Source of the DNA: Candidatus Sulfotelmatobacter sp. | GTDB taxonomy: Bacteria; Acidobacteriota; Terriglobia; Terriglobales; Acidobacteriaceae | Assembly: GCA_030041415.1 (NCBI GenBank) | Contig: JASHNX010000172.1 | Span: 1-57,002 of the forward strand | DNA length: 57,002 bases | Direction: 5' to 3' | Shown: positions 1 through 57,002 of the stretch, piece after piece | How the letters are laid out: each line of letters begins with the position of its first letter | Position numbering within the stretch: position 1 is the stretch's first letter | Notes under the pieces: generated by a model | Told to the model about the DNA's origin: nothing | Seen by the model: only the letters and a program-made list of their open reading frames with translations | The model's database searches: none | Translations under genes and position numbers: made by a program

Positions 1-786
1 TTGCTTCTGAGCCGCTCGCAGCGACGAAGAGGTAGATGCGTCGCCTTCGTAAAGCAGGTCGAAGGCGTACATGGCTGCGTTGTAGATTTTTTCTGCGTTC
101 GCGAGCACTCGTTTTTCGGCTTCGAGTTTCTCATCCTCGCCGGGCTGAAGTTTGGCGTCGGCAATCTCGCGCCTCTGAAATTGCCACAGGTCGACTAAGC
201 GAAGCCTGTCCTGCTCGTCGCGTTCCAGCTCGTCGATGCGGACGCGAATTTTCTTCCAGGCCTCAAACGCCGCTGCCACGGGTTCCACCTGACTCGCGGC
301 AAATGAATCGAGCAAAACCAGACGAGTATTGACATCAAATGACAACAAAGATTCGTTTTGCGCGTGGATCACCGCGAGATCAGGCGCAAGCTGCCGCAGC
401 ACGGCCACAGTCGCCGCCTGATTATTCACAAAAACGCGCCCTTTTCCGCTCGCTGCGATTTCGCGGCGAATAATCAGCGTCGGGCTTTCGGATTCGTCCT
501 TATCGTCGAGCTCCGCATTCGCGTCCAGGCCGTTGCCTTCGAGAATGGTTGCGATCTCTTCTGCCGCTTCGCCCTCGCATTCAAAAACCGCTGAGACGAC
601 AGCCTTCTCGGCGCCAGCCCGGATGACATCAGTTGAGGCTTTTTCTCCCAGCAGCAGCGCCAGAGCATCAATCAAAATGGATTTGCCGGCGCCGGTTTCG
701 CCGGTAAGCAGATTAAGCCCGGGAGCAAACTCGACCGCCGCATTGTCGATGACCGCGTAGTTTTCCAGCCGCAGTTCAACCAGCAC
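1..786 (-). CDS. recN: DNA repair protein RecN, N-terminal part (cut by window edge)
   Basis: This leftward reading frame runs off the window edge, leaving 262 codons. Its translation opens VLVELRLENYAVID and continues to a Walker A motif, GETGAGKSILIDAL, which is the standard N-terminal layout of RecN, the SMC-like ATPase of double-strand-break repair. Further along comes the RecN-typical stretch VIHAQNESLL and the beginning of the first coiled-coil arm. I chose the GTG at 786 because RecN proteins normally start M-L-x-E-L directly. An in-frame ATG at 831 would add 15 residues that do not resemble the family. The catalytic C-terminal half lies outside the window. Confidence 0.9.
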   Translation of the reverse strand, partial: MLVELRLENYAVIDNAAVEFAPGLNLLTGETGAGKSILIDALALLLGEKASTDVIRAGAEKAVVSAVFECEGEAAEEIATILEGNGLDANAELDDKDESESPTLIIRREIAASGKGRVFVNNQAATVAVLRQLAPDLAVIHAQNESLLSFDVNTRLVLLDSFAASQVEPVAAAFEAWKKIRVRIDELERDEQDRLRLVDLWQFQRREIADAKLQPGEDEKLEAEKRVLANAEKIYNAAMYAFDLLYEGDASTSSSLRAAQKQ

Positions 787-954
787 AGGAGCGCCTATCG
801 AATCGTCATTCGGTTGAGCGCAGCATAGCATGAAAAAGAGCTGCGAAAACTTCACACCTCTGGCCGGCGCGTGGAGGCGGTTTTTCCGCGAATTTTTAGG
901 GCAAATCCCGTTTATGCTTAAGATTCATCATACCTGCGCGCAAGCGCGATCATC

Positions 955-960
955 TATAAT
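955..960 (+). promoter_or_regulatory. Candidate -10 box (TATAAT) for the tol-pal operon
   Basis: A perfect TATAAT hexamer lies 24 nt before the tolQ start. Transcription would begin near 967, giving a leader of about 18 nt that contains AAAGGA as ribosome-binding site. No good -35 hexamer is visible at 16-18 nt spacing. Confidence 0.5.
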
Positions 961-984
961 CGCGACAAAGGAATCCTCCAAACA

Positions 985-1695
985 ATGCATCTCTCCTGTT
1001 TGCTAGCCCTGTTCGACTCTGGGGAAATCGTTGAACTCGTTTCCAGCACCGGCTCTGTAGCCAAGTTTGTTTTGCTTGCCTTATTAGCGTTCAGTCTGAT
1101 TTCGTGGGCGATCATTCTGACCAAATGGAGCCTGCTGCGGCGCGCCCGCTTGCAAAGCGGACGCTTCGTGCGCGCTTTCCGGCGAGCCCAGCGCTTGCAG
1201 GATATTGCTGCAGTAGCCGATCAGTTTCGCCCAAGTCCCTTGGTCGGAGTGTTTGAAGGCGGGTACTCGGAGTACAAACGCCAGCTTTCGAGTCCCGATG
1301 GAACTTTGCGCAGCATCACAGCCGTCCAGCGCGGCATGCAGATCGGCGCATCCGAAGAGATTTCCCGCTTGGAGCGGAATGTCCCCTGGCTGGCGATCAC
1401 GGCCGCGGTCACCCCGTTCATCGGGTTGTTCGGCACGGTCTGGGGAATTATCGACGCGTTTCACGGCCTGGGAACGGCGGGCGGCGCGACGCTGCGGGCG
1501 GTTGCGCCCGGCATCTCCGAAGCCCTGATCACGACTGCCGCTGGGCTGGTTGCTGCGATTCCTGCTGTCATCGCCTACAACCTGATCGGCAGTTCCATTC
1601 GGGGTTTCGCCGCGCGAGGCGACGATTTCTCCCTCGAAGTGCTCAACACGCTGGAGAGCCTGCAACCGCAAGTCATGGCCGAAGTGAGGCGCTGA
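985..1695 (+). CDS. tolQ: MotA/TolQ/ExbB proton-channel family protein
   Basis: A 236-residue inner-membrane protein of the ExbB/TolQ family. With TolR/ExbD it forms the proton channel that energises a TonB/TolA-type rod. An N-terminal membrane segment is at about residues 28-47 (FVLLALLAFSLISWAIILTK). The family core is at residues 140-210: WLAITAAVTPFIGLFGTVWG is followed by GISEALITTAAGLVAAIPA, the two helices that line the pore. The gene heads an operon and its TGA overlaps the next ATG. TolQ is preferred over ExbB because tolB and pal follow, but the sequence alone does not exclude ExbB. Confidence 0.92.
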   Translation: MHLSCLLALFDSGEIVELVSSTGSVAKFVLLALLAFSLISWAIILTKWSLLRRARLQSGRFVRAFRRAQRLQDIAAVADQFRPSPLVGVFEGGYSEYKRQLSSPDGTLRSITAVQRGMQIGASEEISRLERNVPWLAITAAVTPFIGLFGTVWGIIDAFHGLGTAGGATLRAVAPGISEALITTAAGLVAAIPAVIAYNLIGSSIRGFAARGDDFSLEVLNTLESLQPQVMAEVRR

Positions 1696-2123
1696 TGGCT
1701 TTCACGACTGCGAACGGCCGCACGCAGAGTGCCCTTGCCGATATCAACATCACGCCGCTGGTAGATGTCGTGCTGGTGCTGCTTATCATCTTCATGGTCA
1801 CTGCGCCCGTCCTCGAGTCCGGTATCGAAGTGAGCGTGCCCAAGACGCGCACGGTAAAAGAGATCACGGAAGAACGGACGGTCATTACGATCAACAAAGA
1901 TCAGCGCGTGTTCTTAGGCAATGACGCGATCAATATCAATGAGATCGCGACTAAGTTGCGGCAGAAGATTCGCGACCCGCGAAACCAGTTCATTTTTGTC
2001 CGGGCTGACGAGAACGTTCCCTTCGGCGCTTTCGCCACCGTGATGGATGCGGTGAAGCAGGCGGGTATCACCAACATCAGCATCGTGACCCAGCCTTTGG
2101 AAACCAATGTCCCGAAACGCTGA
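1695..2123 (+). CDS. tolR: ExbD/TolR family biopolymer transport protein
   Basis: A 142-residue single-pass membrane protein. The family signature DINITPLVDVVLVLLIIFM spans about residues 15-33, and its membrane-embedded Asp (PLVD) carries protons in TolR/ExbD. The rest is a periplasmic alpha/beta domain ending in the usual ADENVPFG...VMDAVKQAGI region. The start codon overlaps the tolQ stop (TGATG) and the 3' end overlaps the next gene by 17 nt, so the three genes are translationally coupled. It is the expected partner of the upstream TolQ-like protein. Confidence 0.92.
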   Translation: MAFTTANGRTQSALADINITPLVDVVLVLLIIFMVTAPVLESGIEVSVPKTRTVKEITEERTVITINKDQRVFLGNDAININEIATKLRQKIRDPRNQFIFVRADENVPFGAFATVMDAVKQAGITNISIVTQPLETNVPKR

Positions 2124-2892
2124 GATTTTTTTCGAACACGACAGCTGGCCGAAGGCTCTGGGATGGTCTGCGGGATTTCACATCGCAGTTGCGGTGTTCA
2201 TCTTCCTCTACGCAACCTACCTTGCGCAATCGCACGGCGAGGGCTGGGGAGCAGGCGGGGGTGGTTCGGCGATTGGCGTGAGCCTCGTCAGCAATATTCC
2301 TTTGCTGGCCACGCCTTCGCCCACGCAAAACGTCCTGGCGAATGAGTCGAAGGGGCTGACGCAATCCCAGCCCAAGCCGCAAGAAAAAGAACCGGATGCA
2401 ATCGAGATTCAGGGCAAAAACGTAAAGATCAAGCCGAAGAAGGTAGTGACGGTAACCAAGGAGAAGCCAAAACCAGAACCCGAAGAAGATACCAATCAGG
2501 TCGCGTTCGGCGAGGGAGGGCCGGTGAGCGGCCCTTACGGATCTTTCGCCTCAGGTGGCGCAAAGGGCGGTTTCGGCGTCACAGGAAATGGGGGTGATTT
2601 TGGCACGCTCTATGCCTATTACGTGCAGATCATTCAACGGAAGGTCTCCGAAAATTGGCTGAAGTATGAGGTCGACCCCAACATCACCAGCGCAAATCGC
2701 GTTTACATCACCTTTGACGTAGCCCGCGACGGACATCCATACAATGTTCAGCTTGAGCAGTCGAGCGGCGTGCCCTCGCTCGACATTTCGGCGATTCGCG
2801 CTCTTCAGAGGATCGACACCTTCGGGCCGCTTCCGCAGGATTATAGCGGAAACAAGATCACGGTCGAGTATTGGTTCGATTACAAGAAATGA
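2107..2892 (+). CDS. TonB/TolA-like energy transducer with glycine-rich middle
   Basis: A 261-residue protein with a cytoplasmic N-terminus, a membrane anchor at about residues 19-38, a Lys/Pro/Glu-rich segment at 80-130 (KPKKVVTVTKEKPKPEPEE), a Gly-rich stretch at 135-170, and a C-terminal TonB/TolA-type domain at about 175-261. That domain contains YITFDVARDGHPYNVQLEQS and ends VEYWFDYKK. It sits where tolA sits in proteobacterial tol-pal operons and overlaps tolR by 17 nt. It most likely transmits the TolQR proton-motive force across the periplasm to TolB/Pal. TolA and TonB cannot be told apart from sequence by eye. Confidence 0.8.
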   Translation: MSRNAEIFFEHDSWPKALGWSAGFHIAVAVFIFLYATYLAQSHGEGWGAGGGGSAIGVSLVSNIPLLATPSPTQNVLANESKGLTQSQPKPQEKEPDAIEIQGKNVKIKPKKVVTVTKEKPKPEPEEDTNQVAFGEGGPVSGPYGSFASGGAKGGFGVTGNGGDFGTLYAYYVQIIQRKVSENWLKYEVDPNITSANRVYITFDVARDGHPYNVQLEQSSGVPSLDISAIRALQRIDTFGPLPQDYSGNKITVEYWFDYKK

Positions 2893-3142
2893 GACGGCCG
2901 CGGAAACCGAATGACGCTACTCTTGACCCCGGGCCAGAGATTTCAAATACGTTGAATCAAATTTTTTGCGTTACGAAGATTATGTTACCAAGATAGATCA
3001 TCCGGCATCTACCTGATGACGGGTTAGGTTCAGAATGCCGCCGGTGGTCGATCGTAACTTGCCAACAGGAACATATCGGACTACGATATTGTCGTTCGCA
3101 GTATCCTTTTGTTCCGGCAGCTCGTGTTACCGTTTGAAAAGG

Positions 3143-4522
3143 ATGGACTACAAAACCCCGAAAGTTTCGTTCTCTGCCCCGGTTGCCTCGTACCTTCTGC
3201 GCAGCGTGATTGTGCTTGCGGTATTTTCCTGCCTGATTCCATCTTTCGCCTTTGCGCAGGATTGGGTCCGCACCGGGTCGGGCCTTGGCGTCGAAAAAGT
3301 GCGGCTTGCTGTGCCTGATTTCAAAGCGGCCAATAGCGATCCGCTCGACACGGCTCTGTTCAAGACCTTCAACGACACATTCTGGAATGACCTCGACAAT
3401 TCGGGCGTTGTGGAATTGGTATCGAAAAGCTTCTACCCGCTGCAGGTTCCGGGGCAGCCGAGTGATATTACGTATCCCGCCTGGAATTCGCCTCCACCCA
3501 ATGCGGCGATGCTGGCCTTCGGCAATCTCGCCGTTGCCGGCGGAAAAGTCGTGGTGCAAGGCTGGCTCTACGACGTCAAGAACACAGCCTCGCCCCAGGT
3601 TCTGGGCAAGCAGTACATGGATGTTGCGACCGCCGATGCCACACGTCTTATCGCTCACAAGTTCGCCGATGAGATTATTTTCCGCCTAGGGGGTGGAATT
3701 CCCGGCATCGCCGAGAGCAAGATTTATTTTGTCAGCGACCGCTCCGGCCACAAGGAAATCTGGGTGATGGATTACGATGGCTCAAACCAGCAACAACTGA
3801 CGAGTCTGGCAACCATTGCCCTCTCGCCACGCATCTCGCCGGACGGATCGCGTCTGGCTTTCAGCGGAGTGACCAAATACGGCTGGCAAATCCTGATGTA
3901 CTCGACCACGCTGAACCGCCTGCTCAGCTTTCCACGGTTCGGCGGAGACAATTTTTCCCCTTCGTGGTCTCCGGACGGCACGCGGCTGGCGTTTTCCTCA
4001 ACGCGCGGCGGCCATTCTCAGATTTACGTCAGTGACTCTTCCGGCGGAGGCCTCCGAGGAATGACGACGGGCAGGGGCCCGGACGTCTCTCCTACGTGGA
4101 ATCCCAAGACCGGGGCGCAGATCGCATTCGTTAGCGGCGACACCGGACTGCCGCAGGTTTACACCATGGAGGCTGATGGCACCAATCAGCAACGCATGAC
4201 CGATCAGGGTTACGCGGTCTCTCCCAACTGGTCGCCGAATGGGCAGTTTCTCACCATGGCGTGGACCCGGCGTTATGGTCCAGGCGAGCCTGGAGCTTCC
4301 GATATTTATTTGATGGATATCGCCAGCAAGCAGTGGGTGCAGCTCACCCATGACGGCGGTCGCAATGATTTTCCTTGGTGGGCACCCGATGGCAGGCATA
4401 TTGTGTTTCAATCGAGACGATCAGGCAAAGATGAAATCTGGATGATGCTGGCCGACGGCACCAAACTCCATCAGTTAACTTTTACTGGACGCAATTCGCA
4501 ACCGAATTGGACTTGGAAGTAG
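3143..4522 (+). CDS. tolB: Tol-Pal system periplasmic protein TolB
   Basis: The 459-residue product has a signal peptide ending near SFAFA, an N-terminal TolB_N domain, and a six-bladed beta-propeller of WD40-like PD40 repeats. The repeats recur as SPDGSRLAFSG, SPDGTRLAFSS, SPNGQFLTMAW and APDGRHIVFQS. TolB is periplasmic and binds Pal. I prefer the ATG at 3143 because it places the hydrophobic signal close to the N-terminus. A start at 3035 would add 36 residues, and neither start has a clean Shine-Dalgarno. The roughly 250-nt gap after the TonB-like gene suggests its own promoter, but I see no clear one. Confidence 0.93.
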   Translation: MDYKTPKVSFSAPVASYLLRSVIVLAVFSCLIPSFAFAQDWVRTGSGLGVEKVRLAVPDFKAANSDPLDTALFKTFNDTFWNDLDNSGVVELVSKSFYPLQVPGQPSDITYPAWNSPPPNAAMLAFGNLAVAGGKVVVQGWLYDVKNTASPQVLGKQYMDVATADATRLIAHKFADEIIFRLGGGIPGIAESKIYFVSDRSGHKEIWVMDYDGSNQQQLTSLATIALSPRISPDGSRLAFSGVTKYGWQILMYSTTLNRLLSFPRFGGDNFSPSWSPDGTRLAFSSTRGGHSQIYVSDSSGGGLRGMTTGRGPDVSPTWNPKTGAQIAFVSGDTGLPQVYTMEADGTNQQRMTDQGYAVSPNWSPNGQFLTMAWTRRYGPGEPGASDIYLMDIASKQWVQLTHDGGRNDFPWWAPDGRHIVFQSRRSGKDEIWMMLADGTKLHQLTFTGRNSQPNWTWK

Positions 4523-4634
4523 TAGCCGGCGCGAGTTTAGATGTAGCTCTGGGAGTAAGCAGCAAAAAGTCTGAAATAAATACCACTTCGTCGGAACTCG
4601 AAGCAGTTTCGAGTTCGCAGGAGGAATGAACGGA

Positions 4635-5396
4635 ATGAGGGACAACGTGAAAAGCATGAACCTGCAGCAAGCTGTGAAGACGCTCGCCACCGTAATCGCA
4701 TTGTGCGCGGTTCTTATGTTGGGCGCGTGCAAAAAGAAAGCCGCCCCCCCGCCACCACCCCCGCCACCGCCGCCACCGTCGCCCACAGCGTCCATCTCTG
4801 TGAGCCCGGATACCATTCAGGCTGGACAATCGGCTACGCTGAGCTGGCAGACTTCGAACGCAACCGATGTTTCAATCGACGGCATCGGCGCCGTGCAGGC
4901 CAGCGGATCGCAATCGGTCAGCCCAACTGATTCGACCACCTATCACTTGGTCGCCAAGGGCGCGGGTGGCACGCAGGAAGCAACTACGCGTCTGACCGTG
5001 ACCCAACCGCCGCCGCCACCGCCGCCGCCGGCTCCCGGTCCATCGGACGAAGACTTGTTCGGTCAGAACGTCAAAGACATTTACTTTGACTACGACAAAT
5101 CGGATATTCGCGCCGACCAGCAGTCCACGCTTCAGGCCGATGCGCAATTCCTCTCGCAGCATTCCAACATCAGCTTTACGATTGAGGGACACTGCGACGA
5201 CCGCGGCTCAACCGAGTACAACCTCGCTCTCGGCGATCAGCGCGCCAATTCCGTAAAGAACGCCTTGGTCGCGGCCGGAGTGAGCGCAAGCAACATCAAG
5301 ACCATCAGTTACGGCAAGGAAAAGCCGTTCTGCATGGAAGACAACGAATCCTGCTGGCAGCAGAATCGCCGCGGGCACTTCGTATATCAGAAGTAG
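4635..5396 (+). CDS. pal: Peptidoglycan-associated lipoprotein Pal with an extra Ig-like domain
   Basis: The protein has a lipobox (MLGAC) for lipid attachment, then a run of eleven prolines, an Ig-like beta-sandwich of about 75 residues (SPDTIQAGQSATLSWQTSN ... TTRLTV), a second proline run, and an OmpA C-terminal peptidoglycan-binding domain. The OmpA part shows IYFDYDKSDIR, the binding core GHCDDRGSTEYNLALGDQRA, and NRRGHFVYQK at the end. Typical Pal proteins lack the Ig-like module, so this one is longer than usual. AGGAGGA at 4619-4625 touches the ATG at 4626 but is well spaced for the in-frame ATG at 4635, which I chose. Pal tethers the outer membrane to peptidoglycan. Confidence 0.92.
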   Translation: MRDNVKSMNLQQAVKTLATVIALCAVLMLGACKKKAAPPPPPPPPPPPSPTASISVSPDTIQAGQSATLSWQTSNATDVSIDGIGAVQASGSQSVSPTDSTTYHLVAKGAGGTQEATTRLTVTQPPPPPPPPAPGPSDEDLFGQNVKDIYFDYDKSDIRADQQSTLQADAQFLSQHSNISFTIEGHCDDRGSTEYNLALGDQRANSVKNALVAAGVSASNIKTISYGKEKPFCMEDNESCWQQNRRGHFVYQK

Positions 5397-5406
5397 TTCG
5401 GAACTG

Positions 5407-5438
5407 GCCGGAGGCGGAGCTAATCCGCCTCTGGCTTT
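5407..5438 (+). terminator. Probable intrinsic terminator after pal
   Basis: GCCGGAGGCGGA pairs with TCCGCCTCTGGC, a 12-bp stem with one wobble pair and a 5-nt loop. It is followed by only a short T run (TTTCATT). Confidence 0.55.
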
Positions 5439-5484
5439 CATTACTCGAATCAACCTTCGCAACCCTCATCGCCTCCGGCCCGTC

Positions 5485-5490
5485 TAAAAT
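5485..5490 (+). promoter_or_regulatory. Candidate -10 box (TAAAAT) for cpoB
   Basis: TAAAAT lies 35 nt before the cpoB ATG and just after the pal terminator, giving a predicted start near 5497. It overlaps the upstream in-frame ATG at 5489, which argues that translation begins at 5525 instead. Confidence 0.45.
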
Positions 5491-5524
5491 GGATGCGGGA
5501 AATTCTTCCCTGCGGCAAAGGCCT

Positions 5525-6367
5525 ATGACCATCAAACGACTCTCTATTCAGTTGGCTCTGCTGACGACATTTTCCCTGGTTGCGGCTCGGGCGTTCGGCG
5601 TCAGCAAGGAAATGGTTCAACTGCAAACTCAGGTTCAGCAACTGCAGGAGCAGATGACCGCCATGCAGCGCAGCTTCGACGAGCGCATGGGCGTGATGAA
5701 CAACCTGGTGCAGCAGGACGCAGATGCGGTCAACAAGGTGGGCGCAGCCATTACCGCCCTTCAGAACACGCTCGCGAAGCAGCAAACTGACTCTGGCGCA
5801 CACGTCGACCAGATCTCCGGGCAGATTCAAGCGTTGAACGATTCAGTCGATGAACTGAAGGCGCGAGTCGCCGCCGTCAGCAAGCAACTCGCCGACATAC
5901 AGTCGGCGCAGCAGACCGTGCAGGCGCAGCAAGCCGCTCAACAAGCCCAGCAGACCGCTGCGCAAAACGCGCCGCCCCCCGATGTGCTTTATAACAATGC
6001 CCTGCGCGATTACAACGGCAACAACGCCCAGTTAGCCACGCAGGAATTCTCTGACTACATCAAGTTTTATCCCAACACCGACATGGCCGGGAATGCGTAC
6101 TTCTATCTCGGAGAAATTCAATTCCGCCAGGGAAACTATCAGCAGGCCGCACAGGATTACGACCAGGTTCTGCAGAATTTTCCGTCCGGCAATAAAGCCG
6201 CTTCGGCCGAGCTGAAAAAAGGATTCGCGCTGATCGAACTCGGCAAGCAAGATGACGGCGTCACGGAATTGCGGCATCTCATCCAGCGCTACCCGAAGTC
6301 GAATGAGGCGCTACAAGCGCGGGAACGGCTGCATAAGCTGGGAGTATCGAGCCGTCCGGGAGAATAG
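5525..6367 (+). CDS. cpoB: Tol-Pal system protein YbgF/CpoB
   Basis: A periplasmic protein of 280 residues with a signal peptide (KRLSIQLALLTTFSLVAARA), a long Gln-rich coiled coil at about residues 28-145, and a C-terminal tetratricopeptide region at about 155-275. The repeats include YNNALRDYNGNNAQLATQEF, AYFYLGEIQFRQGNYQQAAQ and GFALIELGKQDDGVTELRHL. This coiled coil plus TPR order is that of YbgF/CpoB, which in E. coli coordinates Tol-Pal with peptidoglycan synthesis at division. The AAAGG before the ATG at 5525 and the -10 box at 5485 support this start over the ATG at 5489. Confidence 0.88.
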   Translation: MTIKRLSIQLALLTTFSLVAARAFGVSKEMVQLQTQVQQLQEQMTAMQRSFDERMGVMNNLVQQDADAVNKVGAAITALQNTLAKQQTDSGAHVDQISGQIQALNDSVDELKARVAAVSKQLADIQSAQQTVQAQQAAQQAQQTAAQNAPPPDVLYNNALRDYNGNNAQLATQEFSDYIKFYPNTDMAGNAYFYLGEIQFRQGNYQQAAQDYDQVLQNFPSGNKAASAELKKGFALIELGKQDDGVTELRHLIQRYPKSNEALQARERLHKLGVSSRPGE

Positions 6368-6418
6368 CCCGATTACGCCGGTGTGCAAGCAAGTATTTCG
6401 AAGTGTGGGGTTTGCAGC

Positions 6419-6637
6419 ATGACTAAGATTTCAGAGAATGATCCTGATCGCGGCAAGGGCGCGGTTGAAGAAGAACATCATCACGACGGGAACGTCGGCC
6501 TGGAGGAGCAACTGGGCCATCGCGACCAGGACCCGCGCGTGAAGGGTGCGGATACAGACTTCCCGGAGCCGGGCAACAGTCCCGAACATTCGGGCGAACC
6601 GGCGCCCATAAAGCCCAGCCAGAAAAGCAGGCGTTAG
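6419..6637 (+). CDS. Small highly polar protein of unknown function
   Basis: A 72-residue frame encoding a charged, His/Glu/Asp/Pro-rich and probably disordered protein (EEEHHHDGNVGLEEQLGHRD, later PEPGNSPEHSGEPAP). It follows cpoB on the same strand with a 51-nt gap. There is no good ribosome-binding site and no recognisable domain. The composition is coherent rather than random, so I keep it. A longer version from the ATG at 6383 is possible. Confidence 0.45.
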   Translation: MTKISENDPDRGKGAVEEEHHHDGNVGLEEQLGHRDQDPRVKGADTDFPEPGNSPEHSGEPAPIKPSQKSRR

Positions 6638-6676
6638 GCAATCGCCTAGAACAAACCGGCAAGCGGGAATCGCTCG

Positions 6677-7057
6677 CTAGATCGCCATCGCGCCGACTTC
6701 TTTTTCCACTTCCACGGTGTCGACCATGACGATCGCATCCCAGGGGCAGCCATCGAGGAAACACCCGTCTGGACCTTTGCTCAGGCACTTCTTGCAGCCG
6801 ATACAGAGAATGGGATCGATCGCGATACGCCCGAACGGCGGATGATCTTCGTCGGGCACCCAGAACATGCAGTCTTCCACGGGACAATATTCCACACAGG
6901 CAGGAGAGCCGGCGCATCCGGTGCAGCATTCGGTGATAACGGCGAGCTCTTTCGGTTTTTTCTTGCGCGGTGTGGCGAGGCCCTTGGATTTCGGTTCCCA
7001 TTTCATCTCATCGGGAACCATGCCGACGGCTTTGGTCGCTCCGGGTGCAGGAGACAT
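6677..7057 (-). CDS. Ferredoxin-like protein with two Fe-S cysteine clusters
   Basis: The 126-residue product has a basic N-terminal third and two cysteine groups typical of ferredoxins: ECCTGCAGSPACVEYCP at about residues 43-59, and CIGCKKCLSKGPDGCFLDGC near 83-102, followed by PW. They probably bind two [4Fe-4S] clusters and carry electrons. The second group has seven residues between its third and fourth cysteines, longer than the classical CxxCxxCxxxCP. The start at 7057 (MSPAPGATKAVG) is chosen over 7192 because the extra 45 residues run into the ssb promoter region. The electron partner cannot be deduced from the neighbours. Confidence 0.8.
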   Translation of the reverse strand: MSPAPGATKAVGMVPDEMKWEPKSKGLATPRKKKPKELAVITECCTGCAGSPACVEYCPVEDCMFWVPDEDHPPFGRIAIDPILCIGCKKCLSKGPDGCFLDGCPWDAIVMVDTVEVEKEVGAMAI

Positions 7058-7174
7058 GGCTGGGATTATAACCCGAAAATCGCAGAAAGACTTCTTAAGC
7101 GGACGGGTTCTCCCAGATTGGCACATCCCGGTTTTCTTTCCGTTACGCCTCATTCTTAGTGCTGCTCCTTCTGC

Positions 7175-7180
7175 TATAGT
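7175..7180 (+). promoter_or_regulatory. Candidate -10 box (TATAGT) for ssb
   Basis: TATAGT lies 24 nt before the ssb ATG and predicts a start near 7187. The short leader contains AAAGGAG as a well-spaced ribosome-binding site. Confidence 0.45.
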
Positions 7181-7203
7181 GAACCCTTCCAAAGGAGCAT
7201 CCC

Positions 7204-7677
7204 ATGGCTGGAAAAAGTCTCAACCGGGTTCAACTGATCGGCAATCTGGGCAAAGATCCGGAAGTGAAATACACGCCACAGGGCACGCCCGTGGCCAAGC
7301 TGACGATCGCCACCAACGAGCGGTTCAAAGACAAAGGCGGCGAGTGGCAGGACCGCACCGAATGGCACAACGTCGTACTCTGGCAGCGGCTGGCCGAGAT
7401 TGCCGGCGAGTATTTGAAAAAGGGCGGCAAGGTCTACATTGAAGGGCGGCTGCAAACCCGCTCATGGGATGACAAGCAGACCAACCAGAAGAAATATATG
7501 ACCGAAGTCGTGGCGAGCGATCTGATTCTGCTCGGCGGGCGCGGAGAAGGCGAAGGCGGAGGAGGATATTCGCGCGGCGCGGCGGCTGGGGGAAATAATA
7601 ATTTCGACCAGCGCACACCCGAGCACGAGCCGGCGGGAGCGTCCGGGCCGATAACGGATGAAGATATTCCGTTCTAG
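7204..7677 (+). CDS. ssb: Single-stranded DNA-binding protein SSB
   Basis: A 157-residue SSB. The OB fold occupies residues 1-110 with the family opening LNRVQLIGNLGKDPEV and the stretch WHNVVLWQRLAEIAGEYLKK. A Gly-rich linker follows, and the protein ends in the acidic tip DEDIPF that recruits replication and repair proteins. The start is set by AAAGGAG eight nucleotides upstream of the ATG. It lies 146 nt from the divergent ferredoxin gene, so the two probably share a promoter region. Confidence 0.97.
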   Translation: MAGKSLNRVQLIGNLGKDPEVKYTPQGTPVAKLTIATNERFKDKGGEWQDRTEWHNVVLWQRLAEIAGEYLKKGGKVYIEGRLQTRSWDDKQTNQKKYMTEVVASDLILLGGRGEGEGGGGYSRGAAAGGNNNFDQRTPEHEPAGASGPITDEDIPF

Positions 7678-7716
7678 AACTTTAAGCCTCTTGCAAGGGA
7701 GATTTGCCGCTGAAAT

Positions 7717-8055
7717 ATGGCCGAACAATTAGCCGACAAACAGTGCGTTCCGTGCCGCGGGGGAGTTCCTCCGCTCAAAGGAAAAGAACTGGCTGCTCTG
7801 CACAAGAGCGTGCCGCAGTGGAGTGTGGTGGATGAACATCATCTCCATCGGGAGTTCAAATTTCCTGATTTCAAACAGGCGCTGGCATTTGTGAATCGTG
7901 TGGGCGACATAGCTGAAGAACAGGGGCACCATCCCGATATTCTCCTGGCGTGGGGCAAAGCTGGAGTCACGCTGTGGACGCACAAGATCGACGGGCTGAC
8001 GGAAAGCGATTTTATTATGGCCGCAAAAATCGACCGCCTCGGCCCTGTCTCATAA
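7717..8055 (+). CDS. phhB: Pterin-4a-carbinolamine dehydratase family protein
   Basis: The 112-residue product matches the PCD/DCoH family in length and motifs. EEQGHHPDILLAWGKAGVTL carries the paired catalytic histidines and conserved Pro, and TLWTHKIDGLTESDF is the family C-terminal strand and helix. The enzyme dehydrates 4a-hydroxytetrahydropterin so that the cofactor of aromatic amino-acid hydroxylases is recycled. No hydroxylase gene is nearby, so the physiological partner is unknown. It follows ssb by 39 nt and may be cotranscribed. Confidence 0.9.
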   Translation: MAEQLADKQCVPCRGGVPPLKGKELAALHKSVPQWSVVDEHHLHREFKFPDFKQALAFVNRVGDIAEEQGHHPDILLAWGKAGVTLWTHKIDGLTESDFIMAAKIDRLGPVS

Positions 8056-8128
8056 CTTCACGTAAAACTCTTACCCGACGTCACACATAAGTTCCGGTTG
8101 GCCATTCATCCAACGCTGCCCGCCCCCG

Positions 8129-8731
8129 CTAGTCATTGATTGGTTCCATTTCTTCCAGAATTTTCGTCACTTCGTTCAGTTCGGCAAGTTTGCGGCGGCG
8201 GAGCCACATCCCCCAGAACCAAATCACCGGAAGCGTGACACCAATGATCACCGTCAAGATGAGGCCGCCGGCAGGATGTGCCACGAGATCGAGCCTGATG
8301 GTTGCCCAATTGGCCGCCGCAAGCACCGCGCAGAACGCGAGCCATCCGATTGCTAAGTAAATCGCGATTTGGAGTCGCCGGATTTGAGACAGCGCTCTTC
8401 GGCGCCAAAGTTCGACGAAGGCGCGAGTGGACTGCGTTTCCGCACGCCAAGTTCCCCGCAGAAACCATAAGCGACATACAACTGCCACGAACACCAGAAC
8501 GCACGCCCCCATTGCCCCGCCCTTTTCGAGCCTGCTCGTGTAATGGTGGAGTTGATAGACGACGAAAATCAGCATCCCCGCCAAGATTGTCAAGGCCAGC
8601 AGGTTGCCGAGCCAGAAGCTGCGGTCCTGCGCCCTGATTTTTTTTTGGACCTGGCGCTGCAATTCTGAGGATGGCCGTGCGATGCTGCTCCACTGTTCGC
8701 GCCAAGAATCAAGTTCGTGATCTTCTGTCAT
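8129..8731 (-). CDS. Four-helix membrane protein linked to an ECF sigma factor
   Basis: A 200-residue protein with a cytoplasmic, polar N-terminus of about 39 residues (SWREQWSSIARPSSELQRQV) and four predicted membrane helices at roughly 40-59, 73-92, 121-141 and 154-175. Its ATG overlaps the stop of the sigma-factor gene by 4 nt (8728-8731), so expression is coupled. By position it is a candidate membrane-bound anti-sigma factor, but I see no zinc-binding HxxxCxxC motif, so that role is inference from context only. I do not recognise the family. Confidence 0.8.
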   Translation of the reverse strand: MTEDHELDSWREQWSSIARPSSELQRQVQKKIRAQDRSFWLGNLLALTILAGMLIFVVYQLHHYTSRLEKGGAMGACVLVFVAVVCRLWFLRGTWRAETQSTRAFVELWRRRALSQIRRLQIAIYLAIGWLAFCAVLAAANWATIRLDLVAHPAGGLILTVIIGVTLPVIWFWGMWLRRRKLAELNEVTKILEEMEPIND

Positions 8732-9297
8732 AGACTTACTCCTATCGCTTCTTTCAGAGCTTTCCTCGCCCGAGTTAAGCGCACTGCAACGTTGTTTTCG
8801 GTAATACCCAGCACTTCCCCGATCTCCGCGTACGACAAGCCTTCCAGCATCATCACGATCAGCTGACTGTGAGCTAGGGGCAGTGATTGAATCGCCGACA
8901 TCAGCCGTGCCCGTTGACTGGTGAGCGCCGCCTGCTCGTCTGGATGAGGCCGTGGATCTACCGGCTCGTTAACCTCTTCCAGTTCTTCCAGCGACTGCGC
9001 CGGTGGCCGACGCCTCAATACGTGCGTCAGGGCACGATTGTGCGCAATGCGAAATGCAAACGTTCGCTCTGAGCACTCTCCCCGAAAATGAGGCAATGCC
9101 TTCCAGATCGCCAGCGCGATTTCCTGCACTAACTCTTCTCGAATGCCGGCGATTGCCTCGTAGCTGTACGCCAACCGCGAAATGGCAGCGCTGTGTTCAC
9201 CGAGGATACGATCGAATTGTTCTTCCAGCGCGCTGCGGCTTTTCATAAATGTTGGCAAACCAACGTATCGATTCGAGAGGAAGTATTCACAGTTCAT
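8728..9297 (-). CDS. RNA polymerase ECF-type sigma factor
   Basis: The protein carries a sigma-70 region 2 at about residues 35-95, including ALPHFRGECSERTFAFRIAH, and a C-terminal region 4 with the helix-turn-helix EGLSYAEIGEVLGITENNVA followed by VRLTRARKAL. Length and two-domain layout fit an extracytoplasmic-function sigma factor. An internal ATG at 9246 (MKSRSALEEQ) is an equally good start and would remove the 11-nt overlap with the upstream gene. Neither start has a Shine-Dalgarno. The 4-nt overlap with the following membrane-protein gene suggests that protein regulates it. Confidence 0.9.
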   Translation of the reverse strand: MNCEYFLSNRYVGLPTFMKSRSALEEQFDRILGEHSAAISRLAYSYEAIAGIREELVQEIALAIWKALPHFRGECSERTFAFRIAHNRALTHVLRRRPPAQSLEELEEVNEPVDPRPHPDEQAALTSQRARLMSAIQSLPLAHSQLIVMMLEGLSYAEIGEVLGITENNVAVRLTRARKALKEAIGVSL

Positions 9298-9643
9298 GAC
9301 CGTAACAAAATGCGGCTATGGCGTCATGGAGCTGTGTTCCGCTGATGGCTGGAAGGCCCGCCCGGCAACCCGTCCGAAGGTGTTTCCTCAATGACAAATA
9401 CCGGGACAAGTGGTACTCGCTGTTGCGATTCTCGATTCTTCTAATGACGACGGCGGCTGCGAGCAAAGGGCCAAAGCTGACGCTTTCTGAAACGCCCATC
9501 AGAAACGGAGCGAGCACCATTTTGCCCATCGGCTTGCATGCCTCGCGAAAGCCCTGCGGCCCCTCGTTCTCGATGACAATGGCTCCTCCGAGGAGAAGTG
9601 CGACTAGAGTTATGCATATCGGCAGGCGACTTATGAATGTCAT
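9287..9643 (-). CDS. Small two-helix membrane protein upstream of the sigma factor
   Basis: The 118-residue product has hydrophobic segments at about residues 6-24 and 41-66 and a basic C-terminal tail. The ATG is preceded by GGAGGAGA at ideal spacing, strong evidence that it is translated although the sequence resembles nothing I know. It overlaps the longest version of the sigma-factor gene by 11 nt and runs in the same direction, so it probably heads a three-gene operon. The last 50 residues are less convincing, and a frameshift near the end cannot be excluded. Confidence 0.6.
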   Translation of the reverse strand: MTFISRLPICITLVALLLGGAIVIENEGPQGFREACKPMGKMVLAPFLMGVSESVSFGPLLAAAVVIRRIENRNSEYHLSRYLSLRKHLRTGCRAGLPAISGTQLHDAIAAFCYGHEL

Positions 9644-9868
9644 TGTTCTCCTCCGAAAGGGATAATCCAGTCGTCAGCAAGATCAAGGCGTCGCCAAATT
9701 GAAGCAAGGCTCCTGATTTTGCGCCTGGTTCTTTTTATTCATCCCCACTCAGGTAGTCTCAGACGGGGCGAAAACATTACACGAGATAGTCTGCAGCGGA
9801 AAACTGACTGGAGACACTACAGGGAGGCGATCCCCGGTCGCTCTGTGTTTGCACACCCGAGCAAGGTT

Positions 9869-11182
9869 CTACTTTCTTGAACTCTGCACGGCCAGTAGCC
9901 ACAACGCGGCAGGAATCAGCATGACGAATCCCGTCCAGGTCGCTAGGGTGCGAGCCGCAATTCCCGCATCGAGGACACGTCCGCAGACGAAAGCGCCCGC
10001 GGCGATTGTGAACATCGAGAAAGCCAGATCGGCGGCGAAAACGCGTCCGCGAAAACGGTCTTCACTGTGAAGCTGCAACAGGGTCGTTGAGAAAACCCAC
10101 ACAGTGGATCCTCCCGCGTGGGCGAGTAAGGCGCATGCACTTGCGAGCCACACGGTGCGGCAGGTTCCGAGCAGCCCGTAGCCCAGAGCGATGGTGAAAT
10201 AGCCCAGTAAAATTCCCAGCTGTAAGCGGCTGTCCCTGCGGCCTGCCCAGCGGGCAGAAATCATTGGCCCAAAGAGCGCCCCGATGCCGCGCCCGCCGAG
10301 CAGGATGCTCATGCCCAGCATGGCGCCTCGTCCGGCATCCATGTTGTGCCAGTGCACGGCGAACTCGCGCGCCCCGAGCACCGTGAAGATCACCCAGCTC
10401 GGACCGATATTGAGTTCTCCCGCTTTCGCAAAAACCGTAGGCAAGATGGTGCGGTGATTGCGAATGTAGCGAACGCCCTCGAGGATAGGAGAGAAATCGA
10501 CCAGATCCCGGGGCCGAAGCCGAGATGCGGACTGGGCGTGCGGCTCGGAAAAGTGCATTCCGCTGATAAGAAGCGCTGACGCAAGGAACGACAGTGCGTT
10601 GAGCGCGAAGACCGCATCGCGTCCAAAGAAGGCGGCAACGATGCCTCCAACTGACGCGCCGATCAGCAAATTCACCGACCAAGTGGCCGACGACAGCGTG
10701 TTAGCGACGAGTACGTCGTCTTGAGCGGCAATGTTGGGAATCACCGAGTTTCGCGCCGGCTCAAAGAACGCCGCCATGATGGTTTCCGCGAGCAGGAGTG
10801 GATAAACCAGCCAGACAGTCGAACGGGAGCGCACAAGAAGCATCGCCATCACCACAACCACGCGAACCAGGTCGGCGGTGATCATCACGTGCTTGCGCCG
10901 CAAACGGTCGTTGACCACCCCTGCGGTGGGACCAACGAACGTTTGCGGAAGAACCTGCAAAACCAGCGCCAGCGCAACCGAACTGGGGCGCCCGGTTAAT
11001 TGGAGCAGCAACGTATAAATCGAAAGCGTGTAGAACCAGTCGCCAATCTCGCTGACAATCTGCGCGAGCCACAGGCGACGGAAGTTGCGGTTCCGCCGTA
11101 CCAGGCGGAAGTACGAAGCCAGCGAGATCGACGGTATTTCGCGCTCCGGTTGCGGTTCCATGGGGAATGGGTAGGGTAACAA
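9869..11182 (-). CDS. Major facilitator superfamily exporter (MFS_3/EntS-like)
   Basis: A 437-residue polytopic protein with about twelve hydrophobic segments. The start of the first half, FRRLWLAQIVSEIGDWFYTL, and the loop GVVNDRLRRKHVMI after helix 2 (the MFS G-x-x-x-D-R motif) place it in the MFS_3 group of EntS-like exporters. The substrate cannot be inferred. An internal ATG at 11161 (MEPQPERE) may be the real start. The gene stands alone between a 225-nt gap and a 133-nt gap. Confidence 0.88.
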   Translation of the reverse strand: MLPYPFPMEPQPEREIPSISLASYFRLVRRNRNFRRLWLAQIVSEIGDWFYTLSIYTLLLQLTGRPSSVALALVLQVLPQTFVGPTAGVVNDRLRRKHVMITADLVRVVVVMAMLLVRSRSTVWLVYPLLLAETIMAAFFEPARNSVIPNIAAQDDVLVANTLSSATWSVNLLIGASVGGIVAAFFGRDAVFALNALSFLASALLISGMHFSEPHAQSASRLRPRDLVDFSPILEGVRYIRNHRTILPTVFAKAGELNIGPSWVIFTVLGAREFAVHWHNMDAGRGAMLGMSILLGGRGIGALFGPMISARWAGRRDSRLQLGILLGYFTIALGYGLLGTCRTVWLASACALLAHAGGSTVWVFSTTLLQLHSEDRFRGRVFAADLAFSMFTIAAGAFVCGRVLDAGIAARTLATWTGFVMLIPAALWLLAVQSSRK

Positions 11183-11315
11183 ACTCAGGGGTGCGACTTG
11201 GGTTCATCCGGAGTGGAAAAACGGATCACTAGCTACGTTCTCGCCACTTCGCACTAGGAATGGCTCGGAATGACACAACGTTTCTCGCGCGGAAAGCGCC
11301 AAAGAACCGCTCTCC

Positions 11316-12368
11316 TTACCCGCACCCCAGCTTGAGTTTCAAATCGTCGGCGATCTGTCGGCCGTGGAAGCGGCCATTTTCAATGAAGATTTCATTTGTG
11401 CGCGAACCGGCGACAATCACTCCTGCCACATAAATTCCGGGAACGTTGCTTTCGAGGGAGACCGGATCGCAGACCGGGCGGCATTGCTCCTCCGATAACT
11501 CAATGCCCATGCTACGCAGAAAATCGTAATCCGGGTGGTAGCCGATCATGGCGAGGACAAAATCGTTTTTCAGCCGAATCGGGCCGCGTGGCGTGTCGAT
11601 CACCGCGTGGTCGACCCCGATTTCCTGCACCGAACTGTTGAAATAGGCTTCGATTTCTCCGTTCTTGATGCGGTTCTCGAGATCGGGCTTGATCCAGTAC
11701 TTCACGTGATGGTGCAGTTGCGAGCCACGATAAACGACAGTAACCCGCGCACCGTGGCGCCAGAGATCGAGCGCAGCAATCGCCGCGGAATTCTTCCCGC
11801 CGATAACGAGGACGTCGCTGTCGTAATAAGGGTGCGGCTCGCCATAATAATGCGAGACTTTGGGCAGATCCTCGCCGGGAATGCCCAGTTGGTTGGCGAG
11901 GTCATAATATCCCGTCGATACGATTACTTTCCGCGTTTTGTAATCGTGCGGGCGGCCGGCACGGTCGGTTGCGGTGATGCTGAATTTGCCGTCTTCGCCC
12001 ATCACCGTCTTCACCCACTCGTATTGGCGAACATCGAGTTCGTAATGCTCTGCGCATTTGCGGTAGTACTCGAGAGCTTCCTCGCGCGTCGGCTTCTGAT
12101 TTGCAGTGGTAAACGGTATGTCGCCGATCTCGAGCAGTTCGGGAGTGGTAAAAAACAGCATGCCAGCTGGATAGTGAAACAGCGAGTTCACCAAACAGCC
12201 TTTGTCGAGCACTATGACTTTCAGGCCGATTTTCTGAGCTTCAATAGCGCACGCCAGACCGGTTGGGCCAGCACCAATCACGATGACGTCGCAGCTCATT
12301 TCCGGATCGCCAAGTGTCTTGGCCTTCGGTAGGGTTTCGAGTTCTTCGGCGGCAAGCAGGTCTGGCAT
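11316..12368 (-). CDS. ypdA: YpdA-type FAD/NADPH oxidoreductase (putative bacillithiol disulfide reductase)
   Basis: The protein has two dinucleotide folds: an FAD-binding VIVIGAGPTGLACAIEAQK at about residues 29-47 and an NADPH-binding DVLVIGGKNSAAIAALDLW near 184-202. It ends with the family signature GIYVAGVIVAGSRTNEIFIE. It resembles thioredoxin reductase but lacks the CxxC redox pair, which is the hallmark of YpdA. YpdA enzymes are known to reduce bacillithiol disulfide in Firmicutes. The assignment implies that this organism uses bacillithiol, but no bsh genes occur in the window. Confidence 0.85.
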   Translation of the reverse strand: MPDLLAAEELETLPKAKTLGDPEMSCDVIVIGAGPTGLACAIEAQKIGLKVIVLDKGCLVNSLFHYPAGMLFFTTPELLEIGDIPFTTANQKPTREEALEYYRKCAEHYELDVRQYEWVKTVMGEDGKFSITATDRAGRPHDYKTRKVIVSTGYYDLANQLGIPGEDLPKVSHYYGEPHPYYDSDVLVIGGKNSAAIAALDLWRHGARVTVVYRGSQLHHHVKYWIKPDLENRIKNGEIEAYFNSSVQEIGVDHAVIDTPRGPIRLKNDFVLAMIGYHPDYDFLRSMGIELSEEQCRPVCDPVSLESNVPGIYVAGVIVAGSRTNEIFIENGRFHGRQIADDLKLKLGCG

Positions 12369-12452
12369 ACCAGAAACAGGTGTGCCCCTGTGGGCACGAA
12401 CATTGTTCAGAGACCGATGATTCTAGCATGGGGTACTGCTGCGTTCGCCGCA

Positions 12453-12650
12453 TTACGTCGAGGACGAGCCCGAGGAATCAGAATCGCCGCCGACAGGCTC
12501 GGCAAACCCTTCTTCGTCCTGAAGAATCTGCCTGGTCCGTGCCAGCAGGGTGCCGGTTCGGCGAATCAGCTCCTCGCTCTTGTCCATTGCTCGAATCGCC
12601 TTTCGGATCGCCTCGTCCAAACCTTTGTCGGATGCTTTTCTTGCCGCCAT
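12453..12650 (-). CDS. Small helical hypothetical protein
   Basis: A 65-residue frame with a Lys/Arg/Asp/Glu-rich helical body (DEAIRKAIRAMDKSEELIRR) and a Ser/Gly/Asp tail. Its start lies 58 nt from the CRP-like site of the divergent fumC promoter. It has no visible ribosome-binding site. The amphipathic heptad-like pattern suggests a real short coiled-coil protein. No function can be assigned. Confidence 0.45.
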   Translation of the reverse strand: MAARKASDKGLDEAIRKAIRAMDKSEELIRRTGTLLARTRQILQDEEGFAEPVGGDSDSSGSSST

Positions 12651-12707
12651 GTCTAAAATGGTGGGGGATTTGAGGCCGTTCCAAGTAGGAGATAGATCAC
12701 CTGCGCT

Positions 12708-12748
12708 TGTGAGCTACATCACAAAACTGGAAGACAGCACGATATAAT
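12708..12748 (+). promoter_or_regulatory. fumC promoter with a perfect CRP-type operator
   Basis: TGTGA-N6-TCACA at 12708-12723 matches both half-sites of the CRP consensus exactly. TATAAT at 12743-12748 follows. If transcription starts at 12755-12757, the operator centre lies at about -40 to -41.5, the classical class II activator position. No -35 hexamer is visible, as expected for an activator-dependent promoter. The leader before fumC would be about 45 nt. Confidence 0.6.
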
Positions 12749-12800
12749 TTTTTGGTTACACCCTTCCATTTTTCTTTTAGGAACCCAAACAGGACGTACT

Positions 12801-14210
12801 ATGTCAGCTCCAATGGAATCGAAGATTCGCACGCGCACTGAATCCGACAGCATGGGGAAGATTGAAGTCCCAGCGAATGTTTATTGGGGGGCGCAAACCC
12901 AGCGATCACTACTGCATTTTGATATTGGCCGCGACACCATGCCGCCAGAATTGATTCGCGCATTCGGCATTCTGAAAAAAGCCTGCGCACTGGTGAACCA
13001 GGATTTGGGCAAACTTCCAGCCGAAAAAGCCAAATTGATTGTGCAGGCCGCCGACGAAGTGATCGCTGGCAAGCTGAATGATCAGTTTCCTCTGCGCATT
13101 TGGCAAACGGGTAGCGGGACGCAGACCAATATGAACGTGAACGAAGTCATCTCGAACCGCGCAATTGAGATCGCTGGCGGCGAGATGGGATCGAAGAAAC
13201 CGATTCATCCCAATGACGACGTGAACATGTCGCAGTCCTCGAACGACACGTTTCCTACGGCAATGCACATCGCAGCGGCCGATCGCGTCAAGAATGCATT
13301 GATTCCTGCGGTTCGCAGCGTTCGCGATGCGATCGCGGCCAAGGCAAAGGAATTCGATAGCGTGGTGAAGATTGGCCGCACGCATCTGCAGGATGCCGTG
13401 CCGCTGACCTTTGGACAGGAGTTCGGCGGATGGGCCGCGCTGCTCGAACGCGATATCAAGCGGCTGGAACAGGCGTTGGAAGGTTTATACGACCTTGCCA
13501 TCGGCGGAACGGCGGTGGGAACGGGACTGAATACGCATCCGGAATTTGCCGAGCGCGCGGCGAAGAAAATTGCCGAGCTAACCGGACTTCCCTTCCGTTC
13601 GCATGGAAACAAATTTGCCGCGCTATCAGCGCACGATGAAATTGTTTTCGCGCAGGGCGCGATGGAGACGCTCGCGGCATCTTTCATGAAAATTTCGAAC
13701 GACATTCGCTGGCTGGCTTCGGGACCGCGCTGCGGGCTGGGCGAGTTGACGATTCCGGAGAATGAGCCGGGCTCGTCGATCATGCCCGGCAAAGTGAATC
13801 CTACGCAATGCGAGGCGATGACCATGGTTTGCGTGCAGGTTCACGGCGCGACTGCCGCAGTCGGCTTCGCTGGTTCGCAGGGGAATTTCGAACTCAACGT
13901 CTACAAGCCGGTAATCATTTACAACTTTCTGCACTCGGTCACTCTGATCGCCGATGCCTGCCACGGCTATGTCGAGTACATGATCAACGGAATTGAAGTC
14001 GATCGAGCCAAAGTTGATTGGTATGTGAAGAATTCGCTGATGCTTGTCACGGCACTGGCGCCAAGAGTCGGATACGACAAAGCGGCGAAGATCGCGCACA
14101 CGGCGCACGTCGAGCACAGTAGCCTGCGCGACGCGGCGGTGATGCTCGGATACCTCACTGGGGAAGAGTTCGATCAGTTGGTGAAGCCGGAGAAGATGAC
14201 GAGGCCGTAG
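12801..14210 (+). CDS. fumC: Fumarate hydratase class II
   Basis: A 469-residue member of the fumarase/aspartase superfamily. The superfamily signature [11 protein letters not shown] is at about residues 325-335, preceded by the fumarase blocks [18 protein letters not shown] and [14 protein letters not shown]. Length and these blocks fit class II fumarase, the oxygen-stable iron-free enzyme that converts fumarate and malate in the citric-acid cycle. AGGA lies ten nucleotides before the ATG. It ends only 10 nt from the convergent gene, with no room for a terminator. Aspartase is the main alternative but less likely given the [10 protein letters not shown]-type block. Confidence 0.95.
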
Positions 14211-14220
14211 ATATTTCGTG

Positions 14221-14880
14221 TCACCAACTCCCCGCGAGCTTGTAATGATTCCTCATCGGCTTGTGTGTGATTGGCATCTCGTAGTCAATCCAGATACTGT
14301 CGTCCTTAATTTGGCCATAGTATTTCCCGGGCGCGATCGTCGCGCAGCCAGTGCGACGCTCGTAGCAGTCGAGCAGGGCGTGCTCACCCTTGAAGACGAT
14401 ATAGATTGAAGTGGCGTCCGTGTGGGTCCTTCTTCCTGAGAGGCTGCTCCCTAGAGCACCACCAAGCCCATAGGTCGTGTCGCCTCGCCTGTCGGTGGAT
14501 AGTGTCAGAGTCTTCGCATCAACCACGTCAATCGCTACGAGGCTAGGTAGACCGTCGCACAAACTCCTCATGGCGTCCTTCAGCGAGGATTCGGATGCAC
14601 CTCGAACAGTGATGCCCTCCGCGTCGTGAAGCGTAAGATCGAATGTGCGAAGGCGCTCGATTCCTAGACCTGGGCGAGTCGTGCGATTCGTAGCCTCGAG
14701 AGTGTAATCTGCTTTCGCGACTTCAGGCACGAGGCTGACGTTCGGGCACGACTTGTGTAGGAGCTTCGAGATCTCTGCAGCCGGGACATTTGACGCACCT
14801 GACAAGAAAATGGTCTTTGCCGTGCCTTGTGGAAATGCGGCGAGCGGCACACACAGCAAAGCAAGTAAGAGCCTCTTCAT
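14221..14880 (-). CDS. Exported protein of unknown function
   Basis: The 219-residue product begins MKRLLLALLCVPLAAFPQG, a clear signal peptide, followed by an alpha/beta region (IFLSGASNVPAAEISKLLHK) and a Cys-containing C-terminal part (LLDCYERRTGCATIAPGKYY). I do not recognise the family. The start at 14880 is preferred to 14910 because the ten extra residues precede the signal peptide and have no purpose. It is convergent with fumC. Confidence 0.78.
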   Translation of the reverse strand: MKRLLLALLCVPLAAFPQGTAKTIFLSGASNVPAAEISKLLHKSCPNVSLVPEVAKADYTLEATNRTTRPGLGIERLRTFDLTLHDAEGITVRGASESSLKDAMRSLCDGLPSLVAIDVVDAKTLTLSTDRRGDTTYGLGGALGSSLSGRRTHTDATSIYIVFKGEHALLDCYERRTGCATIAPGKYYGQIKDDSIWIDYEMPITHKPMRNHYKLAGSW

Positions 14881-14918
14881 GCAGATCGAACCCGCCCGAG
14901 GTTCGACCAAAGAGTTTA

Positions 14919-14949
14919 TTGAAAACCCGATACTACAACAAGGGATAAT
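14919..14949 (+). promoter_or_regulatory. Candidate promoter for the antitoxin-like gene
   Basis: TTGAAA at 14919-14924 and GATAAT at 14944-14949 are 19 nt apart. A start near 14956 would leave a very short leader that still contains GGAGG at 14957-14961. Confidence 0.4.
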
Positions 14950-14967
14950 GTTAATCGGAGGCCCGAG

Positions 14968-15213
14968 ATGGGCAGTAAGCGACCGACACTCAAGGGTGAG
15001 AGAGCAACCGCTAGGCTAGGAGCTTCACGCAGCCGCGGGAAGCAACAGGCGCCGCTTAGTTCTTCGCGGAGGGTTGTGACGCTTGAGGATTTAGTGTCAC
15101 GGATCACTCCGGAGAATCGACATCCAGGAACGGATTGGGGCCCGGATGTTGGTCGGGAGAGAGTCTTCTGGCGGTCCTCTAGTCGGCGAACTCGGCGTCC
15201 TCCACGGGCCTAG
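14968..15213 (+). CDS. Orphan antitoxin-like small protein (MazE-type C-terminal tail)
   Basis: An 81-residue frame with GGAGG seven nucleotides before the ATG. The first 35 residues are basic and unremarkable. Residues 37-68 read TLEDLVSRITPENRHPGTDW, then GPDVGRE, which strongly resembles the toxin-binding tail of MazE/AbrB-type antitoxins (LLxxITPENxHxExDWGPPVGxE). The usual AbrB swapped-hairpin DNA-binding domain is not visible. No toxin gene follows, and the last 35 nt overlap the convergent EamA gene. It may be a decayed antitoxin or one acting on a toxin elsewhere. Confidence 0.55.
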   Translation: MGSKRPTLKGERATARLGASRSRGKQQAPLSSSRRVVTLEDLVSRITPENRHPGTDWGPDVGRERVFWRSSSRRTRRPPRA

Positions 15214-16120
15214 GGACAGCCGCCTTCCCCGCCGTCGTAATCACCACCACACTCACTAACACCAGCAATGTTCCTGCTACGGTGCGGCCGCCCAGCGGTT
15301 CGCCGCCGAAGAAATATCCGAGCAGCACCGCGATGACGGGATTCACGTACGCGTAGGTTCCGACCTTGGTTGGCGATTCGTGATGGATCAGCCAGACGTA
15401 GGCTGTGTAGGCGATGATGGATCCGGCGAAGATGAGATATACAAGAGCAATCCAAACCCGCGGCGAAATCGCGCGAACCGAGAAGCCCTTAAAATCGCCG
15501 AGCAGCGTGGCGGTCAAGGTCAGCATGATTCCGCCGGCAAGCATCTGCGCGCTGGCGCTCATCACTTTGGACTCTGGCAGGGGCAGCTTGCGGGTGAGAA
15601 TTGTGCCGACCGCCCATGAAATAGCAGAAATCACCAACGCGCCTGCGCCGAGCTTGTCGATTGGCTCCTGGCCGAAGCCGAAGGAAGGATTCACCAGCAC
15701 GACAACTCCCGCGAGGCCGGCCAGCATTGCCAAAGCGAGGCGCAGCGTAAGCTTCTGCGTGCGCAGGAAGATAATTTCCGAGAGCGCCATGAAGACGGGG
15801 ATGGTCGCGAGCATGACCGCAGCAATCCCCGACGGCACACGGCTCTCGGCCCAAAAAACGAAGCCGTAGTCGACCACGAAAATCACGAATCCGATAATGA
15901 TCGCCGAGGCCCACTCGCGCCTGCTAGGCGCAGGCGTGCCTTTTAGTCGAACCCATGCGTAGAGCAAGATTCCCGCAGTGAGGAAGCGCATGGAAGCGAA
16001 AAGGATTGGCGGCATGACGCGCACGCCGATGCGGATGGCGAGAAAGGTCGAGCCCCAGACAAAGTAAATGATGGCGAAAGCTAACAGGGTTTGCCATCGG
16101 GGTGGTCGGGATGAATGCAT
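15179..16120 (-). CDS. EamA-family (drug/metabolite transporter superfamily) permease
   Basis: A 313-residue protein with about ten membrane helices in two EamA repeats. The first repeat opens LLAFAIIYFVWGSTFLAIRI and contains AWVRLKGTPAPSRREWASA. The second includes GALVISAISWAVGTILTRKL and ends with the conserved ALVYLIFAGSIIAYTAYVWL and YVNPVIAVLLGYFFGGEPL. This is the RhaT/YedA-like arrangement. EamA proteins export or import small metabolites, and the substrate here is unknown. No operon partner is apparent. Confidence 0.92.
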   Translation of the reverse strand: MHSSRPPRWQTLLAFAIIYFVWGSTFLAIRIGVRVMPPILFASMRFLTAGILLYAWVRLKGTPAPSRREWASAIIIGFVIFVVDYGFVFWAESRVPSGIAAVMLATIPVFMALSEIIFLRTQKLTLRLALAMLAGLAGVVVLVNPSFGFGQEPIDKLGAGALVISAISWAVGTILTRKLPLPESKVMSASAQMLAGGIMLTLTATLLGDFKGFSVRAISPRVWIALVYLIFAGSIIAYTAYVWLIHHESPTKVGTYAYVNPVIAVLLGYFFGGEPLGGRTVAGTLLVLVSVVVITTAGKAAVPRPVEDAEFAD

Positions 16121-16310
16121 TCGTGCGATCCGAGCGGTCAGAAACTGAACCCGGGATGAGCCTTAGATCATGAACGATCAAGCGCGGATGCAATTTTGAT
16201 GAAGGGCAGTTGAGTAATTGAGGAGATGCCTCGGCCCGCTAGAAAAAACGCGGGCCTTCGCGATGACGCCGGCCAACGATCGTCGAGGAGCGAATCGAAA
16301 ACGACGGTTC

Positions 16311-16757
16311 CTACTTCTTTACCAGACTGGTGTGGCTGGCAACGCATTGCCACCGGCCATCGGAGAAAACCCACGTATCGGTAAACCGCCCGACGTGCTC
16401 ATACGGCTTACCCTGATAGGTTCCTTTCGTGCGGTAGGTTCCGATAACCACCGCGGAATCGCCATACATGCTGACCTTAGTGTCCTGAATGCTGAGGCTG
16501 GTCAAGTTGAACTGCGGATCCTTGATTCCTTCGAGAAACTGCGCCCGATCGCTGACCTCGCCGTCGTATTCGGTGTTGACGAAGTGAGCTCCGAGCATCG
16601 CGTCGAGCGCGCGAGCGTCGCGGTTCACCTGGGCTTCATTCCACAGGCGTTCCATAAATATCAGCTTATTGGGCTGTGAATCGTCTTTCGGTGTCTGCCC
16701 CGCCTGCCCGAGCGCAGTAAGAGCCAAAAGAAAACAGCAGAAAGTTGTTCGCAACAT
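16311..16757 (-). CDS. Exported SnoaL/DUF4440-like protein (NTF2 fold)
   Basis: The 148-residue product has a signal peptide (MLRTTFCCFLLALTALGQA) and one NTF2-like domain: FMERLWNEAQVNRDARALDA, then LEGIKDPQFNLTSLSIQDTK, then TDTWVFSDGRWQCVASHTSL. That pattern is typical of DUF4440/SnoaL-like proteins, small cone-shaped folds with diverse or unknown roles. The start at 16757 is chosen because it places the hydrophobic signal at the N-terminus. The ATG at 16808 would add 17 residues. Confidence 0.85.
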   Translation of the reverse strand: MLRTTFCCFLLALTALGQAGQTPKDDSQPNKLIFMERLWNEAQVNRDARALDAMLGAHFVNTEYDGEVSDRAQFLEGIKDPQFNLTSLSIQDTKVSMYGDSAVVIGTYRTKGTYQGKPYEHVGRFTDTWVFSDGRWQCVASHTSLVKK

Positions 16758-16936
16758 GATCTTGCTTATCCGCGCCATCCCCACGTGGAGCGGATACTGC
16801 GAAAACATAGCAACGGCAAGAGCGAAAAGCCACAGAAAGCACCCCTGGAACGATTACGGAGGTCATCGAAAGGGATAATTACCGGCGACGGCGCCGCCTC
16901 AATTGCAGCCATTCTCTTCCCGGAGTTCTTGCCCGC

Positions 16937-17956
16937 CTAGAAGGCCCAGCGCAGCAGAGATGCGCCTACCGTGAACCCTGCGCCCACCGATGCCATCAGC
17001 ACCAGACTTCCTTTTTTCAGCTTGCCCTCTTCAATCGCCGTATTCATGGCGAGCGGAATTGTGCCGGCGGTCGTGTTGCCGTAGCGGTCGATGTTGACGA
17101 TCACGCTTTCGGGGCGAAGACCAAGGCGATCGGCTGTGGCGTTGATGATGCGAAGATTCGCCTGGTGCGGAATGAAGGCATCGATATCGGAGCCTTTCAG
17201 CCCGTTGCGTTCGAGCAGATTCAAACATGCTTCCGTCTGCTTGCGAACCGCAAATTTGAACACCTGCTGGCCATCCTGATGAACGTAATGCATCTTCTGG
17301 TCGACGGTTTCGCGGGTGGAAGGATTCAGGCTGCCGCCGCCGGGCATGTAAAGAAAGCATCCGCCTGAGCCGTCGACTTCGTGAATGAAGTCGATTAAGC
17401 CGACTGAATCGTCGTCCGATCGCTCCAGAATCACCGCACCAGCGCCATCGCCGAAGATTACGCAAGTGGCGCGGTCGGTGTAATCGATGATGGAGGACAT
17501 GACGTCCGCTCCGATGACGAGTACCCGTTTGTGGGCTCCGCTGGCGACGAACTGCGCTCCAGTTTGCACGGCGTAAATGAAAGCCGAGCAGGCGCCCGAG
17601 AGGTCGAACCCCCAAACGCCACGAGCGCCGAGTTTGTGCTGCACCAGGCAAGCGGTTGAGGGAAAAAACATATCGGGCGTGACTGTGCCCACAATGATGG
17701 CGTCGATATCGCTGGGGCCGAGGCCCCGCTGCGCCAGAGCTTTCTTAGCCGCTTCGACGGCGAGGTCGCTGGTGGCGACGCCCTTATCAACGATGTGCCG
17801 CTCACGAATGCCGACGCGAGCCAGAATCCATTCGTCGTTCGTGTCGACCATTTTTTCGAGATCGGCGTTGGTAAGAAGACGCGGTGGAACGTAGGTGCCG
17901 AGGGCGCTGATCTTGACCCGCACACCGGTGCGGGCAGGGTCGGGGGAATCGTTCAA
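16937..17956 (-). CDS. fabH: 3-oxoacyl-ACP synthase III (FabH, KAS III)
   Basis: The 339-residue protein has the KAS III fold and all three catalytic residues in context: Cys in [16 protein letters not shown], His in [14 protein letters not shown], and Asn in [17 protein letters not shown]. FabH condenses acetyl-CoA with malonyl-ACP to start fatty-acid synthesis. The start codon is TTG, supported by AGGAGC six nucleotides upstream. A small gene lies 101 nt upstream in the same direction and may share its transcript. No other fab genes are adjacent. Confidence 0.95.
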
Positions 17957-18057
17957 TTCGAGCTCCTGAAAAAACGGAACAAGTATTGTGAACGATTGCG
18001 CGATGATTGTCTAACTGGTTGCTATTTTCGCTTCTACCGGCTTCGGCGTTCTTTTTC

Positions 18058-18336
18058 TCAGGCCGCGCAGCGTTTTCGCTCGAGCTGCATCCACTCGCGA
18101 ATGAAGTTGGGGCAGGCGACGATTCCGAAGTAGCGGCCTTCGCCTTTGATGAGATAGTCCAAGGCATCGTGATCTAGTTGCTCAAGATGAACCATATCGA
18201 GCAGCGGCCAAAGGCCGCAATCGATCGCCGAGCCTACAAGCTGGTCCAGATAGGAAAGATGGCCAAGCGACAGGCTGCCTGAAACGCGAATGGTGACGGA
18301 CGGAGAGATCGATTTCTCAGAGGCATTAGGAGACAT
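18058..18336 (-). CDS. Small conserved-looking protein of unknown function, possibly STAS-like
   Basis: A 92-residue protein whose strand/helix alternation (VTIRVSGSLSLGHLSYLDQL, then ALDYLIKGEGRYFGIVACP) is reminiscent of a STAS domain, a suggestion only. It lies upstream of fabH on the same strand. A nested palindrome at 18352-18384 sits just upstream of its ATG within a predicted promoter, so it is probably a regulated gene. Confidence 0.65.
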   Translation of the reverse strand: MSPNASEKSISPSVTIRVSGSLSLGHLSYLDQLVGSAIDCGLWPLLDMVHLEQLDHDALDYLIKGEGRYFGIVACPNFIREWMQLERKRCAA

Positions 18337-18351
18337 GATTGCGCGGCCCTT

Positions 18352-18384
18352 TTAAGAATATTTGTCAGATATCTGACTTCTTAA
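18352..18384 (-). promoter_or_regulatory. Nested palindrome within a predicted promoter (operator candidate)
   Basis: The perfect 14-nt palindrome GTCAGATATCTGAC at 18364-18377 is flanked by a second inverted pair, TTAAGAA at 18352-18358 and TTCTTAA at 18378-18384. On the minus strand, TTAAGA and TATTCT lie 18 nt apart and could be the -35 and -10 boxes. The palindrome then fills the spacer, a common place for repressor operators. The site begins 16 nt upstream of the 92-residue gene. Confidence 0.5.
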
Positions 18385-18470
18385 GGACGGGAGCGGCGCG
18401 AGTTTCTTGCGCAGGGAGTTGTAAGAAGTGTGTAAAGAATCGTGGCGCAAACACTCCGGCGAGACCCAAT

Positions 18471-19022
18471 TCAAAACTCGTAGGTCGGGGGAGTTATGCC
18501 CTTCACTCGCATATAAACTTCGCATTGTGCGCGGTGATGCGCAGTGTGAACAAACATGTTCATGATCATTGCCCGGCCGTCGGGATCGGTACGGCCTTTC
18601 CACGAGTCGATGTGCCAGGTGCGCCTGAGTTGCTCAGGCGTTATCTGCGGCAGCACGGCGATGACGTAATCGAAAGACTGATCGAGCATTTTGAGGACGG
18701 ATGGTTTATCCGAAGGAAGCGGCTTGTTGTCATCAAGCGGAAACGGCATTTTGATCCCGGTGATTTCGTTGAAACGGTACACGTTTGAAGCCGCGATGTG
18801 CACCATCTGCTCGCCGAAAGTCATTTCCGCGGGATTGGGTTTGAAGTCGTACAGGTCCGCAGGCATGGCATTTGCTACGTCGATGGTGAACTGCTTGGAG
18901 ATTTGCCAGTCCTGAATAAACTCCGCCGTTTCGAGAATGGAAGTGACCTTTGCGGCTTGCGCGACTGCGAAAGAGGAACCGCACAGAAACGAAAAAACCA
19001 GCATGCGGCCTAGGAAACTCAT
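18471..19022 (-). CDS. Exported DinB-family protein
   Basis: A 183-residue protein with a signal peptide (MLVFSFLCGSSFAVAQA) followed by a DinB/YfiT-like four-helix bundle. The three metal-binding histidines of such folds appear as GEQMVHIAASNVYRFNEI (first His) and FVHTAHHRAQCEVYMRVKG (the pair near the C-terminus). Known DinB-family enzymes are metal-dependent, often thiol transferases, but this one is exported and its substrate is unknown. GGAGG seven to eight nucleotides upstream fixes the ATG at 19022. Confidence 0.85.
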   Translation of the reverse strand: MSFLGRMLVFSFLCGSSFAVAQAAKVTSILETAEFIQDWQISKQFTIDVANAMPADLYDFKPNPAEMTFGEQMVHIAASNVYRFNEITGIKMPFPLDDNKPLPSDKPSVLKMLDQSFDYVIAVLPQITPEQLRRTWHIDSWKGRTDPDGRAMIMNMFVHTAHHRAQCEVYMRVKGITPPTYEF

Positions 19023-19097
19023 TTGCGATCCTCCATTTAGCATCAGTTTTGGACGAGTCTTTTCCCTGAAAGCTAAACCAATGAGCCCACAAGTAAG

Positions 19098-19200
19098 CCA
19101 GGCACCGGCAACTCACTGCACACGCAAGAGCCCGTTACCGTTGCTTCCTTCCGGACCTGGCGGGGTTGGCGAGAGTGCGTCGCGTGAGACCGATGCCTGA
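19098..19200 (-). ncRNA. ffs: Bacterial small signal recognition particle RNA (4.5S RNA)
   Basis: The minus strand contains CCAGGTCCGGAAGGAAGCAA, the universally conserved SRP RNA apical loop and Ffh-binding region. The two ends pair: CAGGCATCGG at the 5' side with CCGGTGCCTG at the 3' side, closing a single long hairpin of about 103 nt, the usual size of small bacterial SRP RNA. It binds Ffh to target membrane proteins to the translocon. TAAAAT at 19209-19214 predicts transcription to begin at about 19200-19202, in agreement with the folded 5' end. The exact 3' end is uncertain by a few nucleotides. Confidence 0.93.
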
Positions 19201-19208
19201 CCGAGATC

Positions 19209-19214
19209 ATTTTA
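19209..19214 (-). promoter_or_regulatory. -10 box (TAAAAT) of the SRP RNA gene
   Basis: TAAAAT on the minus strand lies 8-9 nt before the predicted 5' end of the SRP RNA. No consensus -35 box is visible. Confidence 0.5.
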
Positions 19215-19415
19215 ACAAAGTGCGGCGAAATGACCTGGCGGCCGCGGCCCATTCTGCGAAGGGCTGTGGTGACTTTCGGTGCAAGGAATTGCCGCCAGGG
19301 CCTTCCATTCAGAAAGCGGTTGTCGAAGAATGGACGAAGTGACTGGGACACCGGTCCCGCTTTGCGAAATTCAGTCGGAACACGAATCATTGTGCCAAAC
19401 GGCAAAAACCATCTG

Positions 19416-21620
19416 ATGCCGCAGTCCACTTCACAACACGACGTTATTCCAGTGTCGCAGGCGATCAACAAATACTTCGAGATTTCCATCTATCTCCTGG
19501 TACTGATGGGCTTTGGCACGCTGGCAAGCACCGGCACGCTCGATCTACCGACGGTGGCGCTGGTCGGCGGAGCGCTCGCCCTCCGTGGATATCTGTTGGC
19601 GAGAAACCGGCGTTTGTTCTTTTCGGAGCGCTGGACAACGCCCCTCAGCGTCGCTTACTTCGTTTTCTACGCTGCTGACTATTTTCTGTTTTCTCGCAGC
19701 TTTCTTGCCGCAACCATTCATCTCGTTCTGTTTGCAGTGGTCGTGCGAACCTTCTCGCTGCGTCGTGACCGCGATTATGTGATGCTGACGATCATCGCAT
19801 TTCTCATGGTGTTGGCATCGGCGGTGCTAACTGTCGACAGCATTTTCCTCGCATTCTTTGCGGGATTTATGCTGACCGGCGTAGCCAGTTTCATCCTCAT
19901 GGAAATGAGGCGTTCGGGACGCGCGGCCGAGGCTCACGCCCGCCACTCGCCGGATGCACATGAACATCGGCATCTCGCTTTTTCGCTGGCACGGCTAACG
20001 CCAATATTGGCAGCCATGATTCTGGCGGGAGCCGCAGTCATCTTTTTTGTTCTTCCGCGTACGGCTTCCGGGTATATGGGCGCCTACGCCTTCGGCACCA
20101 ACTACTCCACCGGATTCAGCGACCGGGTGCAGCTGGGAGGAATCGGGCAGATCCAGCAATCGACCGCCGTGGTCATGCACATCCAGATCGAGGGAGACAA
20201 AGCAGGGGAATACGCACTGCATTGGCGCGGAATCTCGTTGGCGACTTTCGATGGGATCAACTGGTCGAATACACCGCGGCAATACGTGCTGCCGCGGAAT
20301 CCCGACGGAACGTTCACGATTCCCGGATTCAGCCAGGGAGCAACGCTTAATTCAGCCGAACGCATCGCAGCCACTGGCCAGGAGCCCGGACGCGTGATTC
20401 ATTATCGCGTACTGATGGAACCCATCGGAACGAACGTATTTTTTCTCGCGCCCTGGGCACGCCGAGTCACCGGAGTCTATCGGCGGCTGCAGATCGATTC
20501 AGGAGGGGCGGTAACAAACTCCGACGCGCAGGGCGGAGTTGGAATCTACGAAGCGGACTCGGACATTTCCCAGCCGTCCGCGACTCTGCTCCGGCGAGCG
20601 GGAGGTTTCGTTCCACCGTTTGCCGCGGAATATCTTCGCGTTCCCGAACTCGATTCACGGATTCCGCAACTGGCCCAGCAGATCGCAGGTTCGACTTCCA
20701 ACAATTACGACAAGGCAGATGCGATCGAGAAATATCTCAAGACCCATTACGGGTATACGCTGCAGTTACTGCGGTCGCCGGTAGCCGATCCGTTGGCAAA
20801 CTTCTTGTTCGAGCGCCGGCAGGGTCATTGCGAATATTTCGCTTCTTCTATGGCGGTGATGCTCCGAACCCTTGGCATCCCAGCCAGGATTGTGAATGGA
20901 TTTCGCAGTTCCGAATTCAATGACATCACCGGCCAGTACGTGATTCGGGCACGAGACGCGCACTCCTGGGTGGAGGCATACTTCCCCGGCTACGGATGGA
21001 TCACTTTTGATCCAACGCCGGGCGGATCGGTGGGATCGGTACGAGGCTGGGATCGCATCGCACTGTACCTCGATGCCGCCGCATCATTCTGGCGGGAGTG
21101 GGTAGTGAGTTACGACTCGTCGCATCAGTACCTTCTCGGCCATTCGATGATCAGGGGCACGCGCAACAATGCAGATCGAATGCGAATGAAGGCGCAGCTG
21201 CTTTATTTGCGCATGTTGCACTGGGTAAGAGGAACCCAGCAAGGCGTGCGGGCAATGCAGTCCCGGTGGCTGTGGACAAGCCTCTTGGCTGCTGTCGCCA
21301 TCCTTCTTCTGGCAAATCTCAGCCGAATTTTTCGCATGATTCGGATGAGGCGACTGACCACCCATCCGGAACGCTCTCCAGAACAGGCGGCAACGATGTG
21401 GTACAAGCGTATGGTCCGCTGCCTGTCGCGACGCGGAGTCGAAAAAGCGAAATCAGCTACTGCGCAGGAATTCGTATCGACAATCGCCGATGCAGAGCTG
21501 CGAACCCAGGTAGGATTATTCAGCGAAGCGTATGAATTGGCGCGCTTCGGCAACTCCGCCAAGGACGCAAGAAGACTTCCGCAGTTGCTCGAGGAGGTGG
21601 AATCGGCAGGAAAGCGCTAA
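19416..21620 (+). CDS. TgpA-like membrane transglutaminase (DUF3488/DUF4129)
   Basis: The 734-residue protein has an N-terminal block of about six membrane helices (DUF3488), a periplasmic transglutaminase-like domain, another membrane helix near residue 620 and a C-terminal DUF4129 tail. The transglutaminase triad is intact: Cys in RRQGHCEYFASSMAV, His in RARDAHSWVEAYFPG and Asp in WITFDPTPGG. This matches TgpA, an essential Pseudomonas envelope protein of uncertain substrate. The ATG at 19416 is chosen because a frame starting at 19230 has no coding character and overlaps the SRP RNA promoter. No good ribosome-binding site is visible, and no AAA-ATPase/DUF58 partner genes are adjacent. Confidence 0.9.
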   Translation: MPQSTSQHDVIPVSQAINKYFEISIYLLVLMGFGTLASTGTLDLPTVALVGGALALRGYLLARNRRLFFSERWTTPLSVAYFVFYAADYFLFSRSFLAATIHLVLFAVVVRTFSLRRDRDYVMLTIIAFLMVLASAVLTVDSIFLAFFAGFMLTGVASFILMEMRRSGRAAEAHARHSPDAHEHRHLAFSLARLTPILAAMILAGAAVIFFVLPRTASGYMGAYAFGTNYSTGFSDRVQLGGIGQIQQSTAVVMHIQIEGDKAGEYALHWRGISLATFDGINWSNTPRQYVLPRNPDGTFTIPGFSQGATLNSAERIAATGQEPGRVIHYRVLMEPIGTNVFFLAPWARRVTGVYRRLQIDSGGAVTNSDAQGGVGIYEADSDISQPSATLLRRAGGFVPPFAAEYLRVPELDSRIPQLAQQIAGSTSNNYDKADAIEKYLKTHYGYTLQLLRSPVADPLANFLFERRQGHCEYFASSMAVMLRTLGIPARIVNGFRSSEFNDITGQYVIRARDAHSWVEAYFPGYGWITFDPTPGGSVGSVRGWDRIALYLDAAASFWREWVVSYDSSHQYLLGHSMIRGTRNNADRMRMKAQLLYLRMLHWVRGTQQGVRAMQSRWLWTSLLAAVAILLLANLSRIFRMIRMRRLTTHPERSPEQAATMWYKRMVRCLSRRGVEKAKSATAQEFVSTIADAELRTQVGLFSEAYELARFGNSAKDARRLPQLLEEVESAGKR

Positions 21621-21657
21621 CCTTTGCGACGCCAAGGGCATCGCCTGGCCACTCGTA

Positions 21658-22317
21658 TCAAAAATGCCAGACTGGACCCCCTCCAACCAAATAGTTGTGC
21701 TGGCGAGTTTTTCCGGTCATTGCAAGAGGCAAATCCGGCGTTCCCGACCAGAAATCGCGCACCTCTCCACGAATCACCAACCGGCGGAGACGGCCCCACA
21801 AAGGCCGTGCGTCTAATCCAAATCCTCCTTGCAGGACCCCGGAAGTGGACGATTTGCCTGGATTTGTTCCTCCGTAGAGAAGATTATTATTTTCGCTAAA
21901 ATGGGCAAAACCTCCGCCAAAACTCAGCCACGGCGAGACTCTGGTATTGGGAAAAAGGTTGGCACGCAGTGCAGGCGTGATGAAAATCTGCCGGTAATCT
22001 TCGGGAACGACGTTCGCGCCGGAGTTGAGATCCTCGTCAAGATTAAAAACTGCAGGCGCTTCGGCCGAGATCGCATACACATCATTCCCCAGGAGATGCC
22101 GCGCGTAGTTTAATTCGAACGTGAACCCCTTGCCGGAGCGAACGTAAGGATTGAAGTAAGTCGCGCCCTGGATTCCCTGATTGCTGATGAAAATCCGACC
22201 CAGAGATACGCCGATTTCATTTTTCTCGTCGCTGTATCGATCTTGGGCGACTGAGGTGACGCTAAGGAGAGAACACGCCATTGCCAAGACTAGGATGATG
22301 GCACGCTTCTGAGGCAC
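21658..22317 (-). CDS. Outer-membrane beta-barrel-like exported protein
   Basis: A 219-residue protein with a signal peptide (IILVLAMACSLLSVTSVAQ) and alternating hydrophobic/polar strands ending in an aromatic residue (YLVGGGPVWHF), the pattern of a small outer-membrane barrel of OmpW/OmpX type. Strands such as GFTFELNYARHLLG and RANLFPNTRVSPWLSFGGGF support this. The start codon is GTG with GGAGGG upstream. It is convergent with the transglutaminase gene, 37 nt apart, and divergent from rimO. Confidence 0.75.
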   Translation of the reverse strand: MPQKRAIILVLAMACSLLSVTSVAQDRYSDEKNEIGVSLGRIFISNQGIQGATYFNPYVRSGKGFTFELNYARHLLGNDVYAISAEAPAVFNLDEDLNSGANVVPEDYRQIFITPALRANLFPNTRVSPWLSFGGGFAHFSENNNLLYGGTNPGKSSTSGVLQGGFGLDARPLWGRLRRLVIRGEVRDFWSGTPDLPLAMTGKTRQHNYLVGGGPVWHF

Positions 22318-22480
22318 CTTCCCTCCAGAGCCAGAACTGCATTTTCGGCGGCGCCTTTAGCGTAGCACGCTGTTTCGCGTGGCTTATCCGGCGGGAGTTG
22401 CTTTCTAAGGTGCCTGTAGTCGCGTCTTCGTAGCTGCCGCTTCGCACGGAATCCGCCAGAGGGTTAGTTGGAGAAAATGC

Positions 22481-22486
22481 TAAAAT
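22481..22486 (+). promoter_or_regulatory. Candidate -10 box (TAAAAT) close to the rimO start
   Basis: TAAAAT ends 11 nt before the rimO ATG, predicting transcription to begin about 5 nt upstream of the start codon and leaving a nearly leaderless message. Confidence 0.4.
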
Positions 22487-22497
22487 AAGGCAATTTC

Positions 22498-24036
22498 ATG
22501 CCCGCAAAGAGCCTCACTGTTTCACCAGAAAGAAAAAAAACAGACAACGCGATAGCCGGAAGCAACACGGCTGCAGCGCGTCCGCCAGAAGCGCGTCCAC
22601 AAAAAGTTGGCTTTGTGAGCCTGGGCTGCCCGAAGAACCTGGTTGACAGTGAAGTGATGATGGGCCTGTTGGCGCGCGCAGGCGCTGAACTTTCGCCGAA
22701 ACCGGAGGATGCAGACGTAATCGTGGTGAATACATGCTCTTTCATTGAGACAGCCCAAGAGGAATCGGTAAATACGATTCTTGAAATGGCGGAGCAGAAG
22801 AAATCTGGCCGAGCAAAAAAGCTCGTGGTGGCCGGCTGCCTGGTGGAGCGATTTCGAGAGGAGATCCGCCGGCAAATTCCGGAGGTGGACGCGGTGGTGG
22901 GCACGGGCGAACTGCGAAATATTCTATCGGCAACCGGCGTCGCTCCGGCTTCTGCCCCGCCGCAAAGTGATTTGCCTTTCATCGTGCTGAATTCGCGGCC
23001 GGAGGCGGATGCGCGCGCGGCGCATGGCAGATTTTCGCGCGAGCCATGGGATGGAGCGATTGCCGATCTGCCCAATTATTTATACGACGATGAGACGCCG
23101 CGAATCCTAGCCACGCCAAGGCATTCTGCCTATATCAAGATCGCGGAGGGTTGTGATCATCCCTGCAGCTTTTGCATCATTCCGCAGTTGCGAGGGAAAT
23201 TCCGGTCGCGCCGGTTCGAGTCGGTGATCGCCGAAGCAGAGCGGTTGGCAGAGGGCGGCGTGCGGGAAATCACGCTCATCGGGCAGGACACAACCTGCTA
23301 CGGCGAAGATTTCGGATTGAAGGACGGCCTGGCGTTGTTGCTTGAACGGCTGGCCAAGATCGAGGATCTGCGTTGGATTCGTTTTCTCTATGCCTATCCG
23401 AACAAAATTACAGCCCGGCTCCTGCAAACGATAGCGGATAACGAAAAGGTTTGTTCGTACGTGGACGTGCCTTTGCAACATGCGTCGGCGAGCGTACTGA
23501 AGCGGATGAAGCGTGGAGGCGGGGCCGGGGTGTTTTCCCGCTCCATCGAGAAGATGCGCAGCGCGATTCCGAATCTTACCCTGCGCACCTCGTTTATCGT
23601 CGGCTTCCCGGGAGAAACAGAAAAAGAGTTCGAAGAGCTCTGCGATTTTGTGAGCGACTCCAAATTCGACTGGATGGGCACGTTTTCCTACTCCGACCAG
23701 GAAGGCGGGAGTGCGTACGAATCGGAGGGCAAGATTCCACACCGCGAGATCGAACGGCGGCGCAAACACTTGATGGAGATCCAGCGGCAGATTAGCAAAA
23801 AGAAAAAGAAGCATCTGATCGGACGCAAGCTCGATTTACTCCTGGAAGGCGTTTCCGAAGAAACCGAGCTCCTGCTGGAAGGGCGGACGCCCATGCACGC
23901 GCCAGAAATCGACGGGAAGGTTTTTGTGAACGATTTTCCGCCCGAGCTCACACCGACGCCAGGCCAGTTTTACCGCTGTGAGATTACGGAAGCGCACGAT
24001 TATGATCTGGTCGCCCGAATTCTGGAGCCGTCTTGA
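22498..24036 (+). CDS. rimO: Ribosomal protein uS12 methylthiotransferase RimO
   Basis: A 512-residue radical-SAM enzyme that methylthiolates an aspartate of ribosomal protein S12. It has the three expected parts: an N-terminal UPF0004 domain (VGFVSLGCPKNLVDSEVMMG, ADVIVVNTCSFIETA), the radical-SAM core with CDHPCSFCIIPQLRGKFRSR at about residues 218-237, and a C-terminal TRAM domain. The SxGCPKNxVDSE block distinguishes RimO from MiaB. It is longer than typical RimO because of a roughly 35-residue N-terminal extension and a loop of about 50 residues around 140-195. Confidence 0.95.
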   Translation: MPAKSLTVSPERKKTDNAIAGSNTAAARPPEARPQKVGFVSLGCPKNLVDSEVMMGLLARAGAELSPKPEDADVIVVNTCSFIETAQEESVNTILEMAEQKKSGRAKKLVVAGCLVERFREEIRRQIPEVDAVVGTGELRNILSATGVAPASAPPQSDLPFIVLNSRPEADARAAHGRFSREPWDGAIADLPNYLYDDETPRILATPRHSAYIKIAEGCDHPCSFCIIPQLRGKFRSRRFESVIAEAERLAEGGVREITLIGQDTTCYGEDFGLKDGLALLLERLAKIEDLRWIRFLYAYPNKITARLLQTIADNEKVCSYVDVPLQHASASVLKRMKRGGGAGVFSRSIEKMRSAIPNLTLRTSFIVGFPGETEKEFEELCDFVSDSKFDWMGTFSYSDQEGGSAYESEGKIPHREIERRRKHLMEIQRQISKKKKKHLIGRKLDLLLEGVSEETELLLEGRTPMHAPEIDGKVFVNDFPPELTPTPGQFYRCEITEAHDYDLVARILEPS

Positions 24037-24074
24037 GGTTCAATTCAGGTCACGACTGATTTACTGCCTGCGTT

Positions 24075-24287
24075 ATGGTTCGCAAACGCTCTCTCAAGCT
24101 TCGATGCCCTATCTGTAAGAAACCCGTAAAGAGCACTGATCCCGAGTTTCCCTTCTGCACCGAGCGCTGCCGGACAATTGATTTGGGAAAATGGGCGAGC
24201 GGAGCTTATGTAGTTGCATCTCCCGTGACAGATGCGGACGAACTGCCGCGGATGAGCGATCCTGAAGACCATGGAAAATCAGAGTAG
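24075..24287 (+). CDS. yacG: DNA gyrase inhibitor YacG (zinc-binding)
   Basis: A 70-residue protein with the YacG zinc ribbon: LRCPICKKPV and FPFCTERCRTIDLGKWASGA, giving CxxC...CxxxC ligands and the conserved R-x-x-D-L-x-x-W. In E. coli YacG binds GyrB and blocks gyrase DNA binding. It starts 38 nt after rimO and overlaps pgpA by 17 nt, so all three are probably cotranscribed. Confidence 0.93.
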   Translation: MVRKRSLKLRCPICKKPVKSTDPEFPFCTERCRTIDLGKWASGAYVVASPVTDADELPRMSDPEDHGKSE

Positions 24288-24765
24288 TAATTCGACTCCG
24301 CGGTTGGCCATGCTGATTGCCACATTCTTCGGAATCGGGCGGCTGCGGCCCGGACCGGGGACCTGGGCGTCGGGGATAACCGTGTTACTGTGGACGGCAT
24401 TTGCGCACGCTTTGGCGCCTTCCCAGCGAACGCCTTTCGCCATCGGGCTGGCGTTTGTTGTTGCCGTAATTGGCATTCCCTCGGCAACACGCGTGTCGCG
24501 AGCGACGGGAATCAAAGATCCGCAGTTCGTCGTCATCGATGAAGTTGGCGGTCAGCTTGTGGCCTTAATTTGCGTGCCTCTCGCATGGAAATCTTTTCTG
24601 GCGAGCTTTATACTTTTTCGTGTCTTCGATATTTTGAAGCCGCCTCCGGTTCGACAATTGGAGGCGCTGCCTGAGGGCACGGGAATCGTTCTGGACGACG
24701 TTGCAGCCGGACTCTATGCGTTAATTGTGGTGCATCTCTTGCTGCGCTTCGTTCTTCTAAAATAA
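24271..24765 (+). CDS. pgpA: Phosphatidylglycerophosphatase A
   Basis: A 164-residue membrane enzyme that dephosphorylates phosphatidylglycerol phosphate. PgpA motifs are visible: FGIGRLRPGPGTWASGI near the N-terminus, DPQFVVIDEVGGQLVALI at about residues 83-100, and RVFDILKPPPVRQLEALPEG near 118-137, followed by GIVLDDVAAGLYA. Four hydrophobic segments surround them. It overlaps yacG by 17 nt. Confidence 0.94.
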   Translation: MENQSSNSTPRLAMLIATFFGIGRLRPGPGTWASGITVLLWTAFAHALAPSQRTPFAIGLAFVVAVIGIPSATRVSRATGIKDPQFVVIDEVGGQLVALICVPLAWKSFLASFILFRVFDILKPPPVRQLEALPEGTGIVLDDVAAGLYALIVVHLLLRFVLLK

Positions 24766-24794
24766 ATGGCTCCCGGCAGTTCGAATATTTCCTC

Positions 24795-25853
24795 ATGACC
24801 TTTTCCGACCGCATCCTAGGAAAGAAAAACGTGAATGGCGGCCCACACATCGAATCGGTGTCGCCAGTGCTGGCGCTGGCCGGTGGCGAGGTGCGCATCT
24901 CCGGATCGGGATTGCGGCCGCAGCAATGGCAGTGCCCGCGCGTACAGTTTGGCGATATCGAAGGGGGCCTTGTCGTGAGCTCGGATTCGTTCCTCGTCGC
25001 TCGCGTGCCCCAGGGAGCGACTTCCGGAACGGTCATTGTCTCGGGCAATGGCCATGTCAGCAATGCTCAAAATGTCAAAGTTGCGGTTTCGATTGCTGAG
25101 AACCTCCATCCGGTGACAAATCCTGCAATCGATTCGCAAGGCAATATTTACGCGACATTTTCCGGATCTCGCGGACAAAAAGTTCCTGTCGCAATTTTCA
25201 AGATCGATACCAACTACACGATGAAACCGTTCGTCGTGGAGATGATGAACGCCACGGCGATCGCCTTCGATCGCGCAGGACAAATGTACGTGTCGTCGCG
25301 TCACGACGGAACCGTATATCGAATCGGACAAAATGGGAACATGACAACGTATGCCGGAGGGATGGGCATTGCCACCGGCATCGCCTTCGACCGCGACGAA
25401 AATCTCTACGTCGGCGACCGCAGCGGAACGATTTTTAAGATCGCCCGCGACCAACAGGTGTTCGTCTTCGCCACTCTGGAGCCGAGCGTTTCGGCGTACC
25501 ATCTCGCTTTTGGGCCGCAGGGCGATTTGTTTGTGACCGGCCCGACAACCTCAAGTTTCGATTCAATCTATCGCATCGATCCGCACGGCACGGTCAGCCG
25601 TTTCTATCGCGGACTGGGACGGCCGCAGGGTCTGGCCTTCGATGTAGCCGGAAACCTGTATCTGGCGGCGTCGTTGGCAGGGCGGCGTGGGATCGTAAAA
25701 ATCACACCCGAAGGAAAAGCAAGTCTGGAAGTAGCCGGGCAAGGGCTGGTCGGCCTGGCGTTTGCTCCGGGCCGCAGCGTAATTCTTGCAACCACGGATG
25801 CAGTGCATCATCTTTCTTGGAATCTTCCTGGGCTTCCGCTTCTGGCCGAATAA
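24795..25853 (+). CDS. NHL-repeat/IPT-domain beta-propeller protein
   Basis: The 352-residue product has an N-terminal IPT/TIG-like domain (residues 15-95; SVSPVLALAGGEVRISGSGL) followed by about six NHL-type repeats forming a propeller. The repeats recur as AIAFDRAGQMYVSSRHDG, GIAFDRDENLYVGDRSG and GLAFDVAGNLYLAASLAG. There is no signal peptide, so it is probably cytoplasmic. Propellers of this kind bind ligands or act as SMP-30/gluconolactonase-like enzymes, but no catalytic site can be assigned. Confidence 0.82.
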   Translation: MTFSDRILGKKNVNGGPHIESVSPVLALAGGEVRISGSGLRPQQWQCPRVQFGDIEGGLVVSSDSFLVARVPQGATSGTVIVSGNGHVSNAQNVKVAVSIAENLHPVTNPAIDSQGNIYATFSGSRGQKVPVAIFKIDTNYTMKPFVVEMMNATAIAFDRAGQMYVSSRHDGTVYRIGQNGNMTTYAGGMGIATGIAFDRDENLYVGDRSGTIFKIARDQQVFVFATLEPSVSAYHLAFGPQGDLFVTGPTTSSFDSIYRIDPHGTVSRFYRGLGRPQGLAFDVAGNLYLAASLAGRRGIVKITPEGKASLEVAGQGLVGLAFAPGRSVILATTDAVHHLSWNLPGLPLLAE

Positions 25854-25946
25854 TCCGAATTTTACAAATGCGATCTGTGGGTTGATGTGCTGGCAGTTAT
25901 CCGCTATCCGGTTTTTCATTTCCGATTTTCGTTTACACTTCTAGCC

Positions 25947-27191
25947 GTGAACGCCGAAATTATAGCGGTCGGTTCTGAGTTGCTGACGCCGTACCGCGCG
26001 GATACGAATTCTCTCTACCTTACCGAACAACTCAATCAGTTGGGGGTAGAAGTAATTTTCAAGAGTGTGGTCGGCGACGATCTGAAACAAATTGTCGCAG
26101 CTGCACAGCATGCCGTTTTTCGCTCGGACATTGTGGTGTTCAGTGGCGGGTTGGGCCCGACGGAAGACGATTTAACTCGCGAAGCTGTTGCCGAAGCGCT
26201 GGGAGCTACGTTGCATCGCGACGAGCAGGTGCTCGCCCGAATCGAACAGCGGTTCGCGGCACGCGGTTGGAAAATGTCAGCCAACAATGCAAAACAGGCG
26301 GACGTAATCGACGGGGCGACGGTTCTGCCAAATGCGAATGGGACTGCGCCGGGGCAATGGATTTGCGGCAGGTTCGACGATCGCGAACACGTAGTTATTT
26401 TGCTGCCGGGTCCTCCACACGAACTGAAAGGTTTGTTCGAGAGCGAGTGCCGCGAACGGCTGAGGGCAAAGCTGCCACCGGCATCCATTGCGACTCGCGT
26501 GCTGAAAGTCGCCATGCTCGGAGAATCGCTAGTTGATGCGCGGGTAGCCCCGATTTACAAGCGATACAGCAACGTTCAGACCACGATTCTCGCAGGGGCG
26601 GGCGAGATCCAGCTTCACTTCCGGGCCCGCGCTCAAACTATGGAGGCGGCGCAGGCTCGAGTCGATGAAGCGGCCGATGCCGTCGAAGAAGAACTCGACG
26701 ACGCCGTGTATTCGCGAAACGGAGAATCACTCGAACAGATCGTCGGCTATTGGCTGCAGATGCGGAATGCAACCGTGGCGGTTGCGGAATCCTGCACCGG
26801 AGGCCTACTCGCGGAACGCATCACTTCAATCGCCGGCAGCTCCCGCTATTTTGTCGGGGGGGCGGTCGTGTATTCGAACGCCATGAAAACCGAGTTGGCA
26901 GGAGTACCAGCAAACATGATCGAGCGCCACGGTGCGGTTAGCCGCGAAGTAGCAGCAGCGCTCGCCGAAGGCATTCGTTATCGTTCGGAGGCGACGCTTG
27001 GGATCGGCATTACTGGAGTGGCCGGTCCAGCCGGAGGATCGGCAGCCAAACCCGTGGGACTGGTCTTCCATGCCTTGGCGAGTGACAGCGGCACAGAAGT
27101 GATAGAACGCAATTTTCCTGGCGATCGCCAGCGCATTCGTCAGTTCGCAACTACGCTGGCGCTCGACATGGTGCGAAAGAAATTGATGTGA
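25947..27191 (+). CDS. cinA: CinA-family protein (competence/damage-inducible; NMN amidohydrolase domain)
   Basis: A 414-residue two-domain protein. The N-terminal MoCF-type domain begins NAEIIAVGSELLTPYRADTN and carries VVFSGGLGPTEDDLTREA. The C-terminal CinA domain carries VAVAESCTGGLLAERITSI and GITGVAGPAGGSAAKPVG, the site of nicotinamide-mononucleotide deamidation in homologues. The GTG at 25947 is chosen because CinA starts directly at this NAEII block. An upstream ATG at 25887 would add 20 residues with no family counterpart. Confidence 0.94.
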   Translation: MNAEIIAVGSELLTPYRADTNSLYLTEQLNQLGVEVIFKSVVGDDLKQIVAAAQHAVFRSDIVVFSGGLGPTEDDLTREAVAEALGATLHRDEQVLARIEQRFAARGWKMSANNAKQADVIDGATVLPNANGTAPGQWICGRFDDREHVVILLPGPPHELKGLFESECRERLRAKLPPASIATRVLKVAMLGESLVDARVAPIYKRYSNVQTTILAGAGEIQLHFRARAQTMEAAQARVDEAADAVEEELDDAVYSRNGESLEQIVGYWLQMRNATVAVAESCTGGLLAERITSIAGSSRYFVGGAVVYSNAMKTELAGVPANMIERHGAVSREVAAALAEGIRYRSEATLGIGITGVAGPAGGSAAKPVGLVFHALASDSGTEVIERNFPGDRQRIRQFATTLALDMVRKKLM

Positions 27192-27247
27192 CGTTGCGAA
27201 GCATTCGCGAAAGTTGAGAAGATTCCTTTCGGAGCTGAACAATTGGC

Positions 27248-27829
27248 ATGCGCCTTTTTGTGGCTATCGACCCCGAAGACGCCATTCGTGAGCGAATCGC
27301 ACGTTTTCTCGAGAGTATGAAAGTATCTGCGCCAGACGCACGATGGGTGCAGCCAGAATCTTTGCATGTCACTTTGAAATTTATTGGCGAGCGGCAGGAG
27401 GCCGAAGTCGAATCCATCAAAGCCGCGCTGGAAATGGTTCGGGCTTCGGCGTTCAACCTCGATTTCCGCGGCTGCGGATACTTCCCTACTACGCGATCGG
27501 CGCGGGTGTTTTGGATCGGAGTGGAATCTGAGGGAGGACTGGCGGCACTGGCCGCAGCAGTCGATGAGAGACTCGGGCATCTGGAAATCCCGAAGGAAGA
27601 GCACCCTTTCAATCCGCATCTCACGCTGGCGCGGAGCCCTGGCTCCCGGCCGCACGGGGATGGAGGCAAAACTGCAGGGCGCACCTTTCAACATCTGCAA
27701 CAAAAACTGGAAGGGCTACCAGCCCCTGAATTTGGCGTGATGAAGGCGCGCGAGTTCTTTCTTTATCGCAGCCAGCTTTCCCCGAGAGGCTCAAAATACA
27801 CAAAGCTCGCGACATTTGTGCTTCCGTGA
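27248..27829 (+). CDS. thpR: RNA 2',3'-cyclic phosphodiesterase (2H/LigT family)
   Basis: The 193-residue product starts MRLFVAIDPEDAIRERIARF and carries the two HxT/S-x motifs of the 2H superfamily: HVTLKFIG at about residues 41-48 and HLTLARSPG near 126-134. ThpR hydrolyses 2',3'-cyclic phosphate ends of RNA. It lies between cinA and plsY on the same strand, with a 56-nt gap from cinA and 16 nt to plsY. Confidence 0.93.
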   Translation: MRLFVAIDPEDAIRERIARFLESMKVSAPDARWVQPESLHVTLKFIGERQEAEVESIKAALEMVRASAFNLDFRGCGYFPTTRSARVFWIGVESEGGLAALAAAVDERLGHLEIPKEEHPFNPHLTLARSPGSRPHGDGGKTAGRTFQHLQQKLEGLPAPEFGVMKAREFFLYRSQLSPRGSKYTKLATFVLP

Positions 27830-27845
27830 GGTGCGAGCGATTTGA

Positions 27846-28460
27846 ATGTTGAGAATGGTCCTGATCGCCGCTATGAGCTACCTGCTTGGGTCGATTCCCT
27901 TCGGGTACCTATTGGTGCGCATTTTTCACGGCGAGGACGTCCGCGAAACCGGCAGCGGAAATATTGGGGCCACAAATGTGTCACGAAAATCTCCAGGCTT
28001 GGGAGCACTCACGCTTTTGCTAGACGCCTTAAAGGGAACTGCGGCAGTAATGTTGGCGGCTCATCTGAGCAGCCGAACAAACCCATTAAACATTTACCAG
28101 ATCATGGCACTGGCGGCGTTCTTTGCGGTTTTGGGCCACAGCTTCCCGGTATGGCTCAAGTTTCGGGGAGGCAAAGGAGTCGCTACCGGCCTTGGATCGT
28201 TTCTCATGATCACGCCGAAGGCTGTTCTCATAGCCATGGGAGTTTTTATTTTGGTCATTCTGCTATTTCGTTATGTGTCGCTGGGGTCAGTCGTCGCGGT
28301 GGGTCTGTTTCCTTTTTTTGCTCTTAAAGTATCCGATGGCGACTCTCGGACTCTGTTCCTTATCGCCGCCACTTCCCTGCTAATTATTGCTCGCCATCGT
28401 GAAAACATTCAGCGCTTGTATGCGGGGACCGAAAACCGTGTTGGAGTTAAGCGGACATGA
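27846..28460 (+). CDS. plsY: Glycerol-3-phosphate acyltransferase PlsY
   Basis: A 204-residue membrane enzyme that transfers acyl groups from acyl phosphate to glycerol-3-phosphate, the first step of phospholipid synthesis. The three PlsY loops are present: YLLGSIPFGYLLVRI plus TGSGNIGATNVSR, then GHSFPVWLKFRGGKGVATGLG, and the C-terminal LLIIARHRENIQRLYAGTEN. It overlaps gpsA by 4 nt, which supplies its substrate, so the pair forms a phospholipid-precursor operon. Confidence 0.96.
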   Translation: MLRMVLIAAMSYLLGSIPFGYLLVRIFHGEDVRETGSGNIGATNVSRKSPGLGALTLLLDALKGTAAVMLAAHLSSRTNPLNIYQIMALAAFFAVLGHSFPVWLKFRGGKGVATGLGSFLMITPKAVLIAMGVFILVILLFRYVSLGSVVAVGLFPFFALKVSDGDSRTLFLIAATSLLIIARHRENIQRLYAGTENRVGVKRT

Positions 28461-29470
28461 GCGAGATTGCGGTCATCGGCGCCGGCGCGTGGGGCACGGC
28501 CTTGTCGATTGTACTGGGGCGCAAGGGGATTCATCGTGTGCGCCTGTGGGTTTATGAAGAAGAACTCTGCGAACGTATCGTTAAACACCGAGAAAACGAT
28601 GTTTTTCTTCGCGGCCAGCTAATTCCCCCGTCGGTAGCTCCATCCAGCAATCTGGCAGAAACTGTCTCCGATGCAAGCATGGTCGTGAGCGTGATGCCTT
28701 CCCAGCACTGCCGCAGGCTTTTTGAGCAAATGCGGCCTCATCTACGGCATGAAACCGTCATTGTGAGCGCAACCAAAGGGTTGGAGGAACATTCGTTGTT
28801 ACGGATGACGCAAGTCATTGCACAAACGCTTGATTCAAGTCGCGGCAAACAGTTCCGCATCGGCGCTCTGAGCGGGCCCTCGTTCGCAATTGAGGTAGCG
28901 CGCGGAGATCCCACTGCCGTCACGATCGCTTCTGCAGACGCCGACCTTACACGCGAAGTTCAGCGCGAATTCAGCGATGCAAGCTTTCGCGTCTATACGA
29001 ACGACGATCCCGTCGGCGTGGAACTGGGCGGGGCATTGAAGAACACCATAGCAATTGCGGCGGGAGTTTGTTCCGGACTTGGCCTCGGGCATAACTCGGT
29101 TGCAGGGCTCATCACGCGAGGGCTAGCCGAGATGACGCGGCTGGTGCTGGCTTGCGGGGGAAAGGGCGAAACCATGGCCGGACTGGCCGGCCTTGGCGAT
29201 CTAGTTCTAACCTGCACTGGCAACCTCTCGCGCAATCGAACCGTTGGGGTCGAACTCGGGCGCGGACGCAAGCTCCCGGAAATTCTCGCCGGAATGCACG
29301 GAATGGTAGCCGAAGGTGTCTTCACCACAACAGCTGCCATGGAGTTGGCACGTGCCACGGGCGTCGAAATGCCGATCACGGCGCAGATGTTTGCCATCCT
29401 CCATGAAGGCAAAACTCCCCGCGAGGCTATTCACCAGTTGATGACGCGCAGCGGCAAGAGCGAGCGTTGA
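28457..29470 (+). CDS. gpsA: NAD(P)-dependent glycerol-3-phosphate dehydrogenase
   Basis: The 337-residue enzyme reduces dihydroxyacetone phosphate to sn-glycerol-3-phosphate. The N-terminal Rossmann motif is VIGAGAWGTALSIVL, and the catalytic region reads VELGGALKNTIAIAAGVCSG followed by GLGHNSVAGLITRGLAEMTR and GLAGLGDLVLTCTGNLSRNR. All are standard for GpsA. The ATG overlaps the plsY stop (ATGA), indicating coupled translation. Confidence 0.96.
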   Translation: MSEIAVIGAGAWGTALSIVLGRKGIHRVRLWVYEEELCERIVKHRENDVFLRGQLIPPSVAPSSNLAETVSDASMVVSVMPSQHCRRLFEQMRPHLRHETVIVSATKGLEEHSLLRMTQVIAQTLDSSRGKQFRIGALSGPSFAIEVARGDPTAVTIASADADLTREVQREFSDASFRVYTNDDPVGVELGGALKNTIAIAAGVCSGLGLGHNSVAGLITRGLAEMTRLVLACGGKGETMAGLAGLGDLVLTCTGNLSRNRTVGVELGRGRKLPEILAGMHGMVAEGVFTTTAAMELARATGVEMPITAQMFAILHEGKTPREAIHQLMTRSGKSER

Positions 29471-29613
29471 GCCAACAGACCCGCTGGATTCCGGTCCTTT
29501 GTTGTGAGACTTTTCCTGCCAAGAGGGTACCCGAAGTGCACTTGCGCTAGTACTTCGGTAACGACTTAAATCCGCTGTTTTCGTCTGCCGATGTTGTCGA
29601 CACATTAAAATTC

Positions 29614-29619
29614 TATAGA
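29614..29619 (+). promoter_or_regulatory. Candidate -10 box (TATAGA) for the HD-GYP gene
   Basis: TATAGA lies 5 nt before the GTG start at 29625. If used, it would give a leaderless message. There is no Shine-Dalgarno in front of the GTG. Confidence 0.45.
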
Positions 29620-29624
29620 TACCC

Positions 29625-31520
29625 GTGACCTCTGACGCTACTTCGATCTCTCGCCCCGTCGAGGCGAGCCAGGACAGCGCCTCGCCTTGGAGTGCTCCAA
29701 ATGCGCTCCGGGTACCTATTCTTTACGTAATTCTTGGCGTACTACTCGTGATCAGTATCGTCCCCATGTACTTCTACTCTGCGCAAGTGGAAGCGATTAA
29801 CCGCGACCGGCTGAAGACGAATGAAATGCTTCTGCAAAATACGGTCACCCGTTCCCTGGCTGATGACCTTTCCCAGCACGAGCGTTCCCTTCGCATGATG
29901 CTGGCGAATTTGTCGTCGGCAGTTCAGGTAGCGAGCGGCGGAGACATCGGCGACCAGAATATCGAAGCGCCGGAATTACGCGCGTTGCTCGAGAATTTTG
30001 TTTCTTCCTCCGACGACCTGGCATATGCAACACTTTTGAATTCGGACGCGAAGGGTATTTCTGCAGGGCGCATCGCGCCGGATGCTTTCTTGCAGCGCGA
30101 ACTGCAACATGCTTTTGACGCGGCGCGCGATGGGCGCGCCTACACCGGTCAGGCCCTTCAGGTTCAGGATGACAAGATGCAACGGACCGTGGTGCTGGTC
30201 AGCAACCCTGTCAGCTACGACGGTCGTGTTCTCGGCATGGTGGGCGTGGTCGTGGATCTGCAGTTCCTCATTCGGCGTCTGCACGAAGTCAGTGGCGGCG
30301 GTCTGATTCCGTATGTTGTGGATGCGCAAGGCCGTCTGGTGGCAGCGGGAACTCCTCAATATGTTACCGGCCAGGACATGAAGAATCTGGAAATCGTCCG
30401 CAACTTCGTGGATGAGGGCAACAAGGGGCAGTTAGCCGCGACGAAGGAATTCGCCGAGAAGGACGGTAGCAATAGCGTTCAGATGCTAGGCACGTACAGC
30501 CCAGTTACTGCCCTTGATTGGGCGGTGGTGGTGCAGAAGCCACGGCTGGAGGCTTATCGAGGAGTTTACGAAATGCAACGCACGGCCCGTTTGCTCGCTT
30601 TGCTGGCTGTGCTGGTAAGCATTTTCGTCAGTATTATCGCGGCGCGGAGGATTACGAATCCCCTGCAGGTTCTCACGCAATCGAGCCGCGCGCTGGCACG
30701 CGGAGATTTCTCTCAACGGGCGCAGTTGCGAAGCCGCACCGAAATCGGAGAACTGGCCGAGACCTTCAACACCATGTCGGAGGAACTCGAACACTTCGTC
30801 GAGGATTTGAAGCGTGCCGCGGAAGAGAATCGCGCATTGTTTTTGGGTTCCATCCAGATGCTGGCGGGCGCGGTTGACGAGAAGGACCCCTACACCCGCG
30901 GCCACTCCGACCGCGTCACCCGCTACTCCATGATGATCGCGAAGGAAATGAAGCTGGATGCGACCTTCATGGAGACGCTGCAGATTTCAGCGCAACTTCA
31001 CGATGTCGGCAAGATCGGCATTGAAGATCGCATTCTGAAGAAGCCCGGCGCTCTGACAGCCGAAGAATTTGAGGTAATGAAGACGCATACTACGAAGGGT
31101 GCCAACATACTGCGCCCGGTAACGCAGCTCGCCGAGATGCTGCCAGGAATTGAACTGCATCATGAGGCGCTCGACGGGCGAGGTTATCCGTACGGGCTCA
31201 AGGGGGATGAGATCCCGCTGCTGGCGCGAGTGATTGCCGTGGCCGACACGTTCGATGCGCTGACCACAAATCGTCCTTATCAAACCGCGCATACTCCGGA
31301 TGAGGCCTTCAAGATAATTCAGAATCTTGCCGGAAAACGGCTTGATCCAGCTCCGGTGGCGGCATTGCTCGCGGTCTACGCGCGTGGAGAGATTCGCATC
31401 CAGCGCTTTTCGATCAAAAGACCGGCGCCGCAGGAAGCCGTCGCTGAAACTCCAGCTGCAGCGTCCTCTAAAACTGTTGCCGTGCCCGAAGCTTCTAGCC
31501 TCGAACGAACTCCCGTATAG
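29625..31520 (+). CDS. Membrane HD-GYP phosphodiesterase with Cache sensor and HAMP
   Basis: The 631-residue receptor has a membrane helix at about residues 28-50, a periplasmic dCache-like sensor region (about 51-315), a second helix near 322-343, a HAMP domain (residues 345-395) and an HD-GYP domain at 412-590. The last contains HSDRVTRYSMMIAKEM, the HD pair in AQLHDVGKIGIEDRILKKPG, and HHEALDGRGYPYGLKGDEIP. HD-GYP enzymes hydrolyse cyclic di-GMP, and the motif is complete. The C-terminal 40 residues are Ala/Pro-rich. The start is a GTG. Confidence 0.9.
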   Translation: MTSDATSISRPVEASQDSASPWSAPNALRVPILYVILGVLLVISIVPMYFYSAQVEAINRDRLKTNEMLLQNTVTRSLADDLSQHERSLRMMLANLSSAVQVASGGDIGDQNIEAPELRALLENFVSSSDDLAYATLLNSDAKGISAGRIAPDAFLQRELQHAFDAARDGRAYTGQALQVQDDKMQRTVVLVSNPVSYDGRVLGMVGVVVDLQFLIRRLHEVSGGGLIPYVVDAQGRLVAAGTPQYVTGQDMKNLEIVRNFVDEGNKGQLAATKEFAEKDGSNSVQMLGTYSPVTALDWAVVVQKPRLEAYRGVYEMQRTARLLALLAVLVSIFVSIIAARRITNPLQVLTQSSRALARGDFSQRAQLRSRTEIGELAETFNTMSEELEHFVEDLKRAAEENRALFLGSIQMLAGAVDEKDPYTRGHSDRVTRYSMMIAKEMKLDATFMETLQISAQLHDVGKIGIEDRILKKPGALTAEEFEVMKTHTTKGANILRPVTQLAEMLPGIELHHEALDGRGYPYGLKGDEIPLLARVIAVADTFDALTTNRPYQTAHTPDEAFKIIQNLAGKRLDPAPVAALLAVYARGEIRIQRFSIKRPAPQEAVAETPAAASSKTVAVPEASSLERTPV

Positions 31521-31611
31521 CTCGGTTTGTCTGATCCTTCCGCAATTGATTAGTCATCCTGTGCCTGCTGTGCTGCTTTCCGGACTTTCCTGTGCCATCG
31601 GCCAGCACAGC

Positions 31612-31617
31612 TATAAT
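31612..31617 (+). promoter_or_regulatory. Candidate -10 box (TATAAT) for ftsY
   Basis: A perfect TATAAT ends 17 nt before the ftsY ATG. Transcription would start near 31624, leaving about 11 nt of leader without a clear ribosome-binding site. Confidence 0.5.
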
Positions 31618-31634
31618 CGCTTGTAGGCTTTCTC

Positions 31635-32591
31635 ATGATTCAAACTTTATTTGGCAGCCTGGAAGAAACAAACAAAACAGGCCTCTTCGAGCGCATGAAG
31701 CAGGCCGTTACACGCACTCGCGAAAACCTGGCTGAGCGCATCGAAGAAGTGGTCTCACTTGGGAAGGAAATTGACCGAAATACCCTCGACGATCTGGAAG
31801 CTACGCTCATTGGCGCCGACCTCGGCTCGACCACTACGCAGGAAGTTCTCGGCAAGCTTCGCGACAAAGCCGATCGCAAACAGATCAAAGACGTGCAGGA
31901 ACTGAAGCGCCTTCTGAAAGAAGAGTTGCTTTCCATTTTGAATGCCGCCAATACGCAGCCGGTGCGAAGGGTCGAAGGAACTCCGGAAGTGATTCTCGTA
32001 GTTGGCGTGAACGGAACGGGCAAGACGACGACAATCGGCAAGCTTTCGCAAGTGTTTCGCTCGCAGGGGAAAAATGTGTTGCTGTGTGCGGCCGATACGT
32101 TTCGAGCAGCGGCGATTGACCAACTGGAAATTTGGGGGCAGCGAACCGGCACCGAAGTGATTAAGACGAAGCCGGGTGGCGATCCAGCAGCTGTGCTGTT
32201 TGACGCGCTGCAATCCGCGACGGCACGGAGAACGGATTATGTCATTGTCGATACCGCCGGGCGTCTGCACACCAAGACGAGCCTCATGGCGGAACTGGAA
32301 AAAATGCGTCGCACCGCTCAGCGCATCGTTCCAGGAGCACCGCACGAAACACTTCTCGTGATGGACGCAACGACCGGGCAAAACGGCTTGCAGCAAGCAC
32401 GCCTGTTCACGCAGTCAGCAGGAGTGACCGGAATCGTCCTCACCAAGCTGGATGGGACTGCCAAAGGCGGAGTAGTGGTAGCTATCTCTCGTGAATTGGG
32501 ATTGCCGGTCCGGTATGTCGGGGTCGGCGAGAAGGCTGGAGATTTGCTGCCCTTCGATCCCAAGGAGTTTGTCGATTCTCTGTTTGAATAA
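31635..32591 (+). CDS. ftsY: Signal recognition particle receptor FtsY
   Basis: A 318-residue GTPase of the SRP receptor. It has a four-helix N domain (residues 20-105) and a G domain with P-loop [10 protein letters not shown] at 124-133, [14 protein letters not shown], the [13 protein letters not shown] switch region, [10 protein letters not shown], and the closing [14 protein letters not shown]. The acidic A domain of E. coli FtsY is absent, as in many other phyla. It works with Ffh (53904) and SRP RNA (19098-19200), both in this window. Confidence 0.96.
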
Positions 32592-32682
32592 TCGATTGAG
32601 TCGCGGTGCGAGGCAAAGAGCGAACCATGCGTCGCGGCCCGGCCTCGCACATCTCCCGATGAAGTAACCAGTTCATCATTGA

Positions 32683-33849
32683 ATGAGACAGGATCACCCC
32701 TCCGACCAGCAATTTCTGCAACAGGCGCTCGATCTCGCGCGCCAAGGGATCGGACTCGCATCCCCGAATCCGTACGTCGGCGCAGTGATTACCGACAACA
32801 ATGGCAGCATCGTGGGAACGGGCACATACACGTACGATGGCAAAAGACATGCCGAAATTCTCGCGCTCGAACAAGCGGGAGATAAAGCTCGCGGGGGCAC
32901 GCTCTATATCAATCTGGAACCACATGCCCACCACGGTCGGACCCCTCCCTGCACGGACGCTCTAATTAGGGCTGGAATACGTAGGGTTGTTGCGTCCATG
33001 GCCGACCCAAATCCGCAGGTGCGTGGACGTGGCTTCGAACAACTTCGCGCTGCAGGGATTCAAGTAGACGTCGGAGGTTTACAAGCCGAAGCATGCAGGC
33101 TTAACGAGGCCTTCGCACGGTACATCCGGCACAAGGTTCCGTTCGTCACGTTGAAGTCGGCGCTGACCCTTGATGGAAAAATCGCACCGCCTCGTGCCTC
33201 GCAAGCGCAACAGGTACCCGGAACACGGCCAGGCAGATGGATTACAGGTGAAGCCGCGCGTGCGAATGTGCATCTTCAGCGGCACGAGAGCGATGCCATT
33301 CTCGTCGGCATTGGGACAATTCTGGCAGACGATCCTTTGCTCACCGACCGCAGTGGCAAACGGCGACGGCGCCCTTTGTTGCGTGTAATTCTCGATTCGC
33401 ATTTGCGCCTGCCGTTGCAATCACGCCTCGTGCGAAGTGTGGCCGATGACAAGCGGGGGCACGATGTTCTCGTATTTTGCTCCTCACCGAAGCGAGAAAA
33501 GAGAGATGAATTGGAGGCTCGCGGCATTCGCGTGGAAGAACTGCCGGCAAAGGAAGACGGCTGTATTGATATGCAGGCGCTCTTGCACCGCCTCGGAGAG
33601 CTGGAGATTATCAGCCTAATGATAGAGGGAGGGTCGGCTGTCAACGGGGGCGCGCTGGCCGCGGGCATTGTCGATAAGCTTTTCTTGTATTACGCACCGC
33701 AAATTATGGGCGGTACGAATTCGGTTCCCTTTGCCGTCGGCAGCTTCGGTGCGGTGGGGCAAGTGCTCCGAGTTCGCGATTGTCGCTTGCACCGGTTTGA
33801 AGATGACATCGCCATCGAAGCTTATCTGCGCGACCCTTACGAGGAATAA
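32683..33849 (+). CDS. ribD: Bifunctional riboflavin deaminase/reductase RibD (altered zinc ligand)
   Basis: The 388-residue protein combines an N-terminal cytidine-deaminase-like domain with a C-terminal pyrimidine reductase domain, catalysing the second and third steps of riboflavin synthesis. The deaminase domain has the active HAE at residues 56-58 and HGRTPPC with Cys at 90, but the block normally EPCSHHGRTPPC reads EPHAHHGRTPPC, so the first zinc Cys is His81 (codon at 32923). The reductase region shows VTLKSALTLDGKIA, WITGEAARANVHLQRHESDA and GIGTILADDPLLTDR. It starts 91 nt after ftsY and is followed by ribE. Confidence 0.93.
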   Translation: MRQDHPSDQQFLQQALDLARQGIGLASPNPYVGAVITDNNGSIVGTGTYTYDGKRHAEILALEQAGDKARGGTLYINLEPHAHHGRTPPCTDALIRAGIRRVVASMADPNPQVRGRGFEQLRAAGIQVDVGGLQAEACRLNEAFARYIRHKVPFVTLKSALTLDGKIAPPRASQAQQVPGTRPGRWITGEAARANVHLQRHESDAILVGIGTILADDPLLTDRSGKRRRRPLLRVILDSHLRLPLQSRLVRSVADDKRGHDVLVFCSSPKREKRDELEARGIRVEELPAKEDGCIDMQALLHRLGELEIISLMIEGGSAVNGGALAAGIVDKLFLYYAPQIMGGTNSVPFAVGSFGAVGQVLRVRDCRLHRFEDDIAIEAYLRDPYEE

Positions 33850-33965
33850 TCGGCAGTTTCAAAATTCCGTGAATTGCGATCCTCGATAGAAAAAGAGGGT
33901 TTATGCTGCCGCATCCTCCCGTGCAGTGGGTTTAAGATATCCCGTTGTCGAAGATGGAGATTTCC

Positions 33966-34610
33966 ATGTTTACCGGAATCATTGAAGAAGTTGGACGAAT
34001 TTCTAGCATCGAACAGCAGGCTGAGAATCGCCGTATCACGATTGCGGCGAAGAATACCTCCAAAGAACTCAAGACCGGCGACAGCGTTGCGGTCAGCGGT
34101 GTCTGCCTTACTGCGCTTGATATCAAACCCGGATCGTTCTGTGCCGATCTCGCACCCGAAACCTGGGTGCGTACTTCGTTTTCCCGGATTCGCGAAGGCG
34201 CGCTCGTCAACCTCGAGCTTCCCATGAAGGCGGACGGCCGTTTTGGCGGACACATCGTGCAAGGCCACGTCGATGGAGTCGGAAAATTCGTCGCGTTGGA
34301 GCGTATCGCCGATTCGGAGAATTTCCGGCTGCGAATCGAACTGCCTCCAGAAATCGAAAGATATACGGTTTATAAGGGATCGATTTCGATTGAAGGCATC
34401 AGCCTGACCGTTGCGGTTCTCGACGGAAAGAACTGCACCGTCGCTATCATTCCTCACACGGTTGAGATGACGAACCTCAACTCGCTGCGACGGGATGATC
34501 CGGTAAACCTGGAAGCGGATTTAATCGCGAAGTACGTCGAAAAAATGATGAAGGTCGACTCTACTGGAAGTTCACTTACCGTGGAAGAACTCGTGCGCCA
34601 GGGATTCTAG
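33966..34610 (+). CDS. ribE: Riboflavin synthase alpha chain
   Basis: A 214-residue protein made of two similar lumazine-binding barrels. It starts MFTGIIEEVGRI, and each repeat contains the family pattern GDSVAVSGVCLTALDI (first) and GSISIEGISLTVAVLDG (second). It converts two molecules of dimethylribityllumazine to riboflavin. The ATG at 33966 is chosen because all riboflavin synthases begin MFTGI, and GGAGA at 33956-33960 precedes it. A TAAGAT box at 33933 could drive it separately from ribD. No FMN riboswitch is visible upstream. Confidence 0.95.
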   Translation: MFTGIIEEVGRISSIEQQAENRRITIAAKNTSKELKTGDSVAVSGVCLTALDIKPGSFCADLAPETWVRTSFSRIREGALVNLELPMKADGRFGGHIVQGHVDGVGKFVALERIADSENFRLRIELPPEIERYTVYKGSISIEGISLTVAVLDGKNCTVAIIPHTVEMTNLNSLRRDDPVNLEADLIAKYVEKMMKVDSTGSSLTVEELVRQGF

Positions 34611-34631
34611 TTAGACTTACTCGGCCATCGA

Positions 34632-34841
34632 ATGACAACTTCCAAAAAGAACTTTGACATTTCGAGCGCAGGTCTGTGCGCCGACTGCGTGCATGCAAAA
34701 TACATGGAATCTGACAAGGGTTCGACCTTTTTGCAGTGCCAGCTTTCATTCACGAATTCCGATTTTGCAAAGTACCCGCGGCTTCCGGTTCTGGTTTGCA
34801 AGGGTTACAAGCACAAGGCAGGCAAGGACGCCGGAAAATAG
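34632..34841 (+). CDS. Small four-cysteine protein of unknown function
   Basis: A 69-residue protein with CADC near residues 16-19, a third Cys in TFLQCQLSF and a fourth in PVLVCKGY, which together could bind a zinc ion or Fe-S cluster. It follows ribE by 21 nt in the same direction and may be cotranscribed. The cysteine pattern and sensible composition suggest a real gene. I do not recognise the family. Confidence 0.65.
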   Translation: MTTSKKNFDISSAGLCADCVHAKYMESDKGSTFLQCQLSFTNSDFAKYPRLPVLVCKGYKHKAGKDAGK

Positions 34842-34897
34842 AAAAGTTTCGTTAATCCCGCAATTTCCCAACGCATGCCGCAGAGAAGCGGCTTCAT

Positions 34898-35731
34898 TTA
34901 ATTAGCGGTCACCGGAACGGGCGCGGCTTTGGGAGTGCTCAAGTATCCCGTTGCTTTCTTTTTGTCGATGGTCCACACCACCAGTTCAAACAGCATGTGA
35001 TCGCGGCCAGAATAAAACTGGATAGGTTCGGAAACATTGCGATCTTTCTTCTCGATTGTCCGGTCGTCGGAAGTCACGTTCATCGTGTACTTGCCGTGCT
35101 TGGAGTCGGTTCTCCGGAGCTGCAGGCTGACGGTCGCGACCGGTTGGGGCTTCGCGCCCTTGATCAAAGTGAATTCGTAGTAATTGCGGTCGCCTTTGTG
35201 CTTGAGAACTTCGAGATCGTCGCGAGTATGGGCGATCAGTCCGCTTTGGACACCCAGATCGCCGATGGCGCTTTGCAGCTTCTGCTTGGTCGATTCGAGA
35301 TCCGCCCGGGTGGAAGCGACGTCAGTCCTGACCCCGCCGACATCAGTTTTCACTCCCGCAACTTCACCGGAAACTTCGCCCAGTCGAGCTTGCGCAGCCT
35401 TCTGCTCTTCCTCCAGGCGAGCCTCTGCGGCTTTCTGTTGCGCCTGCTGGGCCTGCAACTGAGCTGCGCGTTCGGAAAGCTCTTTCTTGGTCATTCCGAG
35501 TTTCTCGCCCAGCGTCTCTTCTTCAGCTTCCGCAGATCGCATGCGCTTCTGCAGCTCGGCGACCTGCGCCTGGCTGGAGGTCAAGTCCGTGTTCAGCTTT
35601 TCGACACGCTGCTGTGTTGTCACATACCCAAAAACGGTTCCCACGACAAACAGGATCGCAAGGATCAGCAATATCCATTTCCCAGCAGTCGATTGCTGCT
35701 CAACCACCACATTTTCGCCTTCGTCGGACAT
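34898..35731 (-). CDS. Membrane-anchored coiled-coil protein
   Basis: The 277-residue product has a membrane helix at about residues 18-39 (KWILLILAILFVVGTVFGYV), a long Gln/Ala/Glu-rich coiled coil at 43-175 (AQLQAQQAQQKAAEARLEEE; a TDVGGVRTDVASTRADLEST heptad run), and a beta-rich C-terminal domain of about 100 residues that ends with a Pro/Ala/Thr tail. The C-terminal part (YYEFTLIKGAKPQPVATVSL) resembles nothing I know. Its function is unknown. It is convergent with the small Cys gene and divergent from thiO. Confidence 0.82.
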   Translation of the reverse strand: MSDEGENVVVEQQSTAGKWILLILAILFVVGTVFGYVTTQQRVEKLNTDLTSSQAQVAELQKRMRSAEAEEETLGEKLGMTKKELSERAAQLQAQQAQQKAAEARLEEEQKAAQARLGEVSGEVAGVKTDVGGVRTDVASTRADLESTKQKLQSAIGDLGVQSGLIAHTRDDLEVLKHKGDRNYYEFTLIKGAKPQPVATVSLQLRRTDSKHGKYTMNVTSDDRTIEKKDRNVSEPIQFYSGRDHMLFELVVWTIDKKKATGYLSTPKAAPVPVTAN

Positions 35732-35819
35732 TGGCCCCTCCGGGATGTTCCACTTCCTACGATGCTAATTCTTTAGCATAGGGCTATACCTGTCAACCGG
35801 CCCTGGCTTTGCGATCTTT

Positions 35820-35825
35820 TACAAT
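35820..35825 (+). promoter_or_regulatory. Candidate -10 box (TACAAT) for thiO
   Basis: TACAAT ends exactly 6 nt before the GTG start, the spacing expected for a leaderless message. The only possible ribosome-binding purines (AAAGG) touch the start codon. Confidence 0.5.
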
Positions 35826-35831
35826 GCAAAG

Positions 35832-36917
35832 GTGAAGACTTGGGACGTAATCGTAATCGGCGGCGGGATCATCGGGCTTTCGCTTGCGATTGAGGTCCGC
35901 AAGCGCGGCGCCACCGTGCTTGTGGTCGAACGCGGCGAACCGGGACGCGAGGCCTCCCACGCCGCCGGTGGCATGCTGGTCGATAGCGGCGCCGAAACGC
36001 CCGCTGCATTGCAGGAGCTGGCGATTGCGAGCGCGCGCATGTATCCCGAGTTCGCGCAGGAATTGCAAGTTGAATCGGGAATATTTGTTGATTTGCGCGA
36101 ACAGGGAGCAATTGTTTTTCCTCCGCTTGAGGATGCGCGCCAGCAGCCGGCATTCAAGGTGGAGAGCCTACCCTCAGCTTCGTTGGCGGAACTGGAACCG
36201 GCTCTAGTCCATCATGAGCGCGCCGCATTTTTCCTGAAAGAACGCAGCATCGATCCCCGCGCAATCACCGCTGCCGCACTGGAGACCGCGAAACGCCGAG
36301 GTGTTGATGTCTCTTCGGGCGAAGAAGTCACCGCCGTGAATTTGTCCGAGGGGAAGGTGCATGGGGTCACGTCTCGCAAAACTTCCTATTTCGCAAAGAA
36401 AGTAGTGAACTGCGCGGGAGCCTGGTCGGGCCAGATTGCACCGCATCAGTTTCCTACGCGTCCGGTGAAAGGGCAAATGTTGTGCCTGATCGCTCCGTCG
36501 CGCGGGACGCTGACGCACGTAATTCGGTCTCCGGACGTTTATCTGATCCCGCGCAGCGACGGGCGAATTCTCGTGGGCACCACAGTCGAGGAAGCCGGCT
36601 TCGATAAACGCACCGACGTTGCCACAATCCAGCGCTTGCACCGTGCAGCGATCACGCTGATTCCCGAGTTGCGCAATGCGAAAATTCTGGAAGACTGGGC
36701 CGGCTTGCGGCCCGGAACTCCGGATTCGTTGCCGATTCTCGGCGAAACTTCGACGGCCGGCTATTACGTTGCGACCGGCCATTTTCGTGACGGCATTCTG
36801 CTCGCTCCGATCACGGCGCGAATCGTGGCACAGGTCATCACTGGAGAAAATTGCGATTACGACCTATCTGCATTTTCGCCCACCCGGTTTTCGATTGGAA
36901 GCAGCGAGCATCACTGA
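35832..36917 (+). CDS. thiO: Glycine oxidase ThiO-like FAD oxidoreductase
   Basis: A 361-residue D-amino-acid oxidase family flavoprotein. The FAD-binding motif VIVIGGGIIGLSLAIEVRKR starts at about residue 6, and the C-terminal region has GLRPGTPDSLPILGE followed by GYYVATGHFRDGILLAPITA, typical of glycine oxidase. ThiO supplies the imine for thiazole synthesis in thiamine biosynthesis, but no thi genes are nearby, so a more general amino-acid oxidase role is possible. The start is a GTG and no ribosome-binding site is required if the message is leaderless. Confidence 0.85.
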   Translation: MKTWDVIVIGGGIIGLSLAIEVRKRGATVLVVERGEPGREASHAAGGMLVDSGAETPAALQELAIASARMYPEFAQELQVESGIFVDLREQGAIVFPPLEDARQQPAFKVESLPSASLAELEPALVHHERAAFFLKERSIDPRAITAAALETAKRRGVDVSSGEEVTAVNLSEGKVHGVTSRKTSYFAKKVVNCAGAWSGQIAPHQFPTRPVKGQMLCLIAPSRGTLTHVIRSPDVYLIPRSDGRILVGTTVEEAGFDKRTDVATIQRLHRAAITLIPELRNAKILEDWAGLRPGTPDSLPILGETSTAGYYVATGHFRDGILLAPITARIVAQVITGENCDYDLSAFSPTRFSIGSSEHH

Positions 36918-37000
36918 TCCGCGCCCGCCGTGTGGCGTATACTGTGGGGTCTCGAAAGCATCAGTTATTTCCGCAGTGTGCCTCAGAAAGGAATTTCCTT

Positions 37001-38377
37001 ATGGCTTCTCCGGCAGTCGATTTTGCACGCAATAATCAACAGCGTTTTCTCGGCGAGCTGAAAGAACTTCTGCGCATTCCCAGCGTGAGCACCCTGGAAG
37101 AACACAAGTCCGATGTGCAGAAAGCGGCTGAGTTCGTAGCCAACGAACTGCGCCGCATCGGCATGGAAAATGTCGAAGTGATTCCGACCAAAGGCCATCC
37201 GCTGATTTATGCCGATTGGCTGCATGCTCCCGGCAAGCCCACGGCGCTCTGCTATGCACACTACGATGTTCAGCCGCCTGATCCACTGGATGAATGGCAC
37301 ACGCCGCCATTCGAGCCGACAGAACGAAATAACAACATCTATGCGCGCGGCGCTGTCGACGACAAAGGCCAGTTGTGGATGGAAGTAAAGGCGCTTGAGT
37401 CGCTCATGAAGTCTGGCAATGGCAAGTTGCCAATTAATGTGAAGATTCTTTTTGAGGGCGAAGAAGAAGTAGGGGGTGAATCCATTGCGGAATACGTCCG
37501 CAAAGAGAAGGCCAAACTGAAAGCCGATTTCGCCCTGGTCTGCGACACGGAACTGTTTGCTCCCGGTCTTCCGACTTTGTGTGTTGGCCTGCGCGGCCTG
37601 GTTTATACGGAGATCGAAGCCTACGGTGCGAAGATCGATTTGCACTCCGGCGTCTACGGCGGCGCCGCTCCTAATCCGTTCTTCGCGCTGATCGAGATCA
37701 TCAGCAAGCTGAAGGACGCCAAGGGGCACATCCTGATTCCGGGCTTTTACAGTAAAGTCAAAGCTCCCAGCAAGGACGAACTGCAAGCCTGGAAACGGCT
37801 GCCGTTCAACGAAGAGCACTACCGCAAGACTGAAGTCGGATCAAAAGTTCTCACCGGCGAGCCGGGGTATTCCGTGCTGTATCGCACCTGGGCGCGGCCG
37901 ACGCTCGAAGTTCACGGCATGCCGGGTGGATTCATCGGCGCAGGCGCGAAGACCGTCATTCCTGCCAAGGCGACAGCGAAAGTCTCGATGAGGCTTGTGC
38001 CCAATCAGGATCCAAACGACATCCTGAAGCGCTACACCGCATTTGTGAAGAAGCTCACGCCAAAGGGCATTGAAACGAAGATCAAAGTTCACAGCAAAGG
38101 CCCAGCCAGCGTTGTGGGTACCGACAATCCGTATATCGAAGCCGCGACTGAAGCATTGCACGACACATTCAAGAAAGACACCGTTTTCATTCGCAGTGGC
38201 GGATCGATTCCGATCGTCAACGATATTTATCAAGCCCTGAAAATTCCCAGCGTGATGATGGGCTTCGGCCTGCCCGATGATAATCTTCACGCGCCGAACG
38301 AGAAGTTCCACATCCCGAATTTTCACCACGGGATTGAAACCATTTGTTTGTTCTTTGAGAAACTGGGAGGCGCTTAG
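37001..38377 (+). CDS. M20-family dipeptidase (metallopeptidase)
   Basis: A 458-residue zinc metallopeptidase of the M20 family. The metal-binding blocks are AHYDVQP at about residues 85-91 and ARGAVDDKGQLWMEVKAL near 112-129. The catalytic Glu pair is in LFEGEEEVGGES, and a dimerisation domain follows (VYGGAAPNPFFALIEIISK). It most resembles the dipeptidase/PepV-like group. AGAAAGGA nine nucleotides upstream sets the ATG at 37001, after the stop of thiO at 36917. An upstream ATG at 36851 would overlap thiO by 67 nt and lacks family similarity. Confidence 0.93.
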   Translation: MASPAVDFARNNQQRFLGELKELLRIPSVSTLEEHKSDVQKAAEFVANELRRIGMENVEVIPTKGHPLIYADWLHAPGKPTALCYAHYDVQPPDPLDEWHTPPFEPTERNNNIYARGAVDDKGQLWMEVKALESLMKSGNGKLPINVKILFEGEEEVGGESIAEYVRKEKAKLKADFALVCDTELFAPGLPTLCVGLRGLVYTEIEAYGAKIDLHSGVYGGAAPNPFFALIEIISKLKDAKGHILIPGFYSKVKAPSKDELQAWKRLPFNEEHYRKTEVGSKVLTGEPGYSVLYRTWARPTLEVHGMPGGFIGAGAKTVIPAKATAKVSMRLVPNQDPNDILKRYTAFVKKLTPKGIETKIKVHSKGPASVVGTDNPYIEAATEALHDTFKKDTVFIRSGGSIPIVNDIYQALKIPSVMMGFGLPDDNLHAPNEKFHIPNFHHGIETICLFFEKLGGA

Positions 38378-38396
38378 AAACACTGAACAACCTGCC

Positions 38397-38419
38397 TGGG
38401 ACGGCCTTCGACCGTCCCA
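38397..38419 (+). terminator. Hairpin after the M20 peptidase gene
   Basis: TGGGACGG and CCGTCCCA form a perfect 8-bp stem around a 7-nt loop, 20 nt downstream of the stop codon. No T run follows, so termination efficiency is uncertain. Confidence 0.4.
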
Positions 38420-38455
38420 CGGTTAATTAGCTGCATCGTACTGCCGGAGCTCACG

Positions 38456-40153
38456 ATGTTCGCGGAACCCACCAATCGAACGCTCTGGTTGTCAGCTTGT
38501 TCGAGCACAATTTTTTTACTTTTCCTACTCGCGTCATTCTGCTTCAGTCAATCGGAAAACTCACCAAAGCAGTCTTTGGGGCAAATATCCGGCCACGTCT
38601 ATCGATCGGATACGGGCGAACCGATCCCCAAGACCCAAGTGCAACTGCTCTGCACTGATAACGCCACTGCGAAGGCCGCCGGCACACGCATCGTTCGCAC
38701 GGGGGCAGACGGTGCATTTGTATTCGCCGATCTTCCCGCCGGGAACTATCAGATAGACGCCTGGCACAACGGATACTCGGCGTGGAATGCGGCGGAGCGC
38801 GAAGAAGACGGGTCGGAGAATAGACCTCACACACTTTCTCTGCGGCCGGGGCAACGAATCGAAGGTATTGCCGTGCGCCTCTATCCAGCGGGTGTGATCT
38901 CAGGCCAGGTAGTGGACGAAGATCAGGATCCTGTGCCGGGTCTCGAGGTGATGGCGTTGCGCGTCGATTGGGTCGAAGGAGGTAACAGGCAGATTCAGGC
39001 GGCACGGCAAGCGGTAACAGATGATTTGGGGAATTACCGCATGCCTGATCTCCCTCCCGGCGCTTACTATGTGCGGGCTGGCGGCTTGATGAACCGTACG
39101 ATGGAGCAGGTTGGCCTCAAGGAAAGTCCGGCAGGCCGGGAGCAGTATCAGAACACGTTTTTCCCCGGAACAAGCTCGATCTCGGAAGCGCAAGCGGTGA
39201 ATGTTGGGCCTTTGGTGGAAACGAGAGATACACGTTTCACGGTTCCGGCGGAAAGAACGTTCAAGCTGCGCGGAAAGGTAATTTCAGGTGCCGGGCTCGA
39301 TCGGAAGCGAATCGAGGAGATTGAGTGCAAGCGCCCGGAGGATGCCGGATATAACTTTGGAAGCGGAGAAAATTCGGCCAATGTGGAGGCAGACGGTTCG
39401 TTTGAGTTCCGGGGACTCCCACCGAGTGAGTACACGTTGGCAGCCGTCGCCGTTGATAAGGGAGTCAGATCGGAACTGGGATTCGCTTCCGTGCGCGTCA
39501 CGGATGGCGATGTGCGCGCCGATGTCGAACTTGGCCGCGCCGCCCTGGTCCGCGGAACAATCGAGGCCCCCGCAGGACTTTCGCTCTCGGGAAAGCAACT
39601 CGCTTTGCAGACCTTCGGCCCGGGGTTCTACCTTTTGCATCTATCATCCGACCTTGGCACGAGCCCACAGTTCGAAATCAAAGACATTCCCCCGGGGGAT
39701 TTCAGTTTTTCGATTTGCTGCGGTGACAGATCCATTTACGTGAAGAAAGCCGTATGCGATGGACGAGACTACGCCGGGCGCGAGTTCAAACTGTCGGTCG
39801 ACTCACGGCTCGACTGCGACGTTGCGCTCGCTGCCGACACGGGCACAATCCAGGGAAAGGTGACCGCGCACGACGATCCCGCCCCCCGGGTCATGGTGGT
39901 GGCGGTTCCCGCTTCGAGTGAGCTACGCAGAATTTCGCGCTACACATTGAGCGCGCAGACTGACAGTGCCGGCCGATTCAAAATTGCGTATGCTATTCCC
40001 GCAGATTACATTCTGTTCGCCGTTCCGCCCAGCGCCGATCACGCCTATTTCAATCCAGACTTCCCTGATCACGTGAACAATCCCGAGAAGGTGAGGATCG
40101 ATGCGGGACGTTCGGAAACGGTGGATTTGAAACTGTCGGAGACGAACAAATAG
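38456..40153 (+). CDS. Secreted protein with carboxypeptidase-regulatory-like repeats
   Basis: The 565-residue product has a signal peptide at about residues 11-32 (ACSSTIFLLFLLASFCFS) followed by Ig-like CarboxypepD_reg-type repeats: GQISGHVYRSDTGEPIPKTQ, GVISGQVVDEDQDPVPGLEV and GTIQGKVTAHDDPAPRVMVV. Each opens with the G-x-x-x-G-x-V-x-D pattern. These beta-sandwiches are common in Acidobacteriota secreted and outer-membrane proteins and probably mediate surface binding. It has no TonB-dependent barrel, so it is a soluble or loosely attached envelope protein. Confidence 0.82.
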   Translation: MFAEPTNRTLWLSACSSTIFLLFLLASFCFSQSENSPKQSLGQISGHVYRSDTGEPIPKTQVQLLCTDNATAKAAGTRIVRTGADGAFVFADLPAGNYQIDAWHNGYSAWNAAEREEDGSENRPHTLSLRPGQRIEGIAVRLYPAGVISGQVVDEDQDPVPGLEVMALRVDWVEGGNRQIQAARQAVTDDLGNYRMPDLPPGAYYVRAGGLMNRTMEQVGLKESPAGREQYQNTFFPGTSSISEAQAVNVGPLVETRDTRFTVPAERTFKLRGKVISGAGLDRKRIEEIECKRPEDAGYNFGSGENSANVEADGSFEFRGLPPSEYTLAAVAVDKGVRSELGFASVRVTDGDVRADVELGRAALVRGTIEAPAGLSLSGKQLALQTFGPGFYLLHLSSDLGTSPQFEIKDIPPGDFSFSICCGDRSIYVKKAVCDGRDYAGREFKLSVDSRLDCDVALAADTGTIQGKVTAHDDPAPRVMVVAVPASSELRRISRYTLSAQTDSAGRFKIAYAIPADYILFAVPPSADHAYFNPDFPDHVNNPEKVRIDAGRSETVDLKLSETNK

Positions 40154-40159
40154 GTGCAC

Positions 40160-40175
40160 GCGCGCAAAAGCGCGC
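40160..40175 (+). terminator. Short GC hairpin after the carboxypeptidase-regulatory-like gene
   Basis: GCGCGC-AAAA-GCGCGC lies 6 nt after the stop codon. There is no T run. Confidence 0.35.
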
Positions 40176-40280
40176 CTGTATGTCTCCTTTCTCTCGGTGG
40201 GGGTTGCCGATCAACCCAAAGATCTCAAATAGAAAGTATTCGAAAGCGTACAAACCATTTTTCGCAATGAAAGATAACCA

Positions 40281-40309
40281 TTGACACGCAATCGAAACCG
40301 TTCTAATCT
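40281..40309 (+). promoter_or_regulatory. Strong sigma-70-type promoter upstream of the beta-helix gene
   Basis: TTGACA at 40281-40286 and TAATCT at 40304-40309 are separated by 17 nt, a consensus -35 with ideal spacing. Transcription would begin near 40316 and leave a leader of about 83 nt. Confidence 0.65.
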
Positions 40310-40398
40310 CCGCCGCATAAGGCAGTGCGGGGCTTCGCGCTAGTTGATTCCGGCAAGTTTTCCGTAACAGTCCGCTGAGATCAGGAAGGAGATGAGAA

Positions 40399-41952
40399 AT
40401 GAAATCGTTTTTGAAATCGTTCTTGATTGCAATGCTGTTCTCGCCTCTGTTGGTTGCACAGCCTGGCGCAACTTATTACGTCTCGACAAGCGGTAATGAC
40501 AGCAACAACGGCAGTTACACAGCGCCCTGGCTCACGATTCAGCACGCCGCGAATACCGTAACGGCAGGCGCGACGGTTTTCGTCGAAGGCGGAACTTACA
40601 ACGAATCGGTCAATTTCCCGAATTCCGGAACGGCGACGAATCCCATCATATTCGCAAGCTATCCCGGACAAACCGCGACTATCGATGGAACCGGCGTCAG
40701 TTGCTGCTCGTCGAATCCTCCCTCCAGTGGCAACGAGACGCAGGGCCTCATCAACATGGTGAACACGAGCTATGTGGCTTTGAATGGGTTTCAAATTCAG
40801 AATTACACCACCAGCAAGGCCGCGTACACGCCGGCTGGAATCTGGATTACCGGCTCAGGTACCGGTGTCCAGTTACTGAATAATTCTGTGCACAACATCA
40901 CCACTTCTTCTGAGAAAAACGGAAATGCATTCGGCATCGCGGTGTACGGCACGTCGAGCACACCGATTACCGAGCTGACGATCAGCGGCAATCAGGTTTA
41001 TGACCTGAAAACCGGCGAGAGTGAATCGGTGAATGTGGATGGCAACGTAACCTACTTCACCATCAGCAACAATGTCGTGCACGACAACGACAACATTGGC
41101 ATCGACGCGATTGGATTCGAAGGCGTCGGACCCTCCGGCTCAGACCGGGCGAGTTATGGCGAGATTAGCGGCAATACGGTTTACAACATAAGCGCGATTG
41201 ACAACCCGGGAGAAGGCAAGGAGTACGACGCCGACGGCCTCTACTGCGACGGATGCGAGTACGTCATTTTCGAACGCAATACGGTTTACGCTTGCGACTT
41301 AAACATGGAGGCCGCCAGCGAACACAAAACCCACGACAGCAGCTATGTCACCATCCGTAACAATGTGTTTTACGACGCCAATACCGTTGGCATCTCCATC
41401 GGCGGCTATGCCAAGGATGTGGGCGGCAGCGACCATGTCGTGATTGTGAACAACAGCCTTTACAACAACAACACGAAAAATCAGGGAGCGGAATTTCAGA
41501 TTCAGTACAACGCCCCTCCCGCCAACGGAAACATTTTCGAAAACAATATCGTGTATGCGGGAACACAGAATGTATGGATTTACAGCTACGTCAGCGGATC
41601 GACCGCGACTCTCAACTGGAACGACTACTACTCTACCGCCGGCTATGTGCAGGGCACTTCGATTGACTGGGGCGGAAAATATAATTACAAGACTTACGCC
41701 GCGTACCAGTCTGGCAGCGGCGAGGACGCCGATTCACCGAACGCCAACCCTCTTTATGACAATCTGAGTTCGACCCCGCCGGATCTGGATGTTGCTTCCG
41801 GCTCGCCCGCCATCAATGCCGGGAGCACGAGTCTGACCTGCAGCGTGGGCTACTGCGGCAGCGGTACTTCCATTTACGGCAGCGTCGATTACGCCGGCAA
41901 TCCGCGCATCAATAGCAACGGGCAAATCAACATTGGAGCGTACGAGCAGTAG
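40399..41952 (+). CDS. Secreted right-handed beta-helix protein
   Basis: The 517-residue protein has a signal peptide (FLKSFLIAMLFSPLLVAQ) and then starts YYVSTSGNDSNNGSYTAPW, the typical opening of DUF1565/PbH1 parallel beta-helix proteins. Rungs with Asn ladders follow (GVQLLNNSVHNITTS, FTISNNVVHDNDNIGID, ISGNTVYNI, VIVNNSLYNNNTKNQ), ending INIGAYEQ. This fold is shared by polysaccharide lyases and surface adhesins. No catalytic residues can be assigned. AGGAAGGAG precedes the ATG, and it has its own strong promoter. Confidence 0.88.
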   Translation: MKSFLKSFLIAMLFSPLLVAQPGATYYVSTSGNDSNNGSYTAPWLTIQHAANTVTAGATVFVEGGTYNESVNFPNSGTATNPIIFASYPGQTATIDGTGVSCCSSNPPSSGNETQGLINMVNTSYVALNGFQIQNYTTSKAAYTPAGIWITGSGTGVQLLNNSVHNITTSSEKNGNAFGIAVYGTSSTPITELTISGNQVYDLKTGESESVNVDGNVTYFTISNNVVHDNDNIGIDAIGFEGVGPSGSDRASYGEISGNTVYNISAIDNPGEGKEYDADGLYCDGCEYVIFERNTVYACDLNMEAASEHKTHDSSYVTIRNNVFYDANTVGISIGGYAKDVGGSDHVVIVNNSLYNNNTKNQGAEFQIQYNAPPANGNIFENNIVYAGTQNVWIYSYVSGSTATLNWNDYYSTAGYVQGTSIDWGGKYNYKTYAAYQSGSGEDADSPNANPLYDNLSSTPPDLDVASGSPAINAGSTSLTCSVGYCGSGTSIYGSVDYAGNPRINSNGQINIGAYEQ

Positions 41953-41971
41953 GCTTCGATCAGACTTTAAC

Positions 41972-42006
41972 AGGCTGCAGGGGCGACAACCTCGACTCTG
42001 CAGCCT
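41972..42006 (+). terminator. Hairpin after the beta-helix gene
   Basis: AGGCTGCAG and CTGCAGCCT form a perfect 9-bp stem with a 17-nt loop, 20 nt after the stop codon. It is not followed by a T run. Confidence 0.45.
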
Positions 42007-42362
42007 AAATCGTTATTGATTGACATGCCTTCTTGCGTTAGCCTGATTCTGCTCTTGGCCGTTCTTCCCTCCTTAGCTTTGGTCTCGCGTGCAAACTATC
42101 GATGTGCCGCAATGTCTGTGCAATACAACGCGCTGGCTCGTAAGGCCATACAACATATAGTGTTATATTGCTTGACCCCGGCCCCATTTCGCCATTACAG
42201 TTGCTTAAATTTGTGCCCGCCGAAGCCAGCCCCTGGCGGAGCGAATCTGAATACGCATACTTCCGGCGAAAGAGGAATCAGCCTGATTAACAGGCCGATG
42301 AGCACAGCAGCCAAGAAAAACCGGCCAGGGAAACATCGGCCACTGCCTCCAAGGAGTTCACG
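42007..42362 (+). other. Intergenic stretch before smc
   Basis: This 356-nt stretch has a low-complexity A/T-rich centre near 42148-42175 and no convincing coding frame. A frame at 42016-42375 overlaps the smc start and lacks coding character. AAGGAG at 42351-42356 is the smc ribosome-binding site. I see no clear promoter. Confidence 0.5.
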
Positions 42363-45300
42363 TTGCTTAAACTGAAGCGGCTTCAGATTCTCGGGTTCAA
42401 ATCGTTTTGTGACCGCACCGATCTCAAATTTCATGGTGACGGCATCGCGGCGATCATCGGTCCCAACGGTTGCGGGAAATCGAACATCGCCGACGCAATC
42501 TCGTGGGTTTTGGGTGAGCAATCAGCTAAAACGCTGCGCGGTTCGCGCATGGAGGATGTCATTTTCGCGGGCACCGGCGACCGCAAGCCTACGGGAATGG
42601 CGGAAGTGTCTCTGACGCTGATCGATCCGGAGGCTTACCGAGGAACAGATGCCGACGCTCCCACCGAGATCGACATTCAGGATGAACTGCCCGAGACGGA
42701 CTCGATTTCGACGGATGACTCGCTTGACCGCGATTGGGATGAGGCCGCAATTCGCGCCCATGCCGCCGAAGAAACTGAGCGTGCCGTCGAAGACGCGCAA
42801 CCTGGCAAGGCCGAAGAAGTAGCCCTGCCGCGCGGAAAAGTGACGATGATTTCAGTCGCTTTTCCGGAAGACGAGCCGGTTTTCGCCTTGCGGAATGCGG
42901 CTCCGGCGACAGTTACCCCGATCTCGTCGGTCAGCTTGCCGGCTCCAGCCCAAGTTGTGCTGAAGATTCGCCGCCGCAAATTTAACCAGCAGCAGTTCCA
43001 CGCCGGAGAGATCGTGGTTACGCGGCGCCTGTTCCGCTCCGGCGACAGCGAATATCTGCTGAACGGAAAACTCTGCCGGTTACGCGACATCCAGGAACTC
43101 TTCATGGGCACCGGCCTAGGACCGGAAACCTACGCGCTGATCGAGCAGGGCCGGATCGGCCAGATTCTCAGCAGCCGTCCCACGGATCGCCGGGCGATTC
43201 TCGAAGAGGCTGCGGGAATCACGAAATTCAAAACCAAGAAGCGGCTGGCGGAAGCGCGCCTGGAAGATGCCAAGCTGAATCTTTCGCGCATCAACGACAT
43301 TTTCGACGAAGTCACACGACAGATGAATTCGCTCAAGCGGCAGGCGGCAAAGGCCGAGCGCTATGCCAAGTTGAGAGACGAGATGCGCGCCCAGCTGCGG
43401 GTGGTTTTGGCCAGCAAATTTGCTGCAATCGAACGCGAAAACGCGGAACTGGACGCGCAGCTCGCGCTGCTTGCCCAGGAGATGCAGCAGCGCAGTGAAG
43501 CCGTGCGGCAGCTTGAATCCGAGCACAGCGAGAGCACCGAGCGAGGTTATGCCATTGAAGCCGAGGTGCGCGAGAATCGCGAGCGCCTCAATCAGCTGGC
43601 CATGGAACTTGAGCGCGCGCAGGCGCGCAGGCGGCATAACGAGGAGCGCTGCGCCGAGCTGCTGGCTCGCTCGGCATCGGCAGAGACAGAACTGGCTCAA
43701 GCACGTGAGCGCCTGAGTTTGATTGCCGCCGAGCAGGATTCGAATCGACAAATCCTCGAGTCGGCGACTGGAGATTTAGCTGCCGCGCGGCAGGAACTCG
43801 CATCGTCGCAGCAGGAAGGCGCAGCTGCGGCGGCGGCTCTGGCTGAACTGGAGCGGCAGCAGGAAGAATCGCGCGTCGCAATTTTCGATACCGTCTCCTC
43901 GGCGTCGCGTCTGCGCAATCAGCTCGCGCAAGCGGAAGAACGTCTCGCAGGCTCCGATCGCGAGGCCGGCCGCCTCCAAACCGAAATCGACAATGCAAAT
44001 GTGCAGGTAGAAGCATTCAGCGGCCAGCGCGGACAGCTGGCGCTCGAATTCGAAACCGTCGCCCAGCGCGCCGCAGGAATTACGGAGGAAATCAGCCAGC
44101 TTCGCCGGCTGATTGAATCCAAGCGGCAGGAAGAAATCAGGGCCAAGGGCCGTCTCGACCTGCTGCGCGCGGAGTATGCGACCGCGCTCGGCAGAAAAGG
44201 TTCGCTGGAGGCAGTTATCGCCGAGCACGGATATTCCACCGAATCCGTCCGGCGCCTTTTTCAGTCCCAGGTCATGCAGGGCGGCTTGGCGCCAGTCGGA
44301 GTGCTCGCCGATTTTCTCGAGGTCGAACCTCGCTTCGAGCGGGTCGTAGAAGATTTTCTGCGTGATGAATTGAATTACGTCGTAGTCAAATCCTGGGATG
44401 CCGCCGATGAAGGCTTACGGCTATTGCGCAGCGATGTCGATGGCCGCGCCACTTTTTTAGTTCATCCCGAGGATGCGCAGGCGAAATTCTCGTTTGTGCT
44501 CGATGAAGCGGCCCACTCTGCGCCGCCGGCAGCTTCCATTCTTCCATTGAAGAATACGATTCGCGTGCTCGATGGGTTTGGCAAATCTCTGGAGGTGATT
44601 CTGCCCAAGCTGCGCGACGGCTACATTGTTCCCGGATCAGACGTGGCTCGCAACCTGGCGCTGGAAAATCCCGATGCGTTCTTCCTCTCGCAATCGGGCG
44701 AGTGCTTCCACAATGTGACGGTTACCGGAGGCAAGCAACGCGCCGAGGGTCCGCTTTCGATGAAACGCGAGCTGCGAGATGTTCTCCGCCAGATGGAGGA
44801 ATTGGAACGCGCTCTTCGGGAAGAAGACACGCGCGTGCTCACGCTGGGGCGCGAAATCAAAGAACTGGCTTCCCTGCTGGATAGGTTGGAGGGCGAGAAG
44901 CGCGAAGCCGAACATCAGAGTATGACCTCCCGCCATCTGCTGCAGCAGCTTGATTCGGAAATGAATCGCGTGCGCGAGCGGATGGATATCTCGCAGTCTG
45001 AACTGCGCCGGCTCGCGGCCGAACGGGGGGAACAGCAATCGATTATCGGCTCGCGGAAGGCGGAAATTGCGACCGTTGAAGAAAAGCGAGCGGAGATTGA
45101 AGGGCAAGTTGCCGCTGCCCAGGAATCGCTAGCTGCCTTGAAACAGCGCCGGGAAGAAGCTGCGGAAACTAGCTCTCAGCGCGTCGCCCGCGTGGCCGCT
45201 CTGGAAGAACGTCATCGATCAGCCTCTGCCGTGCTTGCTCGCATCGACTCTTTGTTTCTTGAAATGAATCACCGCGCCGAGGCGCTAGTTTCGCAAATCG

Positions 45301-46295
45301 AAGCGGCGGCGAGCGAGAAGTTGCAGCGTGAAAATGAAAATTTGCGACTCGAGCAAAGCATGGCCGACTTGCAGGCGGAACACAACGCAGGTCAGGCGCG
45401 GGAAGGCCTGTTGCAGGAGGAGAAAGACCAGGTTCGTGCGCGGCTGGCGGAAATCGATGAACAGCTGCGCAGCGCTCGTCCGTTGCTGGATGCGGCTCGC
45501 GATCGTCGCGGCGAGCTTCAGGCGATCGGGGCCAAGTTGCAGGCCGATGCCATGCATATGGCGGAGACCTGCCTGAATGAGCTTGGAATTGAGCGTGACA
45601 ATTTGCTCGCCGACACCGGAATTGCCCTGCTCAGCGGCGAGGAACTTGCAGCCAGCGATCAGTCTTACCGTGAGATGCGGACGAAGCTGGAATCGATGGG
45701 ACCGGTCAACATGATGGCCCTGGAAGAATATCGCGAGACCAGCGAACGGCACGCCTTCCTCGAAGGGCAACGCAAGGATCTGATTTCTTCGATCGAAAAT
45801 ACAACCGCAACCATTCGTGAAATCGACGAAATCTCGCGGCAGAAATTCCGCGAGGCGTTCGAAAGGATTAACGAAAATTTCCAAGCCACTTTCAAGAAGC
45901 TTTTCGGCGGCGGCAACGCCTTCATGAAGCTGACCGACGAAGAGAATTCTGCCGAAAGCGGAATCGACGTGATTGCGTCTCCGCCCGGCAAGCGCCTGCA
46001 AAGCGTATTGCTCCTATCCGGCGGCGAGAAAGCGCTGACCGCCCTCGCTTTGCTGGTCGGAATTTTCCAATACACTCCCAGCCCATTCTGCATTCTCGAT
46101 GAGGTCGATGCACCGCTCGACGAGGCGAACGTCGGCCGCTTCATGGAACTGGTGAAAGAAATGAGCGTGCAAACGCAATTTGTGCTGATCACGCACAGCA
46201 AGAAGACGATGAGCATCGCTCCCGTACTTTATGGCGTGACGATGCAGGAACCGGGCGTGTCGAAGCTCGTGTCGGTAAGATTCGGAGCGGCGTAG
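42363..46295 (+). CDS. smc: Chromosome partition protein SMC with an insertion in the head
   Basis: The 1310-residue SMC condenses and segregates chromosomes as part of the SMC-ScpAB complex. It has the Walker A IIGPNGCGKSNIADAISWVL at residues 31-50, two coiled-coil arms, a hinge around residues 625-735 (GGLAPVGVLADFLEVEPRFE), the ABC signature LLLSGGEKALTALALLVG and the Walker B CILDEVDAPLDEANVGRF near the C-terminus. It is about 120 residues longer than usual because of an acidic, low-complexity insertion at residues 89-210. The start is TTG with AAGGAG upstream. Confidence 0.96.
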   Translation: MLKLKRLQILGFKSFCDRTDLKFHGDGIAAIIGPNGCGKSNIADAISWVLGEQSAKTLRGSRMEDVIFAGTGDRKPTGMAEVSLTLIDPEAYRGTDADAPTEIDIQDELPETDSISTDDSLDRDWDEAAIRAHAAEETERAVEDAQPGKAEEVALPRGKVTMISVAFPEDEPVFALRNAAPATVTPISSVSLPAPAQVVLKIRRRKFNQQQFHAGEIVVTRRLFRSGDSEYLLNGKLCRLRDIQELFMGTGLGPETYALIEQGRIGQILSSRPTDRRAILEEAAGITKFKTKKRLAEARLEDAKLNLSRINDIFDEVTRQMNSLKRQAAKAERYAKLRDEMRAQLRVVLASKFAAIERENAELDAQLALLAQEMQQRSEAVRQLESEHSESTERGYAIEAEVRENRERLNQLAMELERAQARRRHNEERCAELLARSASAETELAQARERLSLIAAEQDSNRQILESATGDLAAARQELASSQQEGAAAAAALAELERQQEESRVAIFDTVSSASRLRNQLAQAEERLAGSDREAGRLQTEIDNANVQVEAFSGQRGQLALEFETVAQRAAGITEEISQLRRLIESKRQEEIRAKGRLDLLRAEYATALGRKGSLEAVIAEHGYSTESVRRLFQSQVMQGGLAPVGVLADFLEVEPRFERVVEDFLRDELNYVVVKSWDAADEGLRLLRSDVDGRATFLVHPEDAQAKFSFVLDEAAHSAPPAASILPLKNTIRVLDGFGKSLEVILPKLRDGYIVPGSDVARNLALENPDAFFLSQSGECFHNVTVTGGKQRAEGPLSMKRELRDVLRQMEELERALREEDTRVLTLGREIKELASLLDRLEGEKREAEHQSMTSRHLLQQLDSEMNRVRERMDISQSELRRLAAERGEQQSIIGSRKAEIATVEEKRAEIEGQVAAAQESLAALKQRREEAAETSSQRVARVAALEERHRSASAVLARIDSLFLEMNHRAEALVSQIEAAASEKLQRENENLRLEQSMADLQAEHNAGQAREGLLQEEKDQVRARLAEIDEQLRSARPLLDAARDRRGELQAIGAKLQADAMHMAETCLNELGIERDNLLADTGIALLSGEELAASDQSYREMRTKLESMGPVNMMALEEYRETSERHAFLEGQRKDLISSIENTTATIREIDEISRQKFREAFERINENFQATFKKLFGGGNAFMKLTDEENSAESGIDVIASPPGKRLQSVLLLSGGEKALTALALLVGIFQYTPSPFCILDEVDAPLDEANVGRFMELVKEMSVQTQFVLITHSKKTMSIAPVLYGVTMQEPGVSKLVSVRFGAA

Positions 46296-46513
46296 AGACT
46301 GCAGAACGTAATGGATGGCCCTAAAGCCCGATCATTACAGCGAATTTGCGAGCAATTTAATGCCGCTTCCCAAATATCCACTCTCATCCTCAGCTTTTCC
46401 ACAAGGCGAACAGCCTGCCACATCCAATCATTAGATTCTCTTGCAATCCTCCATTAGCAACGTTTGTGCCCTCAATGGGATACGAAATCTTCCGTGCCGT
46501 CTGTCGTCTTCGA

Positions 46514-46541
46514 TTGACAAAAATTTCTGACGGGCTAAAAT
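46514..46541 (+). promoter_or_regulatory. Strong sigma-70-type promoter upstream of purC
   Basis: TTGACA at 46514-46519 and TAAAAT at 46536-46541 are 16 nt apart. Transcription would start near 46548, 26 nt before the ATG. A second TAAAAT at 46562-46567 ends 6 nt before the ATG and could give a leaderless message. Confidence 0.6.
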
Positions 46542-46573
46542 ACGCCTCGCTCTCTAACCTGTAAAATTTCACT

Positions 46574-47485
46574 ATGACTTCTAATCTCCTCGATCCGGTC
46601 ATTCTTCAAACTGATTTTTCCGATCTCCAACTTCTAACCAGCGGCAAAGTCCGCGACGTTTATCAACTCGATCGCGACCGCCTGCTTTTCGTGGCTACCG
46701 ATCGCATTTCCGCCTTCGATTATGTGCTCGCTACCGGCATCCCGAATAAGGGAAGAGTGCTGACACAAATCTCTCTTTTTTGGTTCGACTTTCTCTCTGA
46801 TATCGTGCCGAACCACCTAGTTACCGCGGATGTAGATGGCTATCCGCAGGCTCTCAGAAAATACGACGATCAACTGCGCGGACGCTCCATGATCGTGCAG
46901 CGGGCGCAGATGTTCCCCGTCGAATGCGTGGTTCGCGGCTATATTTCCGGCTCCGCGTGGAAGGAATATAAAGCTTCGGGGAAGGTATGCGGCATCGAAC
47001 TTCCCGCGGGCCTGCGTGAGTCCGAGGCGTTCCCTGAACCCATCTTCACGCCCGCTACCAAGGCAACGACCGGGCATGACGAAAATATTTCCTTCTCGCG
47101 GATGTGCGAGATCCTCGGTACGGAGACCGCCAGCCACCTGCGCGATCTTACTCTGCGAATTTATAAGAAAGCTGCTGCATACGCCCGCCAGCGCGGTATC
47201 ATCATCGCCGATACGAAATTTGAATTTGGACGCACCGCACACGGTATTACGCTGGCGGATGAAGTCCTGACGCCTGACTCTTCGCGATTCTGGCCTGCCG
47301 ATAAGTACGAAGCTGGGCGCTCGCAGGAGTCATACGACAAGCAGTACGTGCGTGATTACCTCGAACAAATTCACTGGAATAAACAACCACCCGCACCGGC
47401 TCTGCCTGCCGAGGTTGCGGCTCGCACCAGCGAGAAATATCTCGACGCTTACTTCCGGATGACGGGCCGCCGATTGGATGTTTAG
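46574..47485 (+). CDS. purC: Phosphoribosylaminoimidazole-succinocarboxamide synthase (SAICAR synthase)
   Basis: A 303-residue purine-synthesis enzyme that joins CAIR and aspartate. SAICAR synthase blocks are clear: TSGKVRDVYQLDRDRLLFVA near the N-terminus, FPVECVVRGYISGSAWKEYK at about residues 114-133, and IIIADTKFEFGRTAHGITLA near 210-229. The C-terminal PADKYEAGRSQESYDKQYVR region is also typical. The ATG is preceded by TAAAAT, not a ribosome-binding site, and a TTGACA promoter lies further upstream. Confidence 0.97.
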   Translation: MTSNLLDPVILQTDFSDLQLLTSGKVRDVYQLDRDRLLFVATDRISAFDYVLATGIPNKGRVLTQISLFWFDFLSDIVPNHLVTADVDGYPQALRKYDDQLRGRSMIVQRAQMFPVECVVRGYISGSAWKEYKASGKVCGIELPAGLRESEAFPEPIFTPATKATTGHDENISFSRMCEILGTETASHLRDLTLRIYKKAAAYARQRGIIIADTKFEFGRTAHGITLADEVLTPDSSRFWPADKYEAGRSQESYDKQYVRDYLEQIHWNKQPPAPALPAEVAARTSEKYLDAYFRMTGRRLDV

Positions 47486-47521
47486 CGGCGAAGTCCGCAG
47501 GGCGGAAGGCTGGAGAATGGC

Positions 47522-48070
47522 ATGACCGCGATTGACTGGCTGATCATCGCGGTCGTGATTTTGAATGTAATATTGGCCGCCATGCACGGCTTCTTCGCGG
47601 AAGCCTTCAGCGTGGGGGGCTTGATTGTCGGTTATCTTCTGGCCGCATGGCGATACGAGCGGTTAGCAGCATGGCTGACGACGTTTTTGAAATCGCAACT
47701 GCTGGCGGAGATTCTTGCGTTTCTGTTTATTTTTCTTGCAGTCTTGTTCCTGTTCAGCCTGATCGGCAGGATGACGCAGAAACTGATGAAAGCGGCCGGC
47801 TTGAGCGGTTTCGATCGTTTTCTGGGAGCGTTGCTGGGCGTTTTGAAGGGTGCACTGCTCGTGTCGATTGTGCTGGTGGGCATGACCGCGTTTACGCCGA
47901 CCTCGCAGTGGCTGGCGAATTCAGCGCTAGCGCCCTATTTTCTAGTGGCCGGGAGGGCCGCCATCTGGCTGGCGCCGTCGGAATTGCGGGCGCGGTTCTA
48001 TGAGGGATTGGATTTTCTGCATCGGGCTCCCAATCATCTGAACCCGCCTGCGGCCGGTAGAGATAAATAG
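47522..48070 (+). CDS. CvpA-family membrane protein
   Basis: The 182-residue product has four hydrophobic segments and the CvpA opening TAIDWLIIAVVILNVILAAM, followed by FSVGGLIVGYLLAAW and a GFDRFLGALLGVLKGALLVS helix. CvpA in E. coli is needed for colicin V production, and the family is otherwise poorly understood. It follows purC by 36 nt on the same strand, an arrangement also known for purF-cvpA in other bacteria. Confidence 0.88.
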   Translation: MTAIDWLIIAVVILNVILAAMHGFFAEAFSVGGLIVGYLLAAWRYERLAAWLTTFLKSQLLAEILAFLFIFLAVLFLFSLIGRMTQKLMKAAGLSGFDRFLGALLGVLKGALLVSIVLVGMTAFTPTSQWLANSALAPYFLVAGRAAIWLAPSELRARFYEGLDFLHRAPNHLNPPAAGRDK

Positions 48071-48121
48071 CTGCATCGCGCGAAGCAAGAACACACGACA
48101 TCTACGAGAGAGAGACCTACC

Positions 48122-48400
48122 GTGAAAGATCAACTGGAAGCACTTGTTCTTCAAATGTACAAAAGCAATATTCTTTATTCGGAGGGCGTGCGCGAATTCA
48201 AAAAGCGCTTCATCCTTACCGTTCTCCAGGAGAATAAAGGAAACCAATGCCGCGCCGCGCGCGAATTGGGGATGCACCGCAATACTCTGAGCCGCACCAT
48301 CGACGAACTCAAGATCGATGTCCGGCAGCTTCGCGAGGGAGCCAAGCGCCCGCCGCGGAGCGCGCGGCCGATGCCGTTTGACAAGAAGGCTGTGCGCTGA
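48122..48400 (+). CDS. Fis-type helix-turn-helix protein
   Basis: A 92-residue protein with a C-terminal helix-turn-helix of the Fis/NtrC type: KRFILTVLQENKGNQCRAAR and then ELGMHRNTLSRTIDELKID at about residues 22-60, followed by a basic tail. It could be a DNA-bending or regulatory protein. The start is GTG with GAGAGAG upstream. It is convergent with the next gene and followed by a strong hairpin. Confidence 0.85.
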   Translation: MKDQLEALVLQMYKSNILYSEGVREFKKRFILTVLQENKGNQCRAARELGMHRNTLSRTIDELKIDVRQLREGAKRPPRSARPMPFDKKAVR

Positions 48401-48454
48401 GGATTTGTACCCTCGAGATCAAACGGCTAAGAACGAAAATCGAGATTCTAAGCA

Positions 48455-48485
48455 GCGATAGGCAGCCGTGTCGGCTGCCTATCGC
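48455..48485. terminator. Bidirectional hairpin between convergent genes
   Basis: GCGATAGGCAGCC pairs perfectly with GGCTGCCTATCGC, a 13-bp stem with a 5-nt loop, between two convergent genes. Only a short T-containing stretch follows (TTCGTT). Confidence 0.6.
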
Positions 48486-48509
48486 TTCGTTCTCATGCTG
48501 TCCCGCGCT

Positions 48510-49865
48510 CTACTGGCTGCTGGTGTGGTGTACCGGCTTTTTCGCCGGAGTTGGAGAGGCAGCCTTCAGCAATTTGCCGTTCTCCATCGTCATCATGAAG
48601 GGATTCGCCGTGTAGGAAGACGGTTCTCCCTGAAAGTCTAGACTTGAGCCATCCTTCGGAATCAGGCGCACCGGAACTTTGTCCGCGAAGGTCAGCGTGA
48701 TATCTGCCTTCTTGGCATCGATATCGTCCGAGCTGCCCGCAATGTCAAATTCCATTGCGGTCGCGTGAATGACTGTTCCCTGCATCTGCACGGCTTTGCC
48801 CTTGATAGCATTCCACACTGCATCCTGGTCATCTTTCGAACCGTTGGTAAAAATAAACTGCCAGGTTGCGAAATCCATCTTGTCGGGCGTTGTTGAGCTC
48901 ACCATCGTATGCGCCTGTTCAGCCGGCGTAGGGGCAGGCTTGATAGTGAAACCGGCGGGGGGATCAGCGCTGGCCTTGGCGGCCGCCAAGACATCATTCC
49001 AGCCATCATCCCCGCCGTGGTATTTCATGTACTGGCTCTTGGCATACTTTTCGATCTGCTGCTGATACTGTGGGTTCGGCGCAACCACCGAAGCGCGAGC
49101 CGCGAACCAGATGGAATCGATCGGATCGGGGGCGACGCTCGGCTGAGCTGGGGTTGGACCCGCGTAGGCGAGAGCCAGAGGGTACACGACGCTGAAGTCT
49201 TTCGCTTCATCGGGCGTGCTGTCCTCCGCCTCGCGCAAAGTCTTTCTCGCGCCTTCATAATCTTTGCTGGTTAGATCGGAGATGCCGATGGCGGCATTAA
49301 AAATCCCATCCATCTGGCTTTTCATCTTGTCGAAGTCCGAATCGGACGTGCCGGCAGGCTTAGTGAATTTCGGCAGGCATTCCAGTCCGCTCTGTCCGTA
49401 TTTCTGAGCGTCGGCGAGGTCCTCGGTTGCCTTGGCGTCACCCCCTTGCGCCTTCAATCGATCGATGTACGACAGCAAGGCCAACGCGCGCACGTTGCAG
49501 GAATCGGCCGCCACAAGTTTCTGAGCGGTTTCAATCGTTTTCGCCTGATTGTTGGTTTGCTGATAATCCTGCATCAGAGTCTGCAAGGCGGCAACCTTCA
49601 TGACGCTGTTCGGGTACTGCACCAGGTAGGCTTCCAGCCCGCTGATCTGCCCGGCGGGATCTTTCTGCTGGATGGCGCCCATGTAGGCGTTGTACTCGGC
49701 AGGATCCTTGATAACTGGGGCGGCCGGCGGTTGCGCCGATGACGCTGGCGCTTGCCCCTGATTTGCTTGATCTTGTGCCGGCTGCGCCGAGGTAGCGGGG
49801 TTCTCGGCCCACAACATAGAAGCGGCGCCGAGCACTACCGTGACCAGAATCTTTTTCATCAGCAT
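48510..49865 (-). CDS. Exported TPR-like protein of unknown function
   Basis: A 451-residue protein with a signal peptide (KILVTVVLGAASMLWAE), a Gln/Pro/Ala-rich linker at residues 24-55, and a helical region of TPR-like repeats at about 60-260 (VAALQTLMQDYQQTNNQAKT, ALALLSYIDRLKAQGGDAKA). A C-terminal domain of about 120 residues includes DDIDAKKADITLTFADKVPV. It is probably periplasmic. I do not recognise the family. Confidence 0.82.
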   Translation of the reverse strand: MLMKKILVTVVLGAASMLWAENPATSAQPAQDQANQGQAPASSAQPPAAPVIKDPAEYNAYMGAIQQKDPAGQISGLEAYLVQYPNSVMKVAALQTLMQDYQQTNNQAKTIETAQKLVAADSCNVRALALLSYIDRLKAQGGDAKATEDLADAQKYGQSGLECLPKFTKPAGTSDSDFDKMKSQMDGIFNAAIGISDLTSKDYEGARKTLREAEDSTPDEAKDFSVVYPLALAYAGPTPAQPSVAPDPIDSIWFAARASVVAPNPQYQQQIEKYAKSQYMKYHGGDDGWNDVLAAAKASADPPAGFTIKPAPTPAEQAHTMVSSTTPDKMDFATWQFIFTNGSKDDQDAVWNAIKGKAVQMQGTVIHATAMEFDIAGSSDDIDAKKADITLTFADKVPVRLIPKDGSSLDFQGEPSSYTANPFMMTMENGKLLKAASPTPAKKPVHHTSSQ

Positions 49866-50195
49866 GGCTCCTTAGCTCTTTAGCTCTTTGGGAATCGACG
49901 ATTTCGCGGAACAATCATTCTTCAACTTTGGATGCATTTTACTCGGACAGATAGTAGCTCTCCAAGTCATGCTGGAAAGCATGTCGCTACTTGGCCGGAT
50001 CCGAGAACAAGGACGACCTGTGGGACGTTAATGCGACCAACCCCGCGCACGGGGTTGGCCGGATTATAAGTACCTCCTGCTTCGAAGGCAAGTTCTTCTC
50101 TCTGGTCGCCATCCGCATTGTATTAGGATGCTGTTGTATAACTCGAAAGATGTTCTCATGGGGCCGGAGTTGCGGCTCCAAATCAGCAGGTCCTT
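49866..50195 (+). other. Intergenic stretch before the SDR gene
   Basis: This 330-nt stretch holds a hairpin at 50037-50058 (CCAACCCCG-CGCA-CGGGGTTGG) and a TATAAC at 50137-50142. A frame at 49991-50392 overlaps the SDR gene and lacks coding character. I see no terminator T run or known riboswitch. Confidence 0.4.
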
Positions 50196-50918
50196 ATGAA
50201 TGGCAGGGCACCTCTCAAAACCCAGGTAGCTCTAGTCACCGGAGCGGGTCGTGGCATTGGGGCTGCGATCGCCCGCGAAGTGTCGAGTCTTGGAGCCACT
50301 ACGGTGCTCTGCGGACGCACTCGCTCTGTGCTCGAGTCAACTGCGCAAGCGATCGTGAAATCAGATGGGAAGGTCGAGTTTGTCATCTGTGATGTGACCG
50401 ATCTCGCTTCGGTTGAGAAGGCTGCGGGGCAAATCCAATCTTCGTTTGGACGACTCGACATTCTGGTCAACAACGCGGGCATTGGTGGATTCGGTGGGCC
50501 GCTGCATCGTCTCCCTCCGCAAGAGTGGGACCGTATCCTGAACACAAACCTGCGAGGCGTTTATTACATGACGCGCGCATTCGCGCCCATGATGATCGCC
50601 GCGCACTCCGGTCAGATCATCAACATTTCATCGCTTGCCGGAAAGAACCCCCTGCCTAACGGCGCGGCCTATGCTGCCTCGAAATGGGGTTTGAATGGAT
50701 TGAGTTACTCGCTGGCAGAGGAACTGCGTGGTCACAACATTCGTGTATCGGTCATCTGTCCGGGTTCCACCAACACTGAACTCAGTCCGCATGAAGGTAA
50801 AGACACCTCTAAAATGCTGCAACCGGAAGACGTCGCGCACGCGGTGGCCATGCTGGTCACTCAAAGGCCGCAGTCGTTTATCAGCGAGATCAGTCTGCGG
50901 CCAACGCAAAAACCTTAG
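50196..50918 (+). CDS. Short-chain dehydrogenase/reductase (FabG-like)
   Basis: The 240-residue SDR has the cofactor motif VTGAGRGIGAAIAREV, the NNAG motif in ILVNNAGIGGFGG, and the catalytic Ser and YxxxK in ISSLAGKNPLPNGAAYAASK. Length and motifs fit the classical SDR family, most like 3-oxoacyl-ACP reductases. The substrate cannot be assigned, and fabH and this gene are far apart. A TATAAC at 50137 may be part of its promoter. Confidence 0.92.
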   Translation: MNGRAPLKTQVALVTGAGRGIGAAIAREVSSLGATTVLCGRTRSVLESTAQAIVKSDGKVEFVICDVTDLASVEKAAGQIQSSFGRLDILVNNAGIGGFGGPLHRLPPQEWDRILNTNLRGVYYMTRAFAPMMIAAHSGQIINISSLAGKNPLPNGAAYAASKWGLNGLSYSLAEELRGHNIRVSVICPGSTNTELSPHEGKDTSKMLQPEDVAHAVAMLVTQRPQSFISEISLRPTQKP

Positions 50919-51000
50919 ACGAAGCTGGAAGACAATATCGGCAGCCAGCGATCAGGCGAAAGCCGCGTCGGCTGGCCGCCATTTTTTAGCCAGTACCGAA

Positions 51001-51312
51001 TTACTGATTCTCAAGAATCTTCACTGGTTTGGTGGCGATGGCAGCGTGTTCTTTCCGGAAGGCCCGGGCGATATCACCGAGCGGGGTTTCGTACTCGACA
51101 AAACCCAGTTCAGAAAGTGGCACCTCGCCTTTGGCATAGGTGTAGACGGACGTGTCGAGCAGAGTGGTTTCCTGCGCCATGGAATGTTGAACTGCGTGCT
51201 GCGGGTGATCCATCATTACCACCGGCTGAGGAAGATTGTTCAGAACCGGAGCATTCTGTGCGAAAGCTGCCGTGGCGAAAAGCAAACAAACTGCGCAAAG
51301 TAGAGTTTTCAT
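51001..51312 (-). CDS. Small exported protein of unknown function
   Basis: The 103-residue product has a signal peptide (MKTLLCAVCLLFATAAFAQ) and a short His/Met-rich stretch (VVMMDHPQHAVQHSMAQ) that could bind metal ions. AAGGATC precedes the ATG at reasonable spacing. It is convergent with the SDR gene and divergent from the S53 protease. The function is unknown. Confidence 0.72.
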   Translation of the reverse strand: MKTLLCAVCLLFATAAFAQNAPVLNNLPQPVVMMDHPQHAVQHSMAQETTLLDTSVYTYAKGEVPLSELGFVEYETPLGDIARAFRKEHAAIATKPVKILENQ

Positions 51313-51735
51313 CGCTTGATCCTTGTCCGGGGGAAAACTGTTTGAATTCTGGACGACCTCCCAGAATGCCCGATTAGCAAGGCTTCTCGCCTGATATGGG
51401 CAATCCAGCGGCCAGACGCCGACCGTTGGGATTCGACTTAGAGGGTGCGATCAGAAGAAAAAGTGCAACAGTTTGCACACATGTGGAAGAGAGGGTTTTT
51501 CGGCTTCCGGCACTCGTTTTCGTCGAAAAGTTCACAAGATTTGAATCGAGAAGTGCTCCGTCAGCCAGGTTCGATATTCAGTAACGTGAAAAAACCTTCA
51601 CAGTTGACACCGGGGAGCGAACGCGGACACAATCGTTCGGTCTTGTTGATCCCCCGCTTCCACTCATTCTGGAATTCCAACAAGCCATTTGTAGAATCAC
51701 GCCTGTTTTCAAAGACCCTAAGGAGAGTCATACAA
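51313..51735 (+). promoter_or_regulatory. Long intergenic stretch with a candidate promoter for the protease
   Basis: TTGACA at 51604-51609 is followed 18 nt later by CACAAT at 51628-51633, a plausible promoter giving a leader of about 95 nt. AGGAGAG at 51721-51727 is the ribosome-binding site of the protease. The rest contains no convincing coding frame. Confidence 0.4.
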
Positions 51736-53742
51736 ATGAAGCAACGATTCACCGTGCTCAGCCGTTTGGCTGTGCTTTTGTTGGTTGCCAGCATGATCGG
51801 CGCCGCCTTCGCCCAAGACACTCCACTGTTAACGCATCATGTTCGTGAAGTTACGCTCAACGGCCAGGCACGACTCGTCGGCCATCTCCCTGCAAGCCAA
51901 TCCATGGATCTCGTGTTTATTCTTCCTCATCGCAATGAAGCGGGGTTACAAAGCTTCTTGAAAGAACTCTACGACCCGACCAGCCCGTCGTACCGTCACT
52001 TCCTTACCGTCGAACAATTCACTGCTCAATATGGCCCGACGCAAAAGGATTATGACGCAGTGATTCGCTTCGTTCAGTCGCACGGATTGACGGTTGCTGG
52101 AACCTCACGCAACCGCACGAACCTGAATGTCACCGGCACGGTTGAGACTATCGAAAAAGCGCTCAACGTCACGCTGGGCGTGTATCAGCATCCAACCGAA
52201 AATCGCACGTTTTACTCTCCCGACCGGGAACCCAGTTTGGCGCTTAGTGTGCCGCTCTGGCACATCTCAGGCCTGGATAACTATTCAACCCCGCATCCGA
52301 TGCTGTCGCATCGTGATGTCAACAGCAGCTCCGCTCACTCGAACGCCACGACCGGTTCCTGCCCGAGTGCGTCATTCTGCGGCAGTGACATGCGCGCAGC
52401 GTATTACGAGGGAACAACTCTTACCGGTGCAGGCCAGTCGGTCGGAATATTTGAGCTGCTCGGCACGGACTTGACTGATCTGGATGACTATTTCACGAAC
52501 GCAGGCCAGACTGACAACGTCCCGATCACGCTGGACTCGGTTGACGGACAGAGCACCAGCTGCACTTGGGCGAAGGGCGAGTGCGACGATACCGAACAGA
52601 CGATTGACATGACCCAGGCAATCGGTATGGCACCTGGATTGTCAAGCCTGGTCATGTACATCGGAAAAGGCGGACTGGCAGGTCAGAGCGTCGACGATGC
52701 CGGCATCTTCAACGCCATGGCAACCGCAAGTCCGCTGAACGCTCAGCTAAGCTGCTCTTGGGCATGGCTACCTGCGGATCCGACCACCGACAATCCTTAC
52801 TTCGAGGAGTTCGCAGCTCAGGGACAGAACATCTTTATGGCCGCGGGCGACGAAGGCGATTGGGCAGGGGCGGAGTTCGTCTATCCTGCTGACGACGTGT
52901 ACATCACCTCGGTCGGCGGCACAGATCTGGATACCACCGGGCCGGGCGGCGACTGGGCTTCGGAAACTGCCTGGTCTGATGGCGGGGGCGGCATTTCTCC
53001 AGACAAATTCACCATCCCATCCTGGCAGGTTGCAACTGCGGCAGGTTGCGCCAAATGCTCGCAGAAGTACCGCAACGGCCCGGATGTTTCAGCGAACGCA
53101 AATTTCACTTTTTACGTTTGCTCCGATCAAGGCAAGAACCCTTACTTTGGCGGCCAGGAGTGCGGCGCTAACATATTCGGTGGAACCAGCTTCGCGGCTC
53201 CGATGTGGGCTGGATACCTGGCTCTGGCGAATGAACAGCTGCTGGCGAACGGTGGAACATCCACGCTGGGGTTCATCAATCCGGAACTCTATACCATCGG
53301 ATTGAGTTCCAATTACGACACGGACTTCCACGACATCACCAGTGGAAGCAATGGCCTGCCGGCAACGGTCGGCTATGACCTGGCCACCGGCTGGGGAAGC
53401 CCGAATGCCGATAATCTGATCAACGCGCTGGCGCCGGCGGCGTCCGGCACGTTCACCATCTCCGCCTCCCCGGACAAAATCAAAGTCGCACAGGGGAGCT
53501 CGGTAACTTCAACGATCACCACCGCTATTTCCGGCGACTTCAACTCTGCGATCACCTTGTCCGCAACGTTGAAGGGTGTGTCCTTTAACCCAAGCACCAT
53601 CTCGGCACCGGGGTCGGGAACTTCTACCATGACAATCCCGGTTCCGAAAAATGCCGCTCTCGGATTCCATACCTTCAAGGTAACTGGATCCGGCGGAGGC
53701 GTAACCCAGAGCACCGTAGTCGCGATCGATGTCGTTCAATAG
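51736..53742 (+). CDS. Secreted S53 (kumamolisin/sedolisin-type) serine-carboxyl peptidase
   Basis: A 668-residue secreted protease with a signal peptide (SRLAVLLLVASMIGAAFA), an N-terminal pro-kumamolisin activation domain (residues 30-190), the catalytic domain at about 200-570 and a C-terminal beta-sandwich. Catalytic Glu and Asp are in DDTEQTIDMTQAIGMAP, the nucleophilic Ser in FGGTSFAAPMWAG, and the oxyanion-hole Asp region reads AAGDEGDW. The calcium site is near FHDITSGSNG. These enzymes act at acidic pH. AGGAGAG precedes the ATG, and the frame from 51445 is not supported by it. Confidence 0.92.
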   Translation: MKQRFTVLSRLAVLLLVASMIGAAFAQDTPLLTHHVREVTLNGQARLVGHLPASQSMDLVFILPHRNEAGLQSFLKELYDPTSPSYRHFLTVEQFTAQYGPTQKDYDAVIRFVQSHGLTVAGTSRNRTNLNVTGTVETIEKALNVTLGVYQHPTENRTFYSPDREPSLALSVPLWHISGLDNYSTPHPMLSHRDVNSSSAHSNATTGSCPSASFCGSDMRAAYYEGTTLTGAGQSVGIFELLGTDLTDLDDYFTNAGQTDNVPITLDSVDGQSTSCTWAKGECDDTEQTIDMTQAIGMAPGLSSLVMYIGKGGLAGQSVDDAGIFNAMATASPLNAQLSCSWAWLPADPTTDNPYFEEFAAQGQNIFMAAGDEGDWAGAEFVYPADDVYITSVGGTDLDTTGPGGDWASETAWSDGGGGISPDKFTIPSWQVATAAGCAKCSQKYRNGPDVSANANFTFYVCSDQGKNPYFGGQECGANIFGGTSFAAPMWAGYLALANEQLLANGGTSTLGFINPELYTIGLSSNYDTDFHDITSGSNGLPATVGYDLATGWGSPNADNLINALAPAASGTFTISASPDKIKVAQGSSVTSTITTAISGDFNSAITLSATLKGVSFNPSTISAPGSGTSTMTIPVPKNAALGFHTFKVTGSGGGVTQSTVVAIDVVQ

Positions 53743-53761
53743 CATTACGCTCAATGCGGCT

Positions 53762-53791
53762 AAAGCCCGGGCCTCGTGCCCGGGCTTTTTT
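53762..53791 (+). terminator. Strong intrinsic terminator after the S53 protease gene
   Basis: AAAGCCCGGGC pairs with GCCCGGGCTTT around a 5-nt loop, followed by six T residues. This is a classical rho-independent terminator. Confidence 0.88.
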
Positions 53792-53884
53792 ACGCTCAGT
53801 TGGAGCGGATGAAGAGAAGCTATTTCGTTTCCAGAAGGGAACGTTAGGAGCCAATCCGCACATACGCGGGTCTCACCGGGCTGC

Positions 53885-53890
53885 TAAAAT
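53885..53890 (+). promoter_or_regulatory. Candidate -10 box (TAAAAT) for ffh
   Basis: TAAAAT ends 13 nt before the ffh ATG. Transcription would start near 53897 and leave about 6 nt of leader with no ribosome-binding site. Confidence 0.45.
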
Positions 53891-53903
53891 AAATTTTCCG
53901 ACC

Positions 53904-55262
53904 ATGTTCGAGAATCTCCAGGAAAAACTGCAACGGGCCTTTAAGTCTCTTCGCGGGCAGGCGCGCCTAAGCGAAGAGAACATCGCCGAGGCTTTGCGAG
54001 AAATCCGCCTTGCCTTGCTCGAAGCCGACGTCAACTTCAAAGTGGTAAAAGAACTGATCGACCGTATTCAGGCAAAAGCGATCGGCCAAGAAGTGATGAC
54101 TGCGCTTTCGCCGGGGGAACAGGTCATCAAGATCGTCCGGGATGAGTTGGTTGAAACGCTTGGCAAAGACACGGCGCGGATTAAGTTCGCCTCGCAACCG
54201 CCAACCGTTGTGCTGATGGCCGGCTTGCAAGGCTCCGGCAAAACCACGACTTCCGGAAAGCTCGCGAACTGGTTCAAGACAGGCGGCCATCGGCCGCTGC
54301 TGGTTTCGGTGGACGTGTACCGGCCGGCTGCGCGCGAGCAGTTAAAAGTGGTGGCGGACGCGGTGAAGGCGCAGATTTATGAAGGTCAGGTCACCGAAGC
54401 GAACACGGCGACGGTTGAACGTCTGGTGAAAGAAGCGCGGCGTGAAGCGACGATTTCCGGCTGCGATGTACTCATCGTCGATACCGCTGGGCGATTGCAC
54501 ATCGACGACGAACTGATGGATGAGATGCAGTCGCTGAAGAAACTGCTGAATCCGTCTGAGATTTTGTTCGTCGCCGATGCCATGACAGGACAAGACGCCG
54601 TTCGCTCGGCCGACGAATTTCATAAAAAGCTTTCACTCACCGGCGTAGTGCTCACCAAGATGGACGGCGACGCTCGCGGGGGCGCGGCGTTGTCGATTCG
54701 GCAGGTCACCGGGCAGCCGATCAAATTCATCGGCGTAGGCGAGAAATACGATGCGCTCGAGCCGTTCCACCCCGATCGCATTGTCTCGCGCATTCTCGGC
54801 ATGGGCGACATTCTCTCGCTGATCGAGCGCGCCGAGCAGCAAATCGACAAGAAAAAGGCCGCCGAGATCGCGAGCAAGGCACTCAGCGGCGATGGTTTTT
54901 CGCTGGAAGATTTTCGCGACCAGCTGCGGCAGGTCAAGAAAATGGGATCTATGAAAAATCTGATCGGCATGCTGCCTAGCATTGGTCCCTTTTCCGGTCT
55001 CCAAAAAGCGGCCGATCATGTCGACGAAAAACAGATCAACCGCGTCGAGGCCATCATCAACTCGATGACCATGCATGAGCGCAATCATCATGAAGTGATC
55101 AACGGCAGCCGGCGCAAACGCATCGCCCGTGGATCGGGCACGAGTGTGCAGGAAGTGAATAATCTACTTCGGCAATATGCACAGATGAAAAAGATGTTCA
55201 AGCAAATGGGCAAGCCGAGCTTCGCGCGAAGATTGGCGGGGATGAAGATGCCGGGAATGTAA
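53904..55262 (+). CDS. ffh: Signal recognition particle protein Ffh (SRP54)
   Basis: The 452-residue GTPase has an N domain, a G domain with P-loop AGLQGSGKTTTSGKLANWF at about residues 103-121, DTAGRLHIDDELMDEM, TKMDGDARGGAALSI, and a Met-rich M domain (GSMKNLIGMLPSIGPFSG; RRKRIARGSGTSVQEVNNLL) that binds SRP RNA and signal sequences. The ATG at 53904 is chosen because Ffh starts MFENLQEKL. A frame from 53754 would run through the protease terminator. It overlaps no neighbour and is followed after 3 nt by the peroxiredoxin gene. Confidence 0.97.
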   Translation: MFENLQEKLQRAFKSLRGQARLSEENIAEALREIRLALLEADVNFKVVKELIDRIQAKAIGQEVMTALSPGEQVIKIVRDELVETLGKDTARIKFASQPPTVVLMAGLQGSGKTTTSGKLANWFKTGGHRPLLVSVDVYRPAAREQLKVVADAVKAQIYEGQVTEANTATVERLVKEARREATISGCDVLIVDTAGRLHIDDELMDEMQSLKKLLNPSEILFVADAMTGQDAVRSADEFHKKLSLTGVVLTKMDGDARGGAALSIRQVTGQPIKFIGVGEKYDALEPFHPDRIVSRILGMGDILSLIERAEQQIDKKKAAEIASKALSGDGFSLEDFRDQLRQVKKMGSMKNLIGMLPSIGPFSGLQKAADHVDEKQINRVEAIINSMTMHERNHHEVINGSRRKRIARGSGTSVQEVNNLLRQYAQMKKMFKQMGKPSFARRLAGMKMPGM

Positions 55263-55265
55263 CCG

Positions 55266-55997
55266 TTGCCGGCTCTGAGCGCTCAGCATCCCTATCCCCA
55301 TGTCACCACCATGAAATGGCGTTCTCTGGAAGAGTCGGCTCCCGCGGCTGAAATTCGTGCGCTACGCGAAGTTCTTGCCGAACGCAAGGAATCGATTGCG
55401 AAATATGTTCCCGCGGAAACGCAAGCGATAAACTCGCGCACGGTAGCGGAACTAAGAAAGCAAAAGTTGTCGGAGAATATTCTCGGGGTCGGAGCCACAA
55501 TTCCGTCTTTTAGTCTTCCGGATCAGGATGGGAAGCATGTTTCGTCATCAGATTTACTCGAAAAGGGTCGCCTCGCCCTTTGCTTCATTCGCGGCCGCTG
55601 GTGTCCGTTTTGCGTAGCCCAGATGGAAGCGATGAATCTGATCCTGCCGGCAATCACCGAGGCAGGTGCGACGCTGATCGCCATCTCTCCAGAAACAGTG
55701 AAGCAATCATTCTTCATGCACGACCAGCACCACCTGAGATTTCCATTATTGTCCGATTTCGGCAACAGTGTCGCACGCCAATTTGGCCTGACCTACCGTG
55801 TTTCAGACGAGCAGCAGGAACTGTACAAACGCACGTTCGTGAATTTGCCATTCGTGAACGGCGACGACAGGTGGGAATTGCCGATTCCCGCAACGTACAT
55901 TATCGAGCGGGACGGAACGGTACTCTATGCTTCCGCAAGCGAAGATTACACTGAGCGGCCAGAGCCGGAAGAGATTGTGCGTGTGCTAGACCGGTGA
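55266..55997 (+). CDS. Peroxiredoxin-like (AhpC/TSA) protein
   Basis: The 243-residue product has a redoxin domain at about residues 75-230 with a CPFC active site in FIRGRWCPFCVAQMEAM, resembling the peroxiredoxin-like group. The domain then shows AGATLIAISPETVKQSFFM and the C-terminal TYIIERDGTVLYASASEDY. It probably reduces peroxides. It begins 3 nt after ffh, with a TTG start, or alternatively an ATG at 55311 that would trim 15 residues. It is possibly cotranscribed with ffh. Confidence 0.86.
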   Translation: MPALSAQHPYPHVTTMKWRSLEESAPAAEIRALREVLAERKESIAKYVPAETQAINSRTVAELRKQKLSENILGVGATIPSFSLPDQDGKHVSSSDLLEKGRLALCFIRGRWCPFCVAQMEAMNLILPAITEAGATLIAISPETVKQSFFMHDQHHLRFPLLSDFGNSVARQFGLTYRVSDEQQELYKRTFVNLPFVNGDDRWELPIPATYIIERDGTVLYASASEDYTERPEPEEIVRVLDR

Positions 55998-56075
55998 AGA
56001 TTTCTGAGGTCAATGCTGCCGCGGAAGAGCGGCCCTAACACGGCCCCAAAGCACCGGGTTTCCACCGTATCGCGA

Positions 56076-56081
56076 TACACT
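56076..56081 (+). promoter_or_regulatory. Candidate -10 box (TACACT) for rlmB
   Basis: TACACT ends 8 nt before the rlmB ATG, which would make the message leaderless or nearly so. Confidence 0.4.
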
Positions 56082-56089
56082 GATATTTC

Positions 56090-56851
56090 ATGAATTACAT
56101 CTACGGCATCAATGCCGTCACCGAAGCCCTGAAGGCTCGCGGGCGCGCTTTTCAGTGGGTCGGCATGGCAAAAGAGCGCCATGATCTTCGTTTGCAGCGC
56201 ATGATCGAAGATTGCCGCCGTCTCGGCGTCCCCGTACGCTTCCTGACGCGCATGGAACTCGACCGCATGGCCGGCAATGCCGCACATCAGGGAGTTTGCG
56301 CCGTCACGTCGGCAAAACAATATAGCGATCTGGACGATGTGGTTGGTGCAAAACGCGGAAGATATTCGTTCGTCATCGTTCTTGATGGAGTGGAAGACCC
56401 TCATAATCTCGGCGCGATCTTGCGCACAGCCGACGCGGCCGGCGCAGATGGCGTGATCATTCCTGAGCGGCGCGCGGCCGGAGTTACCGGCACGGTCACT
56501 AAAGCCTCTGCGGGGGCCAGCGAGCATTTGCCCATTGCGAAGGTGACCAACATCGCGCGCGCGGTGGAAGAGTTGAAAGATCGAAATATATGGACCGTCG
56601 GCCTGGACGAGCGGGGCAAGCAGCCTTATGACACTATCGATTACAAAATGGATTGCGCGCTCGTTCTCGGCGCCGAGGGCAAGGGGCTGCACGATCTGGT
56701 GAAGAAGAAGTGCGATTTTCTGGTATCGATTCCGATGCTGGGCAAGGTGCCGTCGTTGAATGTATCGGTTGCGGGAGCGGTCGTAATGTATGAGATTGTG
56801 CGGCAGAGGCGGGCCTCTGAAGAACTCATTTCCGAGGCGCTCGCGGAATGA
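56090..56851 (+). CDS. rlmB: TrmH-family 23S rRNA 2'-O-methyltransferase RlmB
   Basis: A 253-residue SPOUT-class methyltransferase. It starts IYGINAVTEALKARG, and the knotted catalytic domain shows FVIVLDGVEDPHNLGAILRT, then LVLGAEGKGLHDLVKKKCD and SIPMLGKVPSLNVSVAGAVV. These match RlmB, which modifies G2251 of 23S rRNA. It overlaps the next gene by 4 nt (ATGA), so the two are coupled. Confidence 0.93.
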   Translation: MNYIYGINAVTEALKARGRAFQWVGMAKERHDLRLQRMIEDCRRLGVPVRFLTRMELDRMAGNAAHQGVCAVTSAKQYSDLDDVVGAKRGRYSFVIVLDGVEDPHNLGAILRTADAAGADGVIIPERRAAGVTGTVTKASAGASEHLPIAKVTNIARAVEELKDRNIWTVGLDERGKQPYDTIDYKMDCALVLGAEGKGLHDLVKKKCDFLVSIPMLGKVPSLNVSVAGAVVMYEIVRQRRASEELISEALAE

Positions 56852-57002
56852 AGTTTTTCCCTCTTTGGTTTTTTCTGTATTTCTTCTGTGCCTGCGCGGT
56901 CAATTGCTTTTCTCTCGATCGCGAAGCGTTTGCCTTCACGAACTACAAACTCGACGTTCGCATCGATCCCGCGCAGCAAAGACTCGAGGCCCGCGGCAGA
57001 AT
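56848..57002 (+). CDS. Start of an exported M1-like metallopeptidase (cut by window edge)
   Basis: About 51 codons are present. They begin with a signal peptide (FFPLWFFLYFFCACAVNC) and continue EAFAFTNYKLDVRIDPAQQR, which resembles the N-terminal beta-sandwich of M1-family aminopeptidases. The family call is inferred from this short stretch only. It overlaps rlmB by 4 nt. Confidence 0.6.
   Translation, partial: MKFFPLWFFLYFFCACAVNCFSLDREAFAFTNYKLDVRIDPAQQRLEARGR

Follow-up and report, generated by a model that had tools for sequence, protein, structure and literature searches.

Organization of the fumC locus

The window, that is, the whole stretch of 57,002 nt analysed here, carries fumC, a CRP-type palindrome upstream of it and ypdA on the opposite strand. 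The features of this region are as follows:

11316-12368, minus strand: ypdA, putative bacillithiol disulfide reductase (TIGR04018, over cut-off)
12453-12650, minus strand: 65-aa ORF of doubtful coding status
12708-12723, no strand given: operator TGTGAGCTACATCACA (TGTGA-N6-TCACA), centre 12715.5, 0 mismatches
12743-12748, plus strand: fumC -10 box TATAAT, 19 nt past the palindrome, with a predicted +1 near 12755
12801-14210, plus strand: fumC, class II fumarate hydratase, 469 aa (TIGR00979, 757 bits, over cut-off)

A motif scan of the whole window located perfect TGTGA-N6-TCACA at 12708-12723 only, where base composition predicts approximately 0.04 perfect matches per window. With up to two mismatches, 18 matches were counted in the window and 17.5 in shuffled sequences; thus, the perfect match alone is informative. 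A one-mismatch copy, TGTGA-N6-TCACG, lies at 38044-38059 inside a long ORF (36851-38377) and is probably due to chance.

The original prediction that both half-sites are intact and that TATAAT lies 19 nt beyond them was borne out. It had also placed the operator centre at -40 to -41.5, which did not hold: the centre falls at -39.5 if transcription starts at 12755, as predicted from TATAAT. Canonical class II operators are centred at -41.5, and the fumC operator is therefore approximately 2 nt off this position. The best match to a TTGACA -35 box, at spacers of 16-18, was two of six bases.

The small divergent gene proposed at 12453-12650 found no support. The 65-aa ORF had no match in a family profile search, tblastn over the genus loci compared returned only the ORF itself, and the ORF is possibly non-coding. 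The divergent neighbour with better support is ypdA, the start of which is 340 nt from the operator. A ypdA match adjoins fumC in 21 of 22 genus loci, and none was seen within the available stretch of the remaining locus. Near the ypdA start, a short block of the window (12404-12431) has matches in ten other genus loci; its minus strand contains TGCTAGAAT, perhaps the -10 box of ypdA.

Occurrence of the operator in the genome, genus and phylum

The genome containing the window (G000) is a 4.8-Mb draft in 350 contigs, 95.6% complete. It holds 18 perfect copies of TGTGA-N6-TCACA compared with one for the reversed control, and approximately 3.3 perfect sites per genome are predicted from base composition (Poisson P ~2e-8). 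When spacers of 0-20 bases were compared, N6 accounted for 18 of the 47 matches. A palindrome in clear excess at a fixed spacing, as found here, is the mark of a CRP/FNR-superfamily operator. By mechanical ORF calling, an ORF start (at least 150 aa, reading away from the site) lies within approximately 270 nt of 17 of the 18 sites, while the remaining site, on contig C108, has its nearest ORF start 468 nt away. The genome-wide search thus reached well beyond fumC to a multi-gene set that includes central metabolism, as had been anticipated, and the palindrome before fumC, one of the 18 perfect copies, is a predicted but real regulator-binding site.

Sites were present in all 41 genus genomes, with 993 overall compared with 57 for the controls. 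In three of these genomes (G017, G037 and G039) the count was barely above control, and G044 had only three sites despite a C165 orthologue (83%; see below). Across the 41 genomes, site number and number of regulator matches were correlated (Spearman 0.63), although this falls to a partial correlation of 0.35 because genome size explains much of it. An identical operator, TGTGACGGATGTCACA or its complement, recurs at G000:C319:173-188, G036:C451:8639-8654 and G040:C144:1214-1229 and three times in G037 (contigs C37, C39 and C47); it could be part of a repeat element or reflect one strongly kept spacer.

In a phylum scan, a site occurred at least once in 89 of 119 genomes, most of which had few. 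The larger numbers came from the genus itself, from some genera of the family (18 and 13 in g11) and from other families here and there (for example, 19 and 14 in f7), so the box also occurs outside the genus.

Candidate regulators

A profile search of the genome revealed three proteins, referred to here by their contigs as C165, C326 and C152, with both PF00027 and PF13545 over cut-off. All three carry the recognition helix R-E-T-V-x-R, so that the CRP/FNR protein with an R-E-xx-R helix foreseen in the original prediction is represented three times. The first position of this helix aligns as Arg in each of them and as Val in Escherichia coli FNR. The other PF00027 proteins (C293, C259, C254 and C171) were set aside, as they lack a PF13545 match; in C171 the cyclic-nucleotide domain is followed by a reductase-like stretch, and a helix-turn-helix was not seen. 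Weak PF13545 matches in C282 and C94 stayed below cut-off.

C165 and C326 also share an N-terminal Cx2Cx8C motif. An alignment of 29 genus proteins, the products of the 30 regulator loci returned from the 41 genus genomes less L080, where the frame is broken, shows four cysteines (C13, C16, C25 and C64) without exception. Of 393 homologues confirmed in public genomes, the best 80 loci were compared; the same four cysteines are present in every one of the 78 rows that could be aligned, and the other two, L250 and L265, gave only 1 and 10 readable residues and are uninformative. Helix patterns served as seeds for the homologue search, which makes conservation of the helix there in part a consequence of the design; the cysteines played no role in the seeding. 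The C152 paralogue (L034:1646-2341 in G000), with the helix R-E-T-V-S-R, lacks all four cysteines together, as if they were one unit, and is possibly a constitutive or antagonist member of the family.

In the alignment, C64 is placed opposite an Arg of FNR; hence the fourth ligand, if a cluster exists, is not at the FNR place. The position of FNR C122 holds a Cys in 67 of the 80 public rows and in 13 of the 29 genus rows. A fourth ligand at this position is weakened as a candidate, since C64 is invariant and C112 is not. Among 17 aligned genus proteins, no cysteine was found past column 172 of 241.

The NCBIfam CRP/FNR equivalogs do not assign C165: no curated cut-off was reached, the best score being 82.8 for FtrB (211 needed), followed by 78 for CRP (266 needed) and 45.8 for FNR (228 needed). 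An AlphaFold model of L200, which is 98% identical to C165 (pLDDT 79, pTM 0.61), superposes on holo-FNR with Z 24.6 and 2.3 A over 225 residues. It matches holo-FNR and cAMP-bound CRP-type folds equally (Z 24-25), and the fold therefore does not decide the sensor. The regulator is probably FNR-like rather than a cAMP-CRP, though its box is CRP-like.

Counting distant relatives and fragments, matches to the FNR-like regulator numbered from 1 per genus genome to 23 in G034, a large paralogue expansion.

Operators upstream of the regulator genes

Two perfect operators lie just upstream of the CRP/FNR-family gene on contig C165. In all 30 genus regulator loci, the 600 nt upstream contain a site that is perfect or has a single mismatch, and in the C165 group the site is perfect in 14 of 14 loci and doubled, again perfectly, in 13 of 14. 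Among the 80 public homologue loci, 36 had a perfect site within 500 nt upstream, 53 had one with at most one mismatch and 27 had none. Wrong spacings, scrambled boxes and a TTGAT/ATCAA box gave no perfect site and 0-2 sites with at most one mismatch in the same 80 loci; TTGAT-N4-ATCAA itself was found in none of the 80 upstream regions at this tolerance. The operator before the regulators' own genes, suggesting autoregulation, is the strongest link between the box and these proteins.

Predicted target genes

Shared targets were compared in four genomes (G000, G036, G012 and G041) using perfect sites only. Operators precede the regulator gene, the pyruvate:ferredoxin oxidoreductase gene and resB in all four, and the genes for a succinate CoA-transferase and a PAS-GGDEF-EAL protein (at 467-550 nt) in three. 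Targets in two of the four genomes include, among others, pckG (PEPCK), mreB, yifB, ispE, a response regulator gene, hypD (two sites in each genome) and the genes for ferritin, a 2-hydroxyglutaryl-CoA-dehydratase-type protein, an acetyl-CoA hydrolase/transferase and a carboxyltransferase. Those of G000 alone comprise acs, adhP and amtB, the genes for a family 2A encapsulin and its cysteine desulfurase, and a gene resembling pntA that scores slightly below its cut-off. Absence of a target from the other three genomes may reflect draft incompleteness and the listing of perfect sites only.

The encapsulin locus of G000 is as follows:

L021:2237-4998 (contig C157): family 2A encapsulin shell gene (NF041162, over cut-off), with a perfect operator upstream

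The cargo-type cysteine desulfurase gene beside it is partial in the available stretch. This arrangement hints that the encapsulin compartment belongs to the regulon.

Much of the target set is made up of anaerobic, fermentative or acetate metabolism. The genes mreB, yifB and ispE, that for a PilZ protein and the signalling genes are no obvious fit to anaerobiosis. Among 109 site-gene pairs, eight -10-like boxes were found 27.5-30.5 nt from operator centres, compared with approximately 1.3 expected over these four offsets (mean 0.32 per offset). However, offset 57.5 equals offset 29.5 (four boxes each), fumC contributes two of the eight and the pairs are not independent, so that the excess lends weak support to class II placement.

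The fumC site across the genus

The fumC gene was sought in 27 of the 41 genus genomes, and the DNA upstream was readable in 23; in G005, G008, G009 and G044, fumC or its upstream region was not found. TATAAT stands at a similar place before fumC in 22 of the 23 loci, while the operator is present in three (perfect in G000 and G012, one mismatch in G041). Conservation of the site in related genomes is thus patchy. It is missing from G036, the closest relative by regulator identity (98%), in which the gap between ypdA and fumC is much shorter, and from G040, which retains TATAAT. In the regulator tree, G000, G012 and G041 fall inside one group of eight, yet form no clade within it. Genomes carrying a C165 orthologue (at least 78%) have the fumC site in 3 of 11 cases and non-carriers in 0 of 12, numbers too few for significance.

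In the three genomes with a site, the distance from the operator centre to the first base of the -10 box is 27.5 nt (G000), 30.5 nt (G012) and 29.5 nt (G041), corresponding to -39.5, -42.5 and -41.5 from the predicted +1. The flanks and spacers of the three operators have diverged, but all three lie at a class II distance from the predicted -10 box, in keeping with the placement originally proposed.

The absence of a -35 box was likewise confirmed, although not as a sign of activator dependence. None of the promoters compared, whether with the site (three) or without it (18), has a -35 box; the 18 site-less ones match TTGACA at best in three of six positions, and four of them have an extended -10. 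Since site-less promoters also lack the -35 box, its absence is no proof of activator dependence, and this argument was rejected as describing a general property of the fumC promoter in the genus loci compared. A need for an activator at fumC is accordingly not deduced, and an activator may instead modulate the promoter. As for control of fumarase by a CRP/FNR-family regulator, the regulators and the motif set are in place; activator dependence and a generally kept fumC site are not. This is a modest finding, in which fumC has lineage-specific membership in a wider regulon.

Proposed mechanism and alternative explanations

The explanation we consider likely makes the palindrome an operator in a CRP/FNR-superfamily regulon of an acidobacterium, probably a Candidatus Sulfotelmatobacter, governed by FNR-like regulators, which would bind as dimers under low oxygen and raise fumC transcription from a class II position. 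The box would be read by C165, and possibly also by C326 and the cysteine-free C152, with the R-E-T-V-x-R helix contacting TGTGA as CRP does. We infer that C13, C16 and C25 (Cx2Cx8C), together with C64, hold an iron-sulfur cluster, and that the dimer binds when oxygen is low or NO is absent. Bound near -39.5, next to the fumC -10 box, it would contact RNA polymerase and raise transcription. Fumarase would thereby join a set that includes pyruvate:ferredoxin oxidoreductase, PEPCK, acetyl-CoA synthetase and cytochrome c biogenesis.

A broader proposal, which we put forward tentatively and at slightly less than even chances, is that these proteins constitute a hitherto unrecognised Acidobacteriota class of iron-sulfur FNR-like sensors. 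Members would use C64, in the beta-barrel, as a fourth cysteine at a new place, read a CRP-type code through one common type of operator, regulate themselves and have multiplied in some genomes, and those without the four cysteines would act constitutively or antagonistically on the same sites, that of fumC included.

The operator could be real and yet be bound by C152 at fumC, or else be lineage-specific and either weak or repressive, with little effect. We hold this to be rather unlikely. The patchy presence (3 of 23), the otherwise similar site-less promoters, the same type of helix in C152 and a centre approximately 2 nt from -41.5 all agree with it; against it stand the class II distance retained in three genomes with diverged flanks and the fit of much of the remaining target set to low-oxygen metabolism.

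Binding by a cAMP-dependent CRP that reports carbon or energy status, as in enterobacteria, is quite improbable. Both the box and the R-E-xx-R helix resemble those of CRP, and the targets acs and pckG are also among those of E. coli CRP. However, none of the three regulators keeps the cAMP-contacting Arg-Ser of the phosphate cassette (the ERS of E. coli CRP aligns with other residues in them), and two of the three carry the four-cysteine set. The genome also has no PF00211 cyclase, in a search confined to that cyclase family that left the E. coli control unmatched too. With the cAMP-pocket residues missing and PF00211 absent, cAMP-CRP is disfavoured.

That the palindrome arose before fumC by chance, unrelated to the regulon, is more improbable still. 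In its favour, base composition predicts approximately three perfect matches in each genome, and most relatives lack the site. Against it, a conserved -10 box follows the palindrome at class II distance, and the same arrangement occurs in two other genomes with other spacer sequences.

The NADH-sensing repressor Rex is rejected and practically excluded as the reader of the site: the Staphylococcus aureus Rex box, TTGTGAA-N4-TTCACAA, contains TGTGA-N6-TCACA according to the available part of the source (PMC2883068), and fermentation genes are among the targets, but none of the 18 sites has the A/T inner bases of Rex (the base after TGTGA is T in 20, C in nine, G in seven and A in none of the 36 half-sites), and PF06971 is absent from the genome in a search that was positive in 7 of 14 control genomes.

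Relation to known systems

The preferred reading is an FNR-like regulon with a CRP-type box. With an operator, a regulator family and a list of targets predicted, a switch between oxic and anoxic life becomes testable in this group. Described Candidatus Sulfotelmatobacter genomes belong to facultatively anaerobic wetland acidobacteria (PMC6018796, available part). Among the literature matches listed, no account of oxic/anoxic switching in Candidatus Sulfotelmatobacter was found and no acidobacterial CRP/FNR regulon appeared, as judged by titles and the beginnings of abstracts. The available parts of PMC9603854, PMC12531629 and PMC8510549 contain no word beginning with acidobacter. The regulators described here belong to a little-studied family that probably senses oxygen through an iron-sulfur cluster and seems to control anaerobic metabolism.

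FNR is a [4Fe-4S] oxygen sensor, the cysteine ligands of which are known, C122 being the fourth. FNR of E. coli and Aliivibrio fischeri resembles the C165-type proteins in its CRP/FNR fold, in the aligned N-terminal Cx2C and in several targets of anaerobic type. It differs in having five residues before the third cysteine (eight in C165 and C326), an Arg where the C165 type has the invariant C64 and Val in place of Arg at the first helix contact. Arg at this contact leads to TGTGA rather than TTGAT boxes; a published correlation connects Arg at this position with G at the third base of the box (PMC1274295). Of the canonical FNR features, the N-terminal cysteine triad is present, while the C122-position ligand and the TTGAT-N4-ATCAA box are not. 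The C165 type is thus FNR-like in its likely working and outside canonical FNR by its fourth cysteine and its box. Its invariant C64 suggests another way of holding a sensing cluster in the CRP/FNR fold.

With E. coli CRP, the C165 type shares the R-E-T-V-x-R helix and the TGTGA-N6-TCACA box, the latter being the CRP consensus (PMC1274295, available part). In contrast to CRP, it lacks the Arg-Ser pair of the cAMP pocket and has gained N-terminal cysteines. HcpR of Desulfovibrio resembles the C165 type in its predicted sites, wTGTGAnnnnnnTCACAw, a form that goes together with Arg at CRP position 180; unlike the C165 type, HcpR is without the FNR-type cysteine motif according to the same source (PMC1274295), and its first described targets were hcp and frdX.

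A CRP-type box paired with an FNR-type protein is already known from the Bacillus subtilis FNR group, in which the Thermoanaerobacter tengcongensis orthologue of B. subtilis Fnr has a CRP-like motif (PMC1274295). B. subtilis Fnr is an FNR-type iron-sulfur regulator, as is predicted for the C165 type. The two differ in that the cluster of B. subtilis Fnr lies in the C-terminal DNA-binding domain (PMC12937710, available part), whereas the conserved cysteines of the C165 type are N-terminal.
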